A stretch of 64,000 nucleotides of DNA from Nitrospina sp. (GTDB taxonomy: Bacteria > Nitrospinota > Nitrospinia > Nitrospinales > JACRGP01). The DNA is taken from assembly GCA_024648695.1 (NCBI GenBank), contig JACAVV010000008.1, forward strand, positions 62,001-126,000. The letters run 5' to 3'. The notes under the pieces were generated by a model. It was not told where the DNA came from. It searched no databases and worked only from the letters and a program-made list of their open reading frames with translations. Positions within the stretch are counted from its first letter, which is position 1; each line of letters starts with the position of its first letter. Below, one piece after another: positions 1 through 64,000 of the stretch. Both the position numbers and the translations under genes were made by a program.

Positions 1-2
1 CA

Positions 3-641
3 ATCCGGTCGATGGCCTCATCGGAGCCTGTTCCCTATCATTCCCTTTTTATTGCCGGACAAACCGGATTGGGAAAAACTCATTTGCTGATGGCACTGGG
101 AAACCATATTACTAAACACCAACCCGAAAAATATATTTTGTTCGTATCCGGTCCGGAACTGGTTGAACGAGTCAATCGGGATGGAGATACGTCGATTGCG
201 AATTTGATGGATTCGATCAAAGCAGTCGATTTCTTTTTAATGGATGAGGTCGATGTGCTTGTAAATTGTTCCAAAGCGCAGGAGGCCGTGTATTCCATCT
301 ATAATTCCTTAAAGGATGACGATAAAAGAATTATTTTCGCCGGCCGTGCAACACCTCAGGCTTTGAAGGGGGCCGAAGACTTTTTAACTTCCCGGTTCAA
401 ATGGGGCATGACTGCCGAAATACAGTCTATTGATGATGCGTCCATGATGAAAATCATGAAAAAACTGGGAAAGGATTTGGGTCTGTCTTTGCCCGATGCG
501 GTCCTCAACTTTTTGATCGTGAGAATTGATCGTGACTTTCCATCGATCAGGAAGGCCGTGGATACGATCAATCGTGAATCTTTCCAGCAAAAAAGAAAAG
601 TCACCATTCCTCTTGTAAAATCCTGCCTGAATATGGAGTGA
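3..641 (+). CDS. DnaA/Hda-type AAA+ ATPase, 5'-truncated by window edge
   Basis: The frame is open to the left edge, so the true start lies outside the window; the first in-window ATG (12) falls just before a DnaA-like nucleotide-binding core. A Walker A motif GQTGLGKTH and a Walker B-like FFLMDEVD are visible, followed by a sensor-type region and a small helical lid. The protein ends about 190 residues after Walker A, with no DnaA domain IV (DNA-binding helix-turn-helix). It is therefore closer to Hda or DnaC-like loaders than to DnaA itself. Such proteins regulate or assist replication initiation, but the specific role here is inference. It is followed 15 bases later by the OleC-like ligase gene on the same strand. 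Confidence 0.75.
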   Translation: MRSMASSEPVPYHSLFIAGQTGLGKTHLLMALGNHITKHQPEKYILFVSGPELVERVNRDGDTSIANLMDSIKAVDFFLMDEVDVLVNCSKAQEAVYSIYNSLKDDDKRIIFAGRATPQALKGAEDFLTSRFKWGMTAEIQSIDDASMMKIMKKLGKDLGLSLPDAVLNFLIVRIDRDFPSIRKAVDTINRESFQQKRKVTIPLVKSCLNME

Positions 642-656
642 GGTTTGAATTATTAA

Positions 657-2294
657 ATGGACCAAACCCGCAACATTTCTTGCACCCTGGAAATGCAGGC
701 CGGAGACCTGATGGATCGTCCGGCAATCTACTACCCCGTTAAAGGAACTTATTTTCAAATCACATTTGAAGAACTGAATCGGGAATGCAACCGCCTGGCT
801 TCGGGTTTGACGGGTTATGGACTGAAACGTGGCATGCGGACTTTGGTGATGGTTCCGCCGGGAAAAGATTTCATCGCCCTTACATTTGCTTTGTTTAAAA
901 TCGGAGCCGTTCCCGTCCTGATTGACCCAGGATTGGGAAAGCGAAACTTGCTCAAAGGAATAGCAGAAGCAGAACCGGCGGCAATGATTGGTATCGGCCT
1001 TGCGCATTTGTTCCGCTCTTTGTTCCCTGGGCCATTTAAATCTGTCGAAGTCAAGGTTGCGGCGGGTTCGACCGGCTTTGGGGGGATTCCTTTGCCCCGA
1101 ATTTTAGGGAAAGGGGAAGACACCTTTCAAACTGTAGACACCGAAGAAAACGATCCTGCGGCAATTTTATTCACGAGTGGCAGTACAGGACCGGCCAAAG
1201 GAGTGTTGTATACACATGGCATGTTTCTGAGGCAGGTGGAAATTCTGCGAAAACATTTCAATATCCGACCCGGCGAAGTGGAGATGCCGACCTTCCCGCT
1301 TTTTGCTTTGTTTGGAACCGGAATGGGGATGACGTGTGTGATTCCTGAAATGGATCCCACGTGTCCGGCGAAGGTCGATCCACAAACCATTATTCGTACG
1401 GTCGAGCGATTTCATGTTACTAGCAGTTTTGGTTCGCCCGCCTTGTGGGATACGGTCAGCCGCTACTGCGTTGAGAATGGAGTACGCCTGAATGGACTCA
1501 AAAGAATTTTAATGGCAGGAGCTCCAGTTCCGGGTAGCTTGTTGAAACGGTTCGACAATATCCTGGATGCTGATGCGAACATTTTTACACCCTATGGTGC
1601 TACGGAATCATTGCCCACCTGTTCCATTGGTCATAAGGAGATCGTGCGAGAAACCTGGGATCAAACCGTTCAGGGTAAAGGGACATGTGTTGGTAAACCG
1701 GTGCCGGGAGTCAATTTAAAAATCATTCGCATCTGTGATGACCCGATTCTTGAATGGAACTCTGGTCTTGAATTGCCTGCACAAGAGATAGGTGAAATTA
1801 TAGTCAGCAGTCCCTGGGTGACACACGAGTACTTTCGGCGTGAAGAAGCCACGCTCCTTGCCAAAATCCGGGATGGTTCTACTCTCTGGCATCGTATGGG
1901 GGATGTGGGTTATCTGGACGAGTCGGGGCGCGTCTGGTTTTGCGGTCGAAAGAGTCACCGGGTGGTGACGCCTGAAAGTACCTTGTTTACCATTCCTTGC
2001 GAAGCCATTTTTAACAGGCATTTGGATGTCAAGCGGTCCGCGCTGGTGGGAATAGGTGATAAACCCAATCAACGCCCTGTAATGATTGTAGAGCCCGAAG
2101 GAAAAAAGAGAACAAGGACGAAACAAGAACGGGGAAAATTCAGAGCCGAATTGCGAAAGCTTGGAAATGAGTCATTTTTGACCCGAGAAATAGTTGATGT
2201 TATATTCCATCCATCTTTTCCTGTGGATATTCGTCACAACGCTAAAATATTCAGGGAACGTTTGGCCGATTGGGCGGCCAAAAAAATCACTTGA
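657..2294 (+). CDS. oleC: OleC-like AMP-dependent synthetase (beta-lactone synthetase family)
   Basis: A 545-residue adenylate-forming enzyme. The ATP-binding P-loop FTSGSTGPAKG lies near residues 172-182, an adenine-binding motif YGATES follows, and a C-terminal FPVDIRHNAKI block carries the family lysine. The pattern of blocks (PTFPLFALF, VIPEMDPT, GTCVGKPVPG, HRMGDVGYLDE) matches OleC, which in olefin-producing bacteria converts a beta-hydroxy acid to a beta-lactone in head-to-head hydrocarbon synthesis. OleA, OleB and OleD are not next to it in this window. The start ATG is preceded by a GGAG-like sequence inside the end of the upstream gene at a long spacing, so translation may be partly coupled. 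OleC-type ligases also occur in beta-lactone natural-product pathways; that is the main alternative. Confidence 0.8.
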   Translation: MDQTRNISCTLEMQAGDLMDRPAIYYPVKGTYFQITFEELNRECNRLASGLTGYGLKRGMRTLVMVPPGKDFIALTFALFKIGAVPVLIDPGLGKRNLLKGIAEAEPAAMIGIGLAHLFRSLFPGPFKSVEVKVAAGSTGFGGIPLPRILGKGEDTFQTVDTEENDPAAILFTSGSTGPAKGVLYTHGMFLRQVEILRKHFNIRPGEVEMPTFPLFALFGTGMGMTCVIPEMDPTCPAKVDPQTIIRTVERFHVTSSFGSPALWDTVSRYCVENGVRLNGLKRILMAGAPVPGSLLKRFDNILDADANIFTPYGATESLPTCSIGHKEIVRETWDQTVQGKGTCVGKPVPGVNLKIIRICDDPILEWNSGLELPAQEIGEIIVSSPWVTHEYFRREEATLLAKIRDGSTLWHRMGDVGYLDESGRVWFCGRKSHRVVTPESTLFTIPCEAIFNRHLDVKRSALVGIGDKPNQRPVMIVEPEGKKRTRTKQERGKFRAELRKLGNESFLTREIVDVIFHPSFPVDIRHNAKIFRERLADWAAKKIT

Positions 2295-2418
2295 GCCCTA
2301 ATTGCAATTTTAATCGCAAGAGCTTGTCTTTGCGTTTTCCTACATTAATTTTTTGTAAAGTGTAGGTCCCTTAAATTAACAACTGGATTTTAGATCAGTG
2401 ATAAGGAAGGAAGGCTGA

Positions 2419-3165
2419 ATGATTCCTGATTGGCTTATGAAAACCGCAAAGGTAGTCGTACCCGCGCCAATTAAACCGTTAATCAAGCATGCCTACTTTA
2501 AATATATCAAAGGTTGCCGGTTTTCCCGCTTTGATTTGGATCGCCAACTTGAAAAGTATATTGGGTACGACAATGGCTTCTTTGTTGAATTGGGTGCGCA
2601 CGATGGCTTTACCCAATCGAATACCTATTACTACGAGTTAAAGCGAGGGTGGAAAGGAATTCTGGTGGAGCCTTCCCCTTTTTTATATATGAGTTGTCTG
2701 CACTTTCGGGGGAATTCATCCAATCGTATTTTTTGCAGTGCCTGTGTGAGTTTTGAGTATGATAAGAAGTATGTGGATATGGAGTATGCAGGAGTTATGT
2801 CCATCGCTTCAAACCTGGACCTGGATATCGAAAGCAAGGAAACTCATTTGGAAAAAGGCAGGGCCATGTTGAATTCAAAAAACGAAGGTATTGCTTTCGG
2901 TGCCTTGGCGAGAACTTTGACGGATATTCTCAAGGAAGGTTCCGCTCCGAAATTGATAGATCTTCTTTCCCTTGATGTTGAGGGTGCGGAGATGGAAGTT
3001 TTGCTGGGGATTGATTTTGAGGTTTATGGCTTCAAATATATGATAATTGAATGCCGAAAAATAAATAAAGTGGAACAATTCCTGTCTGATAAGGGCTATA
3101 AGCTTATTGAAAAGCTTTCCCACCACGATTACCTTTTCGGTCCTTCCACACCTGCCTCGAGTTAA
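2419..3165 (+). CDS. FkbM family SAM-dependent methyltransferase
   Basis: A 248-residue protein whose central region has the FkbM layout: FFVELGAHDGFTQSNT (SAM-binding glycine motif, about residue 54), then GILVEPSP, then LLSLDVEGAEMEVL with the acidic residues after the fourth strand. FkbM enzymes methylate hydroxyl groups of small molecules or sugars; the substrate cannot be read from sequence. A purine-rich Shine-Dalgarno (AAGGAAGG) lies 8 bases before the ATG. It follows the OleC-like gene after a 124-base gap and ends convergent to the TRAP gene. Methylation of surface polysaccharide is a common role for members with this N-terminal region, but that is inference. Confidence 0.85.
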   Translation: MIPDWLMKTAKVVVPAPIKPLIKHAYFKYIKGCRFSRFDLDRQLEKYIGYDNGFFVELGAHDGFTQSNTYYYELKRGWKGILVEPSPFLYMSCLHFRGNSSNRIFCSACVSFEYDKKYVDMEYAGVMSIASNLDLDIESKETHLEKGRAMLNSKNEGIAFGALARTLTDILKEGSAPKLIDLLSLDVEGAEMEVLLGIDFEVYGFKYMIIECRKINKVEQFLSDKGYKLIEKLSHHDYLFGPSTPASS

Positions 3166-3236
3166 ATAGGCATAGAATAGCTACAAATTCAGCAGGGAAA
3201 CACCTTAACTTTAATACCGGGGCGGAGTGTATTGGA

Positions 3237-4295
3237 CTATTTATTTCGATAATCTTTTAAATGTCCCAGCACTGTATCCAGAAGTTTTTTGGAAAACAAT
3301 TTGCCGGTCAGGTGCTTTTGAATGACTTCTCCCGAATTGTGAAACTCCTCCAAAGCTTGAGCGTTGGGTTCCCTGGCCAGAAGTAATCCATTCTTTAGCA
3401 TCACCGCAATACTTTTTTCGTTATCCTTTTGCACGATTTTCATAAGGTCGTGCAAACATTTACGGCTGATATTTAAAAAAGCCTCTTTTTGATCTTTTGG
3501 TAATTTCTTGAAACTTCGTTTGGACATCAAAACCGCGCCTGTGGAATTGCCCATCCGAACCTGAGACATGTACTTGACCTTGGTGAACCATTGCAGAGCC
3601 AATGCTCCAACAGGTGAAGCGTAAACCGTATCAATCATTCCTGTTTGAAGCGACAATAAAACATCCGTAATTGATAAGGGGAAAGGCGAAACCTTAAGTG
3701 CCGAATACGCCTCCTGCACTAAAGGGTCTCCTTCCCACATCCAGGATTTGGTCGTTTGAAGATCGGCCACGGTGCTGATTTGCCGGTTCGAGAAAAAATG
3801 CACCCAACCCACGGGAACCCAACCCAGTAAAATGTAACCCTTCTTTTCAAACTGATTGGCAAAGTAGTGGGTCATCTTTTCATAAATGTATTCCACTTCC
3901 TTGTCGTTTCGGAACAGGAAAGGTAAGTCCAGCACCCGAACCTCCGGAAGGATCTGTCCCAGGCCGACGCCGGTAAAGCCAGCAGAATGGATCTGTCCAA
4001 TTCGCATTTTTCGAATGACGTCTTTTTCATCCCCTGACACTCCCCCGGAATAAAATTTAAAAGCGACTTTATTTTTGGTTTGCTTACGCAGTTTTTTGTC
4101 CATCACCCGCATTTGATTCATCCAGGATGAACCTTCCGGAGCGAGGGTGGAGAATTTGATATAGTGCTTTTTGCCAGCGAAAGAACTTTCTGCAAATGTT
4201 AGCAACAGGATCAAGCAGACCCAGAAAACTCCAAATCGTTGCAACACGGTAGTTTCGGAAAAAGACCTTGAACTCAGTAAGGTGTCTTTATTCAT
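3237..4295 (-). CDS. TRAP transporter substrate-binding protein (DctP/TatP type)
   Basis: Periplasmic solute-binding protein. The chosen start (MNKDT) gives a signal peptide with hydrophobic core FGVFWVCLILLLTF and a likely cleavage after SSFA. The mature part begins HYIKFSTLAPEGSSW, a standard DctP opening, and continues with the conserved GVGLGQILPEVRVLDLPFLF and PVGWVHFFSNR blocks. This start overlaps the stop of the upstream TatT gene by 8 bases (ATGAATAA), indicating translational coupling. A longer in-frame extension upstream would add non-signal sequence and was rejected. No DctQ/DctM membrane subunits lie downstream: the next gene is convergent. The ligand is unknown. Confidence 0.88.
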   Translation of the reverse strand: MNKDTLLSSRSFSETTVLQRFGVFWVCLILLLTFAESSFAGKKHYIKFSTLAPEGSSWMNQMRVMDKKLRKQTKNKVAFKFYSGGVSGDEKDVIRKMRIGQIHSAGFTGVGLGQILPEVRVLDLPFLFRNDKEVEYIYEKMTHYFANQFEKKGYILLGWVPVGWVHFFSNRQISTVADLQTTKSWMWEGDPLVQEAYSALKVSPFPLSITDVLLSLQTGMIDTVYASPVGALALQWFTKVKYMSQVRMGNSTGAVLMSKRSFKKLPKDQKEAFLNISRKCLHDLMKIVQKDNEKSIAVMLKNGLLLAREPNAQALEEFHNSGEVIQKHLTGKLFSKKLLDTVLGHLKDYRNK

Positions 4296-5223
4296 CAGGT
4301 TCGAAAAAATCATCAATATCTCCCAGAAGGGTTTCGGCTTTTTCCCTGGCCACCTCATTTGCCAGACGTTGTTCCGGCAGGATGTCTGAGGGACTTTCAA
4401 TCACTTCGGTTAACAAGCGTTTGTACAATTTTCGGTTTTGGGTCTGGATCGCGTAGGTCTGCGCGTAAATCACTTTGGTGATGAGGAATTTGTCATGGGT
4501 CAATTCGATATTACGCTCAAAATGGGTTTTCGCCTTTTCGGGATCGCCGCCTAAAAGTTTGGTGCGGCCTCCAAAAAAACCGCCCATCAATAAATGGGGG
4601 CCGGCATAATGAAAGTTCTCATCCAACTCAAGCGTTTTGAGAATTACTTTTTCCAGTTTGGAAATATCCGCAAAGGTTTCGGGATCATGCAAATTCAGTT
4701 TCACCCATCCCGCCCAGCAACTGCCAAGCCAGTATAAACCCGGCAATTGTTCCCGATCGATTCCAGCAAGTGCCAGCTCCAGGTCTTTCAGTTGCAGTGA
4801 TGAAAGATTTTCAGGGACACCGTTTTTGGCCAGGCTACGTTCCGCATATTCTCTTCCCCTTTGGTATAACCTGGACGCCCGTTCCGGTTCATCATCCTGA
4901 AGGAAACTGAACGCGTAACTGCAAAACCCTTCCGCGAGACTTAGCATCAGGGTGAGGTTGTCCGGATCGGTCTTGGCCAGGCCTTCAAGCAGTTTCAGGT
5001 TTCCGGGAATGGCCTGTCTTGCAAATTCGGGATCAGTTTCTTCATAAAATGAATCCTGTTGATCTGCCAGCAACGGTGTGATAAGTCCGACGGTCATCTT
5101 TTGGGTCGAGCAAGCGGTGAATGCGAAAAGGGTGAGGCAAGCGATGGAGAGAACTTGAAGAACTTGCCTGAAAGGTATATATTTGAATTTTAAAGGTGCT
5201 ATTGGAATTTTCTTGAGATTCAT
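4288..5223 (-). CDS. tatT: TRAP transporter-associated lipoprotein, TatT family
   Basis: A 311-residue lipoprotein. The start at 5223 is followed by a hydrophobic stretch (VLSIACLTLFAFTAC) ending in a lipobox cysteine. The rest is helical and TPR-like, with the blocks GLAKTDPDNLTLMLSLAEGFC and LLMGGFFGGRTKLLGGDPEKA typical of TatT, the T component described in Treponema, where TatT associates with a DctP-type binding protein (TatP). Here it is directly upstream of, and overlaps, such a gene, which supports the assignment. A longer in-frame start (5349) would put the lipobox too deep. Expected location is the outer membrane periplasmic face or the inner membrane; its exact role in uptake is not established. 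Confidence 0.85.
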   Translation of the reverse strand: MNLKKIPIAPLKFKYIPFRQVLQVLSIACLTLFAFTACSTQKMTVGLITPLLADQQDSFYEETDPEFARQAIPGNLKLLEGLAKTDPDNLTLMLSLAEGFCSYAFSFLQDDEPERASRLYQRGREYAERSLAKNGVPENLSSLQLKDLELALAGIDREQLPGLYWLGSCWAGWVKLNLHDPETFADISKLEKVILKTLELDENFHYAGPHLLMGGFFGGRTKLLGGDPEKAKTHFERNIELTHDKFLITKVIYAQTYAIQTQNRKLYKRLLTEVIESPSDILPEQRLANEVAREKAETLLGDIDDFFEPDE

Positions 5224-5443
5224 AAGGGCATGGTACCAAAAGCTTTTGCTTCCAACAACCGTTCTCCTAATATTTTGACATAAAATTCCGCCTTTGATAC
5301 CATGGATCCGAAAAAGTGTTAAGCAGATAAGTTTCAATCCACACCTCAAAGGTTATGAATCCAACGTAACTTTTGCCGGTGTTTTTGCCCTTGCGTTTCG
5401 CTTCTTTTCCGATTTCCAACCCGAAATTTCCGGAGCCTCCAGA

Positions 5444-5677
5444 ATGCCCGAAAAACCTTTGCAATCTTCCGAAACCTGGATCCGAAGGGTCTTGTTCGTT
5501 TTGGGCGCCGTCCTTGTTGTCGTAGGCCTGGTCCGGCAGGGACCCGTTTTGGGTGGAACCTATATGGAGTTTATTGAAGGCAAAGGGTACCTGGCTTTGA
5601 TTACCGGTTTGATCATGATCGTTTTAGGGTTCTCCGTTCCATTGCTTATCGGGGAAGATGATTCGGACGTTAACTGA
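5444..5677 (+). CDS. Small two-helix membrane protein (DUF2905-like)
   Basis: A 77-residue protein with two predicted membrane spans: WIRRVLFVLGAVLVVVGLV and a C-terminal segment LALITGLIMIVLGFSVPLLI, joined by a short loop rich in glycine. The ATG at 5444 has a GGAG Shine-Dalgarno 9 bases upstream, which fixes the start; an earlier in-frame ATG at 5294 would add unrelated sequence. The layout (helix, G-rich loop with acidic residues, helix) is like the small DUF2905 family, but the match by eye is weak. It is divergent from tatT and is followed 25 bases later by the DUF1844 gene. Confidence 0.6.
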   Translation: MPEKPLQSSETWIRRVLFVLGAVLVVVGLVRQGPVLGGTYMEFIEGKGYLALITGLIMIVLGFSVPLLIGEDDSDVN

Positions 5678-5702
5678 CTCACCTTTTAAAGGAATCGAAA
5701 CC

Positions 5703-6116
5703 ATGAGCGACGAAATTAAAGACGAAGGTTTTTCTATCAAGGACAACCGTTCATCGCAGAAGACGGATGAGGATTTAAATGAATCTTCTTCGGCAACCGG
5801 GGAAGACCCCGAATCGTCGGCTGAACGGGAAGTGGATTCGGGTTCAACGGCAACCGGGACGAGCCCGGCGTCTATCGATTTTCCTACATTTATTCTGTCC
5901 CTCACTTCTTCGGCGTTTTATCACATGGGAGAAATAGCGGACCCTCAAACGGGACAAAAAAGTGTCGATCTCAGCGCGGCCAAGCAAACCATCGATATTC
6001 TGGTCATGTTGAAGGAAAAGACCACAGGCAACCTCAATGCCGAAGAGACCCAACTGATGGACCAATTGACCTATGAACTGCAAATGAAGTTTTTAAACAA
6101 AAGCCAGGAAAAATAG
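5703..6116 (+). CDS. DUF1844 domain protein
   Basis: A 137-residue soluble protein. The first 55 residues are low-complexity and acidic (Ser, Glu, Asp rich). Residues from about 58 carry the DUF1844 signature: FPTFILSLTSSAFYHMGEIADPQTGQ, then DLSAAKQTIDILVMLKEKTTGNL and a final helix. The function of DUF1844 is unknown. The start at 5703 (MSDEIKD) has AAAGGA about 10 bases upstream; the ORF could begin earlier at 5658 but lacks a good site there. It lies in a run of small plus-strand genes. Confidence 0.8.
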   Translation: MSDEIKDEGFSIKDNRSSQKTDEDLNESSSATGEDPESSAEREVDSGSTATGTSPASIDFPTFILSLTSSAFYHMGEIADPQTGQKSVDLSAAKQTIDILVMLKEKTTGNLNAEETQLMDQLTYELQMKFLNKSQEK

Positions 6117-6157
6117 GCTTGTCCTGAAAACCTGGAGTACTTGGAGTTGAATCTTTA

Positions 6158-6886
6158 ATGGCCTTACCCACCGACCATAATGGCATGTTCATCCAGGGGA
6201 TGACCGATTCCGAAGAATTGCAAAAGTTTTTGACCTTGAAGTTTCCTCAAGGAGAAGTGCAGGAAACTTATGACCGGCGTCTGGATGAAGTGAAAACCGT
6301 TTCCAAACAAGATTCGAAAACTCCCCTTCGTGCCTTCTGGAAAATGGTGGACCGGTCCTTCGATCAAAAGTCGGAACCTCTGCAATGTCAGGAAGGGTGC
6401 GGACATTGTTGCTACACCGCTGTGGCCGCCACCCAACTGGAATGGGACGGTATCCTGAACAATGCAAGGGAAAATGATATTGACCTGAATCAGGTCATTG
6501 AACGGTCCACTCGAACCATCTCGAAGGTACGAAAAGTCCTGGACCAGGGAAAGGATCTGGAACAAGTGGATTGGCACCGCCTTGTAATCAACCAGCCTTG
6601 CCCTTTTTTGAACGACGACCAATCCTGCATGGTGTATGAGGATCGTCCTCTTGATTGCCGAATGGTGGTTGCCTACCGTGACGCATGTACCTCAAAAAAC
6701 CTGGAGCATGCACAACGGGCTGTGGTGGTTGACGAAGCGGTGGGCCCAACCGTTATTGCGCGGCTTCAACATGAGCAAACGCCCAAAATCAAACGCCGAA
6801 AGTTTACCGGATCGCAAAAGGTCCGGCTTCTGCATCACTGGTTGATTCTTTGGCAAGAGAAAAACAAAAAGAAAAAACGACGCTGA
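6158..6886 (+). CDS. YkgJ family cysteine-cluster protein
   Basis: A 242-residue protein with the CxxxCxxCC cluster CQEGCGHCC near residue 80 and later cysteines in QPCPFL, DQSCMVYEDRPLDCR and DACTSK. This is the pattern of the YkgJ/UPF0153 family, whose cysteines are thought to bind a zinc or iron-sulfur centre. Function is not established; some relatives act in flagellin lysine methylation (FliB) but nothing flagellar is nearby. The C-terminus is very basic (KNKKKKRR). A GGAG lies about 13 bases before the ATG. Confidence 0.8.
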   Translation: MALPTDHNGMFIQGMTDSEELQKFLTLKFPQGEVQETYDRRLDEVKTVSKQDSKTPLRAFWKMVDRSFDQKSEPLQCQEGCGHCCYTAVAATQLEWDGILNNARENDIDLNQVIERSTRTISKVRKVLDQGKDLEQVDWHRLVINQPCPFLNDDQSCMVYEDRPLDCRMVVAYRDACTSKNLEHAQRAVVVDEAVGPTVIARLQHEQTPKIKRRKFTGSQKVRLLHHWLILWQEKNKKKKRR

Positions 6887-6958
6887 ATTATTTTCAAAAT
6901 TTTGGTTTGTTCAGTTTAGTCGTTCCCATTAAATACGCCTGCCCTGTTAAGATACCCA

Positions 6959-7978
6959 ATGCCAAAAGCCGCCCTATTAGAAAAGCCTCAACATGTCCGT
7001 CTGATTGACCGCGATCCATTAATCCCCGCTGGGGGAGAAGTGGTGATTCAAGTTCAAACCGCGGGTATTTGCGGCACGGATCTGGCGTTGTTTTCTGGGG
7101 ATTACCCCGTTCCTCTGCCTCTGGTATTGGGTCATGAGTTTACAGGATCCGTTCGCAAATTGGGAGATGGCGTTGAATCCACCTGGCTCGGAAAAAGGGT
7201 CACCGCTGAAATAAACAACACCTGTGTTGCCCTTGGGCAAACGGAATTGTGTGTCGCTTGCAGAAAAGGTCTGCCGAGTCATTGTCAAAAAAGAAACGTC
7301 ACCGGAATCATTGAACACGACGGCGCCTTTGCAGAAGAAATTTGTGTGCCTGCGGGTGCCCTGCATGAGTTGCCCGAAAACCTCGACCCGGTGACAGCTT
7401 CCCTGACAGAACCATTGGCGGCGGCTTTGCAAACGTTTGTCATGACTCCCATGCAAACAGGTGGAACGGTGGTTGTGTTGGGACCCGGCAGGCTGGGGAT
7501 ACTCATCGTTTTTGTGGCCGCCTTGCGCGGATTGAAGGTTGTGGCGATATCGCGAAGCGAATCGAAACGCAAGCGGGCCCTGGAATTCGGCGCGTCCCAT
7601 GCATTTACACCTGAAGAAGCAGAGTCTCAGGTTCAACAATGGACCGAAGGTTTGGGCGCCGATCTTGTTGTGGAGGCCACGGGTAATCCAGATTCAATTG
7701 ATCTTGCAATGTCATTGATCCGGCCAAGAGGAACTCTATCGGTGAAAACCACCTGCGGACTTCCGGCTCATGGATTGGACATGACCCGTCTCGTTGTGGA
7801 TGAAATTTGTTTGCAAGGGTCCCGTTGTGGTCCATTCGAGCCCGCCTTAAAACTGCTTGAGGGCCATGCTCAAAAATTGAAAACGTTGATCACCTCCACT
7901 CCCCGATTGGCGCACGTACAAAAAGCCCTGGAGTCTGCGTACCATGAGAGTAAAGTGGTATTTGAAATGGATTGCTGA
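6959..7978 (+). CDS. Zinc-dependent MDR alcohol/threonine dehydrogenase-like protein
   Basis: A 339-residue medium-chain dehydrogenase. The catalytic zinc ligands are visible: Cys38 in AGICGTD and His59-Glu60 in LGHEF. A partly altered structural-zinc lobe (NNTC, LCVAC, SHC) follows. The Rossmann glycine motif is LGPGRLGIL near residue 180. Relatives oxidise secondary alcohols such as threonine, sorbitol or other polyols; the substrate here cannot be told. No sensible Shine-Dalgarno is seen, so the start rests on homology. The gene for a membrane-anchored BamE-like protein follows after 12 bases, and the two may be co-transcribed. Confidence 0.85.
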   Translation: MPKAALLEKPQHVRLIDRDPLIPAGGEVVIQVQTAGICGTDLALFSGDYPVPLPLVLGHEFTGSVRKLGDGVESTWLGKRVTAEINNTCVALGQTELCVACRKGLPSHCQKRNVTGIIEHDGAFAEEICVPAGALHELPENLDPVTASLTEPLAAALQTFVMTPMQTGGTVVVLGPGRLGILIVFVAALRGLKVVAISRSESKRKRALEFGASHAFTPEEAESQVQQWTEGLGADLVVEATGNPDSIDLAMSLIRPRGTLSVKTTCGLPAHGLDMTRLVVDEICLQGSRCGPFEPALKLLEGHAQKLKTLITSTPRLAHVQKALESAYHESKVVFEMDC

Positions 7979-7990
7979 GGAGCCTCTGGA

Positions 7991-8428
7991 ATGAGTTCGC
8001 GAATCGATACCAATAAACGAAGGGTCTGGATCGGTGGATTGGGTTTTGCCCTGATCGGACTTATTTTCTTTGGAACACTTGAATACTATAAGAAGGAAGA
8101 ACCTGAATCGCAATCCCTGAGTGTAGATGATCCCCGCCGCTTCAATCAGGCCGTCTGGCTCGCCCAGCAAGGTTCGGATGCGGATGAGAATCCCCGCAAA
8201 CTGATGCTGGAAGATTTACAGAAAAATCATTTTAAAAGCGGGATGCCTAAGGCGGAAATCATTCAGTTGCTTGGAACTCCTGATTCGCCGTTTCAGGAGG
8301 ATGAGGAGGAACCTTGTTTGAACTACCGCATTGGAAAATGGGTTCCCGCGCAGGAAGGGGAGGGAGTCTTTCGCATCTGCCTCAATGCATCTGGTGGATT
8401 GGATCATTTTCAAATCCAACAAGAATAA
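7991..8428 (+). CDS. Membrane-anchored protein with BamE/SmpA-like motif
   Basis: A 145-residue protein with one N-terminal membrane anchor (VWIGGLGFALIGLIFFGTL). The soluble part has FKSGMPKAEIIQLLGTPD, which resembles the opening helix-strand of BamE/SmpA-like and related two-layer domains (GMTKAEVIALLGxPD), followed by a LNYRIGKW strand. It has no lipobox, so it is not a classical BamE lipoprotein. GGAG lies 10 bases before the ATG. Function unknown; the fold suggestion is inference from a short motif. Confidence 0.6.
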   Translation: MSSRIDTNKRRVWIGGLGFALIGLIFFGTLEYYKKEEPESQSLSVDDPRRFNQAVWLAQQGSDADENPRKLMLEDLQKNHFKSGMPKAEIIQLLGTPDSPFQEDEEEPCLNYRIGKWVPAQEGEGVFRICLNASGGLDHFQIQQE

Positions 8429-8446
8429 AGAAAAAAGTTTAGTCCC

Positions 8447-11179
8447 ATGAAATCCGGGAAGCGCCTGATTGCCATTATTCGTTCGCAATCTACCTTGCTC
8501 GCCCAGGTTAATGAAGTCGTCGGCGATTATAGGGACATTATTTACAGCAGGAATCCGGATTATCAAAAGCTATACGATTCCATGGAAGTTCCGCTTGAAT
8601 CGGTAAAGTGGGATCGCTCCTTCGATAAAAAGACTCTAATGGAGTCCTGGAATTATTTAAAGAAAGTAAAGCGATGGGATGCTGAAACCTTGTTTCATGT
8701 GTTCATTGTCCTTATCGAAACCGACCCTATTTACGAGTTTTATGATGACGATAATTACCCGCCTCTAAGAATCCCTGGCCCACCCAAAGAGTTAAAATCT
8801 ACAGTAAACCATCCGCGTCGAAAAAAGGGGCTGAAACATAAGCCCGTTACGATTGAAAATACCATTCCCTTCAATCTCCAGCCTTATCTGTGCAATAAAA
8901 AAAGTGTGAAACACCTGCTTCAGAGGCTGTTGCCCTATTGGCCTGAGGCGTGGTCAAAAGTCGCCTTTTTGGGCTATGATCTGGAATCGCTTCCTTCCGA
9001 CCCGCAACCGTTGGCTCACCAATTGGACCCTTATTTCATGGTTCATCATGCGTTCAACAGGGACATTAAGGAGTATAAATTACCTGCGTCATTTTTGAGG
9101 TACATCCTTCCGGCTTTAAAAGGTTTGGAAATGAAAAAGGTGCGCGAGTTCCTGGCCATTTATTGGGAGCTTTCTCTCGAAAAGGATTTTCATCTCTTAT
9201 TAATGGTGAGCCGGTTTTTGAGTTTTACGGTGACAGATACCGCGCTGAAAATTTTTCGGGTTTTAGCGACCCGGCCTCCTTCTGACCGACTGGAAATATT
9301 GGCTAGTTTTAATGAGTGTGGCGGCTGGAAAATTTCTTCAAATGCTTTCACCACAAAGGACCTTCAATACCTTCTCGACTTCATTCCCCGGAAATACCTC
9401 TGGTGCCGGGGAAAAGGGTTGGTCAAGGGCTTGGTTGAAGGCATATCCCTGGATTACTTGCATAACGGGTTTCGCCTGGCCAATCAATTTTCTCCCAAGT
9501 TTTCCTTTGATTACACATGGGATTGTCCAAACTTTGAAATTAAGGAGTTTTTAAAGTTAGTAAAAAAAATCAAGCCATCTACCTTTTTTTCGGGCGAATT
9601 TGTTCTCTACCTCTGGTCGGAGTGTGGCTATAAAAACTGGTTGATGACGGTGATTAAACAGATGAATCAATATCAATGTTCTCCCGATGTGACCTGGAAA
9701 ATCATCGACCTTTTTAAAGAAAACCTGGACACTGCCTGCACAGCAGACCGAGTTGGAACGAAACGCGTTTTTATAGAACAACAACTCCCTAAAATCGTGA
9801 GCTTCCTTACCAGGATTGATGCGGAATATCAGATTAGTTTTATAGAGAATCTGAATGATTACTATTTCTATTGGGAAGGCAAGAGCGTTTCGTTGCAAAA
9901 AAATTATATCGATGCGGTCTATTTTGTTCTTGAGAAAATGTGCCAGCCTCCTTTCAAAAAGAATACAGAAGCCACTTTGCTGGTTAGTTATTTCATTGAT
10001 TGTACCCAGGGACAAACCAGAGAATCTTTTTTAAATGCTCCGGTATCCAGCTTTTTGAAATTACAAATATCCACTCGTTCCGGGAATAGGGGGAAACTGG
10101 TTAAATTAGGTATCCTTTCCCTTTTGCAATATTGCAATGAATTTACAATCGAGGCCTTTGAACATTTTCCTGGCAAATTGTTTAAAGTGGCTGGTTTGCT
10201 TGGAACGCTATTACGGTTTCAAAGAGTTTCCGTGCTCAAGGAGTTTCTAAAACACCCTTTGATGAAAAGTGGAGTCAATGAATTGAAACCGAAATGGCTC
10301 TACTCTGTCGTAAAGAAATGCCTGGAATCCGGAATTTGCGATCCGATTCCCAAAAAGTTAAAAGAACACTTTTCGGGGGGAAGATTGTTGACTGAAAATC
10401 AATTAAGCAGAGCCCTCGAAAACTTGAAAACCGGTTTGATTTCCACTCGATTGGATATCCTGGAAGCGTTGATCTGGAAAAATTTTCAGAAAGAATTCCC
10501 AGCCAGCAAGGACGACGAAATCTGGCGGCATACCCTTCAATTTTTGAATCATATTCAAACCAACAGACGTCCGATCAAAAGGTTTCTCAAAGCATATTGC
10601 GAAGGTGAATCCGATTACTTGATGAAGCACGCCAATACCCGGCATTGGATTCAAAACCATAAACGTATTCCCGTTTCGAAATGGTTGGCGGGAGTCGAGT
10701 TGAAAGGAAATACTGATAAATTTGGAGAGGTTACCATCCGATTGGAACAAAACCCAATGGAAGTATTAAAAATGGGGACCTATGTAGGCAGTTGTTTGGG
10801 ATTAGGGGGTGCGTTTTCGTATTCTGCGGCGGCTGTGGTTTTGGATTTAAACAAGCAGGTTCTTTACGCACGGGATTCACAAAGCAAAGTGTTGGCCCGG
10901 CAGTTAGTGGCTATTTCAAAAAAGAATGAACTGATTTGCTTTGAGGTATATCCCGTAAAATCCTCTGCAGAAATAAAAAAAATATTTATTGAATACGATT
11001 ACCAATTGGCGAAAGCTTTAAAAATTCCTTTATTTGGAAACGAAAAAAACATTTTAAGGAAAGGCAAATCCTGGGTCAAGAAACATAGAGGCAACGACGA
11101 ATACGAAATAGAGCATATCCTCTCCGCAGATTGGTATGACGATTACGCCTGGGATTTTGATCTTGAAGATGATTCCTGA
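8447..11179 (+). CDS. Unassigned 910-residue helical protein with conserved-looking C-terminal domain
   Basis: I do not recognise this gene. Residues 1-740 are mostly helical, rich in Leu, Lys and aromatic residues, with no signal peptide, membrane span or nucleotide-binding motif. From about residue 750 a compact segment looks more constrained: QNPMEVLKMGTYVGSCLGLG, then SAAAVVLDLNKQVLYARD and KVLARQLVAIS, with a lone Cys, an Arg-Asp pair and an Arg-Gln-Leu spaced like active- or binding-site residues. The tail is acidic and rich in Trp/Tyr (DWYDDYAWDFDLEDDS). It lies 18 bases after the BamE-like gene. Codon use is similar to the neighbours, so recent transfer is not obvious. Confidence 0.7.
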   Translation: MKSGKRLIAIIRSQSTLLAQVNEVVGDYRDIIYSRNPDYQKLYDSMEVPLESVKWDRSFDKKTLMESWNYLKKVKRWDAETLFHVFIVLIETDPIYEFYDDDNYPPLRIPGPPKELKSTVNHPRRKKGLKHKPVTIENTIPFNLQPYLCNKKSVKHLLQRLLPYWPEAWSKVAFLGYDLESLPSDPQPLAHQLDPYFMVHHAFNRDIKEYKLPASFLRYILPALKGLEMKKVREFLAIYWELSLEKDFHLLLMVSRFLSFTVTDTALKIFRVLATRPPSDRLEILASFNECGGWKISSNAFTTKDLQYLLDFIPRKYLWCRGKGLVKGLVEGISLDYLHNGFRLANQFSPKFSFDYTWDCPNFEIKEFLKLVKKIKPSTFFSGEFVLYLWSECGYKNWLMTVIKQMNQYQCSPDVTWKIIDLFKENLDTACTADRVGTKRVFIEQQLPKIVSFLTRIDAEYQISFIENLNDYYFYWEGKSVSLQKNYIDAVYFVLEKMCQPPFKKNTEATLLVSYFIDCTQGQTRESFLNAPVSSFLKLQISTRSGNRGKLVKLGILSLLQYCNEFTIEAFEHFPGKLFKVAGLLGTLLRFQRVSVLKEFLKHPLMKSGVNELKPKWLYSVVKKCLESGICDPIPKKLKEHFSGGRLLTENQLSRALENLKTGLISTRLDILEALIWKNFQKEFPASKDDEIWRHTLQFLNHIQTNRRPIKRFLKAYCEGESDYLMKHANTRHWIQNHKRIPVSKWLAGVELKGNTDKFGEVTIRLEQNPMEVLKMGTYVGSCLGLGGAFSYSAAAVVLDLNKQVLYARDSQSKVLARQLVAISKKNELICFEVYPVKSSAEIKKIFIEYDYQLAKALKIPLFGNEKNILRKGKSWVKKHRGNDEYEIEHILSADWYDDYAWDFDLEDDS

Positions 11180-11211
11180 CGAATGCCTCGCTTGAAAATT
11201 ACCAAATGCTC

Positions 11212-11616
11212 TCAACCTTCCTTATTCTCATACAACACCACATTCTCCTGTTCATTGGGATCGTTACGGGAGACGATGGCCAGGGCAGGCTCGGTTTCGC
11301 TCAAATTGAAAGGTTGGTGTGGTACGCCGGGTGGAATGAATAAAAAGTCGCCTTTTTCCGTCAACAAGGATTCCTTAAGCTCTTCACCAAAACGCGTGTC
11401 CACTTTTCCTTCCAGGATATAAATTGCGGTTTCGAAATCCTTATGATAGTGCGGTTTTGCCGTGCCTCCGGGAGGGATGGATATCAGATTCATGGATATC
11501 CCCTGGGCGTTGGCGGTTTCTTTGGAAATTCCTACAAAATAAGGAATCTGTTGTTTTGTTTCGATTTGCTTTTCGGGTCGTACTCGTACAACAGTTGGCT
11601 TGATTTTTTCCTGCAT
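11212..11616 (-). CDS. Cupin-domain protein
   Basis: A 134-residue single-domain cupin. Motif 1 is PHYHKDFETAIYILEGKVDTRFG and motif 2 is GDFLFIPPGVPHQPFN, supplying the His/His/Glu/His metal ligands. Such proteins include isomerases, dioxygenases and small-molecule sensors; substrate unknown. The start is the ATG at 11616, set by a GGAGG 7 bases upstream; a GTG 12 bases further upstream overlaps that ribosome-binding site and was rejected. An extended -10 promoter (TGATATAAT) lies about 30 bases upstream. It is convergent with the 910-residue gene. Confidence 0.85.
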   Translation of the reverse strand: MQEKIKPTVVRVRPEKQIETKQQIPYFVGISKETANAQGISMNLISIPPGGTAKPHYHKDFETAIYILEGKVDTRFGEELKESLLTEKGDFLFIPPGVPHQPFNLSETEPALAIVSRNDPNEQENVVLYENKEG

Positions 11617-11645
11617 AAAGTCCTCCACTGGGTTGCTGAATGCCT

Positions 11646-11654
11646 ATTATATCA
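11646..11654 (-). promoter_or_regulatory. Extended -10 promoter for the cupin gene
   Basis: On the minus strand the sequence reads TGATATAAT, a perfect TGn extended -10 box with a consensus TATAAT. The predicted transcript start is about 23 bases before the cupin ATG. No clear -35 box is seen at 17-bp spacing, which is acceptable for extended -10 promoters. Confidence 0.5.
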
Positions 11655-11819
11655 GGAAATGGTCTCGAAAACGGAGGCCTTTAATTGTGCTCGGGGGTCT
11701 GATTGACTGGCATTGAGCCCTGTGATAGACTTTCAGAATCAGCACAACTTGCCTCGATAATCGAACGATCTCTTTCCGTAAACGGCATTGAACTGCGTTG
11801 CTTGAACTTTTTTTGAAAT

Positions 11820-11845
11820 CCTGGGAATCCGGTCAGGATTCCAGG
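11820..11845 (+). promoter_or_regulatory. Hairpin in the dapF leader
   Basis: CCTGG-G-AATCC and GGATT-CCAGG form a 10-bp stem with one bulged G and a 5-base loop, ending 45 bases before the dapF GTG. No T-run follows, so it is not an intrinsic terminator. It does not resemble a lysine riboswitch, which is far larger. Role unknown; it may affect mRNA stability. Confidence 0.35.
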
Positions 11846-11890
11846 CATCCCATAAGTAACTGGTAATAATATTTTTCAGAAGGTGTTTCA

Positions 11891-12700
11891 GTGGGTATTC
11901 CATTTACAAAAATGAGTGGTAGCGGTAATGATTTTGTCATCATCGACAATCGCGACAGAAAAGTGGGCGATGATGAAAAGCGCGAATTTGTAAAAAAGGT
12001 ATGCGCCCCGAAAGTTTCTGTAGGCGCGGACGGGGTGATTTTTGTGGAAGATTCCGATAAAGCGGATTTCCGCTGGGATTTTTATAACGCCGATGGCAGT
12101 TCCGCCGAAATGTGTGGAAACGGCGGGCGTTGTGTGGCGCGTTATGCCTATGAGCGAAAGATTGCTCCCCAATCCATGACCTTTGAAACCGTGGCAGGAA
12201 CCATCGGCGCTACCGTCAATGGTGCCAATGTTAAAGTCAAGTTGACCGATCCCTTCGACTTGAAGGAACAAATGAATGTCGAACTGGACGGTGCGACTCT
12301 TGCTTTGGGTTCGGTCAATACCGGTGTGCCGCATGCGGTGGTTTTTTCCGATAATGTCGACAATGAAGACATCCGGAAAAAAGGCAGTGGCATTCGCTAC
12401 CACGATGCTTTTGCTCCTGCTGGAACGAATGTCAACCTCATCGAAAAGACGGGCGATGGATTGAAAATCCGTACCTATGAACGGGGAGTTGAGGATGAAA
12501 CTCTGGCTTGCGGAACCGGTACCGTGGCTTCGGCATTGATCGCTAATTGTCGAGGGCTTATAGAATCTCCCGTAGAAGTCCTTACCCGTGGCGGCGAAAC
12601 ACTAAAAGTGTATTTCCAGCGTGATAATGGAAGTTACAACGAAATATATCTGGAAGGGCTCACCAAGACCACGTTTGAAGGCACGCTGGTTGAATTATAA
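11891..12700 (+). CDS. dapF: Diaminopimelate epimerase
   Basis: Converts LL- to meso-diaminopimelate in lysine and peptidoglycan biosynthesis, in the cytoplasm. The 269-residue length is normal. Both catalytic cysteines are present: Cys75 in EMCGNGGRC and Cys207 in LACGTGTVA. The N-terminus KMSGSGNDFVIID is the family opening. The start is a GTG at 11891, with AAGG 7 bases upstream; an ATG in KMSGSG lies inside the first conserved strand and cannot be the start. It heads a dapF-dapA-dapB run on the plus strand. Confidence 0.95.
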   Translation: MGIPFTKMSGSGNDFVIIDNRDRKVGDDEKREFVKKVCAPKVSVGADGVIFVEDSDKADFRWDFYNADGSSAEMCGNGGRCVARYAYERKIAPQSMTFETVAGTIGATVNGANVKVKLTDPFDLKEQMNVELDGATLALGSVNTGVPHAVVFSDNVDNEDIRKKGSGIRYHDAFAPAGTNVNLIEKTGDGLKIRTYERGVEDETLACGTGTVASALIANCRGLIESPVEVLTRGGETLKVYFQRDNGSYNEIYLEGLTKTTFEGTLVEL

Positions 12701-12735
12701 ATTCCTGTTTTTCTGATTTGTAAAAAGGGCACATC

Positions 12736-13608
12736 ATGTTTGAAGGATCCTTTGTAGCCATCGTCACTCCGTTCAAGGACGGAAAAATCGACGAAACTGC
12801 GTTAAGAAATTTAATTGAAGACCAGATCAATAACGGGACGTCAGGCATCGTTCCCTGTGGTACCACCGGCGAATCGGCGACGCTCACTCATGCCGAACAT
12901 GACCAGGTGATTTCTATCACCGTGGACGCTTGTAAAGGTCGCATTCCCGTGCTGGCTGGAACCGGGTCTAATTCCACCAGGGAAGCGGTCACGTTGACCC
13001 AGCATGCTCAAAAAGCGGGAGCCGACGGGGCATTGTTGATCACGCCTTATTACAACAAGCCGACTCAACAGGGCTTGTACGATCATTTTATGGCTGTGGC
13101 TCAGGAAACCGATTTACCGATCATTCTTTACAATGTGCCCGGTCGCACTTCGGTGAACATGAAGGCGGATACCGTAGGAAAGTTGTCCAAGGCTAAAAAT
13201 ATTGTGGGCATAAAAGAGGCATCAGGGGACTTGATGCAGGCCTCCGAAATTGTGGAACAGTGCGGTGATGGGTTTCAGTTATTATCGGGCGAAGACGGGT
13301 TGCTCTGGCCTTTACTGGCGATTGGCGCAAAGGGAATCATTTCGGTCACCGCCAATGTTCTGCCTCGAAAGGTGGCGGATCTGGTAGCGTTGGCCCGCGA
13401 CAAAAAGATGGATGAAGCGAAGGCCCATCATTTTGAATTGATGGATTTGAATAATGCCATGTTTCTGGAAACCAATCCCATTCCTGTCAAGGCCGCGCTA
13501 TGGCAAATGGGTCGGATCAGCTCGGAAATTCGTCCGCCCCTCTCGGCGATGTCTGAAAAGAATCTGGAAACCCTGAAAATTTGCCTGAAAAAGTACTCTT
13601 TAATTTAA
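12736..13608 (+). CDS. dapA: 4-hydroxy-tetrahydrodipicolinate synthase
   Basis: Condenses pyruvate with aspartate semialdehyde, the first committed step of lysine/diaminopimelate synthesis. At 290 residues it is a standard TIM-barrel DapA. The Schiff-base lysine is Lys160 in GIKEASGD, the catalytic tyrosine is Tyr132 in ILYNVPGRTS, and the pyruvate-binding GTTGES is at 42-47. It lies 35 bases after dapF. The regulatory residues for lysine feedback cannot be judged by eye. Confidence 0.96.
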   Translation: MFEGSFVAIVTPFKDGKIDETALRNLIEDQINNGTSGIVPCGTTGESATLTHAEHDQVISITVDACKGRIPVLAGTGSNSTREAVTLTQHAQKAGADGALLITPYYNKPTQQGLYDHFMAVAQETDLPIILYNVPGRTSVNMKADTVGKLSKAKNIVGIKEASGDLMQASEIVEQCGDGFQLLSGEDGLLWPLLAIGAKGIISVTANVLPRKVADLVALARDKKMDEAKAHHFELMDLNNAMFLETNPIPVKAALWQMGRISSEIRPPLSAMSEKNLETLKICLKKYSLI

Positions 13609-14028
13609 TAGGCATAAGGTTACCGGCCCCTCTCTGAGAATAGACATGGTTCCCATGTTTGTTGAGTAAGAAGCTTTTTTTTGAGCATTCGCAGGATACG
13701 CTTTCTCCTTTAATAAGCCTAGAGTGTCATCCTGAATGCAGTGAAGGATCTCTAGTAAGGCATCAAACGCGAGAAATGTTTTTCTTTGACAGTATGGTTC
13801 AAAATCGAATGGGAATTTCTTCTACCAGGAAAGATCATTTGTTGAGGGTAATAAGGGTTTAACTCAAGACCGATATTCAACCAGAGATTCTTCACTTCGT
13901 TCAGAATGGCGTTCGGTTGTTTTACTTTTTACTGAATTTGAATTTCGCTAATAACCAGGTCCCCAAAGCCGGTTTCTTTGGAGAGGCCTTTCCTTCCCGA
14001 AACAATATTTCAAAACTGGAGGAACATT
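13609..14028. other. dapA-dapB intergenic region
   Basis: 420 bases without a gene. It holds a short hairpin (ACATGG/CCATGT, 13644-13658), the inverted repeat pair listed separately, and the GGAGG of dapB at its right end. No convincing promoter is visible. The one open frame across it (about 13659-13862) is repeat-derived. Confidence 0.7.
13725..13909. repeat. Inverted pair of HPERSEGS-type dispersed repeat
   Basis: The left arm (about 13725-13753) reads TGTCATCCTGAATGCAGTGA and then AGGATCTCT. The right arm (13883-13909) is its imperfect reverse complement, reading on the minus strand CATTCTGAACGAAGTGAAG then AATCTCT. The arms are about 130 bases apart. One reading frame of the left arm gives CHPECSEGS, a form of the CHPERSEGS peptide well known as a spurious translation of a short repeat found in intergenic DNA of many bacteria. 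The arrangement resembles a small non-autonomous (MITE- or REP-like) element, but no target-site duplication was confirmed. Confidence 0.65.
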
Positions 14029-14838
14029 TTGACTAAAGTTCTCGTGATTGGTGTAGCGGGAAGGATGGGAAAAACCATCGCTTCCTGTGTCGACGATACC
14101 GAAGGGGTCGAGTTGGCAGGAGGGACCGAACGGCCCGGAAGCCCTGCAATTGGTAAAGACGTGGGAGAAGTGGCGGGCCTTGGGAAGTGTGGAGCGCTTG
14201 TGAGCGACCAATTGGCATCCGCTTTAGATTCCTGCGATGTTGTGATCGATTTTTCCCTTCCTGAATCCAGCATGGAAACCTTGCGATTAACGGTTGCAAA
14301 AAATAAATCGCTTGTGATCGGCACCACCGGGTTTTCCGCCGAACAGAAAAAAGAAATCTCCGAACTGGCACCAAAAATTCGATGTGTGTTGGCCCCCAAT
14401 ATGAGTATTGGTGTCAATATGCTGTTCAAAGCCGTCCGCGATGTGGCTCAGGCTTTGGGTGATGATTATGATGTAGAAATTGTTGAAGCGCATCACAAGT
14501 TCAAAAAGGATGCACCCAGCGGAACGGCCGTGCGCATTTCAGAAATCGTGGCCGAAGCCCTGAACCGCGATTTGGGGGAAGTGGGTGTGTATGGTCGGGA
14601 AGGCATTACTGAAGGCCGGGGACCCAAGGAAATCGGTGTGCACACGGTAAGGGCAGGGGACATCGTCGGTGAGCACCGGGTTTTGTTTGGCGGCATGGGT
14701 GAAACACTGGAGTTATTCCACCGTGCCCAGAGCCGGGAAACTTTTGCCCGCGGGGCCGTGCGTGCCGCCAAATGGCTTGTCGATCAGGCCCCCGGACTGT
14801 ATGATATGCAGGATGTGTTGGGTTTCAATAACAAATAA
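14029..14838 (+). CDS. dapB: 4-hydroxy-tetrahydrodipicolinate reductase
   Basis: NAD(P)H-dependent reductase, the second committed step of diaminopimelate synthesis. The Rossmann motif GVAGRMG is at residues 8-14, and the catalytic/substrate loop EAHHKFKKDAPSGT is in the middle. The start is a TTG at 14029: it follows a GGAGG at 6-7 bases and gives the usual N-terminus TKVLVIGVAGRMG. An earlier ATG at 13978 would add 17 unrelated residues and has no ribosome site. The length, 269 residues, is normal. Confidence 0.94.
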   Translation: MTKVLVIGVAGRMGKTIASCVDDTEGVELAGGTERPGSPAIGKDVGEVAGLGKCGALVSDQLASALDSCDVVIDFSLPESSMETLRLTVAKNKSLVIGTTGFSAEQKKEISELAPKIRCVLAPNMSIGVNMLFKAVRDVAQALGDDYDVEIVEAHHKFKKDAPSGTAVRISEIVAEALNRDLGEVGVYGREGITEGRGPKEIGVHTVRAGDIVGEHRVLFGGMGETLELFHRAQSRETFARGAVRAAKWLVDQAPGLYDMQDVLGFNNK

Positions 14839-14861
14839 ACCAATCAGGCCATGAGGGTTCT

Positions 14862-15614
14862 ATGAAAACAGATTCCCCCTTTTGGAAATTCACACGGCGT
14901 GGAATTCTTGCAGGAATGGGGATGGCTTTGCTAAATATCCTCAAACCCAAACCGGCGCATGGCATCCCTGATTACCGCAATAACAAGGACATTCCCAAAC
15001 ACTATCTTCAGAACCGCGACAAACCCGGATTTTATATTCGAAGCGCCAACCCCTTTATGGGAGTCGATATCAATAATTGGGGTCTTGCCGTCACGGGGAA
15101 AGTCGACAATCCTGTAGGCTTGGGGTATGAGGACCTGTTCGGATTCAAGATGACCAGGCAGGTCTCGCGTTTGAAATGTGTGGAGTGCTGGTCTGCAAAA
15201 GCGGAATGGGAAGGTTTTCAGTTTCAGGAGTTGATCGATTTGGTCAAGCCGCATCCTGATGCCACCTACGTTTATTTTCAATCCGCCGACTCGTATTACG
15301 AAAGTTATCCCCTGTTTGAGCTGTTGAAGCCACGGGTGCTGATGGTTCTGCGAATGAATGGCCGTCCCTTGACTCCAGATCATGGCTACCCGCTTCGCTT
15401 GATCGCTCCATTTAAATACGGCTATAAAAACATCAAATACATCACCAGCATCAAATTCACCAACGAGAGAAACCGCAATTACTGGTCGAATAACGGGCCA
15501 TATTCTGTGGACGGCACTATTCAGCCGGGTATTGATCATCCTCTCGATTTTGGAAAAAAGCCTCTGCCCATTTATGGCGGGGAAGTCTTTCATCATTACG
15601 ACAAGAAGTTATGA
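14862..15614 (+). CDS. Tat-exported molybdopterin-dependent oxidoreductase (sulfite oxidase/YedY fold)
   Basis: A 250-residue protein with a twin-arginine signal (FTRRGILAGMGMALLNIL) followed by a sulfite-oxidase-type molybdopterin-binding domain. The putative molybdenum-ligand cysteine is in RLKCVECW. The conserved GYPLRLIAPFKYGYKNIKY block closes the fold. It is similar in size and plan to the catalytic subunit of periplasmic YedY/MsrP-like enzymes, but no YedZ-like heme partner is adjacent. The substrate is unknown. It begins 23 bases after dapB and its stop overlaps the next start by 4 bases (ATGA), so it is coupled to the SUMF1-like lipoprotein. Confidence 0.82.
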   Translation: MKTDSPFWKFTRRGILAGMGMALLNILKPKPAHGIPDYRNNKDIPKHYLQNRDKPGFYIRSANPFMGVDINNWGLAVTGKVDNPVGLGYEDLFGFKMTRQVSRLKCVECWSAKAEWEGFQFQELIDLVKPHPDATYVYFQSADSYYESYPLFELLKPRVLMVLRMNGRPLTPDHGYPLRLIAPFKYGYKNIKYITSIKFTNERNRNYWSNNGPYSVDGTIQPGIDHPLDFGKKPLPIYGGEVFHHYDKKL

Positions 15615-16324
15615 GATGGTGCCGACTTCTTTTTCTGGTCAGCCTGCTTGTTTCCTGCACTGATGACAGTGTTCAGCAAATCGAGGTTAAAGTTCCCAAA
15701 GGGGTGAATGTTCCGCAAGGGATGGTGTACATCCCGCCGGGAAAGTTCATTATGGGCCATAAATCCGATCCCAAAACCCTTGGAGGGAAAGAAGTGTCCC
15801 TCAAAGGATTCCTGATCGACCGCTACGAAGTTTCCCAAAAAGAATATTTAAAATTCAAACCCGAACACGTACCAATAAAGGGTAAGAAATCTTTTCCCGT
15901 ATCCCATGTCTCTTATTCAGAGGCCGAAGCGTACTGTAAGTGGAAGCGCAAACGTTTGCCCACCGAAGCGGAATGGGAGAAAGCGGCACGTGGGACCGAC
16001 GGACGCAAATGGCCGTGGCTGATTTTTCACAGTCATCCCAACAATGGGTTTTCGGGATTTCTGCCGGAACCTGTGGACAAGCGTGAAGAATGGATCAGCC
16101 CTTATGGCGTGTATGGTATGGGTCACAACGTTTGGGAATGGACATCTGATTGGTACTCATACAACGGCATGCCAGGCAGTGAAGAGAATCAGTATAAAAC
16201 CATTCGCGGCGGCCTCACTCAGACCCACCTCACTATAAAGTTCACCGCAACCTATTTCAGGAACCGACAGAAGCCCGACGCCAAATTCAATTTTTTAGGT
16301 TTGCGCTGTGCGAAGGATGTTTAA
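15611..16324 (+). CDS. SUMF1/FGE-sulfatase-domain lipoprotein
   Basis: A 237-residue protein. The N-terminus MRWCRLLFLVSLLVSC is a lipoprotein signal with a lipobox cysteine. The rest is a SUMF1-type C-type-lectin fold: MVYIPPGKFIMG, IDRYEVSQKEYLKF, KRLPTEAEWEKAARG and a GLRCAKD end. The two catalytic cysteines of true formylglycine-generating enzymes are absent (the segment after IRGG reads LTQTHLTIKFTATYF), so it is unlikely to activate sulfatases. Translational coupling to the upstream molybdoenzyme suggests a shared periplasmic role, perhaps as a structural or maturation partner; that is inference. Confidence 0.82.
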   Translation: MRWCRLLFLVSLLVSCTDDSVQQIEVKVPKGVNVPQGMVYIPPGKFIMGHKSDPKTLGGKEVSLKGFLIDRYEVSQKEYLKFKPEHVPIKGKKSFPVSHVSYSEAEAYCKWKRKRLPTEAEWEKAARGTDGRKWPWLIFHSHPNNGFSGFLPEPVDKREEWISPYGVYGMGHNVWEWTSDWYSYNGMPGSEENQYKTIRGGLTQTHLTIKFTATYFRNRQKPDAKFNFLGLRCAKDV

Positions 16325-16346
16325 GATAGAGAACTGTTCGTCACCT

Positions 16347-16757
16347 TCAAGGAAGTAGCTGGTGCTTGTCTTGCTCAGTTGGAACGCGGCACTGCTTTCT
16401 GCTGCCAAAGATCCGAATGCGGTTTTTCGCCACCCAATTGTAGATGCCGTCTCTAACGATTTCGGGAATAAGCATTCCAAGCCTTCCCATTAAAGGCCAG
16501 ATCCCTCCCAGGTGAAAAAGGGTTTTCAAGACCGCTTCTGATTTGTAAAAGGCACATTCGTCTTCAACCAGAACCATGCTATCCATACGCTCGCGAATTT
16601 CGGAGTCGAGTTTTTCCACAGCGGTTTCACCCTGCAACGCAGCGAAGCGGAGCGCATGACGGGAATCTATTTTAAGAAGAATGTCGACGGTCTTGTTGCA
16701 CAAGACGCAAACGCCATCAAAGTATAATATCGGTTTATTTGGGTCTATTTTAGTCAT
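16347..16757 (-). CDS. DCC-family thiol-disulfide oxidoreductase (DUF393)
   Basis: A 136-residue protein with the signature DGVCVLCN near the N-terminus, giving the CxxC that names the family with the Asp. RFAALQGE and DECAFYKSEAVL match the following conserved blocks, and there is a hydrophobic C-terminal half. Function is uncertain; the family is assumed to act in thiol redox chemistry. It lies downstream of the membrane-protein gene on the same strand and is convergent with the lipoprotein gene. Confidence 0.85.
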   Translation of the reverse strand: MTKIDPNKPILYFDGVCVLCNKTVDILLKIDSRHALRFAALQGETAVEKLDSEIRERMDSMVLVEDECAFYKSEAVLKTLFHLGGIWPLMGRLGMLIPEIVRDGIYNWVAKNRIRIFGSRKQCRVPTEQDKHQLLP

Positions 16758-16787
16758 TTCCCATATTGTGAAGATTCACGGCCTGGA

Positions 16788-17222
16788 TTATAAAAGGTTG
16801 CCGTTGTTATTTAAAATTCGTTGATACACCCACCACCAGACAAGGGATCCCATGCCTACGATGGGTATATAAATCAGGGAAGACAGAATAAACATATCCA
16901 AACCGTGCCGGATTCCGACCTCTTGGTAGCCTTGTAATCCGGAAAGCACTCCCATAAAAATGCTGTATATCAATGTTAAATAAATAATCGTTTTTTTTGA
17001 GATCAGGTTTAACAGGCGGAACAGCCAGGACGTTATGAAAATTAAAAGGAACAAGGTGAAAAAATAAATTGGAAAATTGATCATAGCCACTTTTAAAGTA
17101 TGTTCGCGTATGATTTCATCAACTTGAATGTCTTGCACAGACCATACAAGAGTGGCTAACGGAGCCCATAATGCGCCAAAGGGTGCTAAAAAGGAAGGCC
17201 AGAAAATGGGTGGCTTTTTCAT
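16788..17222 (-). CDS. Four-span integral membrane protein, unknown
   Basis: A 144-residue hydrophobic protein with about four membrane helices (PSFLAPFGALWAPLATLVW; FPIYFFTLFLLIFITSWLF; IIYLTLIYSIFMGVL; MFILSSLIYIPIVGMGSLVW). No family is recognised. Its start overlaps the stop of the phosphorylase gene by 4 bases (ATGA), so the two are translated together. Codon use is AT-richer than neighbours, as expected for a membrane protein. Confidence 0.65.
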   Translation of the reverse strand: MKKPPIFWPSFLAPFGALWAPLATLVWSVQDIQVDEIIREHTLKVAMINFPIYFFTLFLLIFITSWLFRLLNLISKKTIIYLTLIYSIFMGVLSGLQGYQEVGIRHGLDMFILSSLIYIPIVGMGSLVWWWVYQRILNNNGNLL

Positions 17223-18022
17223 GAGCTTTTTTTGTGAAGGTTCTTTACGTTGAGACCACTACCCAACATCTTGGACAGAAAATTTGTCAGGTTGCGAGTT
17301 GCTTTCAGTGAAAAACTTCTCAGTTCCATAAATGTTTTTATTGATGCGGGATGGGTGAGCACGAACCAGGTCACTTTCATTTTGGATACTTCGCCATCCT
17401 GATCCTGAAGCGAAGTGATGCGCACCAACTCCTGATCGACCGTATCCAGAATCGAGCGAACCGAAAGGATCGGTATGTCAGCTTTTCTTGCAAGTTGAGC
17501 CAATTCAAAAGTTTCCATCTCGACGGCCCGGACGGGATAGTGCCTGGCAATGTTCAACTTATGCGAGGGTTCGGCGATGACCTCATCCACCGTTAACAGG
17601 GAACCCCGGTAAACTGTAAATTGCGTCTCTTCCGCAAGCTTGAATGATTCTGGTGAAAGAAAATCCAGCGAGGCTTCCTTTATGGTTTGTTTCCTGGCCC
17701 AATCCTTGTTTCCCTGTTGTGTGAGAGCAAGAACTTTGTCGGCAATCAGAAGGTCGCCCACTTCCAGTTGGGGGTCGACACTGCCCGCGTAACCCATCGA
17801 TAAAATGAGAGACGGGGTACAATTTTTCATCAGTTCTTCAAAAGCGAGTGTGGCCTTTTGCTGTCCGACACCCGTTCGCACTAACATAATGGATTGTCCG
17901 CACCAGGTTCCTTTCCAGAAAGCCGATTTGCCTTTCTTGAAGGAATCCTCGACCTTCATTTGTTTTCTTATTTCCTCGATTTCTTCGTTGACGGCGCCTA
18001 AAATGGCAACATGGTTTCCCAT
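17219..18022 (-). CDS. Nucleoside phosphorylase / MTA-SAH nucleosidase superfamily protein
   Basis: A 267-residue member of the PNP/UDP phosphorylase superfamily. The N-terminus HVAILGAVNEEIEEI, the TGVGQQKA turn, LSMGYAGSVDP, and the base/ribose-binding VRAVEMETFELAQLARK with its Glu-Met-Glu core are clear. The MEMETxE-type spacing and N-terminus are nearest to 5-methylthioadenosine/S-adenosylhomocysteine nucleosidases and the hopanoid-associated HpnG relatives; which it is cannot be decided by eye. A C-terminal extension of about 40 residues is basic. A link to mtnA at 23.5 kb (methionine salvage) is possible. Confidence 0.8.
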   Translation of the reverse strand: MGNHVAILGAVNEEIEEIRKQMKVEDSFKKGKSAFWKGTWCGQSIMLVRTGVGQQKATLAFEELMKNCTPSLILSMGYAGSVDPQLEVGDLLIADKVLALTQQGNKDWARKQTIKEASLDFLSPESFKLAEETQFTVYRGSLLTVDEVIAEPSHKLNIARHYPVRAVEMETFELAQLARKADIPILSVRSILDTVDQELVRITSLQDQDGEVSKMKVTWFVLTHPASIKTFMELRSFSLKATRNLTNFLSKMLGSGLNVKNLHKKSS

Positions 18023-18130
18023 AAAAAAGATTTTATCTCCATTGCAGTTGAAATTACAATAGCCGGGTTTGTTTCAAGAAACAAAACCTGGACCTGAATT
18101 TTTAAAACCTGAAAAGAAAGCTCTCATTCT

Positions 18131-19501
18131 ATGCCAAAACCGAAGCGCATTCCTCCCATAAAAAAAGGAGATACGATTGAACTGGATGTCGATACACTCG
18201 CTTCGGGGGGCGATGGACTGGGCCGATACCAAGGCTATACCGTATTCGTTCCTCAGGGTTTGTGTGGTGACCGGGTTTATGGGGAGGTGGTTAAGGAAAC
18301 CCCGAATTATGCCGTACTTCGGATTCTGAAAATTCTGGAGAGGTCTGAGAACCGCATTCACCCTCCCTGCGCGGTATTCCCGGATTGCGGTGGATGCCAA
18401 TTGCAAAACCTTTCATACGATAAGCAATTCGAATTTAAAGTGCAGGTGGTCCGCGATAGTTTGGAACGATTGGGAAAACGTGAGTGGCCTTCAAGCCCAG
18501 AATTCTTTCCTGCAGAAAAACCGTTCCAGTACAGGAACAAAGGAAGCTACGCTCTGGAAACAGTGAATGACGAACTCAGAATCGGATTTTATCGTACGGG
18601 TTCCCACGAGGTGGTGGATTCCCAGGAATGTGGAATCATGATGCCTGTGATTGATTCGATTCGCGAATGGTTGCGACCATTATTGATCAAGCATCAAATT
18701 CCGATTTACAGGGAGAAGGGCCATTCAGGATTTTTGAAGGGAATTGTGGTGCGACATTCTGTTTCAACAGGGGAAACTTTGCTGGGTTTAGTTACCACAC
18801 AGGGAACTTTTTCAGAACATTTTTTAGCGGAATTACTAAATGCCGATTCGTTGCAAGCATTCGGTGTTCGTGGAGTCTTGCAAAATATCAACCCGTCCTC
18901 GACCAATGTAATATTGGGAGAAAAAAACCGGTGCCTTTATGGAAGGCCATTTATCAGGGATCGATTGGGGCCGCTTGAGTTTCAATTGTCCCTGAATTCC
19001 TTTTTTCAGGTGAACCCGTTTCAAACGGAAAAACTCTATTCACTCTTACAAAACTGGATAGAATCTGATGACAGGATCATCGATGCCTATTGTGGTGTCG
19101 GTGGAATTGGTTTATGGCTAGCTCGGTTGGGTTGTGAAGTATTGGGAATCGATGAGGTGGCTTCGGCGATTAAGGATGCGCAAATGAATGCCAGGATCAA
19201 TCGTTTGGAAAATTGCGAATTCATTTGTGGCACAGTGGAATCTCATATTGACCGGATCACTGAGGAGGGTATGGGACAAACGCTTATATTGGATCCACCG
19301 CGCAAAGGGTGCTCAGAAACATTGATTTCGGCAATATCAAATGTTCACCCGCGCAAGATAATTTATGTTTCCTGTAATCCTTCCACCTTGGCCAGGGATT
19401 TGTCCAGGCTTAAGGATTATTCGATCAGGAGTCTGGCAGTGGTCGATATGTTTCCACAAACCTCGCATGTAGAAACGGCCGTTTTACTCACTCCAAATTA
19501 A
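18131..19501 (+). CDS. rlmD: RlmD-type 23S rRNA (uracil-5-)-methyltransferase
   Basis: A 456-residue RNA m5U methyltransferase. An N-terminal TRAM domain (LASGGDGLGRYQGYTVFVPQ) is followed by an iron-sulfur motif CAVFPDCGGC with a fourth cysteine in SQECG. The SAM-binding motif is DAYCGVGGIGLWLA, the catalytic cysteine is in VSCNPSTLARD, and the general base lies in SHVETAVLL. The exact target uridine (RlmD or a related RlmCD enzyme) cannot be told by sequence reading alone. It is divergent from the phosphorylase gene. Confidence 0.88.
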   Translation: MPKPKRIPPIKKGDTIELDVDTLASGGDGLGRYQGYTVFVPQGLCGDRVYGEVVKETPNYAVLRILKILERSENRIHPPCAVFPDCGGCQLQNLSYDKQFEFKVQVVRDSLERLGKREWPSSPEFFPAEKPFQYRNKGSYALETVNDELRIGFYRTGSHEVVDSQECGIMMPVIDSIREWLRPLLIKHQIPIYREKGHSGFLKGIVVRHSVSTGETLLGLVTTQGTFSEHFLAELLNADSLQAFGVRGVLQNINPSSTNVILGEKNRCLYGRPFIRDRLGPLEFQLSLNSFFQVNPFQTEKLYSLLQNWIESDDRIIDAYCGVGGIGLWLARLGCEVLGIDEVASAIKDAQMNARINRLENCEFICGTVESHIDRITEEGMGQTLILDPPRKGCSETLISAISNVHPRKIIYVSCNPSTLARDLSRLKDYSIRSLAVVDMFPQTSHVETAVLLTPN

Positions 19502-19573
19502 GCTATTGTAATCATTCAGGTTATTAAACTAGAATGGGATGGAAACCATGTTTATTTTGGCAAATATTATTGA

Positions 19574-20701
19574 ATGAAAACAGAAACTAAAATCCAATTA
19601 TTGCAAAACACCGATTTGTTCAGTTTTTTCGACGTATCGACCCTTCAGACCCTGGCCGAGAACTGTCGGGAAGTCGCTTTAAAAAAAGATGAAGTGCTTT
19701 TTGAAGAAGGCTCTCTGGAAAATGTCATGTTTGTGGTTCTTGAAGGAGAATTGGTAATAATTAAATGCAACAAGCAAATTGCCTCGTTTGGGCCTGGACA
19801 ATATTTGGGTGAAATGAGCCTTATAGAATCCAAGCCAAGGTCTGCCTCTGCCAAATGCCTGCAAGATTCGGTTTTGATGGAAATCAACCAGGAGCAGTTC
19901 AAAAATTACCTGATGACAGAACCCAAGGCCTTGGTTTCAATAATGAAAACCTTGTCCAGTCGAATTCGCAATGATTTGGAAGTGATGGCGCATGACCTGA
20001 GGGAGTTGAGCATATTTACTCACGACATTAAAAACTGTATCACTCCCATTGGATTGATCGAGTTTTACATTGAGGACCAGATTCAGATAACCAAAGGAAC
20101 TATGCCTGCCCATATGGCTCGCCAGGGTCTGGATGAACTTGAAAAAAGTCTGGAAGTCATTTCCCTGGCAAAAAATAATTTAATGACTTTGATCAACAAA
20201 AGTTTAAGCCACGCCAAAAAAATAAAAATCGACTATAAAATGGGGAAAACCAATCTTGCGTCTTTGGTTAAGGAAACCATTGAAGGCATTGCCTGCCATA
20301 AATACTTAAAGGGAAAAAGCATTGCAATAAATTGTAGCCAGGGAGTGGACAACGCCATAATTAATGCCCTGGACATCAAAAGGGTTTTGCAGAATTTGCT
20401 TATCAACGCCGGTTATGTTACCGAGGATAATGGAAGAATTCAGGTGCATCTGAAATTGGATGGCGATGATATATTGGTCACCGTTGAAGACCACGGCTGT
20501 GGAATACCCGAAGATATCAAACCGTTTCTTCTCAAAGATACCTTCACCACTAAGGAAGACGGTAATGGGCTGGGGTTGTTATCCTGCAAATCCATCATTG
20601 AAGAGTATCATCGCGGCCGGTTTTGGTACGATTCGGTGGAGGGTGAGGGCACCCGTTTTCATTTCACACTGCCAATCATTCCCGGAGAATTCTACGAATA
20701 A
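19574..20701 (+). CDS. Histidine kinase with N-terminal cyclic-nucleotide-binding domain
   Basis: A 375-residue cytoplasmic sensor kinase. Residues 1-120 form a CRP-type cNMP-binding barrel (LFEEGSLENVMFVVLEGELV, GQYLGEMSLIE, PRSASAKC). The H-box FTHDIKN with the phospho-acceptor His is near residue 151, then the N-box LLINAGYV, the G1 box VEDHGCGIP and the G2 box GNGLGLLSC. There is no membrane segment and no adjacent response regulator. The cNMP-pocket arginine is present in PRSASA, so ligand binding is plausible. The output partner is unknown. It stands alone between rlmD and the convergent asnS. Confidence 0.88.
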   Translation: MKTETKIQLLQNTDLFSFFDVSTLQTLAENCREVALKKDEVLFEEGSLENVMFVVLEGELVIIKCNKQIASFGPGQYLGEMSLIESKPRSASAKCLQDSVLMEINQEQFKNYLMTEPKALVSIMKTLSSRIRNDLEVMAHDLRELSIFTHDIKNCITPIGLIEFYIEDQIQITKGTMPAHMARQGLDELEKSLEVISLAKNNLMTLINKSLSHAKKIKIDYKMGKTNLASLVKETIEGIACHKYLKGKSIAINCSQGVDNAIINALDIKRVLQNLLINAGYVTEDNGRIQVHLKLDGDDILVTVEDHGCGIPEDIKPFLLKDTFTTKEDGNGLGLLSCKSIIEEYHRGRFWYDSVEGEGTRFHFTLPIIPGEFYE

Positions 20702-20725
20702 GGTGGGCCCAATAGCCAGAAATGG

Positions 20726-22126
20726 TTAAAATGTCGCGTGCTTGGGTGTTCTGGGAAAGGGAATGACATCGCGAATGTTTTCCATTCCCGTTACAAACTG
20801 GACCAGCCTTTCAAAGCCCAGGCCAAATCCGGAGTGGGGCGCAGAACCAAATCGGCGTAAATCCATATACCACCAATAATCCTCTGAATTCAGATCCTTT
20901 TGCTCGATCCGTTTTAATAGCACTTCATAGTTTTCCTCGCGCTGGCTCCCGCCAATAATTTCTCCCAGTTTTGGTAGCAATACATCCATCGCGCGTACGG
21001 TTTCACCATCCTCGTTCAATTTCATATAAAATGGTTTAATGGCTTCGGGATAGTTAAACACGATGATGGGTTTCTTGAACACTTTTTCAGAAAGATAGCG
21101 TTCGTGTTCTGCCTGAAGATTGCAACCCCATTCGGTCGCGTACACGAATTTTTCTTTGGATTTTTGGAGCAGGTGAATAGCGTCGGAGTAATGAATACGT
21201 TCGAACTCATTGTCCAGAATTTGTTTCAGGGTGGCGTGAATGGTCTTGTCAATGCGCTGGTTAAAAAACTCCATGTCTTCACTGCAATGCTCAAGAATGT
21301 CTGATAACAGGAATTTGATAAACTCTTCAGCAAGATCCATATTGTCATCAAGGTCATAAAATGCCATTTCGGGCTCTACCATCCAGAACTCAGCAAGGTG
21401 CCTGCTGGTGTTGGAGTTTTCGGCTCGGAATGTGGGACCGAAAGTATAGATCTCACTCAATGCCATGGCGAACACCTCGCCTTCCAGCTGGCCGCTGACA
21501 GTGAGGCCCGTTTTGCCGCCGAAGAAATCCTGACTGTAATCGACCTGACCGTCTGTTTTGGGAACCTTGTCCAGGTCCAGGGTGGTGACCTGGAACATTT
21601 CGCCGGCCCCTTCGCAATCGCTGGTGGTGATAATAGGGGTGTTCAGATAGACGAAACCCCGCTCATTGAAAAAGCGATGGATCGAATAAGCTAAACGGTT
21701 GCGTACTCGCATCACCGCTCCCATGGTATTGGTGCGCGGACGCAAGTGGGCGATTTCGCGCAGGTATTCAAAAGAATGCCGCTTTTTTTGAAGCGGGTAT
21801 TTTTCAGGATCCGCACTTCCGTAAATTTTGACTTGACGGGCTTGCAGTTCCATCGATTGGCCCTTGCCCGGAGATGTGGCCCATTTTCCCTGGACGGACA
21901 CACAACTGCCCGTCGTGATCTCTTCTTGGATGTCCCTGAATCCATCCAGAGTGTGGTCCACGATAACCTGGATATTTTTCAAACAGGATCCGTCATTCAG
22001 TTCCAGAAACGAAAACCCGCCTTTGGAATCGCGGCGGGTGCGAACCCACCCTTCCACAGTCACTTCTTCCAGCTCTACGGATTGGGCAAACAGGACTTTG
22101 ATTTTGGTTCTTTTGGATTTTTTCAT
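20726..22126 (-). CDS. asnS: Asparaginyl-tRNA synthetase
   Basis: A class II synthetase that charges tRNA-Asn. The 467-residue length matches E. coli AsnS. The N-terminal OB-fold anticodon domain contains [20 protein letters not shown]. Class II motif 2 is [21 protein letters not shown] and motif 3 is [16 protein letters not shown]. The start is the ATG at 22126 (MKKSKRTK), because the longer ORF from 22174 adds only unrelated residues; the Shine-Dalgarno is weak. With AsnRS present, the GatCA genes at 55.8 kb probably serve Gln-tRNA formation rather than Asn-tRNA. Confidence 0.95.
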
Positions 22127-22422
22127 ATTGTCATTGCAAGGGTAAAGGTGCAGGCACCTGAAGGGTGTGGTCAATAGTCAATTTCGATACCAGTTTATCA
22201 TGAATTGAAATACGGTTTGTTTAAAATCCATTTAATATAAACCACTGATTTGATTATAGGTATTTCCGGGTCATGAAATATTGAAACCCGCTTTGCAGGA
22301 GCACGTTGACAAGGGTCGCGAATTTGGTTATGGTATTAAAGTCGTGCCGAACTGTTCACTCCTGGCAACGAAATCCTTCATTTGTTTATATTTTACCCTA
22401 ACCCGAAATAGAGTTCATATTT

Positions 22423-22722
22423 GTGTTTATTTTAGGAAATTTTCTGGCGGGAGTCGCCAAGATTCTACATATTATTTTAGAATTGTATATGTGGATTATT
22501 ATTATCCGCGCCTTGATATCCTGGGTCAATCCGGACCCTTACAATCCCATTGTGCAGTTTTTGTATCGCATTACCGATCCTGTGATGCACAAGGTCCGGG
22601 AAATGCTACCGATTTCCGGAATGGGAATCGACTTTTCTCCGATCATAGTGATTTTAGGAATAATATTTTTGCAAACCTTTTTGGTGCAATCCCTGGCCCA
22701 ATTCTCCCTTCAACTTCAGTGA
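22423..22722 (+). CDS. yggT: YggT family membrane protein
   Basis: A 99-residue protein with two hydrophobic blocks, typical of YggT: FLAGVAKILHIILELYMWII, then RALISWVNPDPYNPIVQFLY with the conserved WVNPDP, and PISGMGIDFSPIIVILGIIF. It starts at a GTG (22423); no ATG fits the usual N-terminus. The family is linked to osmotic or membrane stress in some bacteria and is often beside divIVA and yggU, as here. It heads a five-gene plus-strand operon. Confidence 0.88.
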   Translation: MFILGNFLAGVAKILHIILELYMWIIIIRALISWVNPDPYNPIVQFLYRITDPVMHKVREMLPISGMGIDFSPIIVILGIIFLQTFLVQSLAQFSLQLQ

Positions 22723-22728
22723 CCGATT

Positions 22729-23205
22729 ATGCATCTTGATTATCTGGATATCCTTGAAAAAGTGTTCCGTGAAAAACTGTTTGGTTATTCCCAGAAGGAT
22801 GTCGATTCCTTTATGCAGGAAGTGGCTACAGCCATGAAAGAGATGGAAGAAGAAAACAGTCAACTGCGCAAGGAAAAGGCGGTTCGGGATCGGGCGTTTA
22901 AGGAACTGGAACAACGCTATCGGGAATTGCTGGAATCGGTGGAAGCAAACTCCAAAAGTGCACAGGGAACCATTCTGGAAAAGACTGAAAAAATTGTCGA
23001 GTTGGTCAAGGAACAGGGTGAGACACAAAAGAAAAAGCTGGAGAAAGAAGCGGTCCGGCTTCATGAAGATTTGCTTAAAATAAAAGGTAACAAACAGAAA
23101 ATCGTTGGGGATATAAAATCCTCGGCCCAATCGTATCTGGATAACCTCGGGAACCCCTTTAAAAAAGCGGGGCAAGGGAATGGATCTGCCCATAAAAAAA
23201 TGTAA
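22729..23205 (+). CDS. divIVA: DivIVA-domain coiled-coil protein
   Basis: A 158-residue protein. The N-terminal DivIVA motif DILEKVFREKLFGYSQKDVDSFM is at residues 7-29, followed by a long coiled coil (about 30-150) of heptads rich in Glu, Lys and Leu. DivIVA proteins bind curved membrane and organise polar growth or division; the short helix-rich tail differs from Gram-positive examples. It starts 6 bases after yggT and its end overlaps the yggU start by 26 bases. Confidence 0.85.
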   Translation: MHLDYLDILEKVFREKLFGYSQKDVDSFMQEVATAMKEMEEENSQLRKEKAVRDRAFKELEQRYRELLESVEANSKSAQGTILEKTEKIVELVKEQGETQKKKLEKEAVRLHEDLLKIKGNKQKIVGDIKSSAQSYLDNLGNPFKKAGQGNGSAHKKM

Positions 23206-23488
23206 GACCGGAATCCAGTTCCCTGCCACCATTCAACCGCGATCATCTAAAAATGAACTGTCGGGTTTATACAACCGGGCTTTAAAAATTAAACTGACCT
23301 CGCCTCCCGTCGATGGCGCCGCCAATCGGCAACTGATCAAGTTTCTTGCTAAATTTCTTGATATATCCCCTTCGCGAATTTCTATTTTGGCAGGACAAAC
23401 CGGAAAACAGAAAACCATGCAAATTGAAGCTTTGGACGAAACTGAGTTTTTGAACAAGATTCGCCCCGTGCTAAAAATCCAGCTATGA
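23180..23488 (+). CDS. yggU: YggU/DUF167 family protein
   Basis: A 102-residue protein with the DUF167 signature: [42 protein letters not shown] and [14 protein letters not shown]. The family is small, conserved and of unknown function. It overlaps the end of divIVA by 26 bases in another frame, a strong coupling sign. A start at 23180 gives a normal N-terminus; the first 15 residues are less conserved. Confidence 0.88.
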
Positions 23489-23504
23489 GGAGATTAACCA
23501 GCGT

Positions 23505-24542
23505 ATGTTAAAGACGATAGAATATATTGACGGCGTTGTTCGAATGATCGATCAAACCAAGCTTCCTTTGGATAAAGAATTTGTGGATTGCAAAACCATC
23601 GATGAGGTTGGCAACGCCATCAAGACCATGGTCATTCGTGGGGCTCCGGCCATAGGGGTTGCCGCCGCTATGGGAGTGAGCTTGGGGGCTCACTCAATTG
23701 AAGCGAAAGATTTTGATACCTTCTATTCGCAACTGGAAACGATGTGCGACACTTTGGGCAAGTCGCGTCCCACAGCCGTTAATCTTGCCTGGGGCATCGA
23801 ACGGATGAAACGGGTTGCGCGCGAAAATAAGGATTTGCCCATAGACCAGCTCAAAAAACGTCTGGAGCAGGAAGCCAAAACGGTTTGTGACGAAGACATC
23901 GAAATCAATCGAAAGATGGGCCTGAATGGGCAGACTTTGATTGAAAGCGGAAATACGGTTCTTACGCACTGTAATGCGGGTGCCTTGGCAACCGCCGGCT
24001 ATGGCACGGCTTTGGGAGTCATTCGCGCCGCAGTAGAGCAGGGCAAGGATATTCAGGTTTTGGCTAATGAAACCCGTCCTTTTCTGCAAGGAGCGCGCCT
24101 GACCGTTTGGGAACTGAAAGAGGATGATATTCCTGTCACCTTGATCACCGATAATATGAGCGGACATTTCATGCGCAATGAAAAGATCCATGCCGTAGTC
24201 GTGGGTGCGGATCGGATTGCGGGCAACGGCGATGTGGCGAATAAAATTGGAACCTATATGGTGGCGGTTCTTGCTCAAAAACATGGTATTCCGTTTTATG
24301 TAGCGGCACCGATTTCTACTCTGGATCTCACTCTGGCTTCGGGAAATGAAATTCCCATTGAAGAACGGAGTTCTGCTGAGGTGGTCAGCATCAATAACCG
24401 CAGAATCACACCGGAAGGTATTGATGCCGCGCACCCGGCTTTCGACGTGACACCCAATGATCTTGTCAGCGCTATCATCACCGAAAAAGGCATTGCGCGT
24501 CCGCCCTACGTTGAAACCTTGCGCAAGTTAGCAGAATCGTAA
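23505..24542 (+). CDS. mtnA: S-methyl-5-thioribose-1-phosphate isomerase
   Basis: Converts methylthioribose-1-phosphate to methylthioribulose-1-phosphate in methionine salvage. At 345 residues, it has the MtnA N-terminus [18 protein letters not shown], the [14 protein letters not shown] block, [20 protein letters not shown] with the catalytic cysteine, and [20 protein letters not shown] with the catalytic aspartate. GAGG lies upstream of the ATG at 23505. Its stop shares one base with the next start (TAATG). No mtnB-E genes are in the window. Confidence 0.93.
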
Positions 24543-25537
24543 TGAAGGCGATGGTTCTGGCCGCTGGTTTCGGGTCGAGGTTAATGCCCTTGACCCGCTT
24601 CATCCCGAAGCCCATGTTTCCGGTGATGAATCGGCCGGGTATCGAGTCGATTCTGGACCTGCTCCAAAAAAGTGGCGTGACGGAAACGGTCATAAATCTC
24701 CATCATCTGCCTCAACACATCATCGATCATTTTCCAGGCGGGACCTATGAGGGCATGCGCCTGCATTTTTCCTGCGAACCGGCCATTCTGGGCACGGCGG
24801 GAGGTATAAAACTGGCCCAGCCTTTTCTGGAAGACGACACGTTTATTGTTATCAATAGCGACATTCTGGTCGACATTGATTTGCGCGAGGTAATCGATTT
24901 CCATAAACAAAAGGGGTCGTGCCTGACCCTGGTTCTAAAGCCCGGTGACTCGGACAAAGCTTATGACCCCATAGAGATTGATGAAACCGGTCGAGTGATC
25001 CATCTGGTTGGAGCTTCGTCTCGCCACATAGAAGAATTTTCTTCCAGAGTGACCTTTACTGGAATCCAGGTAATGGAACCCTCCATATTTAACCGGATTC
25101 CCGAAGGAACTTTTTGTGGTACCACCCACGATATTTTTCCCGGCATGCTGGAAGACGGCTTTCCCATTTTCGGTTTCTTGTATGGCGGGTACTGGCAGGA
25201 TTTGGGAACTCCCGATAGCTACCTGCAAATTCACAAAGACTTGCTGGATGGTCTACTGTTTCTTAAACATACAGAATCCATACGGCCCTATGGTTATGCT
25301 AACACCACTCCACCGGTATTTATCGGCGAGGGATGCCATATTGACGAAACGGCAAAGGTGGGTCCCTATACGGTTCTTGGCAACGGATGTACTATCAAGG
25401 AAGGTGCCGTGGTCAGCGATTCGGTGTGTTGGGATGGAGCAACGGTGGGTGCCTTTTCAGAAGTATATTCTTCCACGCTGGGATTCAATTATGAGCTTGG
25501 TGCGAAGGAAAAAGCGCACAAGGAAATGTTGATATAA
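24542..25537 (+). CDS. Nucleotidyltransferase with left-handed beta-helix tail (sugar-nucleotide pyrophosphorylase)
   Basis: A 331-residue protein. The N-terminal GT-A-like fold has MVLAAGFGSRLMPLT and FIPKPMFPVMNRP, the NTP-binding and metal-binding signature, with NSDILVDID further on. GYWQDLGTPDSYLQIHK closes the catalytic domain. The C-terminus has hexapeptide repeats (GEGCHIDETAKVGPYTVLGN). This is the layout of mannose-1-phosphate guanylyltransferase or GlmU/RmlA-type enzymes. The sugar is not identifiable. The gene begins inside the mtnA stop codon. Confidence 0.85.
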   Translation: MKAMVLAAGFGSRLMPLTRFIPKPMFPVMNRPGIESILDLLQKSGVTETVINLHHLPQHIIDHFPGGTYEGMRLHFSCEPAILGTAGGIKLAQPFLEDDTFIVINSDILVDIDLREVIDFHKQKGSCLTLVLKPGDSDKAYDPIEIDETGRVIHLVGASSRHIEEFSSRVTFTGIQVMEPSIFNRIPEGTFCGTTHDIFPGMLEDGFPIFGFLYGGYWQDLGTPDSYLQIHKDLLDGLLFLKHTESIRPYGYANTTPPVFIGEGCHIDETAKVGPYTVLGNGCTIKEGAVVSDSVCWDGATVGAFSEVYSSTLGFNYELGAKEKAHKEMLI

Positions 25538-25540
25538 AAA

Positions 25541-25570
25541 AATCCCGCCGGAAATATTCCCGGCGGGATT
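25541..25570. terminator. Bidirectional intrinsic terminator
   Basis: AATCCCGCCGG (25541-25551) and CCGGCGGGATT (25560-25570) form a perfect 11-bp stem with an 8-base loop. On the minus strand a T-run follows at once (from the A-run at 25535-25542), so it should end the DUF3386 gene. On the plus strand the T-rich tract comes after about 10 bases, so it probably also stops the yggT-to-nucleotidyltransferase operon. Confidence 0.85.
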
Positions 25571-25586
25571 AAATGTGTGCTTTTTC

Positions 25587-26264
25587 TTATAACAGCTTGT
25601 GGTTGGCAAGAGTCATCTCATTGACGACCACTTCACCGTCCTCGCAATTGATTACCCTTCGACATTGCGGAAGGTCCGCTTCCCCGACCCGGGTGTAAAG
25701 ATCTGTATATTTTTCCGCATCATTGATCTTTTTGGTTTCCGGGTTCATGTAAAAGACAGTATATTCCCTGGTTAAAAACTTTCCGTCTGCATTTTTCACG
25801 CTGTCTTCGATATTGATCGAAAAAGAAAAGCGAGGAGTTTTGCGATTGATTTGGCGAATACGTCCTTCTTTAATTCGGTAAAACGAGCTCATGCCATCGC
25901 CGCCCATATAGACCCTTCTGCCCAGGGGATGATTATCCTCATCTCCAAAATTCAGTTTGTATTTTCCATCGGATTCAGCAAAGGTACGAAAGCCGCGGTG
26001 CCCTGCAATAGATGACAAATTTTCCGAAGCAAACTTCTTCAGTTTTTCTTCCTGAAGAGAAACTTCAATCTCTTGCGGACCTTTAACCGTCACGCTTCCC
26101 GTTTCCGTTTGTCCGTTACGATTCACTGTAATATCCGCCGTGAACCCCTTGAAGCCTTGGGGCCATCGTGCTGTGTTTCCGAATACTTCCTCCATTGCAC
26201 TGCGCGCTTGAGGATCTTCCTCCACAGTGGATTCTACATCTTTTTCCTTGGTATATGTTGCCAT
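25587..26264 (-). CDS. DUF3386 family protein
   Basis: A 225-residue soluble protein. The pattern AMEEVFGNTARWPQGFKGFT then ADITVNRNGQTETGSVTVKG, followed by IAGHRGFRTF, VYMGGDG and FYMNPETKKIND, fits DUF3386, a domain I know mainly from cyanobacteria and plastid lineages. Function unknown. The start at 26264 has AAGGAG 7 bases upstream. It follows the parvulin gene by 66 bases on the same strand and ends at the terminator hairpin. Confidence 0.72.
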   Translation of the reverse strand: MATYTKEKDVESTVEEDPQARSAMEEVFGNTARWPQGFKGFTADITVNRNGQTETGSVTVKGPQEIEVSLQEEKLKKFASENLSSIAGHRGFRTFAESDGKYKLNFGDEDNHPLGRRVYMGGDGMSSFYRIKEGRIRQINRKTPRFSFSINIEDSVKNADGKFLTREYTVFYMNPETKKINDAEKYTDLYTRVGEADLPQCRRVINCEDGEVVVNEMTLANHKLL

Positions 26265-26330
26265 GGAATTTCTCCTTAAATCATGATCATGGGTTAAATT
26301 AAAACTGTTAATACAAATTGGCTTTTGCTA

Positions 26331-27368
26331 CTAAAAATAAATCTCTATCTTGGCGTTTTGTTTGAGTTCGCTGATGTATTCCCCGATCAGGCCTTTAGCC
26401 ACTTCGGTGAACATATGGCTTTGAATCGCGCCTTTCATTTCCTCAAAGGGGGCGTATTCGGAGGGTTTGGTTTCAATCAGCTTGATGATATGAAACCCCA
26501 GGGGAGTGCGAACCACACCACTGGTCTGGCCGGGAGTCAGTTTCGCTACGGCCTCATCGAAATTGGGATGAAATACGCCTTTATAAATGAAATCCAGGTC
26601 GCCACCTTTCTTGGCTGATACTTGATCGTCCGAATGCTTTTCCGCCAGCTTTTCAAAGGTAACACCGTTTTGAAGTTCTGTATAAATGCCCTGGATTCGG
26701 GACTCCGCTTTGGCTTGGTATTCATCCTTCTTGGCATCCAACTCTGCGGTGGTTGCCGTTTTAATAAGTTCCATAGGATAAATGGAAATAAAAATATGCT
26801 TTGCGCGGAACGCTTCGGGTCTCAGGAACCGCTCTTTATGAGTGTCATAAAATTTTTGCACTTCCTCATCGCGGATTTTAATTTTTCCCGCAACCTGCTC
26901 CTCCAGTAATTGACGCGCCATGATATCGGTTTCAATAGATTTTTTAATCTCTGCTTCGCTGATGCCCCGGTGATTGAGTGCTTGATAGAATTCGTCGGCA
27001 GTGCGGTAACCGGATTTCAGTTTTTCATACTCTTCATTAACAGTTTGGGCAGGCACTTGCTTTTTATGTTCTTTGCCTTTTTGAAACACCAACTCACGAA
27101 TCACTTCCTTGTCGATAATTTCACGCACCAGGTCATGCTTTTGCTTATCGTCTGGAGAGCCCTTCAGGTATTTCATGATTCGGTTGAATTCGAACTTGAC
27201 GAATTTGGAATTCATTTTCACCCCGTTCACCTGAGCCACAGTTTCAGGGATGTTCATTCCGGCAGTTAAATCGTTTTGATGAGACTCCTCGGCTATCACT
27301 GCGCTGGTAAATAAAACAGCGGCACAAACCAGAATAATTGATAAACCGACAAAAACTCTTTTTTGCAT
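26331..27368 (-). CDS. Parvulin-type peptidylprolyl isomerase (SurA/PrsA-like)
   Basis: A 345-residue periplasmic foldase. The signal peptide is VFVGLSIILVCAAVLFTSA with a likely cut after VIAEE or nearby. A SurA-N-like helical region follows (about 40-190), then one parvulin domain: RAKHIFISIYP, FEKLAEKHSDDQVSAKKGGDL, VRTPLGFHIIKLIE. It has one rotamase domain rather than SurA's two, and so resembles PrsA/PpiC-type chaperones for exported proteins. No lipobox is present. It is divergent from the spermidine-synthase-like gene. Confidence 0.9.
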   Translation of the reverse strand: MQKRVFVGLSIILVCAAVLFTSAVIAEESHQNDLTAGMNIPETVAQVNGVKMNSKFVKFEFNRIMKYLKGSPDDKQKHDLVREIIDKEVIRELVFQKGKEHKKQVPAQTVNEEYEKLKSGYRTADEFYQALNHRGISEAEIKKSIETDIMARQLLEEQVAGKIKIRDEEVQKFYDTHKERFLRPEAFRAKHIFISIYPMELIKTATTAELDAKKDEYQAKAESRIQGIYTELQNGVTFEKLAEKHSDDQVSAKKGGDLDFIYKGVFHPNFDEAVAKLTPGQTSGVVRTPLGFHIIKLIETKPSEYAPFEEMKGAIQSHMFTEVAKGLIGEYISELKQNAKIEIYF

Positions 27369-27601
27369 AATTCCAGGCTCCCTTAATTTTTCAGGTATGT
27401 ATTTAGATATGCACTCCCATTTTCCCGAAAGAAAACAAGATGCGTTAAAAGGTCATTTTGAAGGATAGTATAAACGTTCAAGATACCACCTCAAACGTTT
27501 CTGCGCAACCCACTACCGGACCCATCATCCACCGGTAAAAATTTTAGCCAGAATTGACTCCAGGGATCCTGTATGGGACAATTTGCCTCGCATTTTTCAA
27601 A

Positions 27602-30271
27602 ATGCCTAAAACAGCCTTCTTTATACATAAAATGTCCTTAAAAAATAAATGGTTTACTTACCTGATCGGACCGGTTTGCATGTTCCTGTCGGGAATGGCG
27701 AGCCTGATTTATGAAATTATCTGGATTAAACAGCTAACTTTAGTCTTTGGCGGGACGATCTATGCCATCAGCGCAGTATTGTGCGCGTTTATGGCAGGGC
27801 TCGGGCTCGGGGCCTGGGGAATCACTAAAATTGCGGATTTAGGCAGGAGCGAGAAGCATAAACCGGGAATTTTTTTGTACATTTTTTTAGAGTTGGGGAT
27901 TGGAATTTATTGCCTGCTATTTCCGTTTGGCTTGAAACTTTTAAACTGGTCCTACCCCTATGTTTTGGCCATTTCAGGCAACTCCTCTTTTGTCCTTCAC
28001 CTTGTGGAATTTTTTCTCAGCACCGGTTTGATGTTGCCTGCGACCTTTCTTATGGGAGCCACTCTGCCGGCTTTGGGAAGCTGGGTGATTGAAACACAAC
28101 GTTCCAGTATTTTTTCGCAGGTATCTATTTTATATGGGGCCAATACATTGGGCGCTGTTTCGGGATGCCTGTTTGCACAATTCATTGGAATCAAGTTGTT
28201 AGGTATTCAGGCAGTCAATCTGATTGCGGTAGGATTGAACTTTTTGGTCATCGCTGTATGCTTTTTATATATTAGATCACCAGGAGAATTGCCAGGGTCT
28301 TTAAAGCCAAATGCCAATGAAGGCAGGAAATTGAAAGAGGAGAAACCTTCGAAAGATCCTTTGAAATTGCTGGAAATTTTGTTAGTCCTGTTGGTCTGTT
28401 TTTCGGGGTTGGTTTCCCTATCAAGCGAAATTTTATGGACCCGGATTTTGGTGTTTCCTTTGGGAAGCACTTTATATTCCTTTGCGCTAATCCTGGCTAT
28501 TTTTCTTTTAGGGATCGCACTGGGAAGCGTGTCGGCAACAAAAATCTTTGGACCTCAACCGGGGATTTCACAACTGTTGGCCCTTCAACTGGGTGTGGGT
28601 ATCCTTTGTCTTTTAATACTGCCAGGGTTTGATTTCATAACGGAATGGACTTCCAAAGCGGATGAACTATTTTATGCCCTCGACAATTCAGCGGGGCGAA
28701 CATTATGGAATCGCTCCTTATTTGCGTTGGCTTTGATGTTTTTCCCCACGTTCGTATTTGGCTTAAGTTTTCCTCTGGCCAATCAGGTGATTTCCAGATT
28801 GTTTAAGTCGGCAGGGGACACTTTGGGCAATGGTTACGCAATCAATACGCTGGGGGCTGTGTTGGGAACGGTCGCGACTCCATTCGTCTTCATTCCCTTG
28901 TTCGGAATCCGGGGGTCCCTGTTTTTGATATATTCCCTGCTCATCGCTTTATCCTTAGTGGGATGGGGCCTTCATAAAAACTGGCGGATCCAGAAAACCA
29001 TAATGGTTGGGGGTGTCTTGTTATTTTCCGCTTTTACCTGGGCCTCTCCAACTGTGAATACGGACATTCCCGGAAAAAGGAATTTTATTCGAGCGGAGAT
29101 CGATGCATCCCCGGATCAAATTCGTTTGCTCGATTATGACGAAGGCGAGTTTGCCACTTTGAGCGTCCTTGAAAATGAAAAAACCGGAGCCCGGACTTTA
29201 TATGTGGACGGATTCAGCACCGCGACGGTGACTCAATCGTTTGGAGGCAGTTCCTATATGCAGGCGATGGGGTTTTTGCCGATGGTATTGCATCCGAATC
29301 CCAAAAGAGCCCTGGTGATCTGTTTTGGAACTGGCCAGACCATGGGGACCGTCGCCCGTTTTCCCGGAGTAGAGGCGCACGGTGTCGAAATAGATTCCGG
29401 AGTGCTGGACCTTGCACATTGGTTTTCTGAATGGAATAAAGATGTTCTGAATAAAAATAATGTCCGCATGTTTGTTCAGGACGGCAGGAATTTTATTCAA
29501 TGGACAGAAAATCAATATGATGTGATTACCCTGGAGCCAATGTCGCCCGTTCAAGCGGGGGTGAATAATTTGTACTCTCTGGAATTTTATGAGCAGGCCG
29601 CTAATAAGCTGAACCCGGGCGGCATTATGATGCAATGGTTGCCGCTTCACCTGGTGTCTCCTCAGGATGCCAAATGGATCTTGCAGACCTTTAAAAAGGT
29701 ATTTCCGCACACCCAAATATGGAACAGTTTTTTGACCCGGATTGTATTACTGGTTGGTTCCAAAGAGGAGATATCTCTGAACGTCAATCAGGTAAAGAAG
29801 GTGATGGAGAATCCTGAGCTAAAAAGCATAGCTGATGAAATGGGCCTTCATTCTTTTCTGGATTATGCAGACATGTATTTGAGTGACGCAAGTCAGGCGG
29901 AACAATGGCTTGGAAACAGTCTTGCGCTTCGCGACAACCGGCCATTGCTGGAATATTCTTCTACGGCTTTACTGCCCCCTTTGAAATGGCAAACGGATGA
30001 ATCGTTTTTGAATTTGCTTTTGCCGCGGGTGTTCCATTCTACTCCCGTGAAAGGGTTGGATCCCAGTCAAACGGTTCCTTTTAAGCAGGCATTGATGTTA
30101 CGAACCGCTCAAAGGGTGGCGGTTTTTTCTCAACGATATCAGGGGCCGGGAGCCGAACAGTTTGCAGAAAAGAATTATCGTGCAGGACTTGAAATGCTGA
30201 GGCAAAGTTTACAATTGAATCGCAACCGGCCCGTGGCTTTGGATGGATTGAAATGGAAGCATCTTCCCTAA
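27602..30271 (+). CDS. Membrane protein with spermidine-synthase-like domain
   Basis: An 889-residue fusion. The N-terminal half (to about residue 500) has about 12 hydrophobic segments, beginning GPVCMFLSGMASLIYEIIWIKQL, in two similar sets (the second starts FSGLVSLSSEILWTRIL). The C-terminal half has a spermidine-synthase-like methyltransferase fold: ALVICFGTGQTMGTVARFPG, GVEIDSG, FVQDGRNFI and the LNPGGIMMQWLPLH block. This plan is common in environmental bacteria, but the reaction is unknown; polyamine synthesis is doubtful because speE active-site residues are not all evident. The start at 27602 is the first ATG; a TTG at 27554 and an ATG at 27632 are alternatives, and none has a clear ribosome site. 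Confidence 0.82.
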   Translation: MPKTAFFIHKMSLKNKWFTYLIGPVCMFLSGMASLIYEIIWIKQLTLVFGGTIYAISAVLCAFMAGLGLGAWGITKIADLGRSEKHKPGIFLYIFLELGIGIYCLLFPFGLKLLNWSYPYVLAISGNSSFVLHLVEFFLSTGLMLPATFLMGATLPALGSWVIETQRSSIFSQVSILYGANTLGAVSGCLFAQFIGIKLLGIQAVNLIAVGLNFLVIAVCFLYIRSPGELPGSLKPNANEGRKLKEEKPSKDPLKLLEILLVLLVCFSGLVSLSSEILWTRILVFPLGSTLYSFALILAIFLLGIALGSVSATKIFGPQPGISQLLALQLGVGILCLLILPGFDFITEWTSKADELFYALDNSAGRTLWNRSLFALALMFFPTFVFGLSFPLANQVISRLFKSAGDTLGNGYAINTLGAVLGTVATPFVFIPLFGIRGSLFLIYSLLIALSLVGWGLHKNWRIQKTIMVGGVLLFSAFTWASPTVNTDIPGKRNFIRAEIDASPDQIRLLDYDEGEFATLSVLENEKTGARTLYVDGFSTATVTQSFGGSSYMQAMGFLPMVLHPNPKRALVICFGTGQTMGTVARFPGVEAHGVEIDSGVLDLAHWFSEWNKDVLNKNNVRMFVQDGRNFIQWTENQYDVITLEPMSPVQAGVNNLYSLEFYEQAANKLNPGGIMMQWLPLHLVSPQDAKWILQTFKKVFPHTQIWNSFLTRIVLLVGSKEEISLNVNQVKKVMENPELKSIADEMGLHSFLDYADMYLSDASQAEQWLGNSLALRDNRPLLEYSSTALLPPLKWQTDESFLNLLLPRVFHSTPVKGLDPSQTVPFKQALMLRTAQRVAVFSQRYQGPGAEQFAEKNYRAGLEMLRQSLQLNRNRPVALDGLKWKHLP

Positions 30272-30277
30272 GAAATT

Positions 30278-31006
30278 CTAAAGCCCGGTTTGCGCCCTGA
30301 ACTTTTTCCTCAATTGACCCTGCAGGTCCAGGGCTTTAGCGATTTGCTCTTCGGTACTGAGTTTGAATTCGATTAAAAGTTTGCCGATCGGGGGACGGGG
30401 ATCGCGTTTTTTCTGAATTCTCAATACATGCTGAATGTGTTCCAGTGTGATTTTGGGGTTGATGTACTGGCAAATGACTTCCCCAAGCAAAAAAGGTTTT
30501 CGAGTGCTCTTTATCGAACCTTCCCCTTGCCCGGATGCAGAACCGGATCGTCTTCCTGATTTAGGGTCATTACTGGATGCTGTAGTTAAAGGCGTGAAGG
30601 AATAATCTTTGTCCGATCCCGATTTTCCGAAACGATAGGAGGCTTTGTTGAAACCATATTTGAAAATATCGCGGATGATGTTGGCCGCATATAAAAATAG
30701 GAATATGATCACCAACGATACAAAGATGCTTGCAATGGTTCCAAAAAATACACTGGTTTGATCTTCTTTTCGGCCCAGCATTTTGTTGAATCGTTTTTGA
30801 CTTTCTTCCCTTTTTTTTTCAATCCAATCGAAAACCTCTTTTTGTGCCTTTTCTCCTTTATCCCAGATAGTGTCTAAAACGCTTTCAGTGGATTTGGCCT
30901 CCTTTTCTTCAGCAAATGCCATTGTCATTCCAGAGCAGGAACTGAAAATCAATCCAATCACGAAGGAAAAAAGGATCCAATTAAATTTTATAATCCACCT
31001 GTTCAT
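30278..31006 (-). CDS. Lipoprotein/membrane protein with GspE-N-like tail
   Basis: A 242-residue protein. N-terminal WILFSFVIGLIFSSC has a lipobox-like cysteine (FSSC), or is an uncleaved span; a second span FGTIASIFVSLVIIFLFLYAA lies near residues 90-115. A Ser/Gly-rich linker is followed by a C-terminal helical domain (LLGEVICQYINPKITLEHIQ, PPIGKLLIEFKLSTEEQIAKAL) that resembles the MshEN/GspE-N domain of secretion ATPases, which binds nucleotides such as c-di-GMP in some proteins. There is no ATPase domain. It lies 47 bases downstream of the LRR gene. Confidence 0.65.
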   Translation of the reverse strand: MNRWIIKFNWILFSFVIGLIFSSCSGMTMAFAEEKEAKSTESVLDTIWDKGEKAQKEVFDWIEKKREESQKRFNKMLGRKEDQTSVFFGTIASIFVSLVIIFLFLYAANIIRDIFKYGFNKASYRFGKSGSDKDYSFTPLTTASSNDPKSGRRSGSASGQGEGSIKSTRKPFLLGEVICQYINPKITLEHIQHVLRIQKKRDPRPPIGKLLIEFKLSTEEQIAKALDLQGQLRKKFRAQTGL

Positions 31007-31053
31007 TCAAACCCCGCAGGAGCAATTGTAATCAAGGTGAGAATATGGTCCGG

Positions 31054-31626
31054 TCAGGCTAAAGTTAAATTAGGAATTTTCGCAATATGCTCTGCCTCTT
31101 TCAACAGTTTTTGTCCTTCTTCGGTGATTCCATTTCCAAAAACATCCAGGTACTGTAAGCCAGTGAGGATCATGCTTTCTGCCAGTGCTTTAGCCCCTTC
31201 GTCGCCAATCTGGTTTTGGGCCAGATCCAGAGTGTTTAGATTGGCAAGATACAGGGAATCGCCGATTTCCTTGACCCCTTCGGCTCCGACCTGGTTTTTC
31301 CACAAATTTAGAATTACCAGGTTGGAGCAATTGGAAGCTTGTGCAATGGCCTTGACCCCTTCGTCTCCAATGGAGTTTCGTTCCAGATGCAAAACTCTCA
31401 GCTTTTTAATGAAGGGTGACTCCATCAAGGATTGGATTCCCTCATCGGTGATTTCATTGCGTTCCAGATTCAGTTCCTCCAGGTTTTCCAACTCCTTTGT
31501 GTTTGCCAGGATTTTCAGGCCCTCGTCTCCGATGTATTTCAAGCGCAGATCCAGTTCCCGGCCATCGTTTTTTAAAAGTTTGGGAATGAGGGCTTCGACA
31601 GGTTCGTCATTGAAAGGTTTGTTCAT
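31054..31626 (-). CDS. Leucine-rich repeat protein (ribonuclease-inhibitor type)
   Basis: A 190-residue protein made almost entirely of about seven LRRs of roughly 24-28 residues with the consensus LxxLNLxxNxIGDEGVKxIA (for example LEELNLERNEITDEGIQSL, LRVLHLERNSIGDEGVKAI, LNTLDLAQNQIGDEGAKAL). There is no signal peptide, so it is probably cytoplasmic and a protein-protein binder. Its start overlaps the stop of the M1 peptidase gene by 4 bases (ATGA). Confidence 0.85.
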   Translation of the reverse strand: MNKPFNDEPVEALIPKLLKNDGRELDLRLKYIGDEGLKILANTKELENLEELNLERNEITDEGIQSLMESPFIKKLRVLHLERNSIGDEGVKAIAQASNCSNLVILNLWKNQVGAEGVKEIGDSLYLANLNTLDLAQNQIGDEGAKALAESMILTGLQYLDVFGNGITEEGQKLLKEAEHIAKIPNLTLA

Positions 31627-34238
31627 TTCTTTTTCCTTTTATCCTTACGGGTTTGATTAGCTTCGTTATTTTTTTCGATGCGCTCAATGCGCTGACGCAG
31701 TGATTTGTTTTCCGAGGTCAGGTCTTCCAGCTCCGAGCGAATTTCCTGAATGGCTACCGGTTTTTTAACGGAGGAAAAAAGCGAAGATACCGCTTCCTCT
31801 GCTCTGCGTCTGAGTCTGCCATCGGTTTCATTTTCAGCAATCCAGCGCAGGGTAGGGATGGCTTTTAAATCATCCAGTTCCGTCAATGCATGAATAGCGC
31901 CCAGTTTGCCACGAAAATTGGTGGCGGGCTGTCCCCGGGTTTCCTGTGCAAGACGGGTCAGGCATTCGATCGCCTCTTCCTTGCGATGCGGAAATCGCGC
32001 GCCCAATTTAGCTAATGCCTTCATTGCGGCGGACCTACTGTTCTTGGGGGCTCCATAATCCGCGCCCTTGACCAAAGTGTCCCAGGAATCCTCCAATTCC
32101 AGATCGCCCAATGCCATAAAAATGGCCATTGGAAGCATGTCGTTGTGAGTGGGCCGGTCAAACGAGTCTTCAAGGAACTGCCTGCTGTCAAGATCGCGTA
32201 CCCGTCCCAGGGCGCGAAATGCGCTTGCTTCCACGCGATAGGAAGAATCTCCCTCCGCAATCTTTTTTAATACGTTCACCACACGCGAATCATTTGGAAA
32301 CTTGCCCAGAGCCTGAACCACAGCCCGCCTGGTTTTCGGGTTCTCCAATTTTGTTGCTTTCAATAGAGCGTCGCGGGATTGATTGCCTCCGATTTTTCCA
32401 AGTGTTTCAGCGATTCTCTCCGCCACGCCCCAAAAGCCTTCTTTCAATAATTGTCTGCCGAGTATTTTAATGTCTTCGGATGATGGTTTGGTTTGCAAAG
32501 CTTTCGCGGCTTGGATGCGACCGATGGGATCCGGATCTACTTTCAATTGCTCGTGAAGCACGTTACGCGAAAGCTCGAGGTTTACTTTTTTGCACGGGCA
32601 TTCGTAATCCGGATCCAGCCGTAAAAATTTGGGGCGCGACTTTAATTTGAAACAAAACCGTTCTTCTTTATATTGAATTTCGATGGGGAAGCGCTCCTCA
32701 GAGCGGCCAAAATAAAAAGCGATTTTAAGATTCAAATGAAATAATAAAGAGTCCTCCTTTTTTTCAGCCTTTTGCACTTGTTTGACATCCACCAAAGCCA
32801 TATTGTTTTTAGCGTCCCATTGATACTTCAGTTCAAGGATCGGGTATCCACCCCGGTAGATCCATTGGTCGAGCCACCCGTCAAAATTGCGGCCACTGAT
32901 TTCTTCCAGGGAACGCATCAGGTCGACGGTTTCCACCACGCTGAACTCATGGCGTTTTAAAAACCGTTCCAGTCCCTGGCGAAAATACTCCTCTCCCATA
33001 ATGGATTTCAGATGATGCAATCGGACCGCCCCTCCAGGATATAAATGCGCGTCGAATAAATCTATGGGCTCCTTATAAATATGAGTCACAATGGGCCGAC
33101 GATATTTTAGATCTTCCGAGAAGTAAGTTTCAGCATCCTGCAGAAGCTGGTAACGAAATTCGTCTTCCCCTTTGGACTCGCGGGTGTAGAGTGCGTCGAA
33201 ATAGGTGGCAAAAGATTCGTGCAACCAGGCGTGTGACCAGTTTTTCACTGTTACCAGATTGCCAAACCATGTGTGTGCCGCTTCGTGCGCGACCAGGCAA
33301 TTGGAGTCGCCGTCAAGCGCGGCGCGATCATCGTGCAAGGTGAGGTCGGTTTGTGTGGTGACGGTAAAATTTTCCATGCCCCCAAACACGAAATCCGGCA
33401 CCGCAATTTGTGTGTAATGTTTGTAGGGATAGGTGTAGCCCGTGTATTCAGAAAAGAAGCGAAGCATGTCCGCTGTATCCTTAAAAGCGTTTTTCCCTTC
33501 CCGCTCGCGTCCTTTTTGAACGTACCATTTGACCTGAATATTCTTCCAGCGGTCTTTAGTTTCCACAAACTCTCCAGCAACAATTGAAAACAAATAAGTA
33601 GAGTAGGGGACTTCCATTCTATAATGGTATTTTGATTTTTTTGAGGTGAGTTGTTTTTCGATCAACGTTCCATTGGATAACCCAAACATGCCAGCAGGCA
33701 GGTTCAGGATCACCTCCGTACTTTGCTTGAAGTTGGGCTTGTCAAAACAGGGGAAATAATATTTGGAATCCTCATCCTGTCCCTGAGTCCACACCGTTTT
33801 AAAATTGTCTGGATAATACGAGTCGGGTTGGGTGAAATAAATACCGGCTGGCGGATGACTGACCGCGTGAACGAGTTTGACGATGAGTTCCTTGCCCGGT
33901 GCGGGTGGACGGGATAAGGGAATATGAACTTTGTTTCGGTCGTAATCGAAAGGCACGGATTTAGTGCCAATCAAGACTTTTGAAATTTCCAGATCCACCG
34001 CGTCGAATTCAATGCAATCCAGATGGTGACCTTTGACAATCACCTGATGCGTGGTTGTACCCCACACCCGTTCTTCTTTCCAATCGAAGTTCAAATCGAG
34101 TTTGAGATGTTTGGGAAGGAAAGGCGTGTCCGGTGTGAAATGCGGTTTTGCCCCTTTCAGGGCAAAGGATTTCCTGTCCAGCACACCCCAATGCTGGCTT
34201 TCCCCCTCATGAATGTGAAATTTGCAATAACGGGTCAT
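31623..34238 (-). CDS. M1 family metallo-aminopeptidase with C-terminal HEAT repeats
   Basis: An 871-residue cytoplasmic enzyme without a signal peptide. The exopeptidase motif GGMEN is at 286-290. The zinc site is HEAAH at 318-322 with the third ligand Glu341 in WLHES. It removes N-terminal residues from peptides. After the M1 fold (to about 570) come HEAT/PBS-like repeats of about 30 residues (VNVLKKIAEGDSSYRVEASA, RQFLEDSF and similar) and a final coiled coil (SELEDLTSENKSLRQRIERI). It heads a three-gene minus-strand operon with the LRR and GspE-N-like proteins, which suggests a shared scaffold. Confidence 0.9.
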   Translation of the reverse strand: MTRYCKFHIHEGESQHWGVLDRKSFALKGAKPHFTPDTPFLPKHLKLDLNFDWKEERVWGTTTHQVIVKGHHLDCIEFDAVDLEISKVLIGTKSVPFDYDRNKVHIPLSRPPAPGKELIVKLVHAVSHPPAGIYFTQPDSYYPDNFKTVWTQGQDEDSKYYFPCFDKPNFKQSTEVILNLPAGMFGLSNGTLIEKQLTSKKSKYHYRMEVPYSTYLFSIVAGEFVETKDRWKNIQVKWYVQKGREREGKNAFKDTADMLRFFSEYTGYTYPYKHYTQIAVPDFVFGGMENFTVTTQTDLTLHDDRAALDGDSNCLVAHEAAHTWFGNLVTVKNWSHAWLHESFATYFDALYTRESKGEDEFRYQLLQDAETYFSEDLKYRRPIVTHIYKEPIDLFDAHLYPGGAVRLHHLKSIMGEEYFRQGLERFLKRHEFSVVETVDLMRSLEEISGRNFDGWLDQWIYRGGYPILELKYQWDAKNNMALVDVKQVQKAEKKEDSLLFHLNLKIAFYFGRSEERFPIEIQYKEERFCFKLKSRPKFLRLDPDYECPCKKVNLELSRNVLHEQLKVDPDPIGRIQAAKALQTKPSSEDIKILGRQLLKEGFWGVAERIAETLGKIGGNQSRDALLKATKLENPKTRRAVVQALGKFPNDSRVVNVLKKIAEGDSSYRVEASAFRALGRVRDLDSRQFLEDSFDRPTHNDMLPMAIFMALGDLELEDSWDTLVKGADYGAPKNSRSAAMKALAKLGARFPHRKEEAIECLTRLAQETRGQPATNFRGKLGAIHALTELDDLKAIPTLRWIAENETDGRLRRRAEEAVSSLFSSVKKPVAIQEIRSELEDLTSENKSLRQRIERIEKNNEANQTRKDKRKKK

Positions 34239-34429
34239 TTAAAAAAGACTTTTGTTTTAATATTTAGATTTTTCAATTTATTGTAATTGGGTTTACATTA
34301 TTGTCAATGTTTGGATCCATTATTTGCTGACCTTACATTTAAATATTCATTACCCTTTATTAATGGCTCGAATTTAATTATGATATTAGAAAAGCATTTC
34401 ATACCCCATATTAACCTTCTTTGCCATCA

Positions 34430-35347
34430 ATGACAGAAACCACAACCCACTTTACGGATCCGGCACTTGTCTCCAGAATATCGAATCTCAGCATTCATGC
34501 ACGCAATCTGGTAGAGGGCATGCTTTCGGGCCATCACCGAAGCCGCCACAAGGGATCAAGTGTGGAGTTTGCGGAATACAAGGATTACTCTCCTGGAGAC
34601 GAAATCCGCCACATCGACTGGAAGGTGATGGGCAAGACTGACAAATATCATGTCAAGCAGTTCGAGCAGTCGACCAATCTGCGGTGCACGGTTTTGCTGG
34701 ATGCCAGTGGGTCGATGGATTACCGCTCTCCTTTCAACAATGGGGAAGCGGTGCAAAAAATGGAATATGCGCGTATGCTGACCGCCAGTCTGGCTTATCT
34801 GCTTTTGAAGCAATTCGATGCGGTGGGCTTGACCCTTTTCAACGAATCACTGGTGAATCATATTCCACCCAGATCCAAACCGTCGCATTTCCAGAATATT
34901 CTTCATGGTCTTGCTGAAGGTGCACCCAAAGGCAACACCCGGTTTGGAGATGTCTTTAATTCGTTGATCGAACGCTTACCCAGCAGGAGTTTGCTCATTG
35001 TGGTCTCGGACCTGTTGGCGAAGGATGAGGATTTGGTAAAAAATCTGAAACTCATTCGCGCGCGTGGGGTGGAGACCATCGTGTTTCATATTCTTCATCC
35101 CGATGAAGTGTATTTCCCTTTTGAGGGCGATATTGTGTTCGAGTCTCTGGAAGACGATGCCCCTGTCGGACTCGATCCAGTAGATATCCGCGAGGCGTAC
35201 CAGAAAATTATTCAGGATCGAATCGATTCGATGACCAGGACGTGCCCTTCTCTGGGCGTAGACTATGTGTTTTTGCAAACGGACATGCCTTTGGAACAGG
35301 CGCTGAGGTATTACCTGTTGCGCCGAAACAGTATGTTGAACAAATGA
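34430..35347 (+). CDS. DUF58 domain protein
   Basis: A 305-residue protein of the DUF58 family (often in MoxR/Bat stress operons). The N-terminal signature GSSVEFAEYKDYSPGDEIRH is followed by IDWKVMGKTDKYHVKQFE. A VWA-like segment has LLDASGSMDYRS, the MIDAS DxSxS. The start ATG at 34430 replaces a TTG at 34421. Its stop overlaps the BatA-like gene start by 4 bases (ATGA). No MoxR ATPase lies upstream; that gene may be elsewhere. Confidence 0.9.
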   Translation: MTETTTHFTDPALVSRISNLSIHARNLVEGMLSGHHRSRHKGSSVEFAEYKDYSPGDEIRHIDWKVMGKTDKYHVKQFEQSTNLRCTVLLDASGSMDYRSPFNNGEAVQKMEYARMLTASLAYLLLKQFDAVGLTLFNESLVNHIPPRSKPSHFQNILHGLAEGAPKGNTRFGDVFNSLIERLPSRSLLIVVSDLLAKDEDLVKNLKLIRARGVETIVFHILHPDEVYFPFEGDIVFESLEDDAPVGLDPVDIREAYQKIIQDRIDSMTRTCPSLGVDYVFLQTDMPLEQALRYYLLRRNSMLNK

Positions 35348-37503
35348 GCCTCAACTTTCTTTCTCCTGTTTTTATGCTGGGTTTGGTGGGGATCGGTTTG
35401 CCCATTCTCATTCATCTGTTCACCAAACGCCAGCAAACGCAAATTGATTTTTCTGCAGTTTTTCTTTTACTACAATCGCAAAAACGGTCCATTAAAAAGG
35501 CGCGGCCCAACCGTTTGCTTTTGTTGGTTCTTCGTTGCCTGGCAATCGCCTTTCTAAGTCTGGCTCTGGCCGGTCCCCTGTTTTCCATGGGCGATCCGGA
35601 AAAGCTGATGCCTTCCGCTTCCAGTTCGAATATTTTGATTCTTGACGATTCCCTAAGTATGTCGGCGCAAACGGAAAATGGGGATTTGTTCACTTCGGCA
35701 AAATCGCAGGGGAAACAGTGGGTGGAGGGCATGGCTCCCGGCTCCGAATTCAGCCTGATTTTAGCTTCCAATCCTCCCAAGGTGCAGAGCCAATGGACTC
35801 AAAACCGTGAATCTTTTTTAAAGACTTTGGATCTCATAGCGCTTAGTTTCAGATCCACCGACGTGGGAGGTGCTTTCGCGGAAGCAAAAAAACTGTTGGA
35901 GACCTCCAAAAACAGCAGTAAAAATATTTTCATCGCCACTGATCTTACCCGCTCCGGTTGGAAATCGAAAATTTTTCCCTTGTCGTTTGACCGACTAAAC
36001 GCACCGCAAATTCAAATTCTTGATATGTCCGCTTTGCAATCGGTTCCCAATCGTATCCGGGTTGATACTTCAAAGGCGGATCAGGAGTTTCTGGCCAATA
36101 GCAGAATGATTCGCGTGAATGCCCAGTTACAGAATTTATTGCAGGACCAGGATTTGCAACAAGTCTCTCTTGCATTGTGGGCCAATGGTAAAAAACGTTC
36201 GGAAGTTTCCGCCCATTTTAAGAAGGGCGAGTCCATTAGTAAAGAATTCTCCATTCCTTATTTTGAAGAAGAGGCTTTGAAAGGATTTATTGAGGCAGAA
36301 CCTGATGGTCTTCCCCTGGATAACCGCCATTACTTTTCGTTTCAACCCGAACAGAAAGTGCGCGTTCTGGTAATCGACGGCGACCCCAAAGCGGCTGGAC
36401 AACAAAGTGAGACTTATTATGTTGAGCGCGCATTGAATCCATTTTCAGTATCGCTTTCGGATATCGAACCCACCGTCTCTACCCTGTCGGAACTGACTCG
36501 CAGGAACCTGCTGGATTTTCATGTGCTCATGTTATGCAATGTCAGAGAGCTACCTTATGGTTACGAGCAAACCCTGGAGAGTTTCGTTTCCCGGGGAGGC
36601 AGTCTGATCATTTCACTGGGTGATCAGGTCGATCCGAAATTTTATAACGAAAAACTCGGCAACCTGTTGCCGGTGACCCTTGAGTCGCTCAACCAGGTAA
36701 GCTTTGAGGATGAATGGTTCCGGTTTCTGATAAAGCCGTCCGAGCACCCGGTGCTGAAAGTATTTTCCAAAAAAGCCTGGGATGGAATGCGCACGATTCG
36801 TTTTCAATCTTTGTACAGTGTGGCTCCCCGGGATGGGAAACGGTATACCGTGCCTTTAAAATTCAGCAACCAGTTTCCCGCTGTGGTGGAATCGCAGTTT
36901 GGAAAAGGAAGCGTGGTATTATTCACCTCTTCGCTGGACAGGGATTGGAATAATTTCCCGATACAACCCACTTTTCTTCCCTGGGTTCAACGGTGGGTAA
37001 AGTATGGTGCGCGTAGCCTCGACAATTTTTCAGCGCAAAACCTGAAAGTGGGTGACCCCTGGGTTTCTCATGAGGAAGGTTATACCTTTTTTGTAAAAAC
37101 ACCCACAGGGGAGGTGAGAAGGGCTGAAAAAGTTCCAAACAGTACGGAAGTCCGTTTCGAGGACACCTGGCAACCGGGCATCTACCAATTGTTTCGCCTG
37201 GAAACGGTCGAACCGGTTTCTGAGGACCCCAAAGAAAAGTCTGAAACGGTCTACTCCTTGCCTTTGGATGCAGAAGCTGTAGGACCTTTTTCTGTCAACA
37301 TTGACCCCGCAGAAACAGATCCCTCAAAAATGTCCAAAAAGGAAATTAAAAACCTGTTTCCCGGCCTGTCACTGGAAGTGCTCAGTCCTGCATCGGACCA
37401 GGATTCGGTTACACCCTTTCATCGAATCAATTTGACGACACCTTTTCTTGCTTTGATGGTATTGATGATATTTGGCGAAGGGTATCTGGTAAGAAGGGAA
37501 TAA
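35344..37503 (+). CDS. BatA/VWA-domain membrane protein with GATase1-like region
   Basis: A 719-residue inner-membrane protein. The N-terminus SLNFLSPVFMLGLVGIGLPI with HLFTKRQQTQIDFSAVFLL is the BatA-type aerotolerance-regulator opening. A span LLLLVLRCLAIAFLSLALA follows, then a VWA domain (ILILDDSLSMS, DxSxS). The middle has VLVIDGDPKAAGQQSETYYV and LESFVSRGGSLIISLG, a GATase1-like fold seen in this group. A final span TPFLALMVLMIFGEGYLV ends the protein. The start at 35344 shares ATGA with the upstream DUF58 stop; the longer ORF is an extension without support. Confidence 0.87.
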   Translation: MSLNFLSPVFMLGLVGIGLPILIHLFTKRQQTQIDFSAVFLLLQSQKRSIKKARPNRLLLLVLRCLAIAFLSLALAGPLFSMGDPEKLMPSASSSNILILDDSLSMSAQTENGDLFTSAKSQGKQWVEGMAPGSEFSLILASNPPKVQSQWTQNRESFLKTLDLIALSFRSTDVGGAFAEAKKLLETSKNSSKNIFIATDLTRSGWKSKIFPLSFDRLNAPQIQILDMSALQSVPNRIRVDTSKADQEFLANSRMIRVNAQLQNLLQDQDLQQVSLALWANGKKRSEVSAHFKKGESISKEFSIPYFEEEALKGFIEAEPDGLPLDNRHYFSFQPEQKVRVLVIDGDPKAAGQQSETYYVERALNPFSVSLSDIEPTVSTLSELTRRNLLDFHVLMLCNVRELPYGYEQTLESFVSRGGSLIISLGDQVDPKFYNEKLGNLLPVTLESLNQVSFEDEWFRFLIKPSEHPVLKVFSKKAWDGMRTIRFQSLYSVAPRDGKRYTVPLKFSNQFPAVVESQFGKGSVVLFTSSLDRDWNNFPIQPTFLPWVQRWVKYGARSLDNFSAQNLKVGDPWVSHEEGYTFFVKTPTGEVRRAEKVPNSTEVRFEDTWQPGIYQLFRLETVEPVSEDPKEKSETVYSLPLDAEAVGPFSVNIDPAETDPSKMSKKEIKNLFPGLSLEVLSPASDQDSVTPFHRINLTTPFLALMVLMIFGEGYLVRRE

Positions 37504-37517
37504 TCCGTTATTGGGCC

Positions 37518-38525
37518 TTATGCCAGTTTTGACATAAAGTTCGCTGTTGTTTGCGACAAGTATTTTGAAATTTCCTCAATTGGCAGGATTTCATCTGCGA
37601 GTCCCGCGGAAATTACAGATTGGGGCATTTTATCGACTAAAGCAGTATCAGGATCTTGCACAACAACTTTTCCGCCAGCGGCTTTAATACATGCCGCACC
37701 GCGTATTCCATCACATCCCATTCCCGATAGAATGACTGCTGTGCTATAGGGTCCGAAGGTCTCGGCCAGACTTTTTAGCAAATCGTCCCCTTTCGTGGAT
37801 GAGGAAAAAGTTTCATTTTCCATTTTCGATTCGCAAACCCGTTTTTCGGCATCGAGAGACAGAGAATTCTCCTCAAGAAAAAGTAACGCATGGGATACTT
37901 TTGCCGGAATCCCTGGTCCCGCGAATTGTATTTGTAATCCAACTGTCTCCTGTAGTTTTTCAATCATCAACTCAAGCATCCAGCGAGGACCCTGCTGAAG
38001 CAGAAAGAGGCCGCTTTGCTCCACGAATGTAGCGTTTTGAAAAAGCTTGGAATACAGGTTGGGGCCTCCGGCACCTGATAAAAATGCGATAACGGGAAAA
38101 GCGGGCCTGGTTTTTGGGGGAGATACACGAGTCGTGTCGGGGGCAAAATCATCGATGGATTGTTGCCAGCGAGCTACTGCATTGTTCAGGCATTTCAGGA
38201 CCTCCTGAGATCCAAAGGGCTTGCCCAAAAAATCATCCGCGCCGGCAAACAGAACTTGTTGCTTGGCCTCACCGGAACTGATGGCGGTGATCATCAGGAT
38301 CAAGGGAGCGGGTTTGACTTGTGACCGAACCTGGCAGATCAGTTCCACGCCGTCCATCTCCGGCATCAACCAATCCGTCATTAAAATATCGTAAGCTTGT
38401 TCTTTAATTAGCTTTAACGCTTCTTGTCCGTTGCAAGCGATGTCGACCTTGTACGATTCCCTGGTTAAAATAAATTTTAACAGGCGCGCATTATCCGAAT
38501 CGTCTTCTGCCAGTAATACGTTCAA
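37518..38525 (-). CDS. CheB-like protein: receiver domain plus degenerate methylesterase domain
   Basis: A 335-residue protein. Residues 1-120 form a receiver domain with acidic pocket D8-D9, phospho-acceptor D51 (ILMTDW), T80 and K102 (LGKPF). Residues about 142-330 align with the CheB methylesterase: IAFLSGAGGPNLYSKLF matches IGASTGGPxAL, and LFLLQQGP matches QHMP. The catalytic Ser is replaced by Gly151 and the His by Gln178; only the Asp (SGMGCDGIRGA) remains. It should therefore not be an active esterase. The start is a TTG at 38525 with GGAAGG 8 bases upstream. No chemotaxis genes are nearby. Confidence 0.8.
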   Translation of the reverse strand: MNVLLAEDDSDNARLLKFILTRESYKVDIACNGQEALKLIKEQAYDILMTDWLMPEMDGVELICQVRSQVKPAPLILMITAISSGEAKQQVLFAGADDFLGKPFGSQEVLKCLNNAVARWQQSIDDFAPDTTRVSPPKTRPAFPVIAFLSGAGGPNLYSKLFQNATFVEQSGLFLLQQGPRWMLELMIEKLQETVGLQIQFAGPGIPAKVSHALLFLEENSLSLDAEKRVCESKMENETFSSSTKGDDLLKSLAETFGPYSTAVILSGMGCDGIRGAACIKAAGGKVVVQDPDTALVDKMPQSVISAGLADEILPIEEISKYLSQTTANFMSKLA

Positions 38526-38710
38526 TGTATATTCCTTCCAAAAATTAACCCTGAGAAATGGGACCTTATTATAGGCCAATCGGGAAAACATACATCCAAA
38601 AAATCGAATGCTTCCAAAACGGTTTCGGGATTTTGGCCGAGCGCTACACGGGTGATTTGCTTTCAGATTTTCGAAAGGATTTTTAAAGGGGGCATTCCCT
38701 CACGATCCTT

Positions 38711-38719
38711 TGCTATAAT
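38711..38719 (+). promoter_or_regulatory. Extended -10 promoter upstream of the transglutaminase-TPR-SUMF1 gene
   Basis: TGCTATAAT, a TGn extended -10 with consensus TATAAT, lies 55 bases before the ATG at 38774. No strong -35 is seen. The gene points away from the CheB-like gene, so a promoter is expected here. Confidence 0.5.
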
Positions 38720-38773
38720 AAATGGTATTGAACCCAATCTTCCACAACCCTTTGCTCGGTTAATATTTCTCTA

Positions 38774-41356
38774 ATGAGAACCCTTTCCCAAATTTTCAAG
38801 ATATGTGTTTTGGTTTTATCCATATGTTTCGTCTTCATTGCTGACGTTACCGATTCACAGGCGGCGGGCTCCGTCTCTGATCGTGTTTCGTTGGAAACGC
38901 TGATCAGCCAATCGGATCAGGATCTTGATTTAACGGATGCGCTTTTAACGGTTTCAAAAGACTGGAACCCCAAGCTTGATCTGGACGTGTATCGGAGAAA
39001 GCTCGACCAACTCACTGAGAAGTTGCAAAAACAACTAGATGGGAATCAATCACCCGAAAGGTTGCTTTCGGTATTGAGGGACACTTTGTACCAAAAGGAG
39101 GGCTTCGCTTATACAGATAAGGTGGACAGTCAGGGCATCCCACTGAATTCTGAGGAGATTTTTCTGCACGGATTGCTGGATTCCAAACGCGGCTACTGCA
39201 TGACCCTGTCACTCCTGCATCTGATATTAGGAGAACGTTTGGGATTGCCCTTGTATGGGGTGGCTTTGCCCAACCATTTTTTTGTCAGATATGAGTCCGG
39301 ATCAAAACGCATCAATATAGAAACGACACAATCGGGGGTGTCGCTTCCCGATACCTATTATCGAGACAGTTTTAATGTCCCGTCCAGTCGGGCTAATGAA
39401 TTTTTCATGCGAAACTTGAGCGAACGGGAAAGCCTGGGTGCTTATTTTTCAAATGTGGGGATGACCTATTACAAGCAAAAAAAACCCGAAAAAGCGGTTG
39501 AATACCTCAACCTTGCAGTAAAAGTGAATACCCGTTCCCTCGAAGCTTTGAACAACCTGGCCAATATCCATTCCGAATTGAAACAATATGATTTGGCGAT
39601 TAAAGCTTATAAGCAGGCTTTGCAAGCGGACCCGAACAGTCTCGAAACCCTGTTTAATCTGGGCATCACACAATCGGAAGCCGAACTTCCGGATCAGGCG
39701 ATCGAATCGTTTTTGCAAGTGGTGCAAATGGACGCGCGCTACTTTCTGGCTCACGAGGCGTTGGTTCAGTTATACCTGGGGAAAAGAAAACCGGTTTCTG
39801 CGTTGCTTCATCTTAAGCAACTGTACCGCTTCAATCCGAGAGATATCCAAACCCTGAGCAACATAGGAAATGTGTATTTGCAACTCAAGCAATACTCGCT
39901 GGCTTTGATTGAGTTTAAAAAAGCAGAGCAAATGAATCCCAAAAAGCCGGACGTGCTGGAAGGCTTGGCTGAAGCGTATTACCGTCTGGACGATTTTGAT
40001 CAGGCAATGATTTATTTTCGTTACCTTACGGAAGAAGCCCCCTCGAATTTATCGGCTCATGTGCAGTTGGGCTGGACCCATTACCGCAAGGGAGAGCTTC
40101 GTATGGCCATCGCCTGGACGCAACGGGGGCTGGCTCGCAAGAAGGAGAACGATCCTTTCCTTCCCCTGGCTTACATGAATCTGGGCCTCTACCATTTATT
40201 AGAAAAAAACTTTCCTATGGCAGAATCCGCCTACGAAAAAGCCCTTACCCTGAACCTGGGAGCTACAAAACAAGGAACCATCGATGATTTAAAGTCTGCT
40301 TCCAAAAAATTCATGAGTGTTTTTGAAATCGATTATTTTATGGGGTGGATTTATTTCAAGGCAGAACAGAAACCATTAGCCAAAAAGTATCTGGAATCTT
40401 ATTTGGGTAAAAGTCCTGAAGGCCCCCTGAGCGTCAAAGCAAGGACTCTACTGCGCTTCATCGAAGGCAATAGCACCGAAACCCCGGAATCACCGGCCCC
40501 GTCGGTTCCATTCCCACCCTCTGAAAATGAAGAAGCCCGTCCGGAGGCTGACCCCGACATGGTTGAAATTCCTGAAGGACCCTTTATCATGGGGTCGGAG
40601 GACAATGGTCCAGACGAAAAACCCGAACATAAAGTTCAACTGGACGCATTTTATATAGACCGCTATGAAGTTTCGGCAAAGGATTATGCCGCATTTCTCA
40701 ATCAGATTGGAACGTCCAAAGGGTATTATCATGACAACAAGTTTGGAACCCTGGAATACAATGGCACATTTCGTGCGCGTCCCGGACTGGAAGATTTTCC
40801 GGTGAACAACGTTTCCTGGTTTGGTGCCAATGCCTATTGCGAATGGAAGAAAAAGCGTCTTCCTACCGAAGCGGAATGGGAAAAGGCCGCTCGGGGGCCC
40901 AATGGTCGGATTTTTCCCTGGGGCGACCAGAAACCAAGTCACGATCAGGCCCGCTTTTTTCAAACCTGGACCGAGGAAATTAAGCACCGAGTGATGGTTC
41001 CGGTCACCCGATACGGGAACGGAACCAGCGTATATGGGGTTTTCAATTTGGCCGGAAATGTGAAAGAATGGGTAGACGATTGGTATGATCGGGAGTATTA
41101 TTCAGAGACAGAACATCAAATCAACCCCCGGGGTCCATTGGGCGGTGAGTTCAAAGTTTTGAAAGGAGGTTCCTGGAGAGACCTTTCGTCATTTCTTTAT
41201 TCTTCGTTCCGGAATAACAATCAACCGGAATCGCGTATGGACGATTATGGATTTCGTTGCGCCAAAGACGCCGATGGCGGGAAGGCACCCGTTCCACCCG
41301 CTTCTAAAAAGCGTTTGATACGATGGAACGGATCGTTGGGTGTTAAAGTTTATTAA
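38774..41356 (+). CDS. Exported transglutaminase-TPR-SUMF1 fusion
   Basis: An 860-residue three-part protein. A signal peptide (FKICVLVLSICFVFIADVT) leads to a SirB1/transglutaminase-like domain (about 60-215) with Cys142 in RGYCMTLSLLHL and His168 in PNHFFVRY. About eight TPRs follow (225-490; for example AIKAYKQALQADPNSLETLF). After a Pro/Glu-rich linker (near 570-590) comes a SUMF1-type domain (MVEIPEGPFIMGSEDN, KRLPTEAEWEKAARG, GYRFRCA-like end). The FGE catalytic cysteines are absent (KGGSWRDLSSFLYSSF), so it is not a formylglycine-generating enzyme. The combination suggests a periplasmic or surface scaffold; role unknown. Confidence 0.85.
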   Translation: MRTLSQIFKICVLVLSICFVFIADVTDSQAAGSVSDRVSLETLISQSDQDLDLTDALLTVSKDWNPKLDLDVYRRKLDQLTEKLQKQLDGNQSPERLLSVLRDTLYQKEGFAYTDKVDSQGIPLNSEEIFLHGLLDSKRGYCMTLSLLHLILGERLGLPLYGVALPNHFFVRYESGSKRINIETTQSGVSLPDTYYRDSFNVPSSRANEFFMRNLSERESLGAYFSNVGMTYYKQKKPEKAVEYLNLAVKVNTRSLEALNNLANIHSELKQYDLAIKAYKQALQADPNSLETLFNLGITQSEAELPDQAIESFLQVVQMDARYFLAHEALVQLYLGKRKPVSALLHLKQLYRFNPRDIQTLSNIGNVYLQLKQYSLALIEFKKAEQMNPKKPDVLEGLAEAYYRLDDFDQAMIYFRYLTEEAPSNLSAHVQLGWTHYRKGELRMAIAWTQRGLARKKENDPFLPLAYMNLGLYHLLEKNFPMAESAYEKALTLNLGATKQGTIDDLKSASKKFMSVFEIDYFMGWIYFKAEQKPLAKKYLESYLGKSPEGPLSVKARTLLRFIEGNSTETPESPAPSVPFPPSENEEARPEADPDMVEIPEGPFIMGSEDNGPDEKPEHKVQLDAFYIDRYEVSAKDYAAFLNQIGTSKGYYHDNKFGTLEYNGTFRARPGLEDFPVNNVSWFGANAYCEWKKKRLPTEAEWEKAARGPNGRIFPWGDQKPSHDQARFFQTWTEEIKHRVMVPVTRYGNGTSVYGVFNLAGNVKEWVDDWYDREYYSETEHQINPRGPLGGEFKVLKGGSWRDLSSFLYSSFRNNNQPESRMDDYGFRCAKDADGGKAPVPPASKKRLIRWNGSLGVKVY

Positions 41357-41382
41357 TAAAGCGACGGTATAGGAATTTTGTT

Positions 41383-41646
41383 ATGTTAGGCACCATCGAA
41401 GTACTGATCATTATTGTCATCCTGGGAATCATTTTCGGGAGGGACGCCATTGATCGCACTTTTAAAAAGCATCCTGATGAGACCCTTATGGAAAGTCTCA
41501 GCGAGGACGTGAAAGATTATTACAAGAGCGATCCCAAACGAATTTTTATCATCGCTGGGAGCGTGCTGGCAGGCTTCATTTTTGTGAGTATATTAATTTA
41601 TTGGGTGATCACGCGCACGAAATTTTTGCAAATGATCGGCCTTTAA
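41383..41646 (+). CDS. Small two-span membrane protein
   Basis: An 87-residue protein. Helix 1 (LGTIEVLIIIVILGIIFGRDAI) resembles a TatA N-terminus, but the rest does not: an amphipathic acidic middle (DETLMESLSEDVKDYYK) and a second span (FIIAGSVLAGFIFVSILIYW). True TatA has one span and a basic amphipathic helix, so TatA is doubtful. It lies 26 bases after the fusion gene. Function unknown. Confidence 0.6.
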   Translation: MLGTIEVLIIIVILGIIFGRDAIDRTFKKHPDETLMESLSEDVKDYYKSDPKRIFIIAGSVLAGFIFVSILIYWVITRTKFLQMIGL

Positions 41647-41673
41647 CCTGCCTCCTTCCTTTTCTGTTCGAAA

Positions 41674-42159
41674 TCAATACCTGAACCCTGAATTTCGGAC
41701 ATGGGTATAGGGGTCGCCTCCTTCCAGTAATTTCCCGCCGACGATTTTTCCAAAATACACCACGTGGTCCCCAACCGGGTTTTGCCCGATCACTTCGCAT
41801 TCGAGGTAAGAAACCGCTTTTTTCAAAATGGCAATACCTTGAATTCCTGAATCGATTTCCAGACCCTCAAAGATTGATGCGCCGGGTTCCGGTGCTTTGC
41901 TGAAACGCTTTAACAGATCGTTTGCATCTTTGTTCAGAACGTTTACGATAAACGCTCCAGAAGACTCCACCAAAAGTCGTGCAGAACGATTTTTCGCCAA
42001 CACCATGGTGAGGGCAGGAGGGTCAAAGGCGCATTGATTCACCCAACTGGCCAGAACGCCATCCTCACTATCCTTGTACTTTGTTGTGACAATGAATAAT
42101 CCGCTGGCAACCTTGCCAAGCGCTTTTCCCAATTGTTCGTTATTTTCACTATCAGTCAA
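41674..42159 (-). CDS. Flavin reductase-like FMN-binding protein
   Basis: A 161-residue flavin reductase-like (split-barrel) protein. GKVASGLFIVTTKYKDSEDG, the ASWVNQCAFDPPALTMVL block, AFIVNVL and NPVGDHVVYFGKIVGG match flavin:NAD(P)H reductase-like domains that bind FMN. The electron acceptor is unknown; relatives reduce flavin for monooxygenases or act on iron. It is on the minus strand, 44 bases after the AmrS gene, and may be co-transcribed. Confidence 0.88.
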   Translation of the reverse strand: MTDSENNEQLGKALGKVASGLFIVTTKYKDSEDGVLASWVNQCAFDPPALTMVLAKNRSARLLVESSGAFIVNVLNKDANDLLKRFSKAPEPGASIFEGLEIDSGIQGIAILKKAVSYLECEVIGQNPVGDHVVYFGKIVGGKLLEGGDPYTHVRNSGFRY

Positions 42160-42203
42160 AAGAGACCTCCTCGGTTGGTTTTAAGATTTATTGCAGAAAA
42201 ATA

Positions 42204-43250
42204 TCAGGCCCACTGGCCGGGAATCGATGCCTCACACTTGGGGCAATGTCCGGCTTTCATTCGGTTGGAAAGTACGGTGAACCCCTGCCGCTTGATTAAC
42301 AGTTCATTGCATTTGGGACAAAATGTGCTTTCTGTATCACCTACTCTTCCAGGTAGATTGCCTGAATAGATGAATTTTAATCCTGCCTTCTGGCCAATGT
42401 CCCTGGCTTTCAAAAGCGCCTTTACTGGAGTTCGGCCCCGGTCCTGCATTTTGTAATCCGGGTGAAATGCAGTCACGTGCCAGGGAATATCTTTTGATAC
42501 TTCAGAAATAAAACCAGCCATTTCGGCAAGTTCTTCATCTGAATCGTTGTAGTCTGGAATCAATAAGGTCACGATTTCCAACCAAAATCCAATATCGTAA
42601 ACTCTTTGAATGGTTTCCAGAACATCTTCCAACTGACCTCCCAGGCGGCGGTAGTTTTTGGGATTGAAGGACTTTAAATCCACTTTGTAAAAATCCAGCC
42701 AGGGCCTCAAGTATTCCAGGACTTCCGGGGTGCCGTTGCCATTGGAAACGTAAGCGGTTGCCAATCCCTGTTGTTTAGCTTCCCGGAACACCGCGACTGC
42801 CCATTCACTTGTGATCAGGGGTTCATTATAAGTCGACACAACCGTTTTGGCACCATTTTCCAGAGCCAGACGGCAAATTTCTTCCGGATAAACCTCCTTA
42901 TATGAGGTCGTAGCGGATTCGTCGCGCAAGGATTGGGACGTGAACCAGTTTTGGCAATAGGAGCAGTGGAAGTCACAGCCCAGCATGCCAAAGCTCATAG
43001 CCATAGAGCCGGGATAGGCGTGAAAAAATGGTTTCTTTTCAATGGGGTCGTTCTGTATGCCCGCTGCGTAATTGAACGGCACCTGCAACACTCCGCCGGA
43101 ATTGAAGCGCACCTTGCATATGCCGCGTTGTCCATCGCGTAACTTGCATCGGTGTCCACACGCTGTGCATAGCAAGCTATCATCATCGAGGGAAACGACG
43201 AGGTCGCCCGGCCGAGTGAGACGGTCCAGATTGTAATTTGATTGTTTCAT
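42204..43250 (-). CDS. amrS: AmmeMemoRadiSam-type radical SAM protein
   Basis: A 348-residue radical SAM enzyme of the AmrS type. A zinc-like CTACGHRCKLRDGQRGIC precedes the radical SAM cluster motif GCDFHCSYCQNW (CxxxCxxC). STYNEPLITSEWA and YKVDLKSFNP match the family core, and the C-terminus has two CPKC pairs, probably metal-binding. The family usually sits beside AMMECR1 and MEMO genes; those are not in this window. Its substrate is not established. It needs [4Fe-4S] clusters, probably from the SUF operon. Confidence 0.9.
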   Translation of the reverse strand: MKQSNYNLDRLTRPGDLVVSLDDDSLLCTACGHRCKLRDGQRGICKVRFNSGGVLQVPFNYAAGIQNDPIEKKPFFHAYPGSMAMSFGMLGCDFHCSYCQNWFTSQSLRDESATTSYKEVYPEEICRLALENGAKTVVSTYNEPLITSEWAVAVFREAKQQGLATAYVSNGNGTPEVLEYLRPWLDFYKVDLKSFNPKNYRRLGGQLEDVLETIQRVYDIGFWLEIVTLLIPDYNDSDEELAEMAGFISEVSKDIPWHVTAFHPDYKMQDRGRTPVKALLKARDIGQKAGLKFIYSGNLPGRVGDTESTFCPKCNELLIKRQGFTVLSNRMKAGHCPKCEASIPGQWA

Positions 43251-43589
43251 GCGGGGACTATGTAGAATTATCGTTGTTACTATTATTGTAAAGTTGAAAC
43301 GGAATAATTAAAAGACAAGATTTTAAAGGCAAAGTGGACTAAAAAAGTAAACCTTGAATTACCGCTAAAAAACATTTATATTTATTATCGGAAAACGGAT
43401 TATATTTCCGTGTGCCAGTTGGGCGATTGGCTTTTTAGTCCCCTTTATGCAAGCCAGCAAACCAAACATCCACCACCAACACCTGCCTTGACATAATAAC
43501 CTTCATCCTTTTTCCAGGGAGAGCCTTCCCAAATTTTCACCGGTCAGGGCCAGGATCCTCCAATCACATTCAATCAGGAACAGAAAACA
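43251..43589. other. Intergenic region before the 670-residue gene
   Basis: 339 bases with no gene. Sequence is AT-rich at the left and becomes GC-balanced to the right. A TTGACA occurs at 43488-43493, but no matching TATAAT lies at 16-18 bp, so a promoter is not certain. A Shine-Dalgarno-like CAGGAAC precedes the start at 43590. Confidence 0.4.
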
Positions 43590-45602
43590 ATGGCCAAACC
43601 TCAAGGAAACAATAATGTAGCAATGCTTGGACCCGAACCTGAACTCAGTGGAATGAGAGTCATCAATGGATTCTCCCTTTCCCCGCAACCCACTATTTTT
43701 CAAGATGATTTTGAAGGTGGGCCGGAAGGCTGGAACCAGACGGGTGGCGTTTCGGAAACCTCCAGCCCGATTACAGGATCAGAGTCCAGAAAGTTTACTT
43801 CCAGTTCCCATTTCAGAAAAGAGGGTTTGAATCAGGACGTATTTGTTCTGGATTTCAAGCTGTATCCCGACTCCAACGACTCGGCGGCCAATTGGGAAAA
43901 AACGCGGTATGTTTTTGTAGAGTCTTGGGGCAACTGGGACGGGTCCGATGGGATCGGCGTGTTTTTGAATCGGGGACCCGGAACCGAATTTTACATGGAT
44001 ATCGCCCGCGATCTTCCGGGAGGATCTCACGACTTTGCCATTAATGAAGATGCTGTCAACGATATCCGCGTAAAAATATTTGCCAATAATGGAACCGGGA
44101 ACGACTCTGCTGAACTTTGGCTGAATGGTACCAAAGTGAAAACCTTGTCTGGCCTAAATTTGCCGGGTTCGGTCGACCGTTTTCGATTCGGGCAAGATGG
44201 TTTCAACGCCGCCAATATGGTATCCATAGCAGACGATATCAAAGTGTTCCACACGGATCCGGATACCTACGTTAATAATGTTTACGACTCCGCAGTCGCG
44301 ACGATCCCTAATGAAATCCTGTTTGATGGGGTGGTCGGGAAAAAGAAAATGAGCCTACTGGATTTGGCAAATCAACATGACTGGTTCTGGGATGAACCCG
44401 CAGGCAAGTTATACGTCCATGCGCCCGGCGATCCAGATACCCAATACACTGAAGTTTTAGGGAGTATTGCCCCGGCTGTTAAATATAATGGCAAAGAAGG
44501 AATCGTTCTCACAGGAGTCCATTTTTCCGATTCGAATTTGTCCATTGAGCTTCCCGGTGATTCCACCATTTGGTTGAACGCGTTAACAGGGGGCGACAGC
44601 TATTCGGACATGCCAACCACTCCCGTGTCTTGGGCCGATGAGGTTACCTGGGACTCGGGACAAAATGGAGGCGGGATGCTATCGGTTTGGCAGGGTTCGG
44701 GACAGGACACCTATGTGTACTCGGCTAAGGCAAGCGATCCTTTGGTACCGGTGTATTTCCATCCCAGCGCCTCCTCTAAACTGATATCCGGGGATTGGGA
44801 AGGCCATAGCAATTCTTCAACCATCGAAACGGAAATCCTTTCCGGTATTCAAGATCGTTTTGAAGACCCTAACGGGACCTTTATTTACAATCCGTATTCG
44901 ACCCAGGATTCAACCAAAGTGTGGCATAACGGCGGGCAACCTCCTGCCAGCAGTTTCATTCCTCTGGAGCAACCGGTTCATGGTCCTGTTTATGCCTACG
45001 TTCCTTTTGGTGTCACACCCTCGGACGATGGCGACAGCCATATGGCGGTGTATCAGCCCAATGGGCGTGTGCTGGAAACCCATGCGACAATTGTTCTGTC
45101 CACGGGATCGATTGTTTGCGGGATGGCTTCTTTCACCGACCCAACATCCAGGGGTGACGGACGCCAAAACGGGCGGCGGGCTTCCATGACCCCAAATTAT
45201 ATGGGACTGCTCAATGTGCGCGATATCCAGGCGGGTGAGATTAAACACGCCTTGTCCATCATCATTCCTGCGCGTCAATTGAAACTGGACGACTGGGTGT
45301 CGCCGGCCCTGGCCTTCGACTCCAATCCGGGTTATAGCGGCAATAACGCGATGGGCACACGGCTGGCCATTCCCTGGTCGTTTGACCTGGACAGCTTTTC
45401 ATTTAACGATACGGTCCATTCGCCCCTTGTGGCCAAGGCGATGAAACATTATGGTTTGTATATTAATGATCGGGGTGGCAGTGCTGGAGTGAGCATCAAT
45501 TGCAGTCAAACCCTGAGCGAGGTGGATTACGGGAATTATTCGTTCAACCGCCAACTCGATCTGGAAATGATGCTGAGGGAACTCAAGGTGGTGAGTTCGT
45601 AA
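43590..45602 (+). CDS. Modular 670-residue protein: lectin-like, beta-helix-like and unknown C-terminal domains
   Basis: I do not recognise a named family for the whole. Residues 30-225 look like a concanavalin/laminin-G-like jelly roll (FQDDFEGGPEGWNQTG; SAELWLNGTKVKTLSGLNLP; DRFRFGQDGF). Residues 230-310 resemble the start of right-handed beta-helix proteins (YVNNVYDSAVATIP; WFWDEPAGKLYVHAPGDPDT). The C-terminal 370 residues have an acidic, aromatic-rich stretch and a block (AMGTRLAIPW; KAMKHYGLYINDRGGSAGV) like those in secreted carbohydrate-active proteins. There is no signal peptide at the start, so export would need another route. It is isolated by a 339-base gap upstream and is convergent with sufU. 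Confidence 0.6.
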   Translation: MAKPQGNNNVAMLGPEPELSGMRVINGFSLSPQPTIFQDDFEGGPEGWNQTGGVSETSSPITGSESRKFTSSSHFRKEGLNQDVFVLDFKLYPDSNDSAANWEKTRYVFVESWGNWDGSDGIGVFLNRGPGTEFYMDIARDLPGGSHDFAINEDAVNDIRVKIFANNGTGNDSAELWLNGTKVKTLSGLNLPGSVDRFRFGQDGFNAANMVSIADDIKVFHTDPDTYVNNVYDSAVATIPNEILFDGVVGKKKMSLLDLANQHDWFWDEPAGKLYVHAPGDPDTQYTEVLGSIAPAVKYNGKEGIVLTGVHFSDSNLSIELPGDSTIWLNALTGGDSYSDMPTTPVSWADEVTWDSGQNGGGMLSVWQGSGQDTYVYSAKASDPLVPVYFHPSASSKLISGDWEGHSNSSTIETEILSGIQDRFEDPNGTFIYNPYSTQDSTKVWHNGGQPPASSFIPLEQPVHGPVYAYVPFGVTPSDDGDSHMAVYQPNGRVLETHATIVLSTGSIVCGMASFTDPTSRGDGRQNGRRASMTPNYMGLLNVRDIQAGEIKHALSIIIPARQLKLDDWVSPALAFDSNPGYSGNNAMGTRLAIPWSFDLDSFSFNDTVHSPLVAKAMKHYGLYINDRGGSAGVSINCSQTLSEVDYGNYSFNRQLDLEMMLRELKVVSS

Positions 45603-45622
45603 ACCTCAGCTTGGATAAACGG

Positions 45623-46078
45623 TTACTCGGTGGATATCCCTTCGGATTTTTTGTCCAGTGCACCTATGGTGGTGTGCCAGGCGAGGCTTGCACATTTGAT
45701 TCGGGAGGGGTATTCACGAATACCGGTAAACAGTTTCAATTTTCCGAGATGGTTTTCCTCCTTCTCCGGGTCGAGTTCACCAAGTACCATTCTGTGGAAC
45801 TCATTGAAAACTACACGAGCGTCTTCAACCTTTTTCCCTTTCAGAAATGCTGTCATCAGGGAGGTACTGGATTTGGAAATAGCGCATCCGGATCCCTGGA
45901 AACTGATATCCTCGATGGTGTTATCATCCCCAACATTCAAGTACACAGTGATATCGTCGCCACACAGGGGATTGATCCCATGACAGGAATGAGTGGGGTT
46001 GTCGATCACTCGAAAGTTTCGTGGGTTTTTGTTGTGATCCAGGATCACTTGCTGATATAGCTCGTTGTTATATGACAT
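45623..46078 (-). CDS. sufU: SufU iron-sulfur assembly protein
   Basis: A 151-residue SufU/IscU-type protein. The three zinc/cluster cysteines are visible: NPLCGDD, GSGCAIS and SRIKCASL. The helix SKSSTSLMTAFLKGK is the family block. SufU passes sulfur from SufS or scaffolds clusters. It is the last gene of the minus-strand suf operon, 88 bases after sufS. The C-terminus SEGISTE is a short tail. Confidence 0.92.
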   Translation of the reverse strand: MSYNNELYQQVILDHNKNPRNFRVIDNPTHSCHGINPLCGDDITVYLNVGDDNTIEDISFQGSGCAISKSSTSLMTAFLKGKKVEDARVVFNEFHRMVLGELDPEKEENHLGKLKLFTGIREYPSRIKCASLAWHTTIGALDKKSEGISTE

Positions 46079-46166
46079 TCATTCTAAATCCTGAAAATGG
46101 ATGAAACGTTTTTATTGAATATATGCTTTATAGCCCCGTTGTCAAATTAAGCCAGGAATCCAGCAA

Positions 46167-47420
46167 TCAGGAAAACACCTGGATGGCTCTGCGAATGCCT
46201 TCTGCCAGGGCATCGAGTTCTTCTTTCTTGTTGTAAAAGGACATGGAAGCGCGCGTGGTGGCCGGTACGTTAAATCGTTGCATGGTCGGTTGCGCACAGT
46301 GATGCCCGCCCCGTAATTCGATGCAATCCTCATCCAGCAAAGTGACCACATCGTGTGGATGCACGGCATCAAGATAGAAGGAAAGGATGCTGGCTTTATT
46401 TTTTGCGGTGCCTATGATTCTGCATCCGTCAATCTCTTCCAGTAATTTGGTACCGTATTCCAATAGGAAGTTTTCGTAGCGGGCAATCGAATCCAGGCCA
46501 ATGCTGTTTATATAATCAATAGCTTCTCCCAGACCGATCACCTGAGAAATCGGAGGCGTTCCCGCCTCGAACCGTTGCGGTGGTTTGGCATAAGTGGTCT
46601 TTTCGAAAGTGACCTTGGCGATCATATCGCCACCCGTTACATAGGGAGGCATATCTTCCAGGACTTCCATTTTACCGAACAAGCCGCCGATGCCACTGGG
46701 GGCATACATCTTGTGCCCGGAAAACGTATAAAAATCGCAGTCCAGGGCTTGCACATTGATTTTCATATGCGGCGTGCTTTGTGCGCCATCTATTAGCACT
46801 TTCGCGCCCACCTGATGGGCCTTTTCAATGATCTCCTCCACCGGATTGATTGTGCCCAGGGCATTTGAGATATGATTGACCGCCACCATTTTAGTTTTAC
46901 TTGAGAGCAGTTTGTCATATTCCTCCATGATGAGTTCCCCGTCATCATTGACCGGGATCACCTTCAAAACCGCGCCGCGTTCTTCGCATAATATCTGCCA
47001 AGGCACGGTGTTGGCATGGTGTTCAATCGTGGAAATAATGATCTCGTCGCCAGGCTGAATAAACCGTTTACCAAAACTGTAGGCCACCAGATTGATCGAC
47101 TGCGTGGTACCGCTGGTGAAAATAATTTCACTTTTGGATCCCGCCCTCAACAAATCCGCCACCTTTTGCCGACCCTCTTCATACAGGCGAGTTGCCTTTT
47201 CGCTCAATTTGTAGGCCCCTCGGCGAACGGTTCCGTATTCTTCCGATTCAAATCGTTGCATCCGCTCAATCACCTGCCGGGGTTTTTGAGTGGTCGCCGC
47301 ATTGTCCAGATAGACCAGAGGTTTACCGTTAAAGGTTTGCGACAATATGGGAAAATCCGCACGAATTTTATCGACGTCTATAATCGTCTCGTCGGTAACT
47401 GCGGTTTGAGCTTCAGGCAT
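46167..47420 (-). CDS. sufS: SufS cysteine desulfurase
   Basis: A 417-residue PLP enzyme that releases sulfur from cysteine for iron-sulfur assembly. YLDNAATTQKP is the N-terminal block. The PLP lysine is in FSGHKMYAPSG, with the Asp in DGAQS. The sulfur-carrying cysteine is in LRGGHHCAQP. The start at 47420 overlaps the sufD stop by 8 bases, so the two are coupled. The first 15 residues are a short acidic extension. Confidence 0.95.
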   Translation of the reverse strand: MPEAQTAVTDETIIDVDKIRADFPILSQTFNGKPLVYLDNAATTQKPRQVIERMQRFESEEYGTVRRGAYKLSEKATRLYEEGRQKVADLLRAGSKSEIIFTSGTTQSINLVAYSFGKRFIQPGDEIIISTIEHHANTVPWQILCEERGAVLKVIPVNDDGELIMEEYDKLLSSKTKMVAVNHISNALGTINPVEEIIEKAHQVGAKVLIDGAQSTPHMKINVQALDCDFYTFSGHKMYAPSGIGGLFGKMEVLEDMPPYVTGGDMIAKVTFEKTTYAKPPQRFEAGTPPISQVIGLGEAIDYINSIGLDSIARYENFLLEYGTKLLEEIDGCRIIGTAKNKASILSFYLDAVHPHDVVTLLDEDCIELRGGHHCAQPTMQRFNVPATTRASMSFYNKKEELDALAEGIRRAIQVFS

Positions 47421-48738
47421 GGTTCCTCTCCAGTTTGCTTAATAGAAGGGATTTGAGATCTTCCACCACCTCGGGGAATTCAACGGTATCAATGATGCTT
47501 CTGGCGAAACTTGTGGTGAGCAGGGTTTTGGCAACACTTGCAGACAGGCCCCGGGTTTCAAGGTAAAATAATTGTTCATCGTCAATTTGGCCAACTGTGT
47601 TTCCGTGGGCGCATTTGACGTCATCGGCATAAATCATCAAGTTGGGTTTGCCGTCGGCATGGGCTTCGTCGGACAACATCAGGTTATTGATCAACTGATC
47701 GGATTGGGTCAACTGTGCCCCCGGATCCACAACCACCGTACCGTCAAAACTGGCCCGACTTTTATCATTCACAATATTTTTGAAATACTGGTGGCTGATA
47801 CAGTTGGGGGCATGGTGGTTTACCTGAATGTATTGATGTACCTGCTCCTTGTCCACCAGCACCGAAACACCATTCATCGTCAGTTCGGCACCCGGTTCGC
47901 ATAAATGGGTCTGATAATTATTGCGGGTCAATTTGCTTCCGGCCATAGCGTGCGTGGATTTGAACCGGCTGTATTGATTCAGCCGGACAAAGGTTTTGGA
48001 AAAATTCCAGGACTCTTTGGAGTCCGCCTGCACCTGTGAAAAAATCACACTGCTGTTCTCATCCAGAAAATAATCCTGAACGGTATTTGAGAAATAGGAA
48101 TTGCCATCACCCACGGTTTTCACGATAATTTTAACTTCCGCATGCTTGCCTATATGGACGCAAAAGCGGGGTGCGCTCATAGCGGGCTTACCCTCTGCAC
48201 CTGTGGAGACCAATAACACCTGAATGGGTTTATTGATTTGAGCCTTTGGTAGAACTTTAAGGAACACACCTTGTTTCGCAAAAGCGGCATTGAGCGCGGA
48301 AAACACATCGGTCTCCTTTTTCAGGGACTCGACCAGGGACTGCTTCAATTTTTCATCGGAAAAGGCCTTTTCGAAATCCGCCAACTCCACTTTACCCGCC
48401 AAAGCGGACAGGTCTGACAATTCGGGCTGATAAACACCATCCACCAGAACCAGACACGATTGCTCACTGCACGCATAGACGTGGTTTTTGACAACGTCCG
48501 CAGAACAGGTCCCGCCGGGATTCAACGCAAATTCGGTGGAAGCGATTTCACGGGTATTCACAAAAGTGAACATCTCGTGTTTGGGATGGGGAAACTTCAA
48601 GCTCTCGAATCTTTCGATTCCGGCCTTATTGAACTCAAGCAAATCGTTAGAGAGAGAATTTGCGTCCAAATAGTCTTTATGCAATTGCAGAAACCCGCCT
48701 TCGGCGGATTTCACTTCATCGGTTAAAGCACCTGCCAT
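47413..48738 (-). CDS. sufD: SufD
   Basis: A 441-residue SufD subunit of the SufBCD complex. The C-terminal half has the SufB/D beta-helix repeats (KSTHAMAGSKLTRNNYQTHL, AELTMNGVSVL) and a VKCAHGNTVGQIDDEQLFYL block with the ligand cysteine/histidine. SARSIIDTVEF closes the core. It lies 9 bases after sufC and overlaps sufS by 8 bases. Confidence 0.93.
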   Translation of the reverse strand: MAGALTDEVKSAEGGFLQLHKDYLDANSLSNDLLEFNKAGIERFESLKFPHPKHEMFTFVNTREIASTEFALNPGGTCSADVVKNHVYACSEQSCLVLVDGVYQPELSDLSALAGKVELADFEKAFSDEKLKQSLVESLKKETDVFSALNAAFAKQGVFLKVLPKAQINKPIQVLLVSTGAEGKPAMSAPRFCVHIGKHAEVKIIVKTVGDGNSYFSNTVQDYFLDENSSVIFSQVQADSKESWNFSKTFVRLNQYSRFKSTHAMAGSKLTRNNYQTHLCEPGAELTMNGVSVLVDKEQVHQYIQVNHHAPNCISHQYFKNIVNDKSRASFDGTVVVDPGAQLTQSDQLINNLMLSDEAHADGKPNLMIYADDVKCAHGNTVGQIDDEQLFYLETRGLSASVAKTLLTTSFARSIIDTVEFPEVVEDLKSLLLSKLERNHA

Positions 48739-48747
48739 TTCAATTCC

Positions 48748-49497
48748 TCAATTCGTGGTCGTGGTTAGCCAATCATAACCCTGGGCTTCCAGTTCAAGAG
48801 CCAGGCCCTTGTCGCCCGATTTGATTATTTTCCCTTTGCTCAAAACATGCACGTAGTCGGGTTTAATGTAGTCCAGCAGGCGCTGGTAATGGGTGATCAG
48901 GATTAGAGCATTATTCTCGTTGATCAAATTATTCACCCCATTGGCGACAATGCGAAGTGCATCGATATCCAGTCCAGAGTCCGTTTCATCCAGCACCGCC
49001 AGTTTGGGTTCAAGAATGGCCATTTGTAAAATTTCGTTTTTCTTTTTCTCGCCACCGGAAAAACCTTCGTTCAAAAAACGGGCCTTGTATTTGTGATCCA
49101 TTTCGACCATTTTCATCTTTTCATCCAGGATCTCATCGAAATCCAGCGGGTCCACTTCATCTTCGCCCTTATGCAATCGTTTGGCGTTGTAGGCCATTCG
49201 TAAAAACTCGGCATTGTTCACTCCGGGAATTTCCACTGGATACTGGAATCCCAGGAAGATCCCTTCCAGAGCGCGTTCTTCAGGTTCCAGATCCAGAAGG
49301 TTTTTTCCGTTGTAAGTCACCGAACCCGAGCTCACTTCATATTCATGATGACCCGCCAAAATTTTTGATAAGGTGCTTTTTCCTGATCCGTTCGGCCCCA
49401 TGATGGCGTGGATCTCACCTTTATTGACTGTCAGGGAGATACCCTTGATGATCTCGGTATCTTCTGAACCGGCATGCAAATCTTTAATTTCTAACAT
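48748..49497 (-). CDS. sufC: SufC ATPase
   Basis: A 250-residue ABC ATPase of the SufBCD complex. Walker A is GPNGSGKST at residues 34-42, the signature is GFSGGEKKKNEILQM, and Walker B is LAVLDETDSGLD. The start is the ATG at 49497 (MLEIKDL), with AAGGA 9 bases upstream; a longer frame begins at 49593 but lies in the intergenic hairpin. It follows sufB after a 153-base gap that contains a terminator-like hairpin. Confidence 0.95.
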   Translation of the reverse strand: MLEIKDLHAGSEDTEIIKGISLTVNKGEIHAIMGPNGSGKSTLSKILAGHHEYEVSSGSVTYNGKNLLDLEPEERALEGIFLGFQYPVEIPGVNNAEFLRMAYNAKRLHKGEDEVDPLDFDEILDEKMKMVEMDHKYKARFLNEGFSGGEKKKNEILQMAILEPKLAVLDETDSGLDIDALRIVANGVNNLINENNALILITHYQRLLDYIKPDYVHVLSKGKIIKSGDKGLALELEAQGYDWLTTTTN

Positions 49498-49560
49498 TAA
49501 TGAATTCCTTCGATACGGTAGGCAGTTGCTTATTGGATTCAAAGAAGAACCCACAGGTTT

Positions 49561-49605
49561 CTTTTTTCTAAATAAAAAGATGATCCCCGGCAACCGGGGA
49601 TCATC
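49561..49605 (-). terminator. Terminator-like hairpin inside the suf operon (sufB-sufC)
   Basis: GATGATCCCCGG (49579-49590) and CCGGGGATCATC (49594-49605) form a perfect 12-bp stem with a 3-base loop. On the minus strand, the direction of suf transcription, the stem is followed at once by TCTTTTTATTT. This is a good intrinsic terminator between sufB and sufC. It should reduce transcription of sufCDSU relative to nifU-like/sufB, or those genes have their own promoter in the 80 bases before sufC. Confidence 0.75.
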
Positions 49606-49650
49606 CAGTTATAGTTTTCAGATTAACTTGAGTATGTGCTTTTTCAGAGT

Positions 49651-51120
49651 CTAACCCACACTGTCTTCCAGTTTCAGAGTCAGAAGTTTTTCCGCTTCTA
49701 CAGCGAATTCCATTGGAAGCTGTTTGAACACTTCTTTACAGAATCCATTGATCACTGCGGAGATCGCATTCTCGCGTGAAATGCCTCTGGACTGGAAATA
49801 GAACAATTGGTCTTCGCTTATTTTCGAGGTGGACGCCTCGTGTTCCAGATTGGCGGAACTGTTCGCCGATTCAATGTATGGAAAGGTATGTGCACTGCAT
49901 TGATCCCCCACCAGCATACTGTCGCACTGACTGTAATTCCTTGCATTGCTGGCACCCTTGTTCACTTTCACCAGGCCTCTGTAGGCATTGCTCGACTTGT
50001 CGGCAGAGATTCCCTTGGAAATGATACTGGACTTGGTGTCTTTACCAATGTGAATCATTTTCGTTCCCGTATCTGCCTGCATCAATCCGTTGGTCAAAGC
50101 GACGGAATAGAACTCACCCACAGATTGGTCCCCCTGCAAAATACAACTGGGATACTTCCAGGTGATCGCGGAACCCGTTTCCACCTGGGTCCAGGAAATT
50201 TTTGACTTTTTGCCCAAACATTTTCCGCGTTTGGTGACGAAATTATAAATACCACCTTTACCCGTTTCCCTGTCGCCGGCATACCAGTTTTGCACCGTAC
50301 TGTATTTTATCTCAGCATTGTCCAACGTGACCAGTTCCACCACGGCGGCATGAAGCTGATTGGTATCAAATTGGGGAGCCGTACAACCTTCCAGATAAGA
50401 AACGTAACTGTTTTCCGCACAAATGATGAGAGTGCGCTCAAACTGTCCCGTTTCTTCCGTGTTGATTCTGAAATAAGTCGACAACTCCATTGGAGAAATC
50501 GTGTCCGGCGGAATATAGACGAATGAACCGTCTGTGAATACTGCACTGTTCAGCGCCGCATAAAAATTGTCACCGATGGGTACAACTGATCCCAAATACT
50601 CCTCGACCAGTTCAGGGTACTCATGCACCGCTTCGGAGATAGAACAAAAAATGATGCCATGTTCCATCAGCTTCTTTTTATGTGTGGTAGCGACACTCAC
50701 ACTATCAAATACCGCATCTACCGCCACATTCGACAGGCGTTTTTGTTCATCGAGAGGAATCCCTAATTTGTCGAAAGTACGTAGAATTTCCGGATCGACT
50801 TCATCCAGGCTTTCCAGTTTCTTTTTCGGCTTGGGCGCGGCATAGTATGAAATGCCCTGAAAGTCGATAGGCGGATAATGCACATGCGGCCAGGTCGGAC
50901 TTTTCATCGTCAGCCATTTTTTGTAGGCTTTCAAACGGAAATCCAGCATGAACTTCGGCTCATTTTTTTTCTCTGAAAGCGCGCGAATGACATCCTCATC
51001 CAGGCCCTTGCGGAAAATATCGGAGTCGACATCGGTGGTGAACCCATACTTGTATTCACTTTTGTCCGTTAATACATCATCGAGGGTCGCTTGTGGTTTG
51101 GATTGAGTTTGTATATTCAT
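49651..51120 (-). CDS. sufB: SufB
   Basis: A 489-residue SufB scaffold subunit. [18 protein letters not shown] is the N-terminal block. The C-terminal half has [20 protein letters not shown] (catalytic cysteine), [20 protein letters not shown], the cluster-ligand block [20 protein letters not shown] and [16 protein letters not shown]. The length is normal. An AAGG-rich site lies upstream. It is 28 bases after the NifU-like gene and 153 bases before sufC. Confidence 0.95.
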
Positions 51121-51148
51121 TTACCTTGTCTCCAGTGGAATAAGGACA

Positions 51149-51919
51149 TCACATCATATCGGCATACGTGTCGGGAACCACAACCAGTTCGTTGTATATA
51201 GCGTTTCGCAGATTCTGTTCGATAAACGCCAGGGTTCCACCTACCGAGGAGCCACAACTTCCGCAGGCCCCTTGATATTGTATGATAATTTTTTTGTTAT
51301 CGATGACTTTTTGCACGAGCACGTTACCGCCATCCGCCATCAAGGCGGGCCGGACCTTTTCATCCAGCACCAGATTGACTTGCTGAATCTGCTGTTCCGG
51401 ATCCAGCGCAAGCCAGGCTTGTTCCATCATCGACAATTTTTCCATAGACGATTCACCATCGCCTTCACCGGCTTTTTCCTTGGCGGTTGAAGTGGCCTGG
51501 GCCAGAGCTTTGGCTTCCGGGTAATTTTCGGAAACCTGCTTCAATAATTCGTCAACTGCAGAAAAAGCGGCCAGTTTGTTTTCAGGAACGGCAGGTTCAT
51601 CCGGATTATCCCTTAAAGAACTTTCAACATCGTTACCTGTAAGAGAGCATGCTTCCGGGATGGTGAGGCCCTTGACCATCTGGCACAAAGTTTCGCCCAT
51701 TCCCAGGGATACCTTACCGCCATAGGCAAAAAACTTCGCACTGTAAACCCGGTCCTCGACCGGATCCACCAACCAGTACAGTTTCATATCCTTGAATTTT
51801 ACCTGCACCAGGGCCATGTTTTTGGCTGTTGCATCCTCCTGGTAATAAGCACCACGATACTCAGGTTCGCTGGCGGCTTTTTCAAACTTTGTAGAAAATT
51901 TGGCTTCGGTGACGGACAT
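51149..51919 (-). CDS. NifU-like protein: degenerate scaffold domain plus Nfu domain
   Basis: A 256-residue protein at the head of the suf operon. The C-terminal 75 residues are a normal Nfu domain (RPALMADGGNVLVQKVID) with CxxC in GACGSCGSSVGG, which carries a [4Fe-4S] cluster. The N-terminal 110 residues resemble a NifU/IscU scaffold (LVDPVEDRVYSAKFFAYGG then MVKGLTIPEACSLTGNDVE), but the ligand cysteines of a true scaffold are not in place: FGCGSA-type sequence is replaced by AYGGKVS. It is therefore probably a carrier rather than an assembly scaffold. The middle is a low-complexity linker. Confidence 0.82.
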   Translation of the reverse strand: MSVTEAKFSTKFEKAASEPEYRGAYYQEDATAKNMALVQVKFKDMKLYWLVDPVEDRVYSAKFFAYGGKVSLGMGETLCQMVKGLTIPEACSLTGNDVESSLRDNPDEPAVPENKLAAFSAVDELLKQVSENYPEAKALAQATSTAKEKAGEGDGESSMEKLSMMEQAWLALDPEQQIQQVNLVLDEKVRPALMADGGNVLVQKVIDNKKIIIQYQGACGSCGSSVGGTLAFIEQNLRNAIYNELVVVPDTYADMM

Positions 51920-52310
51920 GTGATTTCCTATCGTTTCATCCTCAAACTTAAGGATGTAAAATTTGGCTTAAATGCTTTTGTTGTTTAAGGTTGCTTATGG
52001 AATTATATGGGAACCATTGCAGAATTACAACTTATTGCATACAGTCAATGGCTTTGAATTTTACGGTCCGGTCAAATATTTATTAACCCGGGTTGGCAGA
52101 AATTCCAAAGCACGCCATACCGCTTATAGGGATTAGATGCAATACACACGGCAAAGTTCCAGATCTTCCAGAATTCAACGAATTCAGGGGCGAAAAGGAG
52201 GCACGTTCCGGCAATATACTATTTTGGCTAAAAACGAGAAAAATCCACTACTGAATTTCATTTTTCAATATCAGAATGGAGTTTCCGGTGATTTCTCTTG
52301 CTAATAAGGG

Positions 52311-52316
52311 TATAAT
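52311..52316 (+). promoter_or_regulatory. Candidate moaA -10 box
   Basis: A perfect TATAAT lies 103 bases before the moaA ATG. No good -35 is seen at 16-18 bp, so the call is tentative. It would give a leader of about 95 bases with two hairpins. Confidence 0.35.
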
Positions 52317-52335
52317 AAAACCTTAAACATTTAAG

Positions 52336-52393
52336 TAAAAGAAGTCAGCTTCTTTTAAATAATATCTCTTTGTCCCAATAGCAAGCCATTGGG
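52336..52393 (+). promoter_or_regulatory. Two hairpins in the moaA leader
   Basis: TAAAAGAAG and CTTCTTTTA (52336-52344 and 52349-52357) form a 9-bp stem with a TCAG loop. CCCAAT and ATTGGG (52374-52379 and 52388-52393) form a second stem. The second ends about 25 bases before the start codon. They do not match the molybdenum-cofactor riboswitch that I know, which is larger; a regulatory role is only possible. Confidence 0.3.
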
Positions 52394-52418
52394 CGGGAAA
52401 GTTTCCAGGAAAATCGCG

Positions 52419-53432
52419 ATGACACAATCCACTGAGCAAACGCGCCCCACATTGATCGATGGTATGGGAAGAAAAATTGTTAATCTTCGTATCTCGGTTA
52501 CGGATCGATGTAATTTCCGTTGTACATATTGCATGCCCGCAGACAACGTCGAGTTTATGGAGCGGGGAGAGTTGTTGTCCTTTGAGGAAATCACTCGCAT
52601 TGCCAGAATTGTGTCCAGTATGGGAATCAATCGCTTGCGTCTCACTGGCGGAGAGCCCACCATGCGTAAAGATTTGCCTAAACTGATTCGCATGTTGGAC
52701 GCAGTGGACGGCATTGATGACATCGCCATGACCACCAATGCGTTTTTCCTGAAAGATCAGGCCAATGATTTGAAAGAGGCTGGACTGCAAAGGCTGAACG
52801 TGAGCCTGGATGCCCTCGACAAGGAAAAGTTTCGTCACGTCAATCGCCGTGATTGCCTGGAACAGGTACTGGAAGGACTGAAAGCCGCTTCGAAAGCAGG
52901 GTTTAAATCTATAAAAATCAATGCTGTTGCGGTGAAGAATTTCTCCGAAACCGAGATTTTACGCCTGATAGAAATGGGCCGGTCTGATGGATTCGAAATC
53001 CGTTTCATCGAGTTCATGCCCCTCGATTCCGATCAGGTGTGGGAACGCGACAAAGTGTTGTTCGGCCATGAAATTCTGGATATCATCAAAGCAAAATACG
53101 AACTGGTTCCCATTTCCAACTCCCTGGAGATTGGTCCCGCCAGTGAATATAACTTTGCCGACGGCAAAGGCAAGATCGGGATCATCACCGCAGTAAGTAA
53201 CCCGTTTTGCGATCATTGCAACCGTATCCGCATGACTGCCGACGGCAAATTGCGCACCTGCCTGTTTTCAACCTCCGAATACGACCTCAAGAAACTCATT
53301 CGATCCGAAGCCACTGACGCGGACATCGTTGAGACCATCCTGGGGGCCGTTGCTTTAAAAGAGCCCGGGCACAAAATCAATCTCGATGATTTTGAACGCC
53401 CCACCCGCGCCATGCATGCCATTGGCGGGTAG
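52419..53432 (+). CDS. moaA: GTP 3',8-cyclase, molybdenum cofactor biosynthesis
   Basis: The first step of molybdenum-cofactor synthesis, radical SAM cyclisation of GTP. The N-terminal cluster motif is CNFRCTYC (C31, C35, C38). The C-terminal cluster motif is CDHCNRIRMTADGKLRTC. The protein ends with the conserved Gly-Gly (HAIGG) needed for activity. The ATG at 52419 has AGGA about 8 bases upstream; the TTG at 52389 was rejected. The cofactor would serve the molybdopterin oxidoreductase at 14.9 kb. Confidence 0.95.
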   Translation: MTQSTEQTRPTLIDGMGRKIVNLRISVTDRCNFRCTYCMPADNVEFMERGELLSFEEITRIARIVSSMGINRLRLTGGEPTMRKDLPKLIRMLDAVDGIDDIAMTTNAFFLKDQANDLKEAGLQRLNVSLDALDKEKFRHVNRRDCLEQVLEGLKAASKAGFKSIKINAVAVKNFSETEILRLIEMGRSDGFEIRFIEFMPLDSDQVWERDKVLFGHEILDIIKAKYELVPISNSLEIGPASEYNFADGKGKIGIITAVSNPFCDHCNRIRMTADGKLRTCLFSTSEYDLKKLIRSEATDADIVETILGAVALKEPGHKINLDDFERPTRAMHAIGG

Positions 53433-54327
53433 CATGCTCTTGCGCTAAATTTGGATTCCCCACATTATTGACGGATCATTGTTTAAACCGTTCGGTTTTA
53501 AAAAAAAAATTTGCGAATCAAATTTGCTTTTCTTTTTTTGCCATCTGTCATACCTAAATGCTGTGAAACTCCTCACAGCGTATTTTCATACAATTCGGGG
53601 TGACACACCCCCATTAAGAAAGCTTTGCTGTTATAAGGACGGCAGACCGCGGCAGGTTCGCGATCCATAACGAAAGGGAAATTCTTTGAAGCACCAGTTG
53701 GGATATGGTGGCCTTGTGGAATGCTTTAATGGGGATGAAATTGAGATGCCTAAAAAGTTATAATGACAGCCCAGACTTTCGAAAATTATACTGCAACTTA
53801 AAAATAGATGAACTGGCCGGAATCCGCTACAACATTAACAGCAAACCCAACGCCATCCCCAAAAAAAGCCACCGAACTCCTGAAAAGGAATATTTAAACA
53901 TGGAAGAAAGACCTGAGCTAAACATTCGACGTTTTTTTAATTGGACTGTCTTAAGGGTAGTGGGGAATTCAAAGCTGGCCCAACCGTAATCAAACGGCAT
54001 GAGTTGTGTGAAAACTATATTGCCAATGAGGTTTATTATTATTCAAATTCAGAAAACAGGATTTCTCAAACGAGGTGTCAGGTTACACCAAACGGGAAAA
54101 TTTTGACGTTTTGGGAAATATTTTCCTGATGGTAAACACTGACTGAATTTAGGATGTTTTTGCAAAGGTCAATGATTATAAAGGGTTACGTGGTTTTTTG
54201 GTGGGTGCATAGTTTATGGCACAGGCTTTGCTGTAATAGTCCTGAAGATTCGAATTGGTATGGCCACCTCCACCGGATTGGGAATCCAGGATGGAAACCC
54301 CAATCCGTTGGCCTACCTTTTCAAATT
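53433..54327. other. Long non-coding region after moaA
   Basis: 895 bases with no intact gene. Open frames here are short and without ribosome sites. The left part contains T- and A-runs and a sequence at about 53546 (TGTCATACCTAAATGC) weakly like the HPERSEGS repeat. The right end holds a possible broken small membrane gene (listed separately). It could be a decayed insertion. Confidence 0.5.
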
Positions 54328-54361
54328 TTATTTGAACGGTGACAGCGAAAACATTTCGTGA
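54154..54361 (+). pseudogene. Possible frameshifted small membrane protein
   Basis: The frame from an ATG at 54154 (MFLQRSMIIKG) runs into unlikely sequence, while a second frame, open from 54182, reads a plausible hydrophobic protein: VTWFFGGCIVYGTGFAVIVL, then KIRIGMATSTGLG and DGNPNPLAYLFKFYLNG, ending at 54361. A one-base shift near 54180 would join the two into a protein of about 69 residues. No homologue is recognised. Overlaps the end of the convergent Kelch gene. Confidence 0.25.
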
Positions 54362-55350
54362 ACCGTACTTCCTCCTCCTCCGGGATTGGGTCCGCCGGTC
54401 AAAACATGGATCGCTGATCCTATCCGCGCCGACCCCAAACCGTGCCGGGCTGTTGGCATGGGTGCCATCGTTTTCCAGGTTTTCTGTTCCGGGTCATAGG
54501 CTTCGTTTTCCGAAAACGTTCCTTCTCCGGATTCGCCTCCAAACACAAAAATCATTCCCCCCAATACTTGTGATGTGATACCGCTTCTTGCCGTCGGCAG
54601 GGGAGGGGCTGTTGTCCATTGATTCGTATTGGGGTCGAACACCTCGTTGTGGTTTAAATTGCGGTCATAGTCGACATTGATTCTCCCCCCCAGGGCATAC
54701 AATTTTCCCCGAAAAGCCGAAACGGTCAGATGATCCCGGGGAGTTGGGATGGGTGCCAGGGATTCCCATTGATTTTTTGCCGGATCGTAGACATCGTTGG
54801 CGTTGGAGTTGGTGAACCGGAATAATTTCTTGTGTGCGCCACCGACGACATAAATTTTACCGTCAATTGCGCCAGTTGCCATAGCGCCCCGGGCTGTGGG
54901 CATAGGAGCCATTTTCGTCCATTGGTTCGACTTGGGATCATACTCAAAGGTATCGTTGACCGGTGTCCACATACCAGACGAAAACCCGCCGATAACATAC
55001 AATTTCCCGTTCACTACTGTGGCGCTGGTATGGTGTAGAGGTTTAGGAAGCGGAGCGCGTGTTGTCCATGTTTCCGTTTTCGGGTCCCAAACTTCCACCC
55101 GATCAGAAATGCCGGTCGGCGTGAATCCACCGATTAAATAAATCTTCCCCTCAAGCAAAGCCACCGCTGTTTCCGTGCGCGCCGTTGGGGTGGGGGGCAT
55201 GGATTTCCAATGTCCCGTGCTATCCGCATATACAGTGTGCCCAATGAACGACCCCAATAATAAACTCAGAAAGATTATTATTCCAATGAGGCCTTTTGGG
55301 AAAATTTCATTGCCATTAACATTATGGTTGCTGGAATTAAATATATTCAT
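54328..55350 (-). CDS. Exported Kelch-repeat protein
   Basis: A 340-residue protein with an N-terminal signal or anchor (GLIGIIIFLSLLLGSFIGHTV) and about six Kelch repeats of 45-55 residues, each with a GG pair and YDP...W (GKIYLIGGFTPTG, GKLYVIGGFSSG, GKIYVVGGAHKK, GKLYALGGRINV, MIFVFGGESGEG, AIHVLTGGPNPG). It should fold as a beta-propeller in the periplasm or at the surface. The start at 55350 has AGGA 8 bases upstream; a longer frame from 55377 lacks one. The ligand is unknown. Confidence 0.85.
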   Translation of the reverse strand: MNIFNSSNHNVNGNEIFPKGLIGIIIFLSLLLGSFIGHTVYADSTGHWKSMPPTPTARTETAVALLEGKIYLIGGFTPTGISDRVEVWDPKTETWTTRAPLPKPLHHTSATVVNGKLYVIGGFSSGMWTPVNDTFEYDPKSNQWTKMAPMPTARGAMATGAIDGKIYVVGGAHKKLFRFTNSNANDVYDPAKNQWESLAPIPTPRDHLTVSAFRGKLYALGGRINVDYDRNLNHNEVFDPNTNQWTTAPPLPTARSGITSQVLGGMIFVFGGESGEGTFSENEAYDPEQKTWKTMAPMPTARHGLGSARIGSAIHVLTGGPNPGGGGSTVHEMFSLSPFK

Positions 55351-55534
55351 AAGTTTTCCTGTTTTTTGCAGGTTCATTCGGAAAATTGGCCTGTCTTTAG
55401 TATTTTACCTATTGAAAAAATTAAATGCATCTTTCAATTACGAAGGTCTCTGGATAGCTATAAAATTTGAACCTTGTGGTTTTTATTCAAGTTTGCTATA
55501 AAACATGGTTTCTCATACCTAACTAAGGAGATGC

Positions 55535-55756
55535 ATGTCCGTTATGGCAACGAAGGAACAATTAATCGAACATATTTCCAAGGCAAAAACTAAATTGGCC
55601 GAAGCGACCGGTAAAGCTGAAAATCCACGGCACGATCTGGATGTCCGCCAACAAAAGAAAAAAATGAAGCGCCTGACCCGAAAAGTCGCAAAAATTGACT
55701 ATCGGATCAAAAAAGCGGAAGAAAAGAAAAAAGGCAAGAAAGAGGATGCCGGTTAA
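55535..55756 (+). CDS. Small basic coiled-coil protein
   Basis: A 73-residue, very basic protein (KKKMKRLTRKVAKIDYRIKK), mostly helical, without cysteine or membrane segments. AAGGAG lies just before the ATG. It precedes gatC by 34 bases. It could be a nucleic-acid-binding or ribosome-associated protein, but I recognise no family. Confidence 0.65.
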   Translation: MSVMATKEQLIEHISKAKTKLAEATGKAENPRHDLDVRQQKKKMKRLTRKVAKIDYRIKKAEEKKKGKKEDAG

Positions 55757-55790
55757 TTCTGGCCATCAATGAATTTTCTATAGATTTACT

Positions 55791-56084
55791 ATGTCCGACA
55801 AAATCAAGATCGATCATGTGGCCCAATTGGCGCGCCTGAAATTGACCGAAGAGGAAAAGGCCAGGTTCAGCGAGCAGTTGAACCAGATTGTCGATTATAT
55901 CGATCAGTTGAACGAACTGGATACCTCGTCTACCGAACCGACCTCTCATGTTCTTCCCCTTAATAATGTATTTCGAGAGGATGAGCTAAAACGAATCGTT
56001 CCCGTCGATTCCAATGAGGAGTTGCTCAAATTGGCTCCGGAACACGATAAGGGACACTATAAGGTTCCCCAAATCATTTCCTGA
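55791..56084 (+). CDS. gatC: Asp/Glu-tRNA amidotransferase subunit C
   Basis: A 97-residue GatC. HVAQLARLKLTEEEKARFSE then QLNQIVDYIDQLNELDT is the family pattern. GatC stabilises GatA in the GatCAB complex. It lies 6 bases before gatA. gatB is not in this window. Confidence 0.93.
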   Translation: MSDKIKIDHVAQLARLKLTEEEKARFSEQLNQIVDYIDQLNELDTSSTEPTSHVLPLNNVFREDELKRIVPVDSNEELLKLAPEHDKGHYKVPQIIS

Positions 56085-56090
56085 TCCTGC

Positions 56091-57542
56091 ATGCACCGTC
56101 TAACTCTCACCTCCGCCAGACAAGGCCTCAAGGAAAAGAAATTTTCAGCGCTGGAACTCCTTCAGTCGTGTTACCAAAGAATTGATGCCGTTGAAGATAA
56201 GGTAGGTGCCTTTGTGCATCAAAACCGCGAACAGGCCATGAGTCAGGCGCGGGAAGCGGATCAAAAGATTGCAGGTGGCGAGGACTTGCCTTTACTTGGG
56301 TTACCCATCGCTGTTAAAGATAATATTTGTGTGGCCGGGGACCTCACGACATGCGCTTCGAAAATATTGCAGTCGTTCGAGTCGCCCTACAATGCCACCG
56401 TGGTCCAGCGCTTAAAAAATGCCGGTGCGGTGATCCTGGGCAAAACCAATATGGATGAATTCGCTATGGGGTCTTCCACAGAAGCTTCAGCCGTGCACCC
56501 AACTCGCAATCCCTGGGATCTGGAGCGGGTACCGGGAGGTTCCAGTGGAGGGTCTGCGGCGGCGGTTGCGGCTGAGGAATGTCTGGCGGCTTTAGGAAGT
56601 GATACGGGGGGATCGATTCGTCAACCGGCCAATTTTTGTGGGGTCACCGGACTCAAACCCACCTATGGCAGGGTGTCGCGCTTTGGATTGGTGGCATTTG
56701 CGTCCTCACTGGACCAGATCGGCCCCATGACCAAAACAGCCGAAGATGCGGCCTTGTTAATGAACGTGATTGGCGGAAAGGATCCGCAGGATTCCACATC
56801 TGCCGATGTGGCGCTTCCCGATTTCGTTTCGACCCTTGCCGGGGATGTGAAAGGTAAAAAGATAGGGATCCCCAGGGAGTACTTTGCGGAAGGGTTGGAT
56901 ACCGAGGTCGACAGCATCGTTCAGAATGCGATTCGGACTCTGGAGTCGCTTGGCATGGAAACGGTGGAAATTTCACTTCCACACACCCGGTATGCCGTTG
57001 CCACCTATTATATTTTAGCCTGTGCTGAAGCCAGTACGAATTTATCGCGATACGATGGAGTGCGTTACGGTCACCGTTCCTCGGAGTCGACTTCGTTGGT
57101 GGACATGTACGAGAACACGCGCGAGGAAGGATTTGGTGAAGAGGTCAAACGCCGAATTATTTTAGGCACCTTCGTTTTGAGTTCCGGGTATTACGATGCC
57201 TACTATTTAAAAGGCCAGCAGGTAAGAACGCTCATTAAACAGGATTTCGAAAACGCCTTTCAGCAGTGCGACGTCATTGTCGCGCCCAATGCCCCCATAC
57301 CCGCCTTCAAACTGGGCGAAAAAAGCCAGGATCCTTTGCAGATGTATTTATCGGACATATATACGATATCGATCAATCTGGCGGGCATTCCCTCCATTTC
57401 CATTCCTGCCGGATTGACCCAGGCGGGTTTGCCGGTGGGGGTTCAAATCATGGGACGTCATTTCGACGAAGCGGGTGTTTTGAATGTTTCCCACCGTTTC
57501 CAAATGGAAACGGATCACCACAAAAAGTTTCCTTCCCTTTAG
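56091..57542 (+). CDS. gatA: Glutamyl-tRNA(Gln) amidotransferase subunit A
   Basis: A 483-residue amidase-signature enzyme that releases ammonia for tRNA-bound Glu or Asp. The Ser-Ser-Lys triad is visible: the lysine in [12 protein letters not shown], the cis-serine in [13 protein letters not shown], and the catalytic serine in [12 protein letters not shown]. The [17 protein letters not shown] block matches GatA. Because asnS is also present, Gln-tRNA is the likely product. Its stop overlaps the stop of a convergent 40-residue ORF by 4 bases. Confidence 0.95.
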
Positions 57543-57661
57543 ACAGAATCCGGGTTTTCCGGGTCTTTTGACTCTGGTTCCTCCTTGTCTATCAAAAAGT
57601 ACAATGCCACCAAACCTGCAAAGGCCAGGAACAATTTCCAATAAATCTCGTTGTAATTCAT
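57539..57661 (-). CDS. Small one-span membrane protein, 40 residues
   Basis: A short gene: the minus strand reads AGAGGAGAACAAATG, a strong Shine-Dalgarno at 7 bases, then a 40-codon frame. The protein has a span ([19 protein letters not shown]) followed by an acidic, Pro-rich tail ([15 protein letters not shown]). It lies 13 bases downstream of the D-2-hydroxyacid dehydrogenase gene, so it is probably co-transcribed. Its last 4 bases overlap the gatA stop. No family is recognised. Confidence 0.6.
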
Positions 57662-57674
57662 TTGTTCTCCTCTG

Positions 57675-58625
57675 TTAATCCAACGACGCCATCAATTCCT
57701 TTTTTCGTGCTATCAATTCTTCAGCAAACAAATCCAGATAATGCGGCGATGCGGCAGATAGGTGAGGTTGAATCAGCACATTGGGAAGTGACCACAACTC
57801 CGAAGTTTCCGGTAAAGGTTCCGTTTCGAATACATCCAGATACGCCCCGGCGATTTTTTCCTGAGTGAGGACCGATACCAGGTCCGCTTCACAATACACA
57901 TTGCCACGTCCAATATTATAGATCAGGCAATGCTCTGGTAGCAGGTCGAAATGCGTGTTTGTGAAAATTTCTTGAGTTTCATCTCCGCCAGGGAGGGCGA
58001 ATACCAGATGGTCCGTTGATTTCAACACCTCTTCCAATTTATCAGAGGTAACAACAGAATCCGAGGCAGAAAAATAGACCGGAGCAGGGATTGATTTTCG
58101 TTTCACACCGACAATACGGCAATCAAAAACCTTTAAACGTTGTGCGATGATTTGTCCGATATTGCCAAACCCAAGAATCGTGACTTGGGCTTGGTAGAGG
58201 GAGGCCAGTTGTTGCGAGATTTTTACCCGCGCCCACTTTTTCTCTTTTTGAAAAGCTAAAGAAAGGGGAAACGCTTTCAAAAAATAAAACATGGCTCCAA
58301 TCACACTTTCCGCGATCATAGGCCCGTGAAAACTTCCGTGAAATATCTGAACCGGTGCCGATTCCGGAACCTTCATCCAATCCTTTCCTGCGGCAGGAGT
58401 CGATATCCATTTTAATTTAGGTGCCTGGGCCAGCCATTCTTCCTTAAAAAACCATCCAATTACGCCATCGGCCTCGGCCAGCCGAATATAAAATTCTCGA
58501 GAGTTCGGACATAAATGAAAGCTCAGTTCAGGGAAAGCATTTTGCAGTTTTTCCAGCTGTTTCGTACTGAAATTCCAGGCAGGAACCTGGGGATGGGTTA
58601 GATAAACCGGTACTTGGAAACTCAT
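57675..58625 (-). CDS. D-2-hydroxyacid dehydrogenase family protein
   Basis: A 316-residue NAD-dependent D-isomer-specific dehydrogenase. The Rossmann motif is LGFGNIGQIIAQRL. The catalytic Arg lies in NIGRGNVYC, the Glu in DVFETEPLP and the His in IQPHLSAAS. N-terminal WISTPAAGKDW is the substrate-binding side. The substrate is unknown; relatives act on glyoxylate, hydroxypyruvate or phosphoglycerate. It is followed by the 40-residue membrane ORF. Confidence 0.88.
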   Translation of the reverse strand: MSFQVPVYLTHPQVPAWNFSTKQLEKLQNAFPELSFHLCPNSREFYIRLAEADGVIGWFFKEEWLAQAPKLKWISTPAAGKDWMKVPESAPVQIFHGSFHGPMIAESVIGAMFYFLKAFPLSLAFQKEKKWARVKISQQLASLYQAQVTILGFGNIGQIIAQRLKVFDCRIVGVKRKSIPAPVYFSASDSVVTSDKLEEVLKSTDHLVFALPGGDETQEIFTNTHFDLLPEHCLIYNIGRGNVYCEADLVSVLTQEKIAGAYLDVFETEPLPETSELWSLPNVLIQPHLSAASPHYLDLFAEELIARKKELMASLD

Positions 58626-58799
58626 TAAAAATCCTCAATAGTGTATACAAATCCATACGTATTTTCAAAATATCATACCCTGATTTAGGAGACTATTAAA
58701 ACAAAAACTGTTAAAAAATAAGGGTTTATGGGATCGGCTGAGAATGGTCTGGGTCTTGCAACAATAATTTTGTGAGAATTTATTTTCCAGGAGATAAAA

Positions 58800-59144
58800 A
58801 TGACTCGTGCAGATCTCGCCGCAAAATTGGCTGTTAGACTTAAGGTTACTAAAAAAGAAGCGGATGCTTATATAGTATCTTTTTTAGACGCGGTTTCCTT
58901 GAGTCTGGAAAAGGATGGAAAAGCCTCGTTTCAGGGTTTTGGTACGTTTCGCATCAAGGAATATGAGCCGCGACTCGCAAAGAATCCGGAAACGGGTGAG
59001 ATGATTCAAATTCCAGCGCGGCAAAAGGCGGTATTCATTCCCAGTCAGGACTTGAAAGACATGGTGAATAAGCCGGAACCCGTCCATTATCGTTACTACC
59101 CAACGACGACCAGCGCGGATCAACGCATGGAATCCTCTCCCTGA
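58800..59144 (+). CDS. HU/IHF-family DNA-binding protein
   Basis: A 114-residue nucleoid protein. LAAKLAVRLKVTKKEADAYI is the helical dimer part; GKASFQGFGTFRIKEYEPRL and the NPETGEMIQIPARQKAVFIP arm carry the DNA-binding beta-ribbon with the conserved Pro. A C-terminal tail of about 20 residues (YRYYPTTTSADQRMESSP) is longer than in usual HU. AGGAG lies 7 bases before the ATG. Confidence 0.92.
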   Translation: MTRADLAAKLAVRLKVTKKEADAYIVSFLDAVSLSLEKDGKASFQGFGTFRIKEYEPRLAKNPETGEMIQIPARQKAVFIPSQDLKDMVNKPEPVHYRYYPTTTSADQRMESSP

Positions 59145-59168
59145 ATTTGTGCTGGTTGGAACGGTTTA

Positions 59169-59177
59169 TGGTATAAT
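59169..59177 (+). promoter_or_regulatory. Extended -10 promoter for the zinc-ribbon gene
   Basis: TGGTATAAT, a TGn extended -10 with consensus TATAAT, lies 41 bases before the ATG at 59218. No -35 at 17 bp is evident. Confidence 0.5.
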
Positions 59178-59217
59178 GTGCTAAAGTTCTACTTTGGTAC
59201 TTTTTCAGGAGATAGCC

Positions 59218-59490
59218 ATGTCGGAACCCAAAACCTGTCATCGATGCGGGCAAACCAGCCTTATCAAGGGAGATCTCGGCCTGCGTACGAGTCGTGATCT
59301 GGAGTTGATCATGGTAGTGCGAAAAGACCATGGTATTGAAAAGAAAGTTCCCTTACAACCTAAAGTATGTGGCAAGTGCGGATTTGTGGATCTGTTCGTG
59401 GAAAATCCCGAAGGATTGAAAATTTGCAGTAGCGATAAACCTATCAATCCGGACTTCAAGAATCGGCCCATTCTGGAATACGATTTTTGA
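59218..59490 (+). CDS. Zinc-ribbon protein, unknown
   Basis: A 90-residue protein with two CxxC pairs: CHRCGQTS near the N-terminus and CGKCGFVDLFVEN in the middle, the layout of a zinc ribbon. The region between is basic (RKDHGIEKKVPLQPK). The start at 59218 has AGGAG 8 bases upstream; an earlier TTG at 59194 was rejected. It may bind nucleic acid or protein. Function unknown. Confidence 0.7.
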   Translation: MSEPKTCHRCGQTSLIKGDLGLRTSRDLELIMVVRKDHGIEKKVPLQPKVCGKCGFVDLFVENPEGLKICSSDKPINPDFKNRPILEYDF

Positions 59491-59660
59491 CCCTCCTCCC
59501 CAATCCTGGATCTTCTCCTTTTTTTAAGGAGTGAGTTGTCCTGTCCTGCATTTTTAAAATGGCTTTTTAAAGGGAAAGCTATTAAACTAGGCGCATGAAT
59601 CCAGTTGCCTGCACACGTCCCTGAAGCGGGCGGTCTGTCTACAAATTTTTTCTCACTCAA

Positions 59661-60338
59661 ATGAATAAGCTGACCCGGGGGGAAACCCACTTCCTTCTTT
59701 ATAAAATCCATTCCCTGACTGGAATTGTTCCTATTGGAGTGTTTCTTTTTTTCCATTTGGCCTTCAATTCCCTGCGGACCGTCGGAGTTCGACAATATCA
59801 GTTTGGAATCGACCTGATCAACAACACCCCATTTTTGTTATTGATAGAGATCGGATTTATTTACGTTCCTTTATTGTTTCATTCCTTCATGGGTTTTTAC
59901 ATCGCCTACAAAGGAAAGTCCAATGTTTTGCGTTATGGTTATCCGAGGAATGGACTGTATACCCTGCAACGGATCAGTGGCGCTATCGTCTTCGTTTTTT
60001 TGATATATCACATGGGAACGACCGTGGTTCCCAAAATGTTTTATGGAAAACACGCCTTTGAGGCGGCCCCGTTTTTGATCGATATCATGAACCAGCAATT
60101 CGGTGCGTGGGAAGGCCGTATCTATTATTTGATTGGTATCCTTTCAGCCACTTTCCATTTTGCTAATGGCTTGTGGGGATTTTGTGTGTCCTGGGGAATT
60201 CTGGTTGGGAAAAGGGCTCAGCAAAATGCAGGCTGGCTCTTTTTTCTGGTAGGTTTGGCCCTTGCCTTTCTTGGCTTGGCAACGGTGTGGGAATTCTCCC
60301 TGCATCCCGAATCGGTCACTCCCAGTATTTCAGGTTGA
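59661..60338 (+). CDS. sdhC: Succinate dehydrogenase cytochrome b558 subunit
   Basis: A 225-residue membrane subunit of the b558 (Bacillus/Wolinella-like) type with five spans. Histidines that could bind two hemes are in KIHSLTG, LFFHLAFN, LLFHSFMG, LIYHMGT and ATFHFANG. It passes electrons from succinate to quinone. No sdhD gene is present, as expected for this one-subunit type. It is followed 2 bases later by sdhA. No clear Shine-Dalgarno is seen. Confidence 0.9.
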   Translation: MNKLTRGETHFLLYKIHSLTGIVPIGVFLFFHLAFNSLRTVGVRQYQFGIDLINNTPFLLLIEIGFIYVPLLFHSFMGFYIAYKGKSNVLRYGYPRNGLYTLQRISGAIVFVFLIYHMGTTVVPKMFYGKHAFEAAPFLIDIMNQQFGAWEGRIYYLIGILSATFHFANGLWGFCVSWGILVGKRAQQNAGWLFFLVGLALAFLGLATVWEFSLHPESVTPSISG

Positions 60339-60340
60339 GT

Positions 60341-62281
60341 ATGGTTAAACGCGAAAAAAAAATTATTATTATTGGCGGTGGATTGGCAGGACTGGCAACG
60401 GCGCTAAAGGTTTGTGAATCGAAAATGAAAGCCGTTCTGGTTTCGTACCAGCCCTTGAAACGTTCGCATTCGGTATGTGCCCAGGGGGGCATTAATGCGG
60501 CCATCGATACCAAGGGTGAGGGGGACTCGCCGGAAATCCATTTTTACGATACCGTCAAGGGCGGTGATTTCCTGGCGCATCAGCCGCCGGTGCGCGATAT
60601 GTGTTACCAGGCCCCGGCCATCATTCGTTTGATGGACCGAATGGGCGTGGCTTTCAACCGGACTCCCGAAGGGCATCTGGAGTTTCGCCGGTTTGGGGGC
60701 ACTCTGTTTTCCAGAACGGCTTTTGCAGGAGCAACGACCGGACAGCAGTTGGTGTACGCGCTCGACGAGCAGGTGCGGCGTTACGAACACGATGGCTTGG
60801 TGGAAAAACTTGAGTGGCATGAATATCTGGGGGCAGTCATAGATTCCGGCGGCATTTGCCGGGGTGCGGTGGTTCATGATTTGAGGACCGGTTCCATCTT
60901 CACCTTGAAAGGCGATGCTGTGGTATTGGCGACCGGAGGACCGGGCCAGTTGTATTCGCGGTCAACGGGGTCTACCGTATGCACCGGTTCTGCGGCCACT
61001 TCGGCTTATTTGCAGGGTGCTAAATACGCTAACGGCGAATTCATTCAGATTCACCCAACGGCCATTCCCGGATTGGATAAGTTACGTTTAATGAGTGAAT
61101 CGGCCCGCGGTGAAGGAGGCAGAATCTGGGTTCCCCGAAAACGTGATGATGACCGTGATCCTTTGGATATTCCGGATGAGGAACGGTATTACTTTCTGGA
61201 AGAAAACCATCCGCTGTTTGGAAACCTGGTGCCGCGCGACGTCGCTTCCCGCGAAATTCATGACGTGGTCTATAATAAAAAACTGGGGGTGGGCGGAGAC
61301 GCTATGGTCTATCTGGACCTGACCCATCATACCAAAGAGTATCTGGACAATCGTTTAGGCGGTATTCTTGATATTTATGAAAAGTTTACCGGTGAAGATC
61401 CGCACAAAGTTCCGATGAAGATTTTTCCCGCCGTGCATTATTCGATGGGTGGGTTGTGGGTAGACTACGAAACCGACGGGCATGGCATGATCGATCATCG
61501 TTCGCCGCGAAATCAAATGACTTCCATTACCGGACTCTACGCTGCCGGTGAAGCGGAATACCAATACCACGGAGCAAACCGGCTCGGCGCCAACTCTTTG
61601 CTGAGTTGTATTTATGCGGGTTTGCTGGCAGGACCCTGTATTCATAGTTACACCCAACACCTTGATAAAGCACCAGAGGATGTCTCGTCATCCGTTTATG
61701 ATGACGCGCGGAGACACTGGGAATCGCGATTTCAGGAAATTCGAAGCCTCAATGGCAATGAAAATCCCTACAGCCTTCATCAGGAATTGGGAGAGTCTTT
61801 GCTGGCCAATGTGCTGATAGTGCGCACCAACAACAAATTGAAGGAAACCTTGAAAACGATAGACGATATTGAAACCCGTGCGAAACAGGTCAATTGCCTG
61901 GATACCAGCGATTGGGCGAACCCGACACCAAGTTTTATCAACCAGTTGTATAATATGATTCACCTTTCACGCATCATAACCCAGGGAGCCCTGGTGAGGG
62001 ATGAATGCCGCGGGGCGCATTTCAAACCTGAATTCGCATTGGAACAACCAGACCGGTTCGATCCTCATGAATACATTGATTATATCGAAAAGTCGCATTA
62101 CGAGGATGTCGCAGAAACCGATTTTGCGCCGGGTCATTTGACTTACATGAAACAATTCGAAGAGAAAGAAAATCATTGGAGAAAATCCACCATTGCGCAA
62201 TTTAAGAATAACTGTCCGGATATATCCTTTGAAGAGGTTGATGCCTCATTGGTCACGCCCCGGCCCAGAAAATATGATTGA
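60341..62281 (+). CDS. sdhA: Succinate dehydrogenase flavoprotein subunit
   Basis: A 646-residue FAD subunit. The FAD-binding GGGLAGLATAL is at the N-terminus, and HSVCAQGGINAAID carries the FAD-linking His. QIHPTAIPG, SESARGEGGRIW and the HRLGANSL-like NRLGANSLLSCIYAG block supply substrate-binding and active-site residues. The start at 60341 is set by AGGTTGAG; the longer frame from 60173 lies inside sdhC. The enzyme links the TCA cycle to the quinone pool. Confidence 0.95.
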   Translation: MVKREKKIIIIGGGLAGLATALKVCESKMKAVLVSYQPLKRSHSVCAQGGINAAIDTKGEGDSPEIHFYDTVKGGDFLAHQPPVRDMCYQAPAIIRLMDRMGVAFNRTPEGHLEFRRFGGTLFSRTAFAGATTGQQLVYALDEQVRRYEHDGLVEKLEWHEYLGAVIDSGGICRGAVVHDLRTGSIFTLKGDAVVLATGGPGQLYSRSTGSTVCTGSAATSAYLQGAKYANGEFIQIHPTAIPGLDKLRLMSESARGEGGRIWVPRKRDDDRDPLDIPDEERYYFLEENHPLFGNLVPRDVASREIHDVVYNKKLGVGGDAMVYLDLTHHTKEYLDNRLGGILDIYEKFTGEDPHKVPMKIFPAVHYSMGGLWVDYETDGHGMIDHRSPRNQMTSITGLYAAGEAEYQYHGANRLGANSLLSCIYAGLLAGPCIHSYTQHLDKAPEDVSSSVYDDARRHWESRFQEIRSLNGNENPYSLHQELGESLLANVLIVRTNNKLKETLKTIDDIETRAKQVNCLDTSDWANPTPSFINQLYNMIHLSRIITQGALVRDECRGAHFKPEFALEQPDRFDPHEYIDYIEKSHYEDVAETDFAPGHLTYMKQFEEKENHWRKSTIAQFKNNCPDISFEEVDASLVTPRPRKYD

Positions 62282-62290
62282 GTGACTGCC

Positions 62291-63040
62291 ATGTCGAATA
62301 ATGAAATTGAGTTAAAAATTAAACGCCAGGACGGACCCGAATCGTCCCCTTATTGGGAGCGGTTTAGTGTCCCTTATAAACCCCATTCCAATGTGATCTT
62401 TTGCCTGCAGGAAATTCAGCGCAGGCCAATCAATGCAGATGGCAAGGATGTACGGCCGGTGGTGTGGGAATGCAATTGTCTGGAGGAGGTTTGTGGCTCC
62501 TGCACTATGGTAATCAACGGCAAGGTACGGCAATCGTGTACGGCCCTCACGGATCAACTCAAGCAACCTATTGTTCTGGAGCCTATGTCGAAATTTCCGG
62601 TCGTGCGCGATTTGCAGGTGGACCGAAGCCGGATGTTTGAAAACCTGAAGAAAGTCAAAGCCTGGGTGAAAATCGATGGAACCTATGATATCGGTGAAGG
62701 ACCGGTGGTTTCGCAAACCGACCGCAACAAGGCCTACGATTTGTCCCAGTGCATGACATGCGGATGTTGCCTGGAAGCGTGTCCCCAGTTTCAATTGAAT
62801 AATGACTTTTTGGGCGCCGCGTCGTTCAGTCAGGTGCGCTATTTCAATTTGCATCCGACCGGGGCTATGAATCGGGACGAACGGCTGGAATCGGTTATGG
62901 GTGAAGGCGGTATCGCCGATTGTGGCAACGCACAGGTGTGCGTTGAGGTGTGTCCTAAAAATATCCCGCTTACCGAGTCGATTGCCGAAATTGGCCGCCA
63001 GACGACTTGGGAAATTTTTAAAAAGTTGTTTTTTAAGTAG
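62291..63040 (+). CDS. sdhB: Succinate dehydrogenase iron-sulfur subunit
   Basis: A 249-residue subunit. The [2Fe-2S] site is CNCLEEVCGSC with a later C (RQSC). The [4Fe-4S] and [3Fe-4S] ligands are in CMTCGCCLEACP and CGNAQVCVEVCPKNIP. The start ATG at 62291 is chosen over a GTG at 62282, which touches the sdhA stop; either is possible. It passes electrons from SdhA to SdhC. Confidence 0.95.
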   Translation: MSNNEIELKIKRQDGPESSPYWERFSVPYKPHSNVIFCLQEIQRRPINADGKDVRPVVWECNCLEEVCGSCTMVINGKVRQSCTALTDQLKQPIVLEPMSKFPVVRDLQVDRSRMFENLKKVKAWVKIDGTYDIGEGPVVSQTDRNKAYDLSQCMTCGCCLEACPQFQLNNDFLGAASFSQVRYFNLHPTGAMNRDERLESVMGEGGIADCGNAQVCVEVCPKNIPLTESIAEIGRQTTWEIFKKLFFK

Positions 63041-63155
63041 GAATTGGGTCGCAATCCCCCCTTTTTTATTTGCAAGGCTTGTCCTATCTGTTAAGATTTA
63101 GCCTTGAAAAAAGAACGAAAATCAATATTAAATACTTGATAATAAAGGAAACCCA

Positions 63156-64000
63156 ATGAAAGTATCGTTGGCGAATGCCTTAGGCACCTGTTTTGGTGTG
63201 AAAGACGCGATCAATTTGGCTATGGACCCCAGTTTTCATGGCGATCTCACTATCGTGGGACAGTTGGTCCATAATAAACAAGTGAATGAATCTTTAAAAC
63301 AAAACGGTGTCTCTCTGGTGGACGGAATTCACGAGCTTGAAAAGATCAAGACCAAGAAAGTCATGATCACCGCACATGGGGCCGCTGAAAAAGTCAAAGA
63401 GAAACTCAATGAAGAGGGGTTTACTGTGTTTGATGCCAGTTGTCCCCTTGTGATGCGGGTTCATAAAACTATCAAGGGCATGGTCGACCAAAACTATTTC
63501 CCAGTGGTGATTGGGCAGGAAGATCACGTGGAAGTGAAAGGCATTGTTGGTGACCTCGAAGAATATGTTGTTATTAATAACGAAAACGACCTGGAAAAAC
63601 TGAAAAAGTTAGGAAAAACCAAATTCGGTATTGTGAGCCAGACCACTCAGCAAGTGGAAAAGGTGGAAGCCCTGGCCAAGAAAATCATGGAAATGGAATG
63701 TGTGGACGAGGTTAATTTTGTCAACACCATTTGCCAACCGACCCGGGACCGCCAAATCGCTGTTCATGAGTTGACGGACCGCGTGGATTTGATGATCGTT
63801 ATCGGGGGCTACAACTCATCAAATACCAAGAAGCTGGTGCAGGTGTGCGAGTCGAAAAATATTGAAACGTACCATATCGAATCGGCTTCTCAATTGGATC
63901 GGGCTTGGTTTGACAGCAAAACTCACGTGGGAATCACTGCAGGGACCAGCACACCGGAATATGTGATCAACGAGGTGCATGAGGCTATCTTGGTCATAGC
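63156..64000 (+). CDS. ispH: 4-hydroxy-3-methylbut-2-enyl diphosphate reductase, 3'-truncated by window edge
   Basis: The last step of the MEP isoprenoid pathway. The frame is open to the right edge and covers about 281 codons, nearly the whole protein. The three [4Fe-4S] cysteines are Cys12 (GTCFGVKDA), one in DASCPLVMRVHKT and one in NTICQPTRDRQ. IGQEDHVEVKGI and VIGGYNSSNTKKL match substrate-binding blocks. AAGGAA lies 6 bases before the ATG. The N-terminal GTCFGV differs from the more usual GFCxGV. The three-Cys cluster would depend on the SUF system. Confidence 0.95.
   Translation, partial: MKVSLANALGTCFGVKDAINLAMDPSFHGDLTIVGQLVHNKQVNESLKQNGVSLVDGIHELEKIKTKKVMITAHGAAEKVKEKLNEEGFTVFDASCPLVMRVHKTIKGMVDQNYFPVVIGQEDHVEVKGIVGDLEEYVVINNENDLEKLKKLGKTKFGIVSQTTQQVEKVEALAKKIMEMECVDEVNFVNTICQPTRDRQIAVHELTDRVDLMIVIGGYNSSNTKKLVQVCESKNIETYHIESASQLDRAWFDSKTHVGITAGTSTPEYVINEVHEAILVI

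Follow-up and report, generated by a model that had tools for sequence, protein, structure and literature searches.

The window (the whole 64,000-nt stretch of DNA analyzed) contains an open reading frame at 38774–41356 on the + strand that encodes an 860-residue protein (ORF list and translation). From the N- to the C-terminus, Pfam matches, structural models, and reading of the sequence locate a signal-like N-terminus, a Transglut_core2 (TG) domain, about 8–10 TPR hairpins, and a SUMF1/FGE-sulfatase domain; the first-pass annotation had proposed these three domains in this order, and Pfam matches for Transglut_core2, TPR families, and FGE-sulfatase bear it out. Full-length orthologs across the order Nitrospinales share 44–54% identity with the protein, so the reading frame is a real gene and not a chance one. 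Scans of the 64,000-nt window for tandem repeats, tRNAs, and Rfam families found none. The relevant features are as follows.

34421–35347, + strand: DUF58 protein of a Bat/MoxR-type cluster (Pfam DUF58, E 7.4e-43), a looser neighbor
35242–37503, + strand: BatA/vWA protein (Pfam BatA, E 9.6e-18; VWA_2, E 2.1e-10)
38774–38863, + strand: signal-like N-terminal segment (residues ~1–30, ending ...DSQA/AG), read from the translation
38990–39352, + strand: Transglut_core2 (papain/transglutaminase-fold) domain (residues 73–193; Pfam PF13369, E 1.1e-19)
39197–39199, + strand: Cys142, candidate catalytic nucleophile in a GYC motif at the N-terminus of the core helix; invariant in 43/43 aligned sequences
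39275–39277, + strand: His168, in a PNHFFVRY motif at the start of a strand; invariant in 43/43
39320–39322, + strand: Glu183, third triad residue in an NIE motif at the end of a strand; 42 Glu and 1 Asp in 43
39422–40462, + strand: TPR array of about 8–10 helical hairpins (residues 217–563; Pfam TPR families and model helices)
40553–41266, + strand: SUMF1/FGE-sulfatase domain (residues 594–831; Pfam PF03781, E 4.6e-57)
41383–41646, + strand: 87-residue membrane protein in which two hydrophobic segments can be seen by eye; directly downstream and a constant neighbor

Signal-like N-terminus, triad, and domains

We infer Sec export from the N-terminus of the protein. On reading 33 orthologs, most N-termini are similarly hydrophobic and an AxA ending is frequent; in the 43-sequence alignment, the N-terminal C11 and C18 are not conserved and there is no conserved lipobox Cys.

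The PF13369 profile scores 70.9 bits against a curated cut-off of 23.5, that is, the domain is a member of the Transglut_core2 superfamily. The first-pass annotation had picked out Cys142 and His168 as visible catalytic residues; both lie exactly there and are invariant, and the third residue, on which the proposal depended, is present as Glu183. In an AlphaFold2 model of the domain (residues 35–222, 47 sequences; pLDDT 92, pTM 0.89), Cys142 is the first residue of core helix 108–122 of the model, His168 opens strand 134–141, and Glu183 closes the next strand, 144–149. Papain-like enzymes place the Cys at a helix N-terminus and use Asn, Gln, Asp, or Glu as the third residue (PMC10318531); because the positions of the three residues in the model match this description, the layout is that of a canonical papain-like triad. 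Both conservation and secondary-structure placement therefore identify a papain/transglutaminase fold, with Cys at the N-terminus of the core helix and His and a polar third residue on neighboring strands. A Foldseek search of the PDB with the model returned PNGase, a putative Cytophaga cysteine protease, TGases, and menin (probability ~1.0), all with E 2.7e-3 or weaker and TM-scores of 0.4–0.5; this is a likeness at the level of the fold and not close kinship. A search of a library of viral structures returned no useful match. We also observed that residue 106 (window 39089–39091) is Tyr in the window protein and His, otherwise near-invariant, in 42 of the 43 aligned sequences.

About eight TPRs had been claimed from the sequence, and roughly eight clear ones can be counted among the ~ten hairpins predicted: the Pfam TPR families are strong over residues ~225–460, and the full-length model has ~ten helical hairpins over residues 217–563 (pLDDT mostly >90).

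The PF03781 profile scores 194 bits against a cut-off of 23.3, so the C-terminal domain has the FGE-sulfatase fold, and it aligns with solved FGE at E ~1e-38. In this alignment Leu808 occupies the position of Cys336, and the position of Cys341 falls at or beside a gap; the active-site cysteine pair of human FGE (336/341) is thus missing, as the first-pass annotation had stated. C689 and C829 are invariant (43/43) and both align with Cys positions of FGE; in FGE these correspond to a structural disulfide, and a disulfide here would be in keeping with the periplasm. Because parts of this domain are poorly modeled in the full-length prediction, its assignment rests on sequence. A variable protein of the DGR type (SUMF1/CLec fold) is unlikely, given that the C-terminal region is well conserved among orthologs.

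Distribution and genome neighborhood

Matches to the TG-TPR part came from 55 of the 64 Nitrospinales genomes (phylum Nitrospinota), at a single locus in each; in one of the 55 the gene is split over two contigs. The 13 genomes examined from other orders of the class gave no match and contain no Transglut_core2 domain at all. Several of the Nitrospinales genomes that lack the gene are incomplete; a 94%-complete genome (G032) also lacks it. A query with the entire protein recovers full-length orthologs from most Nitrospinales genomes. The named loci are from Nitrospinota, mostly Nitrospina and Nitrospinaceae MAGs; two records are titled Nitrospirae/Nitrospirota, yet they match in the same way as the remaining loci.

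Members of the small membrane protein family (~88 residues) were found in 54 of the phylum's 77 genomes. The two genes were found together in 53 genomes, and comparison of the hit lists places them next to each other on one contig every time, so the co-occurrence suggested in the first-pass annotation holds; in the few genomes with a split TG gene, the small gene adjoins the 3′ part. Two genomes (G029 and G012) have the TG gene and not the small one, and in both the TG gene abuts a contig end; one (G064) has the small gene only. The small protein has no credible Pfam or NCBIfam match. Membership in TatA/B was considered and rejected (TatA/E was matched by two of nine members, best E 0.049, far below the cut-off); near the N-terminus, the hydrophobic segment (spacing E6 to G19) is faintly TatA/B-like, with profile scores that are not significant. 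A special link to the SUMF1 lipoprotein at 15.6 kb is unsupported: this lone lipoprotein-like protein (window 15611–16324) is one of 34 FGE-sulfatase family matches in the 4.2-Mb genome.

The DUF58 and BatA/vWA genes are upstream in 13 of 20 relatives, with BatA on the same strand, and the linkage is lost in 7. Genes for a flavin reductase and IscU, unrelated downstream neighbors, are about equally conserved near the TG-TPR gene in the 20 loci, so the Bat linkage is suggestive only. The DUF58/BatA cluster has no MoxR gene; the closest one on the contig is ~60 kb distant. Two further neighborhoods were recorded. A response-regulator receiver–CheB methylesterase fusion (window 37518–38591, − strand) separates BatA from the TG-TPR-SUMF1 gene; L037 has a related protein at this position, and most relatives have none there. 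At 31054–34238 (− strand) an LRR-like protein is paired with an aminopeptidase-like one, which by eye resembles M1 with HEAT-type repeats; the pair is conserved across Nitrospinales, usually divergent from DUF58/BatA.

The first-pass annotation had called the three-part order unusual and asked whether it had been described. TG followed by TPR is by itself a known, old, and named arrangement (SirB1, menin), so this part is not new; for the three-part protein, or for Nitrospina with these domains, we found no description in the open-licence PMC literature. We searched with the TG profile in 392 genomes of a Planctomycetota-type phylum, 384 of an Omnitrophota-type phylum, and 395 of the class that contains the Bacteroidales match; the scope is thus ~1,170 genomes sampled from three other groups, together with a single pattern scan across species-representative genomes. 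Within the ~1,170, SUMF1 was checked in selected sequences and through the length of the reading frames. On reading, nine long frames of the Planctomycetota type contain no SUMF1 (the remaining Planctomycetota-type matches were judged by length only), and the matches in the Omnitrophota-type phylum and in the class of the Bacteroidales match are too short to hold one. Among relatives whose domains were checked, a C-terminal SUMF1 on TG-TPR was therefore seen only in Nitrospinales, and the order of domains does appear unusual.

In a tree, the Nitrospinales TG domains form one clade (100/99) with a Planctomycetota-type TG-TPR clade as sister (94/89). Resolution is poor at the deeper forks, and the E. 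coli YchA branch is very long, so the tree gives no firm position for the origin of SirB1. Accordingly, SUMF1 was most simply gained later, in Nitrospinales. PA14 forms the C-terminus of two Planctomycetota-type relatives by Pfam (L107 and L108) and of a third by eye (L150), and another ends in a retropepsin-like domain by eye; the C-terminal module thus seems exchangeable. In Bacteroidales L105, a TG reading frame is overlapped by a TPR reading frame in another frame, again with no SUMF1.

Proposed function and its rivals

We propose that the protein is a papain-fold cysteine enzyme of the periplasm, an amidase/peptidase or transamidase, that carries a TPR platform and a lectin-like end and has the small membrane protein as its partner; we give this about an even chance of being correct. 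The protein would be an extracytoplasmic cysteine enzyme of papain/transglutaminase fold using the Cys142-His168-Glu183 triad; the TPR array beside the active site may hold a partner or a stretch of peptide, with the SUMF1 (C-type-lectin-like) domain perhaps serving as a non-catalytic binding end. The enzyme would act together with the small membrane protein encoded next to it, probably at the inner membrane, and most likely an amide bond of an envelope protein would be cleaved or transferred (amidase/peptidase or transamidase). The domains, the conservation and predicted placement of the triad, the strict gene pair, and the single order-wide locus were computed; we infer catalysis, substrate binding by the TPR and SUMF1 parts, and anchoring by the small membrane partner.

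Catalysis is argued for by the near-complete retention of the triad in orthologs that are only 44–54% identical overall. The enzyme reading is also supported by a comparison within the family, in that 60 of 60 TG-TPR-type sequences from Nitrospinales, Planctomycetota, Omnitrophota, and Bacteroidales (a few loci counted twice) keep Cys-His-Glu or Cys-His-Asp vs loss of the Cys in six SirB1-type sequences, and by the nearest solved folds, which include active enzymes (PNGase, TGase) as well as the putative cysteine protease; the TG domain is probably an active cysteine enzyme. The pairing with the small gene supports the partnership. However, the modest Foldseek scores weaken the enzyme reading, as does menin, in which a TG-like fold on a TPR scaffold can be pure scaffold; PF13369 has no established function (PMC10318531).

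The main rival is a scaffold like menin or SirB1, in which the TG fold would be a peptide-binding pocket and the TPR and SUMF1 parts would assemble an envelope complex, possibly with Bat/vWA proteins. Menin, with its TG-like fold joined to TPRs, has the highest TM-score listed by Foldseek (TMq 0.54), SirB1 proteins of the same family lack the Cys, and the upstream BatA/DUF58 genes recall the periplasmic complex proposed for Bat proteins (PMC3557215). A dead pocket, though, should not retain Cys-His-Glu in 42–43 of 43 orthologs and across phyla; the Bat linkage, with its losses and its equally conserved unrelated neighbors, may be plain synteny; and no DUF58/BatA-like reading frame was found near Planctomycetota TG-TPR genes with profiles built from Nitrospinales sequences only. 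We judge the scaffold unlikely on balance, although a serious contender. The first-pass annotation had allowed for either crosslinking or cleavage, and the sequence favors neither hydrolysis nor transfer. The fold and triad would be compatible with a transglutaminase in the strict sense, one that crosslinks Gln and Lys in matrix or in proteins of the cell surface, and a binding domain would help to hold its target; but many non-crosslinkers share the fold, the third triad residue is nearly always Glu, and no sequence feature points to transfer over hydrolysis, so we regard it as improbable. That the SUMF1 domain is the enzymatic part (an FGE- or EgtB-like oxidase) and the rest its carrier is very improbable: this domain ranks with the best conserved regions of the protein and aligns well with FGE, but the FGE cysteines are replaced or absent and no EgtB-type DinB domain is among the Pfam matches.

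Returning to the cysteine enzyme, the Transglut_core2 family spans E. coli to human FBXO21, and the clean split among the sequences checked, Cys-less SirB1-type vs triad-keeping TG-TPR, marks a branch in which an activity assay could work. With slightly less than even confidence, we suggest that this is an undescribed periplasmic, triad-intact branch of Transglut_core2 whose C-terminal module (SUMF1 in Nitrospinales, PA14 in some Planctomycetota) is exchanged between lineages; in Nitrospinales it would have come to form, together with a new family of small membrane proteins, a two-gene envelope module that defines the order. Nitrospinales include major marine nitrite oxidizers; the order-wide conservation and strict pairing mark a likely envelope function for which the open-licence PMC search found no description.

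Comparison with known systems

In SirB1/YchA proteins, too, PF13369 precedes a helical/TPR part (the annotation of YchA is transglutaminase-like/TPR), but the window protein is not in the SirB1 subfamily (NF008188, 35.2 bits vs an equivalog cut-off of 391). Unlike it, stand-alone SirB1-type proteins are ~270–320 residues and have no SUMF1, and those of E. coli and this genome have no obvious signal sequence on reading. The six SirB1-type sequences checked also lack the catalytic Cys (Pro, Ala, or His instead): E. coli YchA (L109:1821–2630) has Ala for Cys and Gln for His, SirB1 of this genome (L041:1177–2064) has Pro for Cys, and four others likewise lack the Cys; the proteins from E. coli and this genome are thus probably pseudoenzymes. 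The apparently exported TG-TPR proteins of Planctomycetota, Omnitrophota, and Bacteroidales share the CHE/CHD triad, a TPR array, and, in several, a signal-like N-terminus by eye; their C-termini, however, are plain TPR, PA14, or retropepsin-like, with no SUMF1 in those examined.

Menin (PF05053) is a eukaryotic, nuclear protein. Like the window protein, it combines a TG-like fold with a scaffold of TPRs (its TM-score against the TG domain is 0.54), but it has no SUMF1, and human menin lacks the catalytic Cys (PMC10318531). FGE/SUMF1 shares the SUMF1 fold and the two Cys positions of C689 and C829; in the window protein, however, the catalytic cysteines are missing and the domain serves as a C-terminal module. 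Bat/MoxR-DUF58-vWA clusters combine vWA and TPR proteins, and the DUF58 and BatA/vWA genes upstream in many relatives recall them, but here the cluster has no MoxR and adjacency is lost in 7/20; we know of no TG-SUMF1 protein in the described Bat operons.
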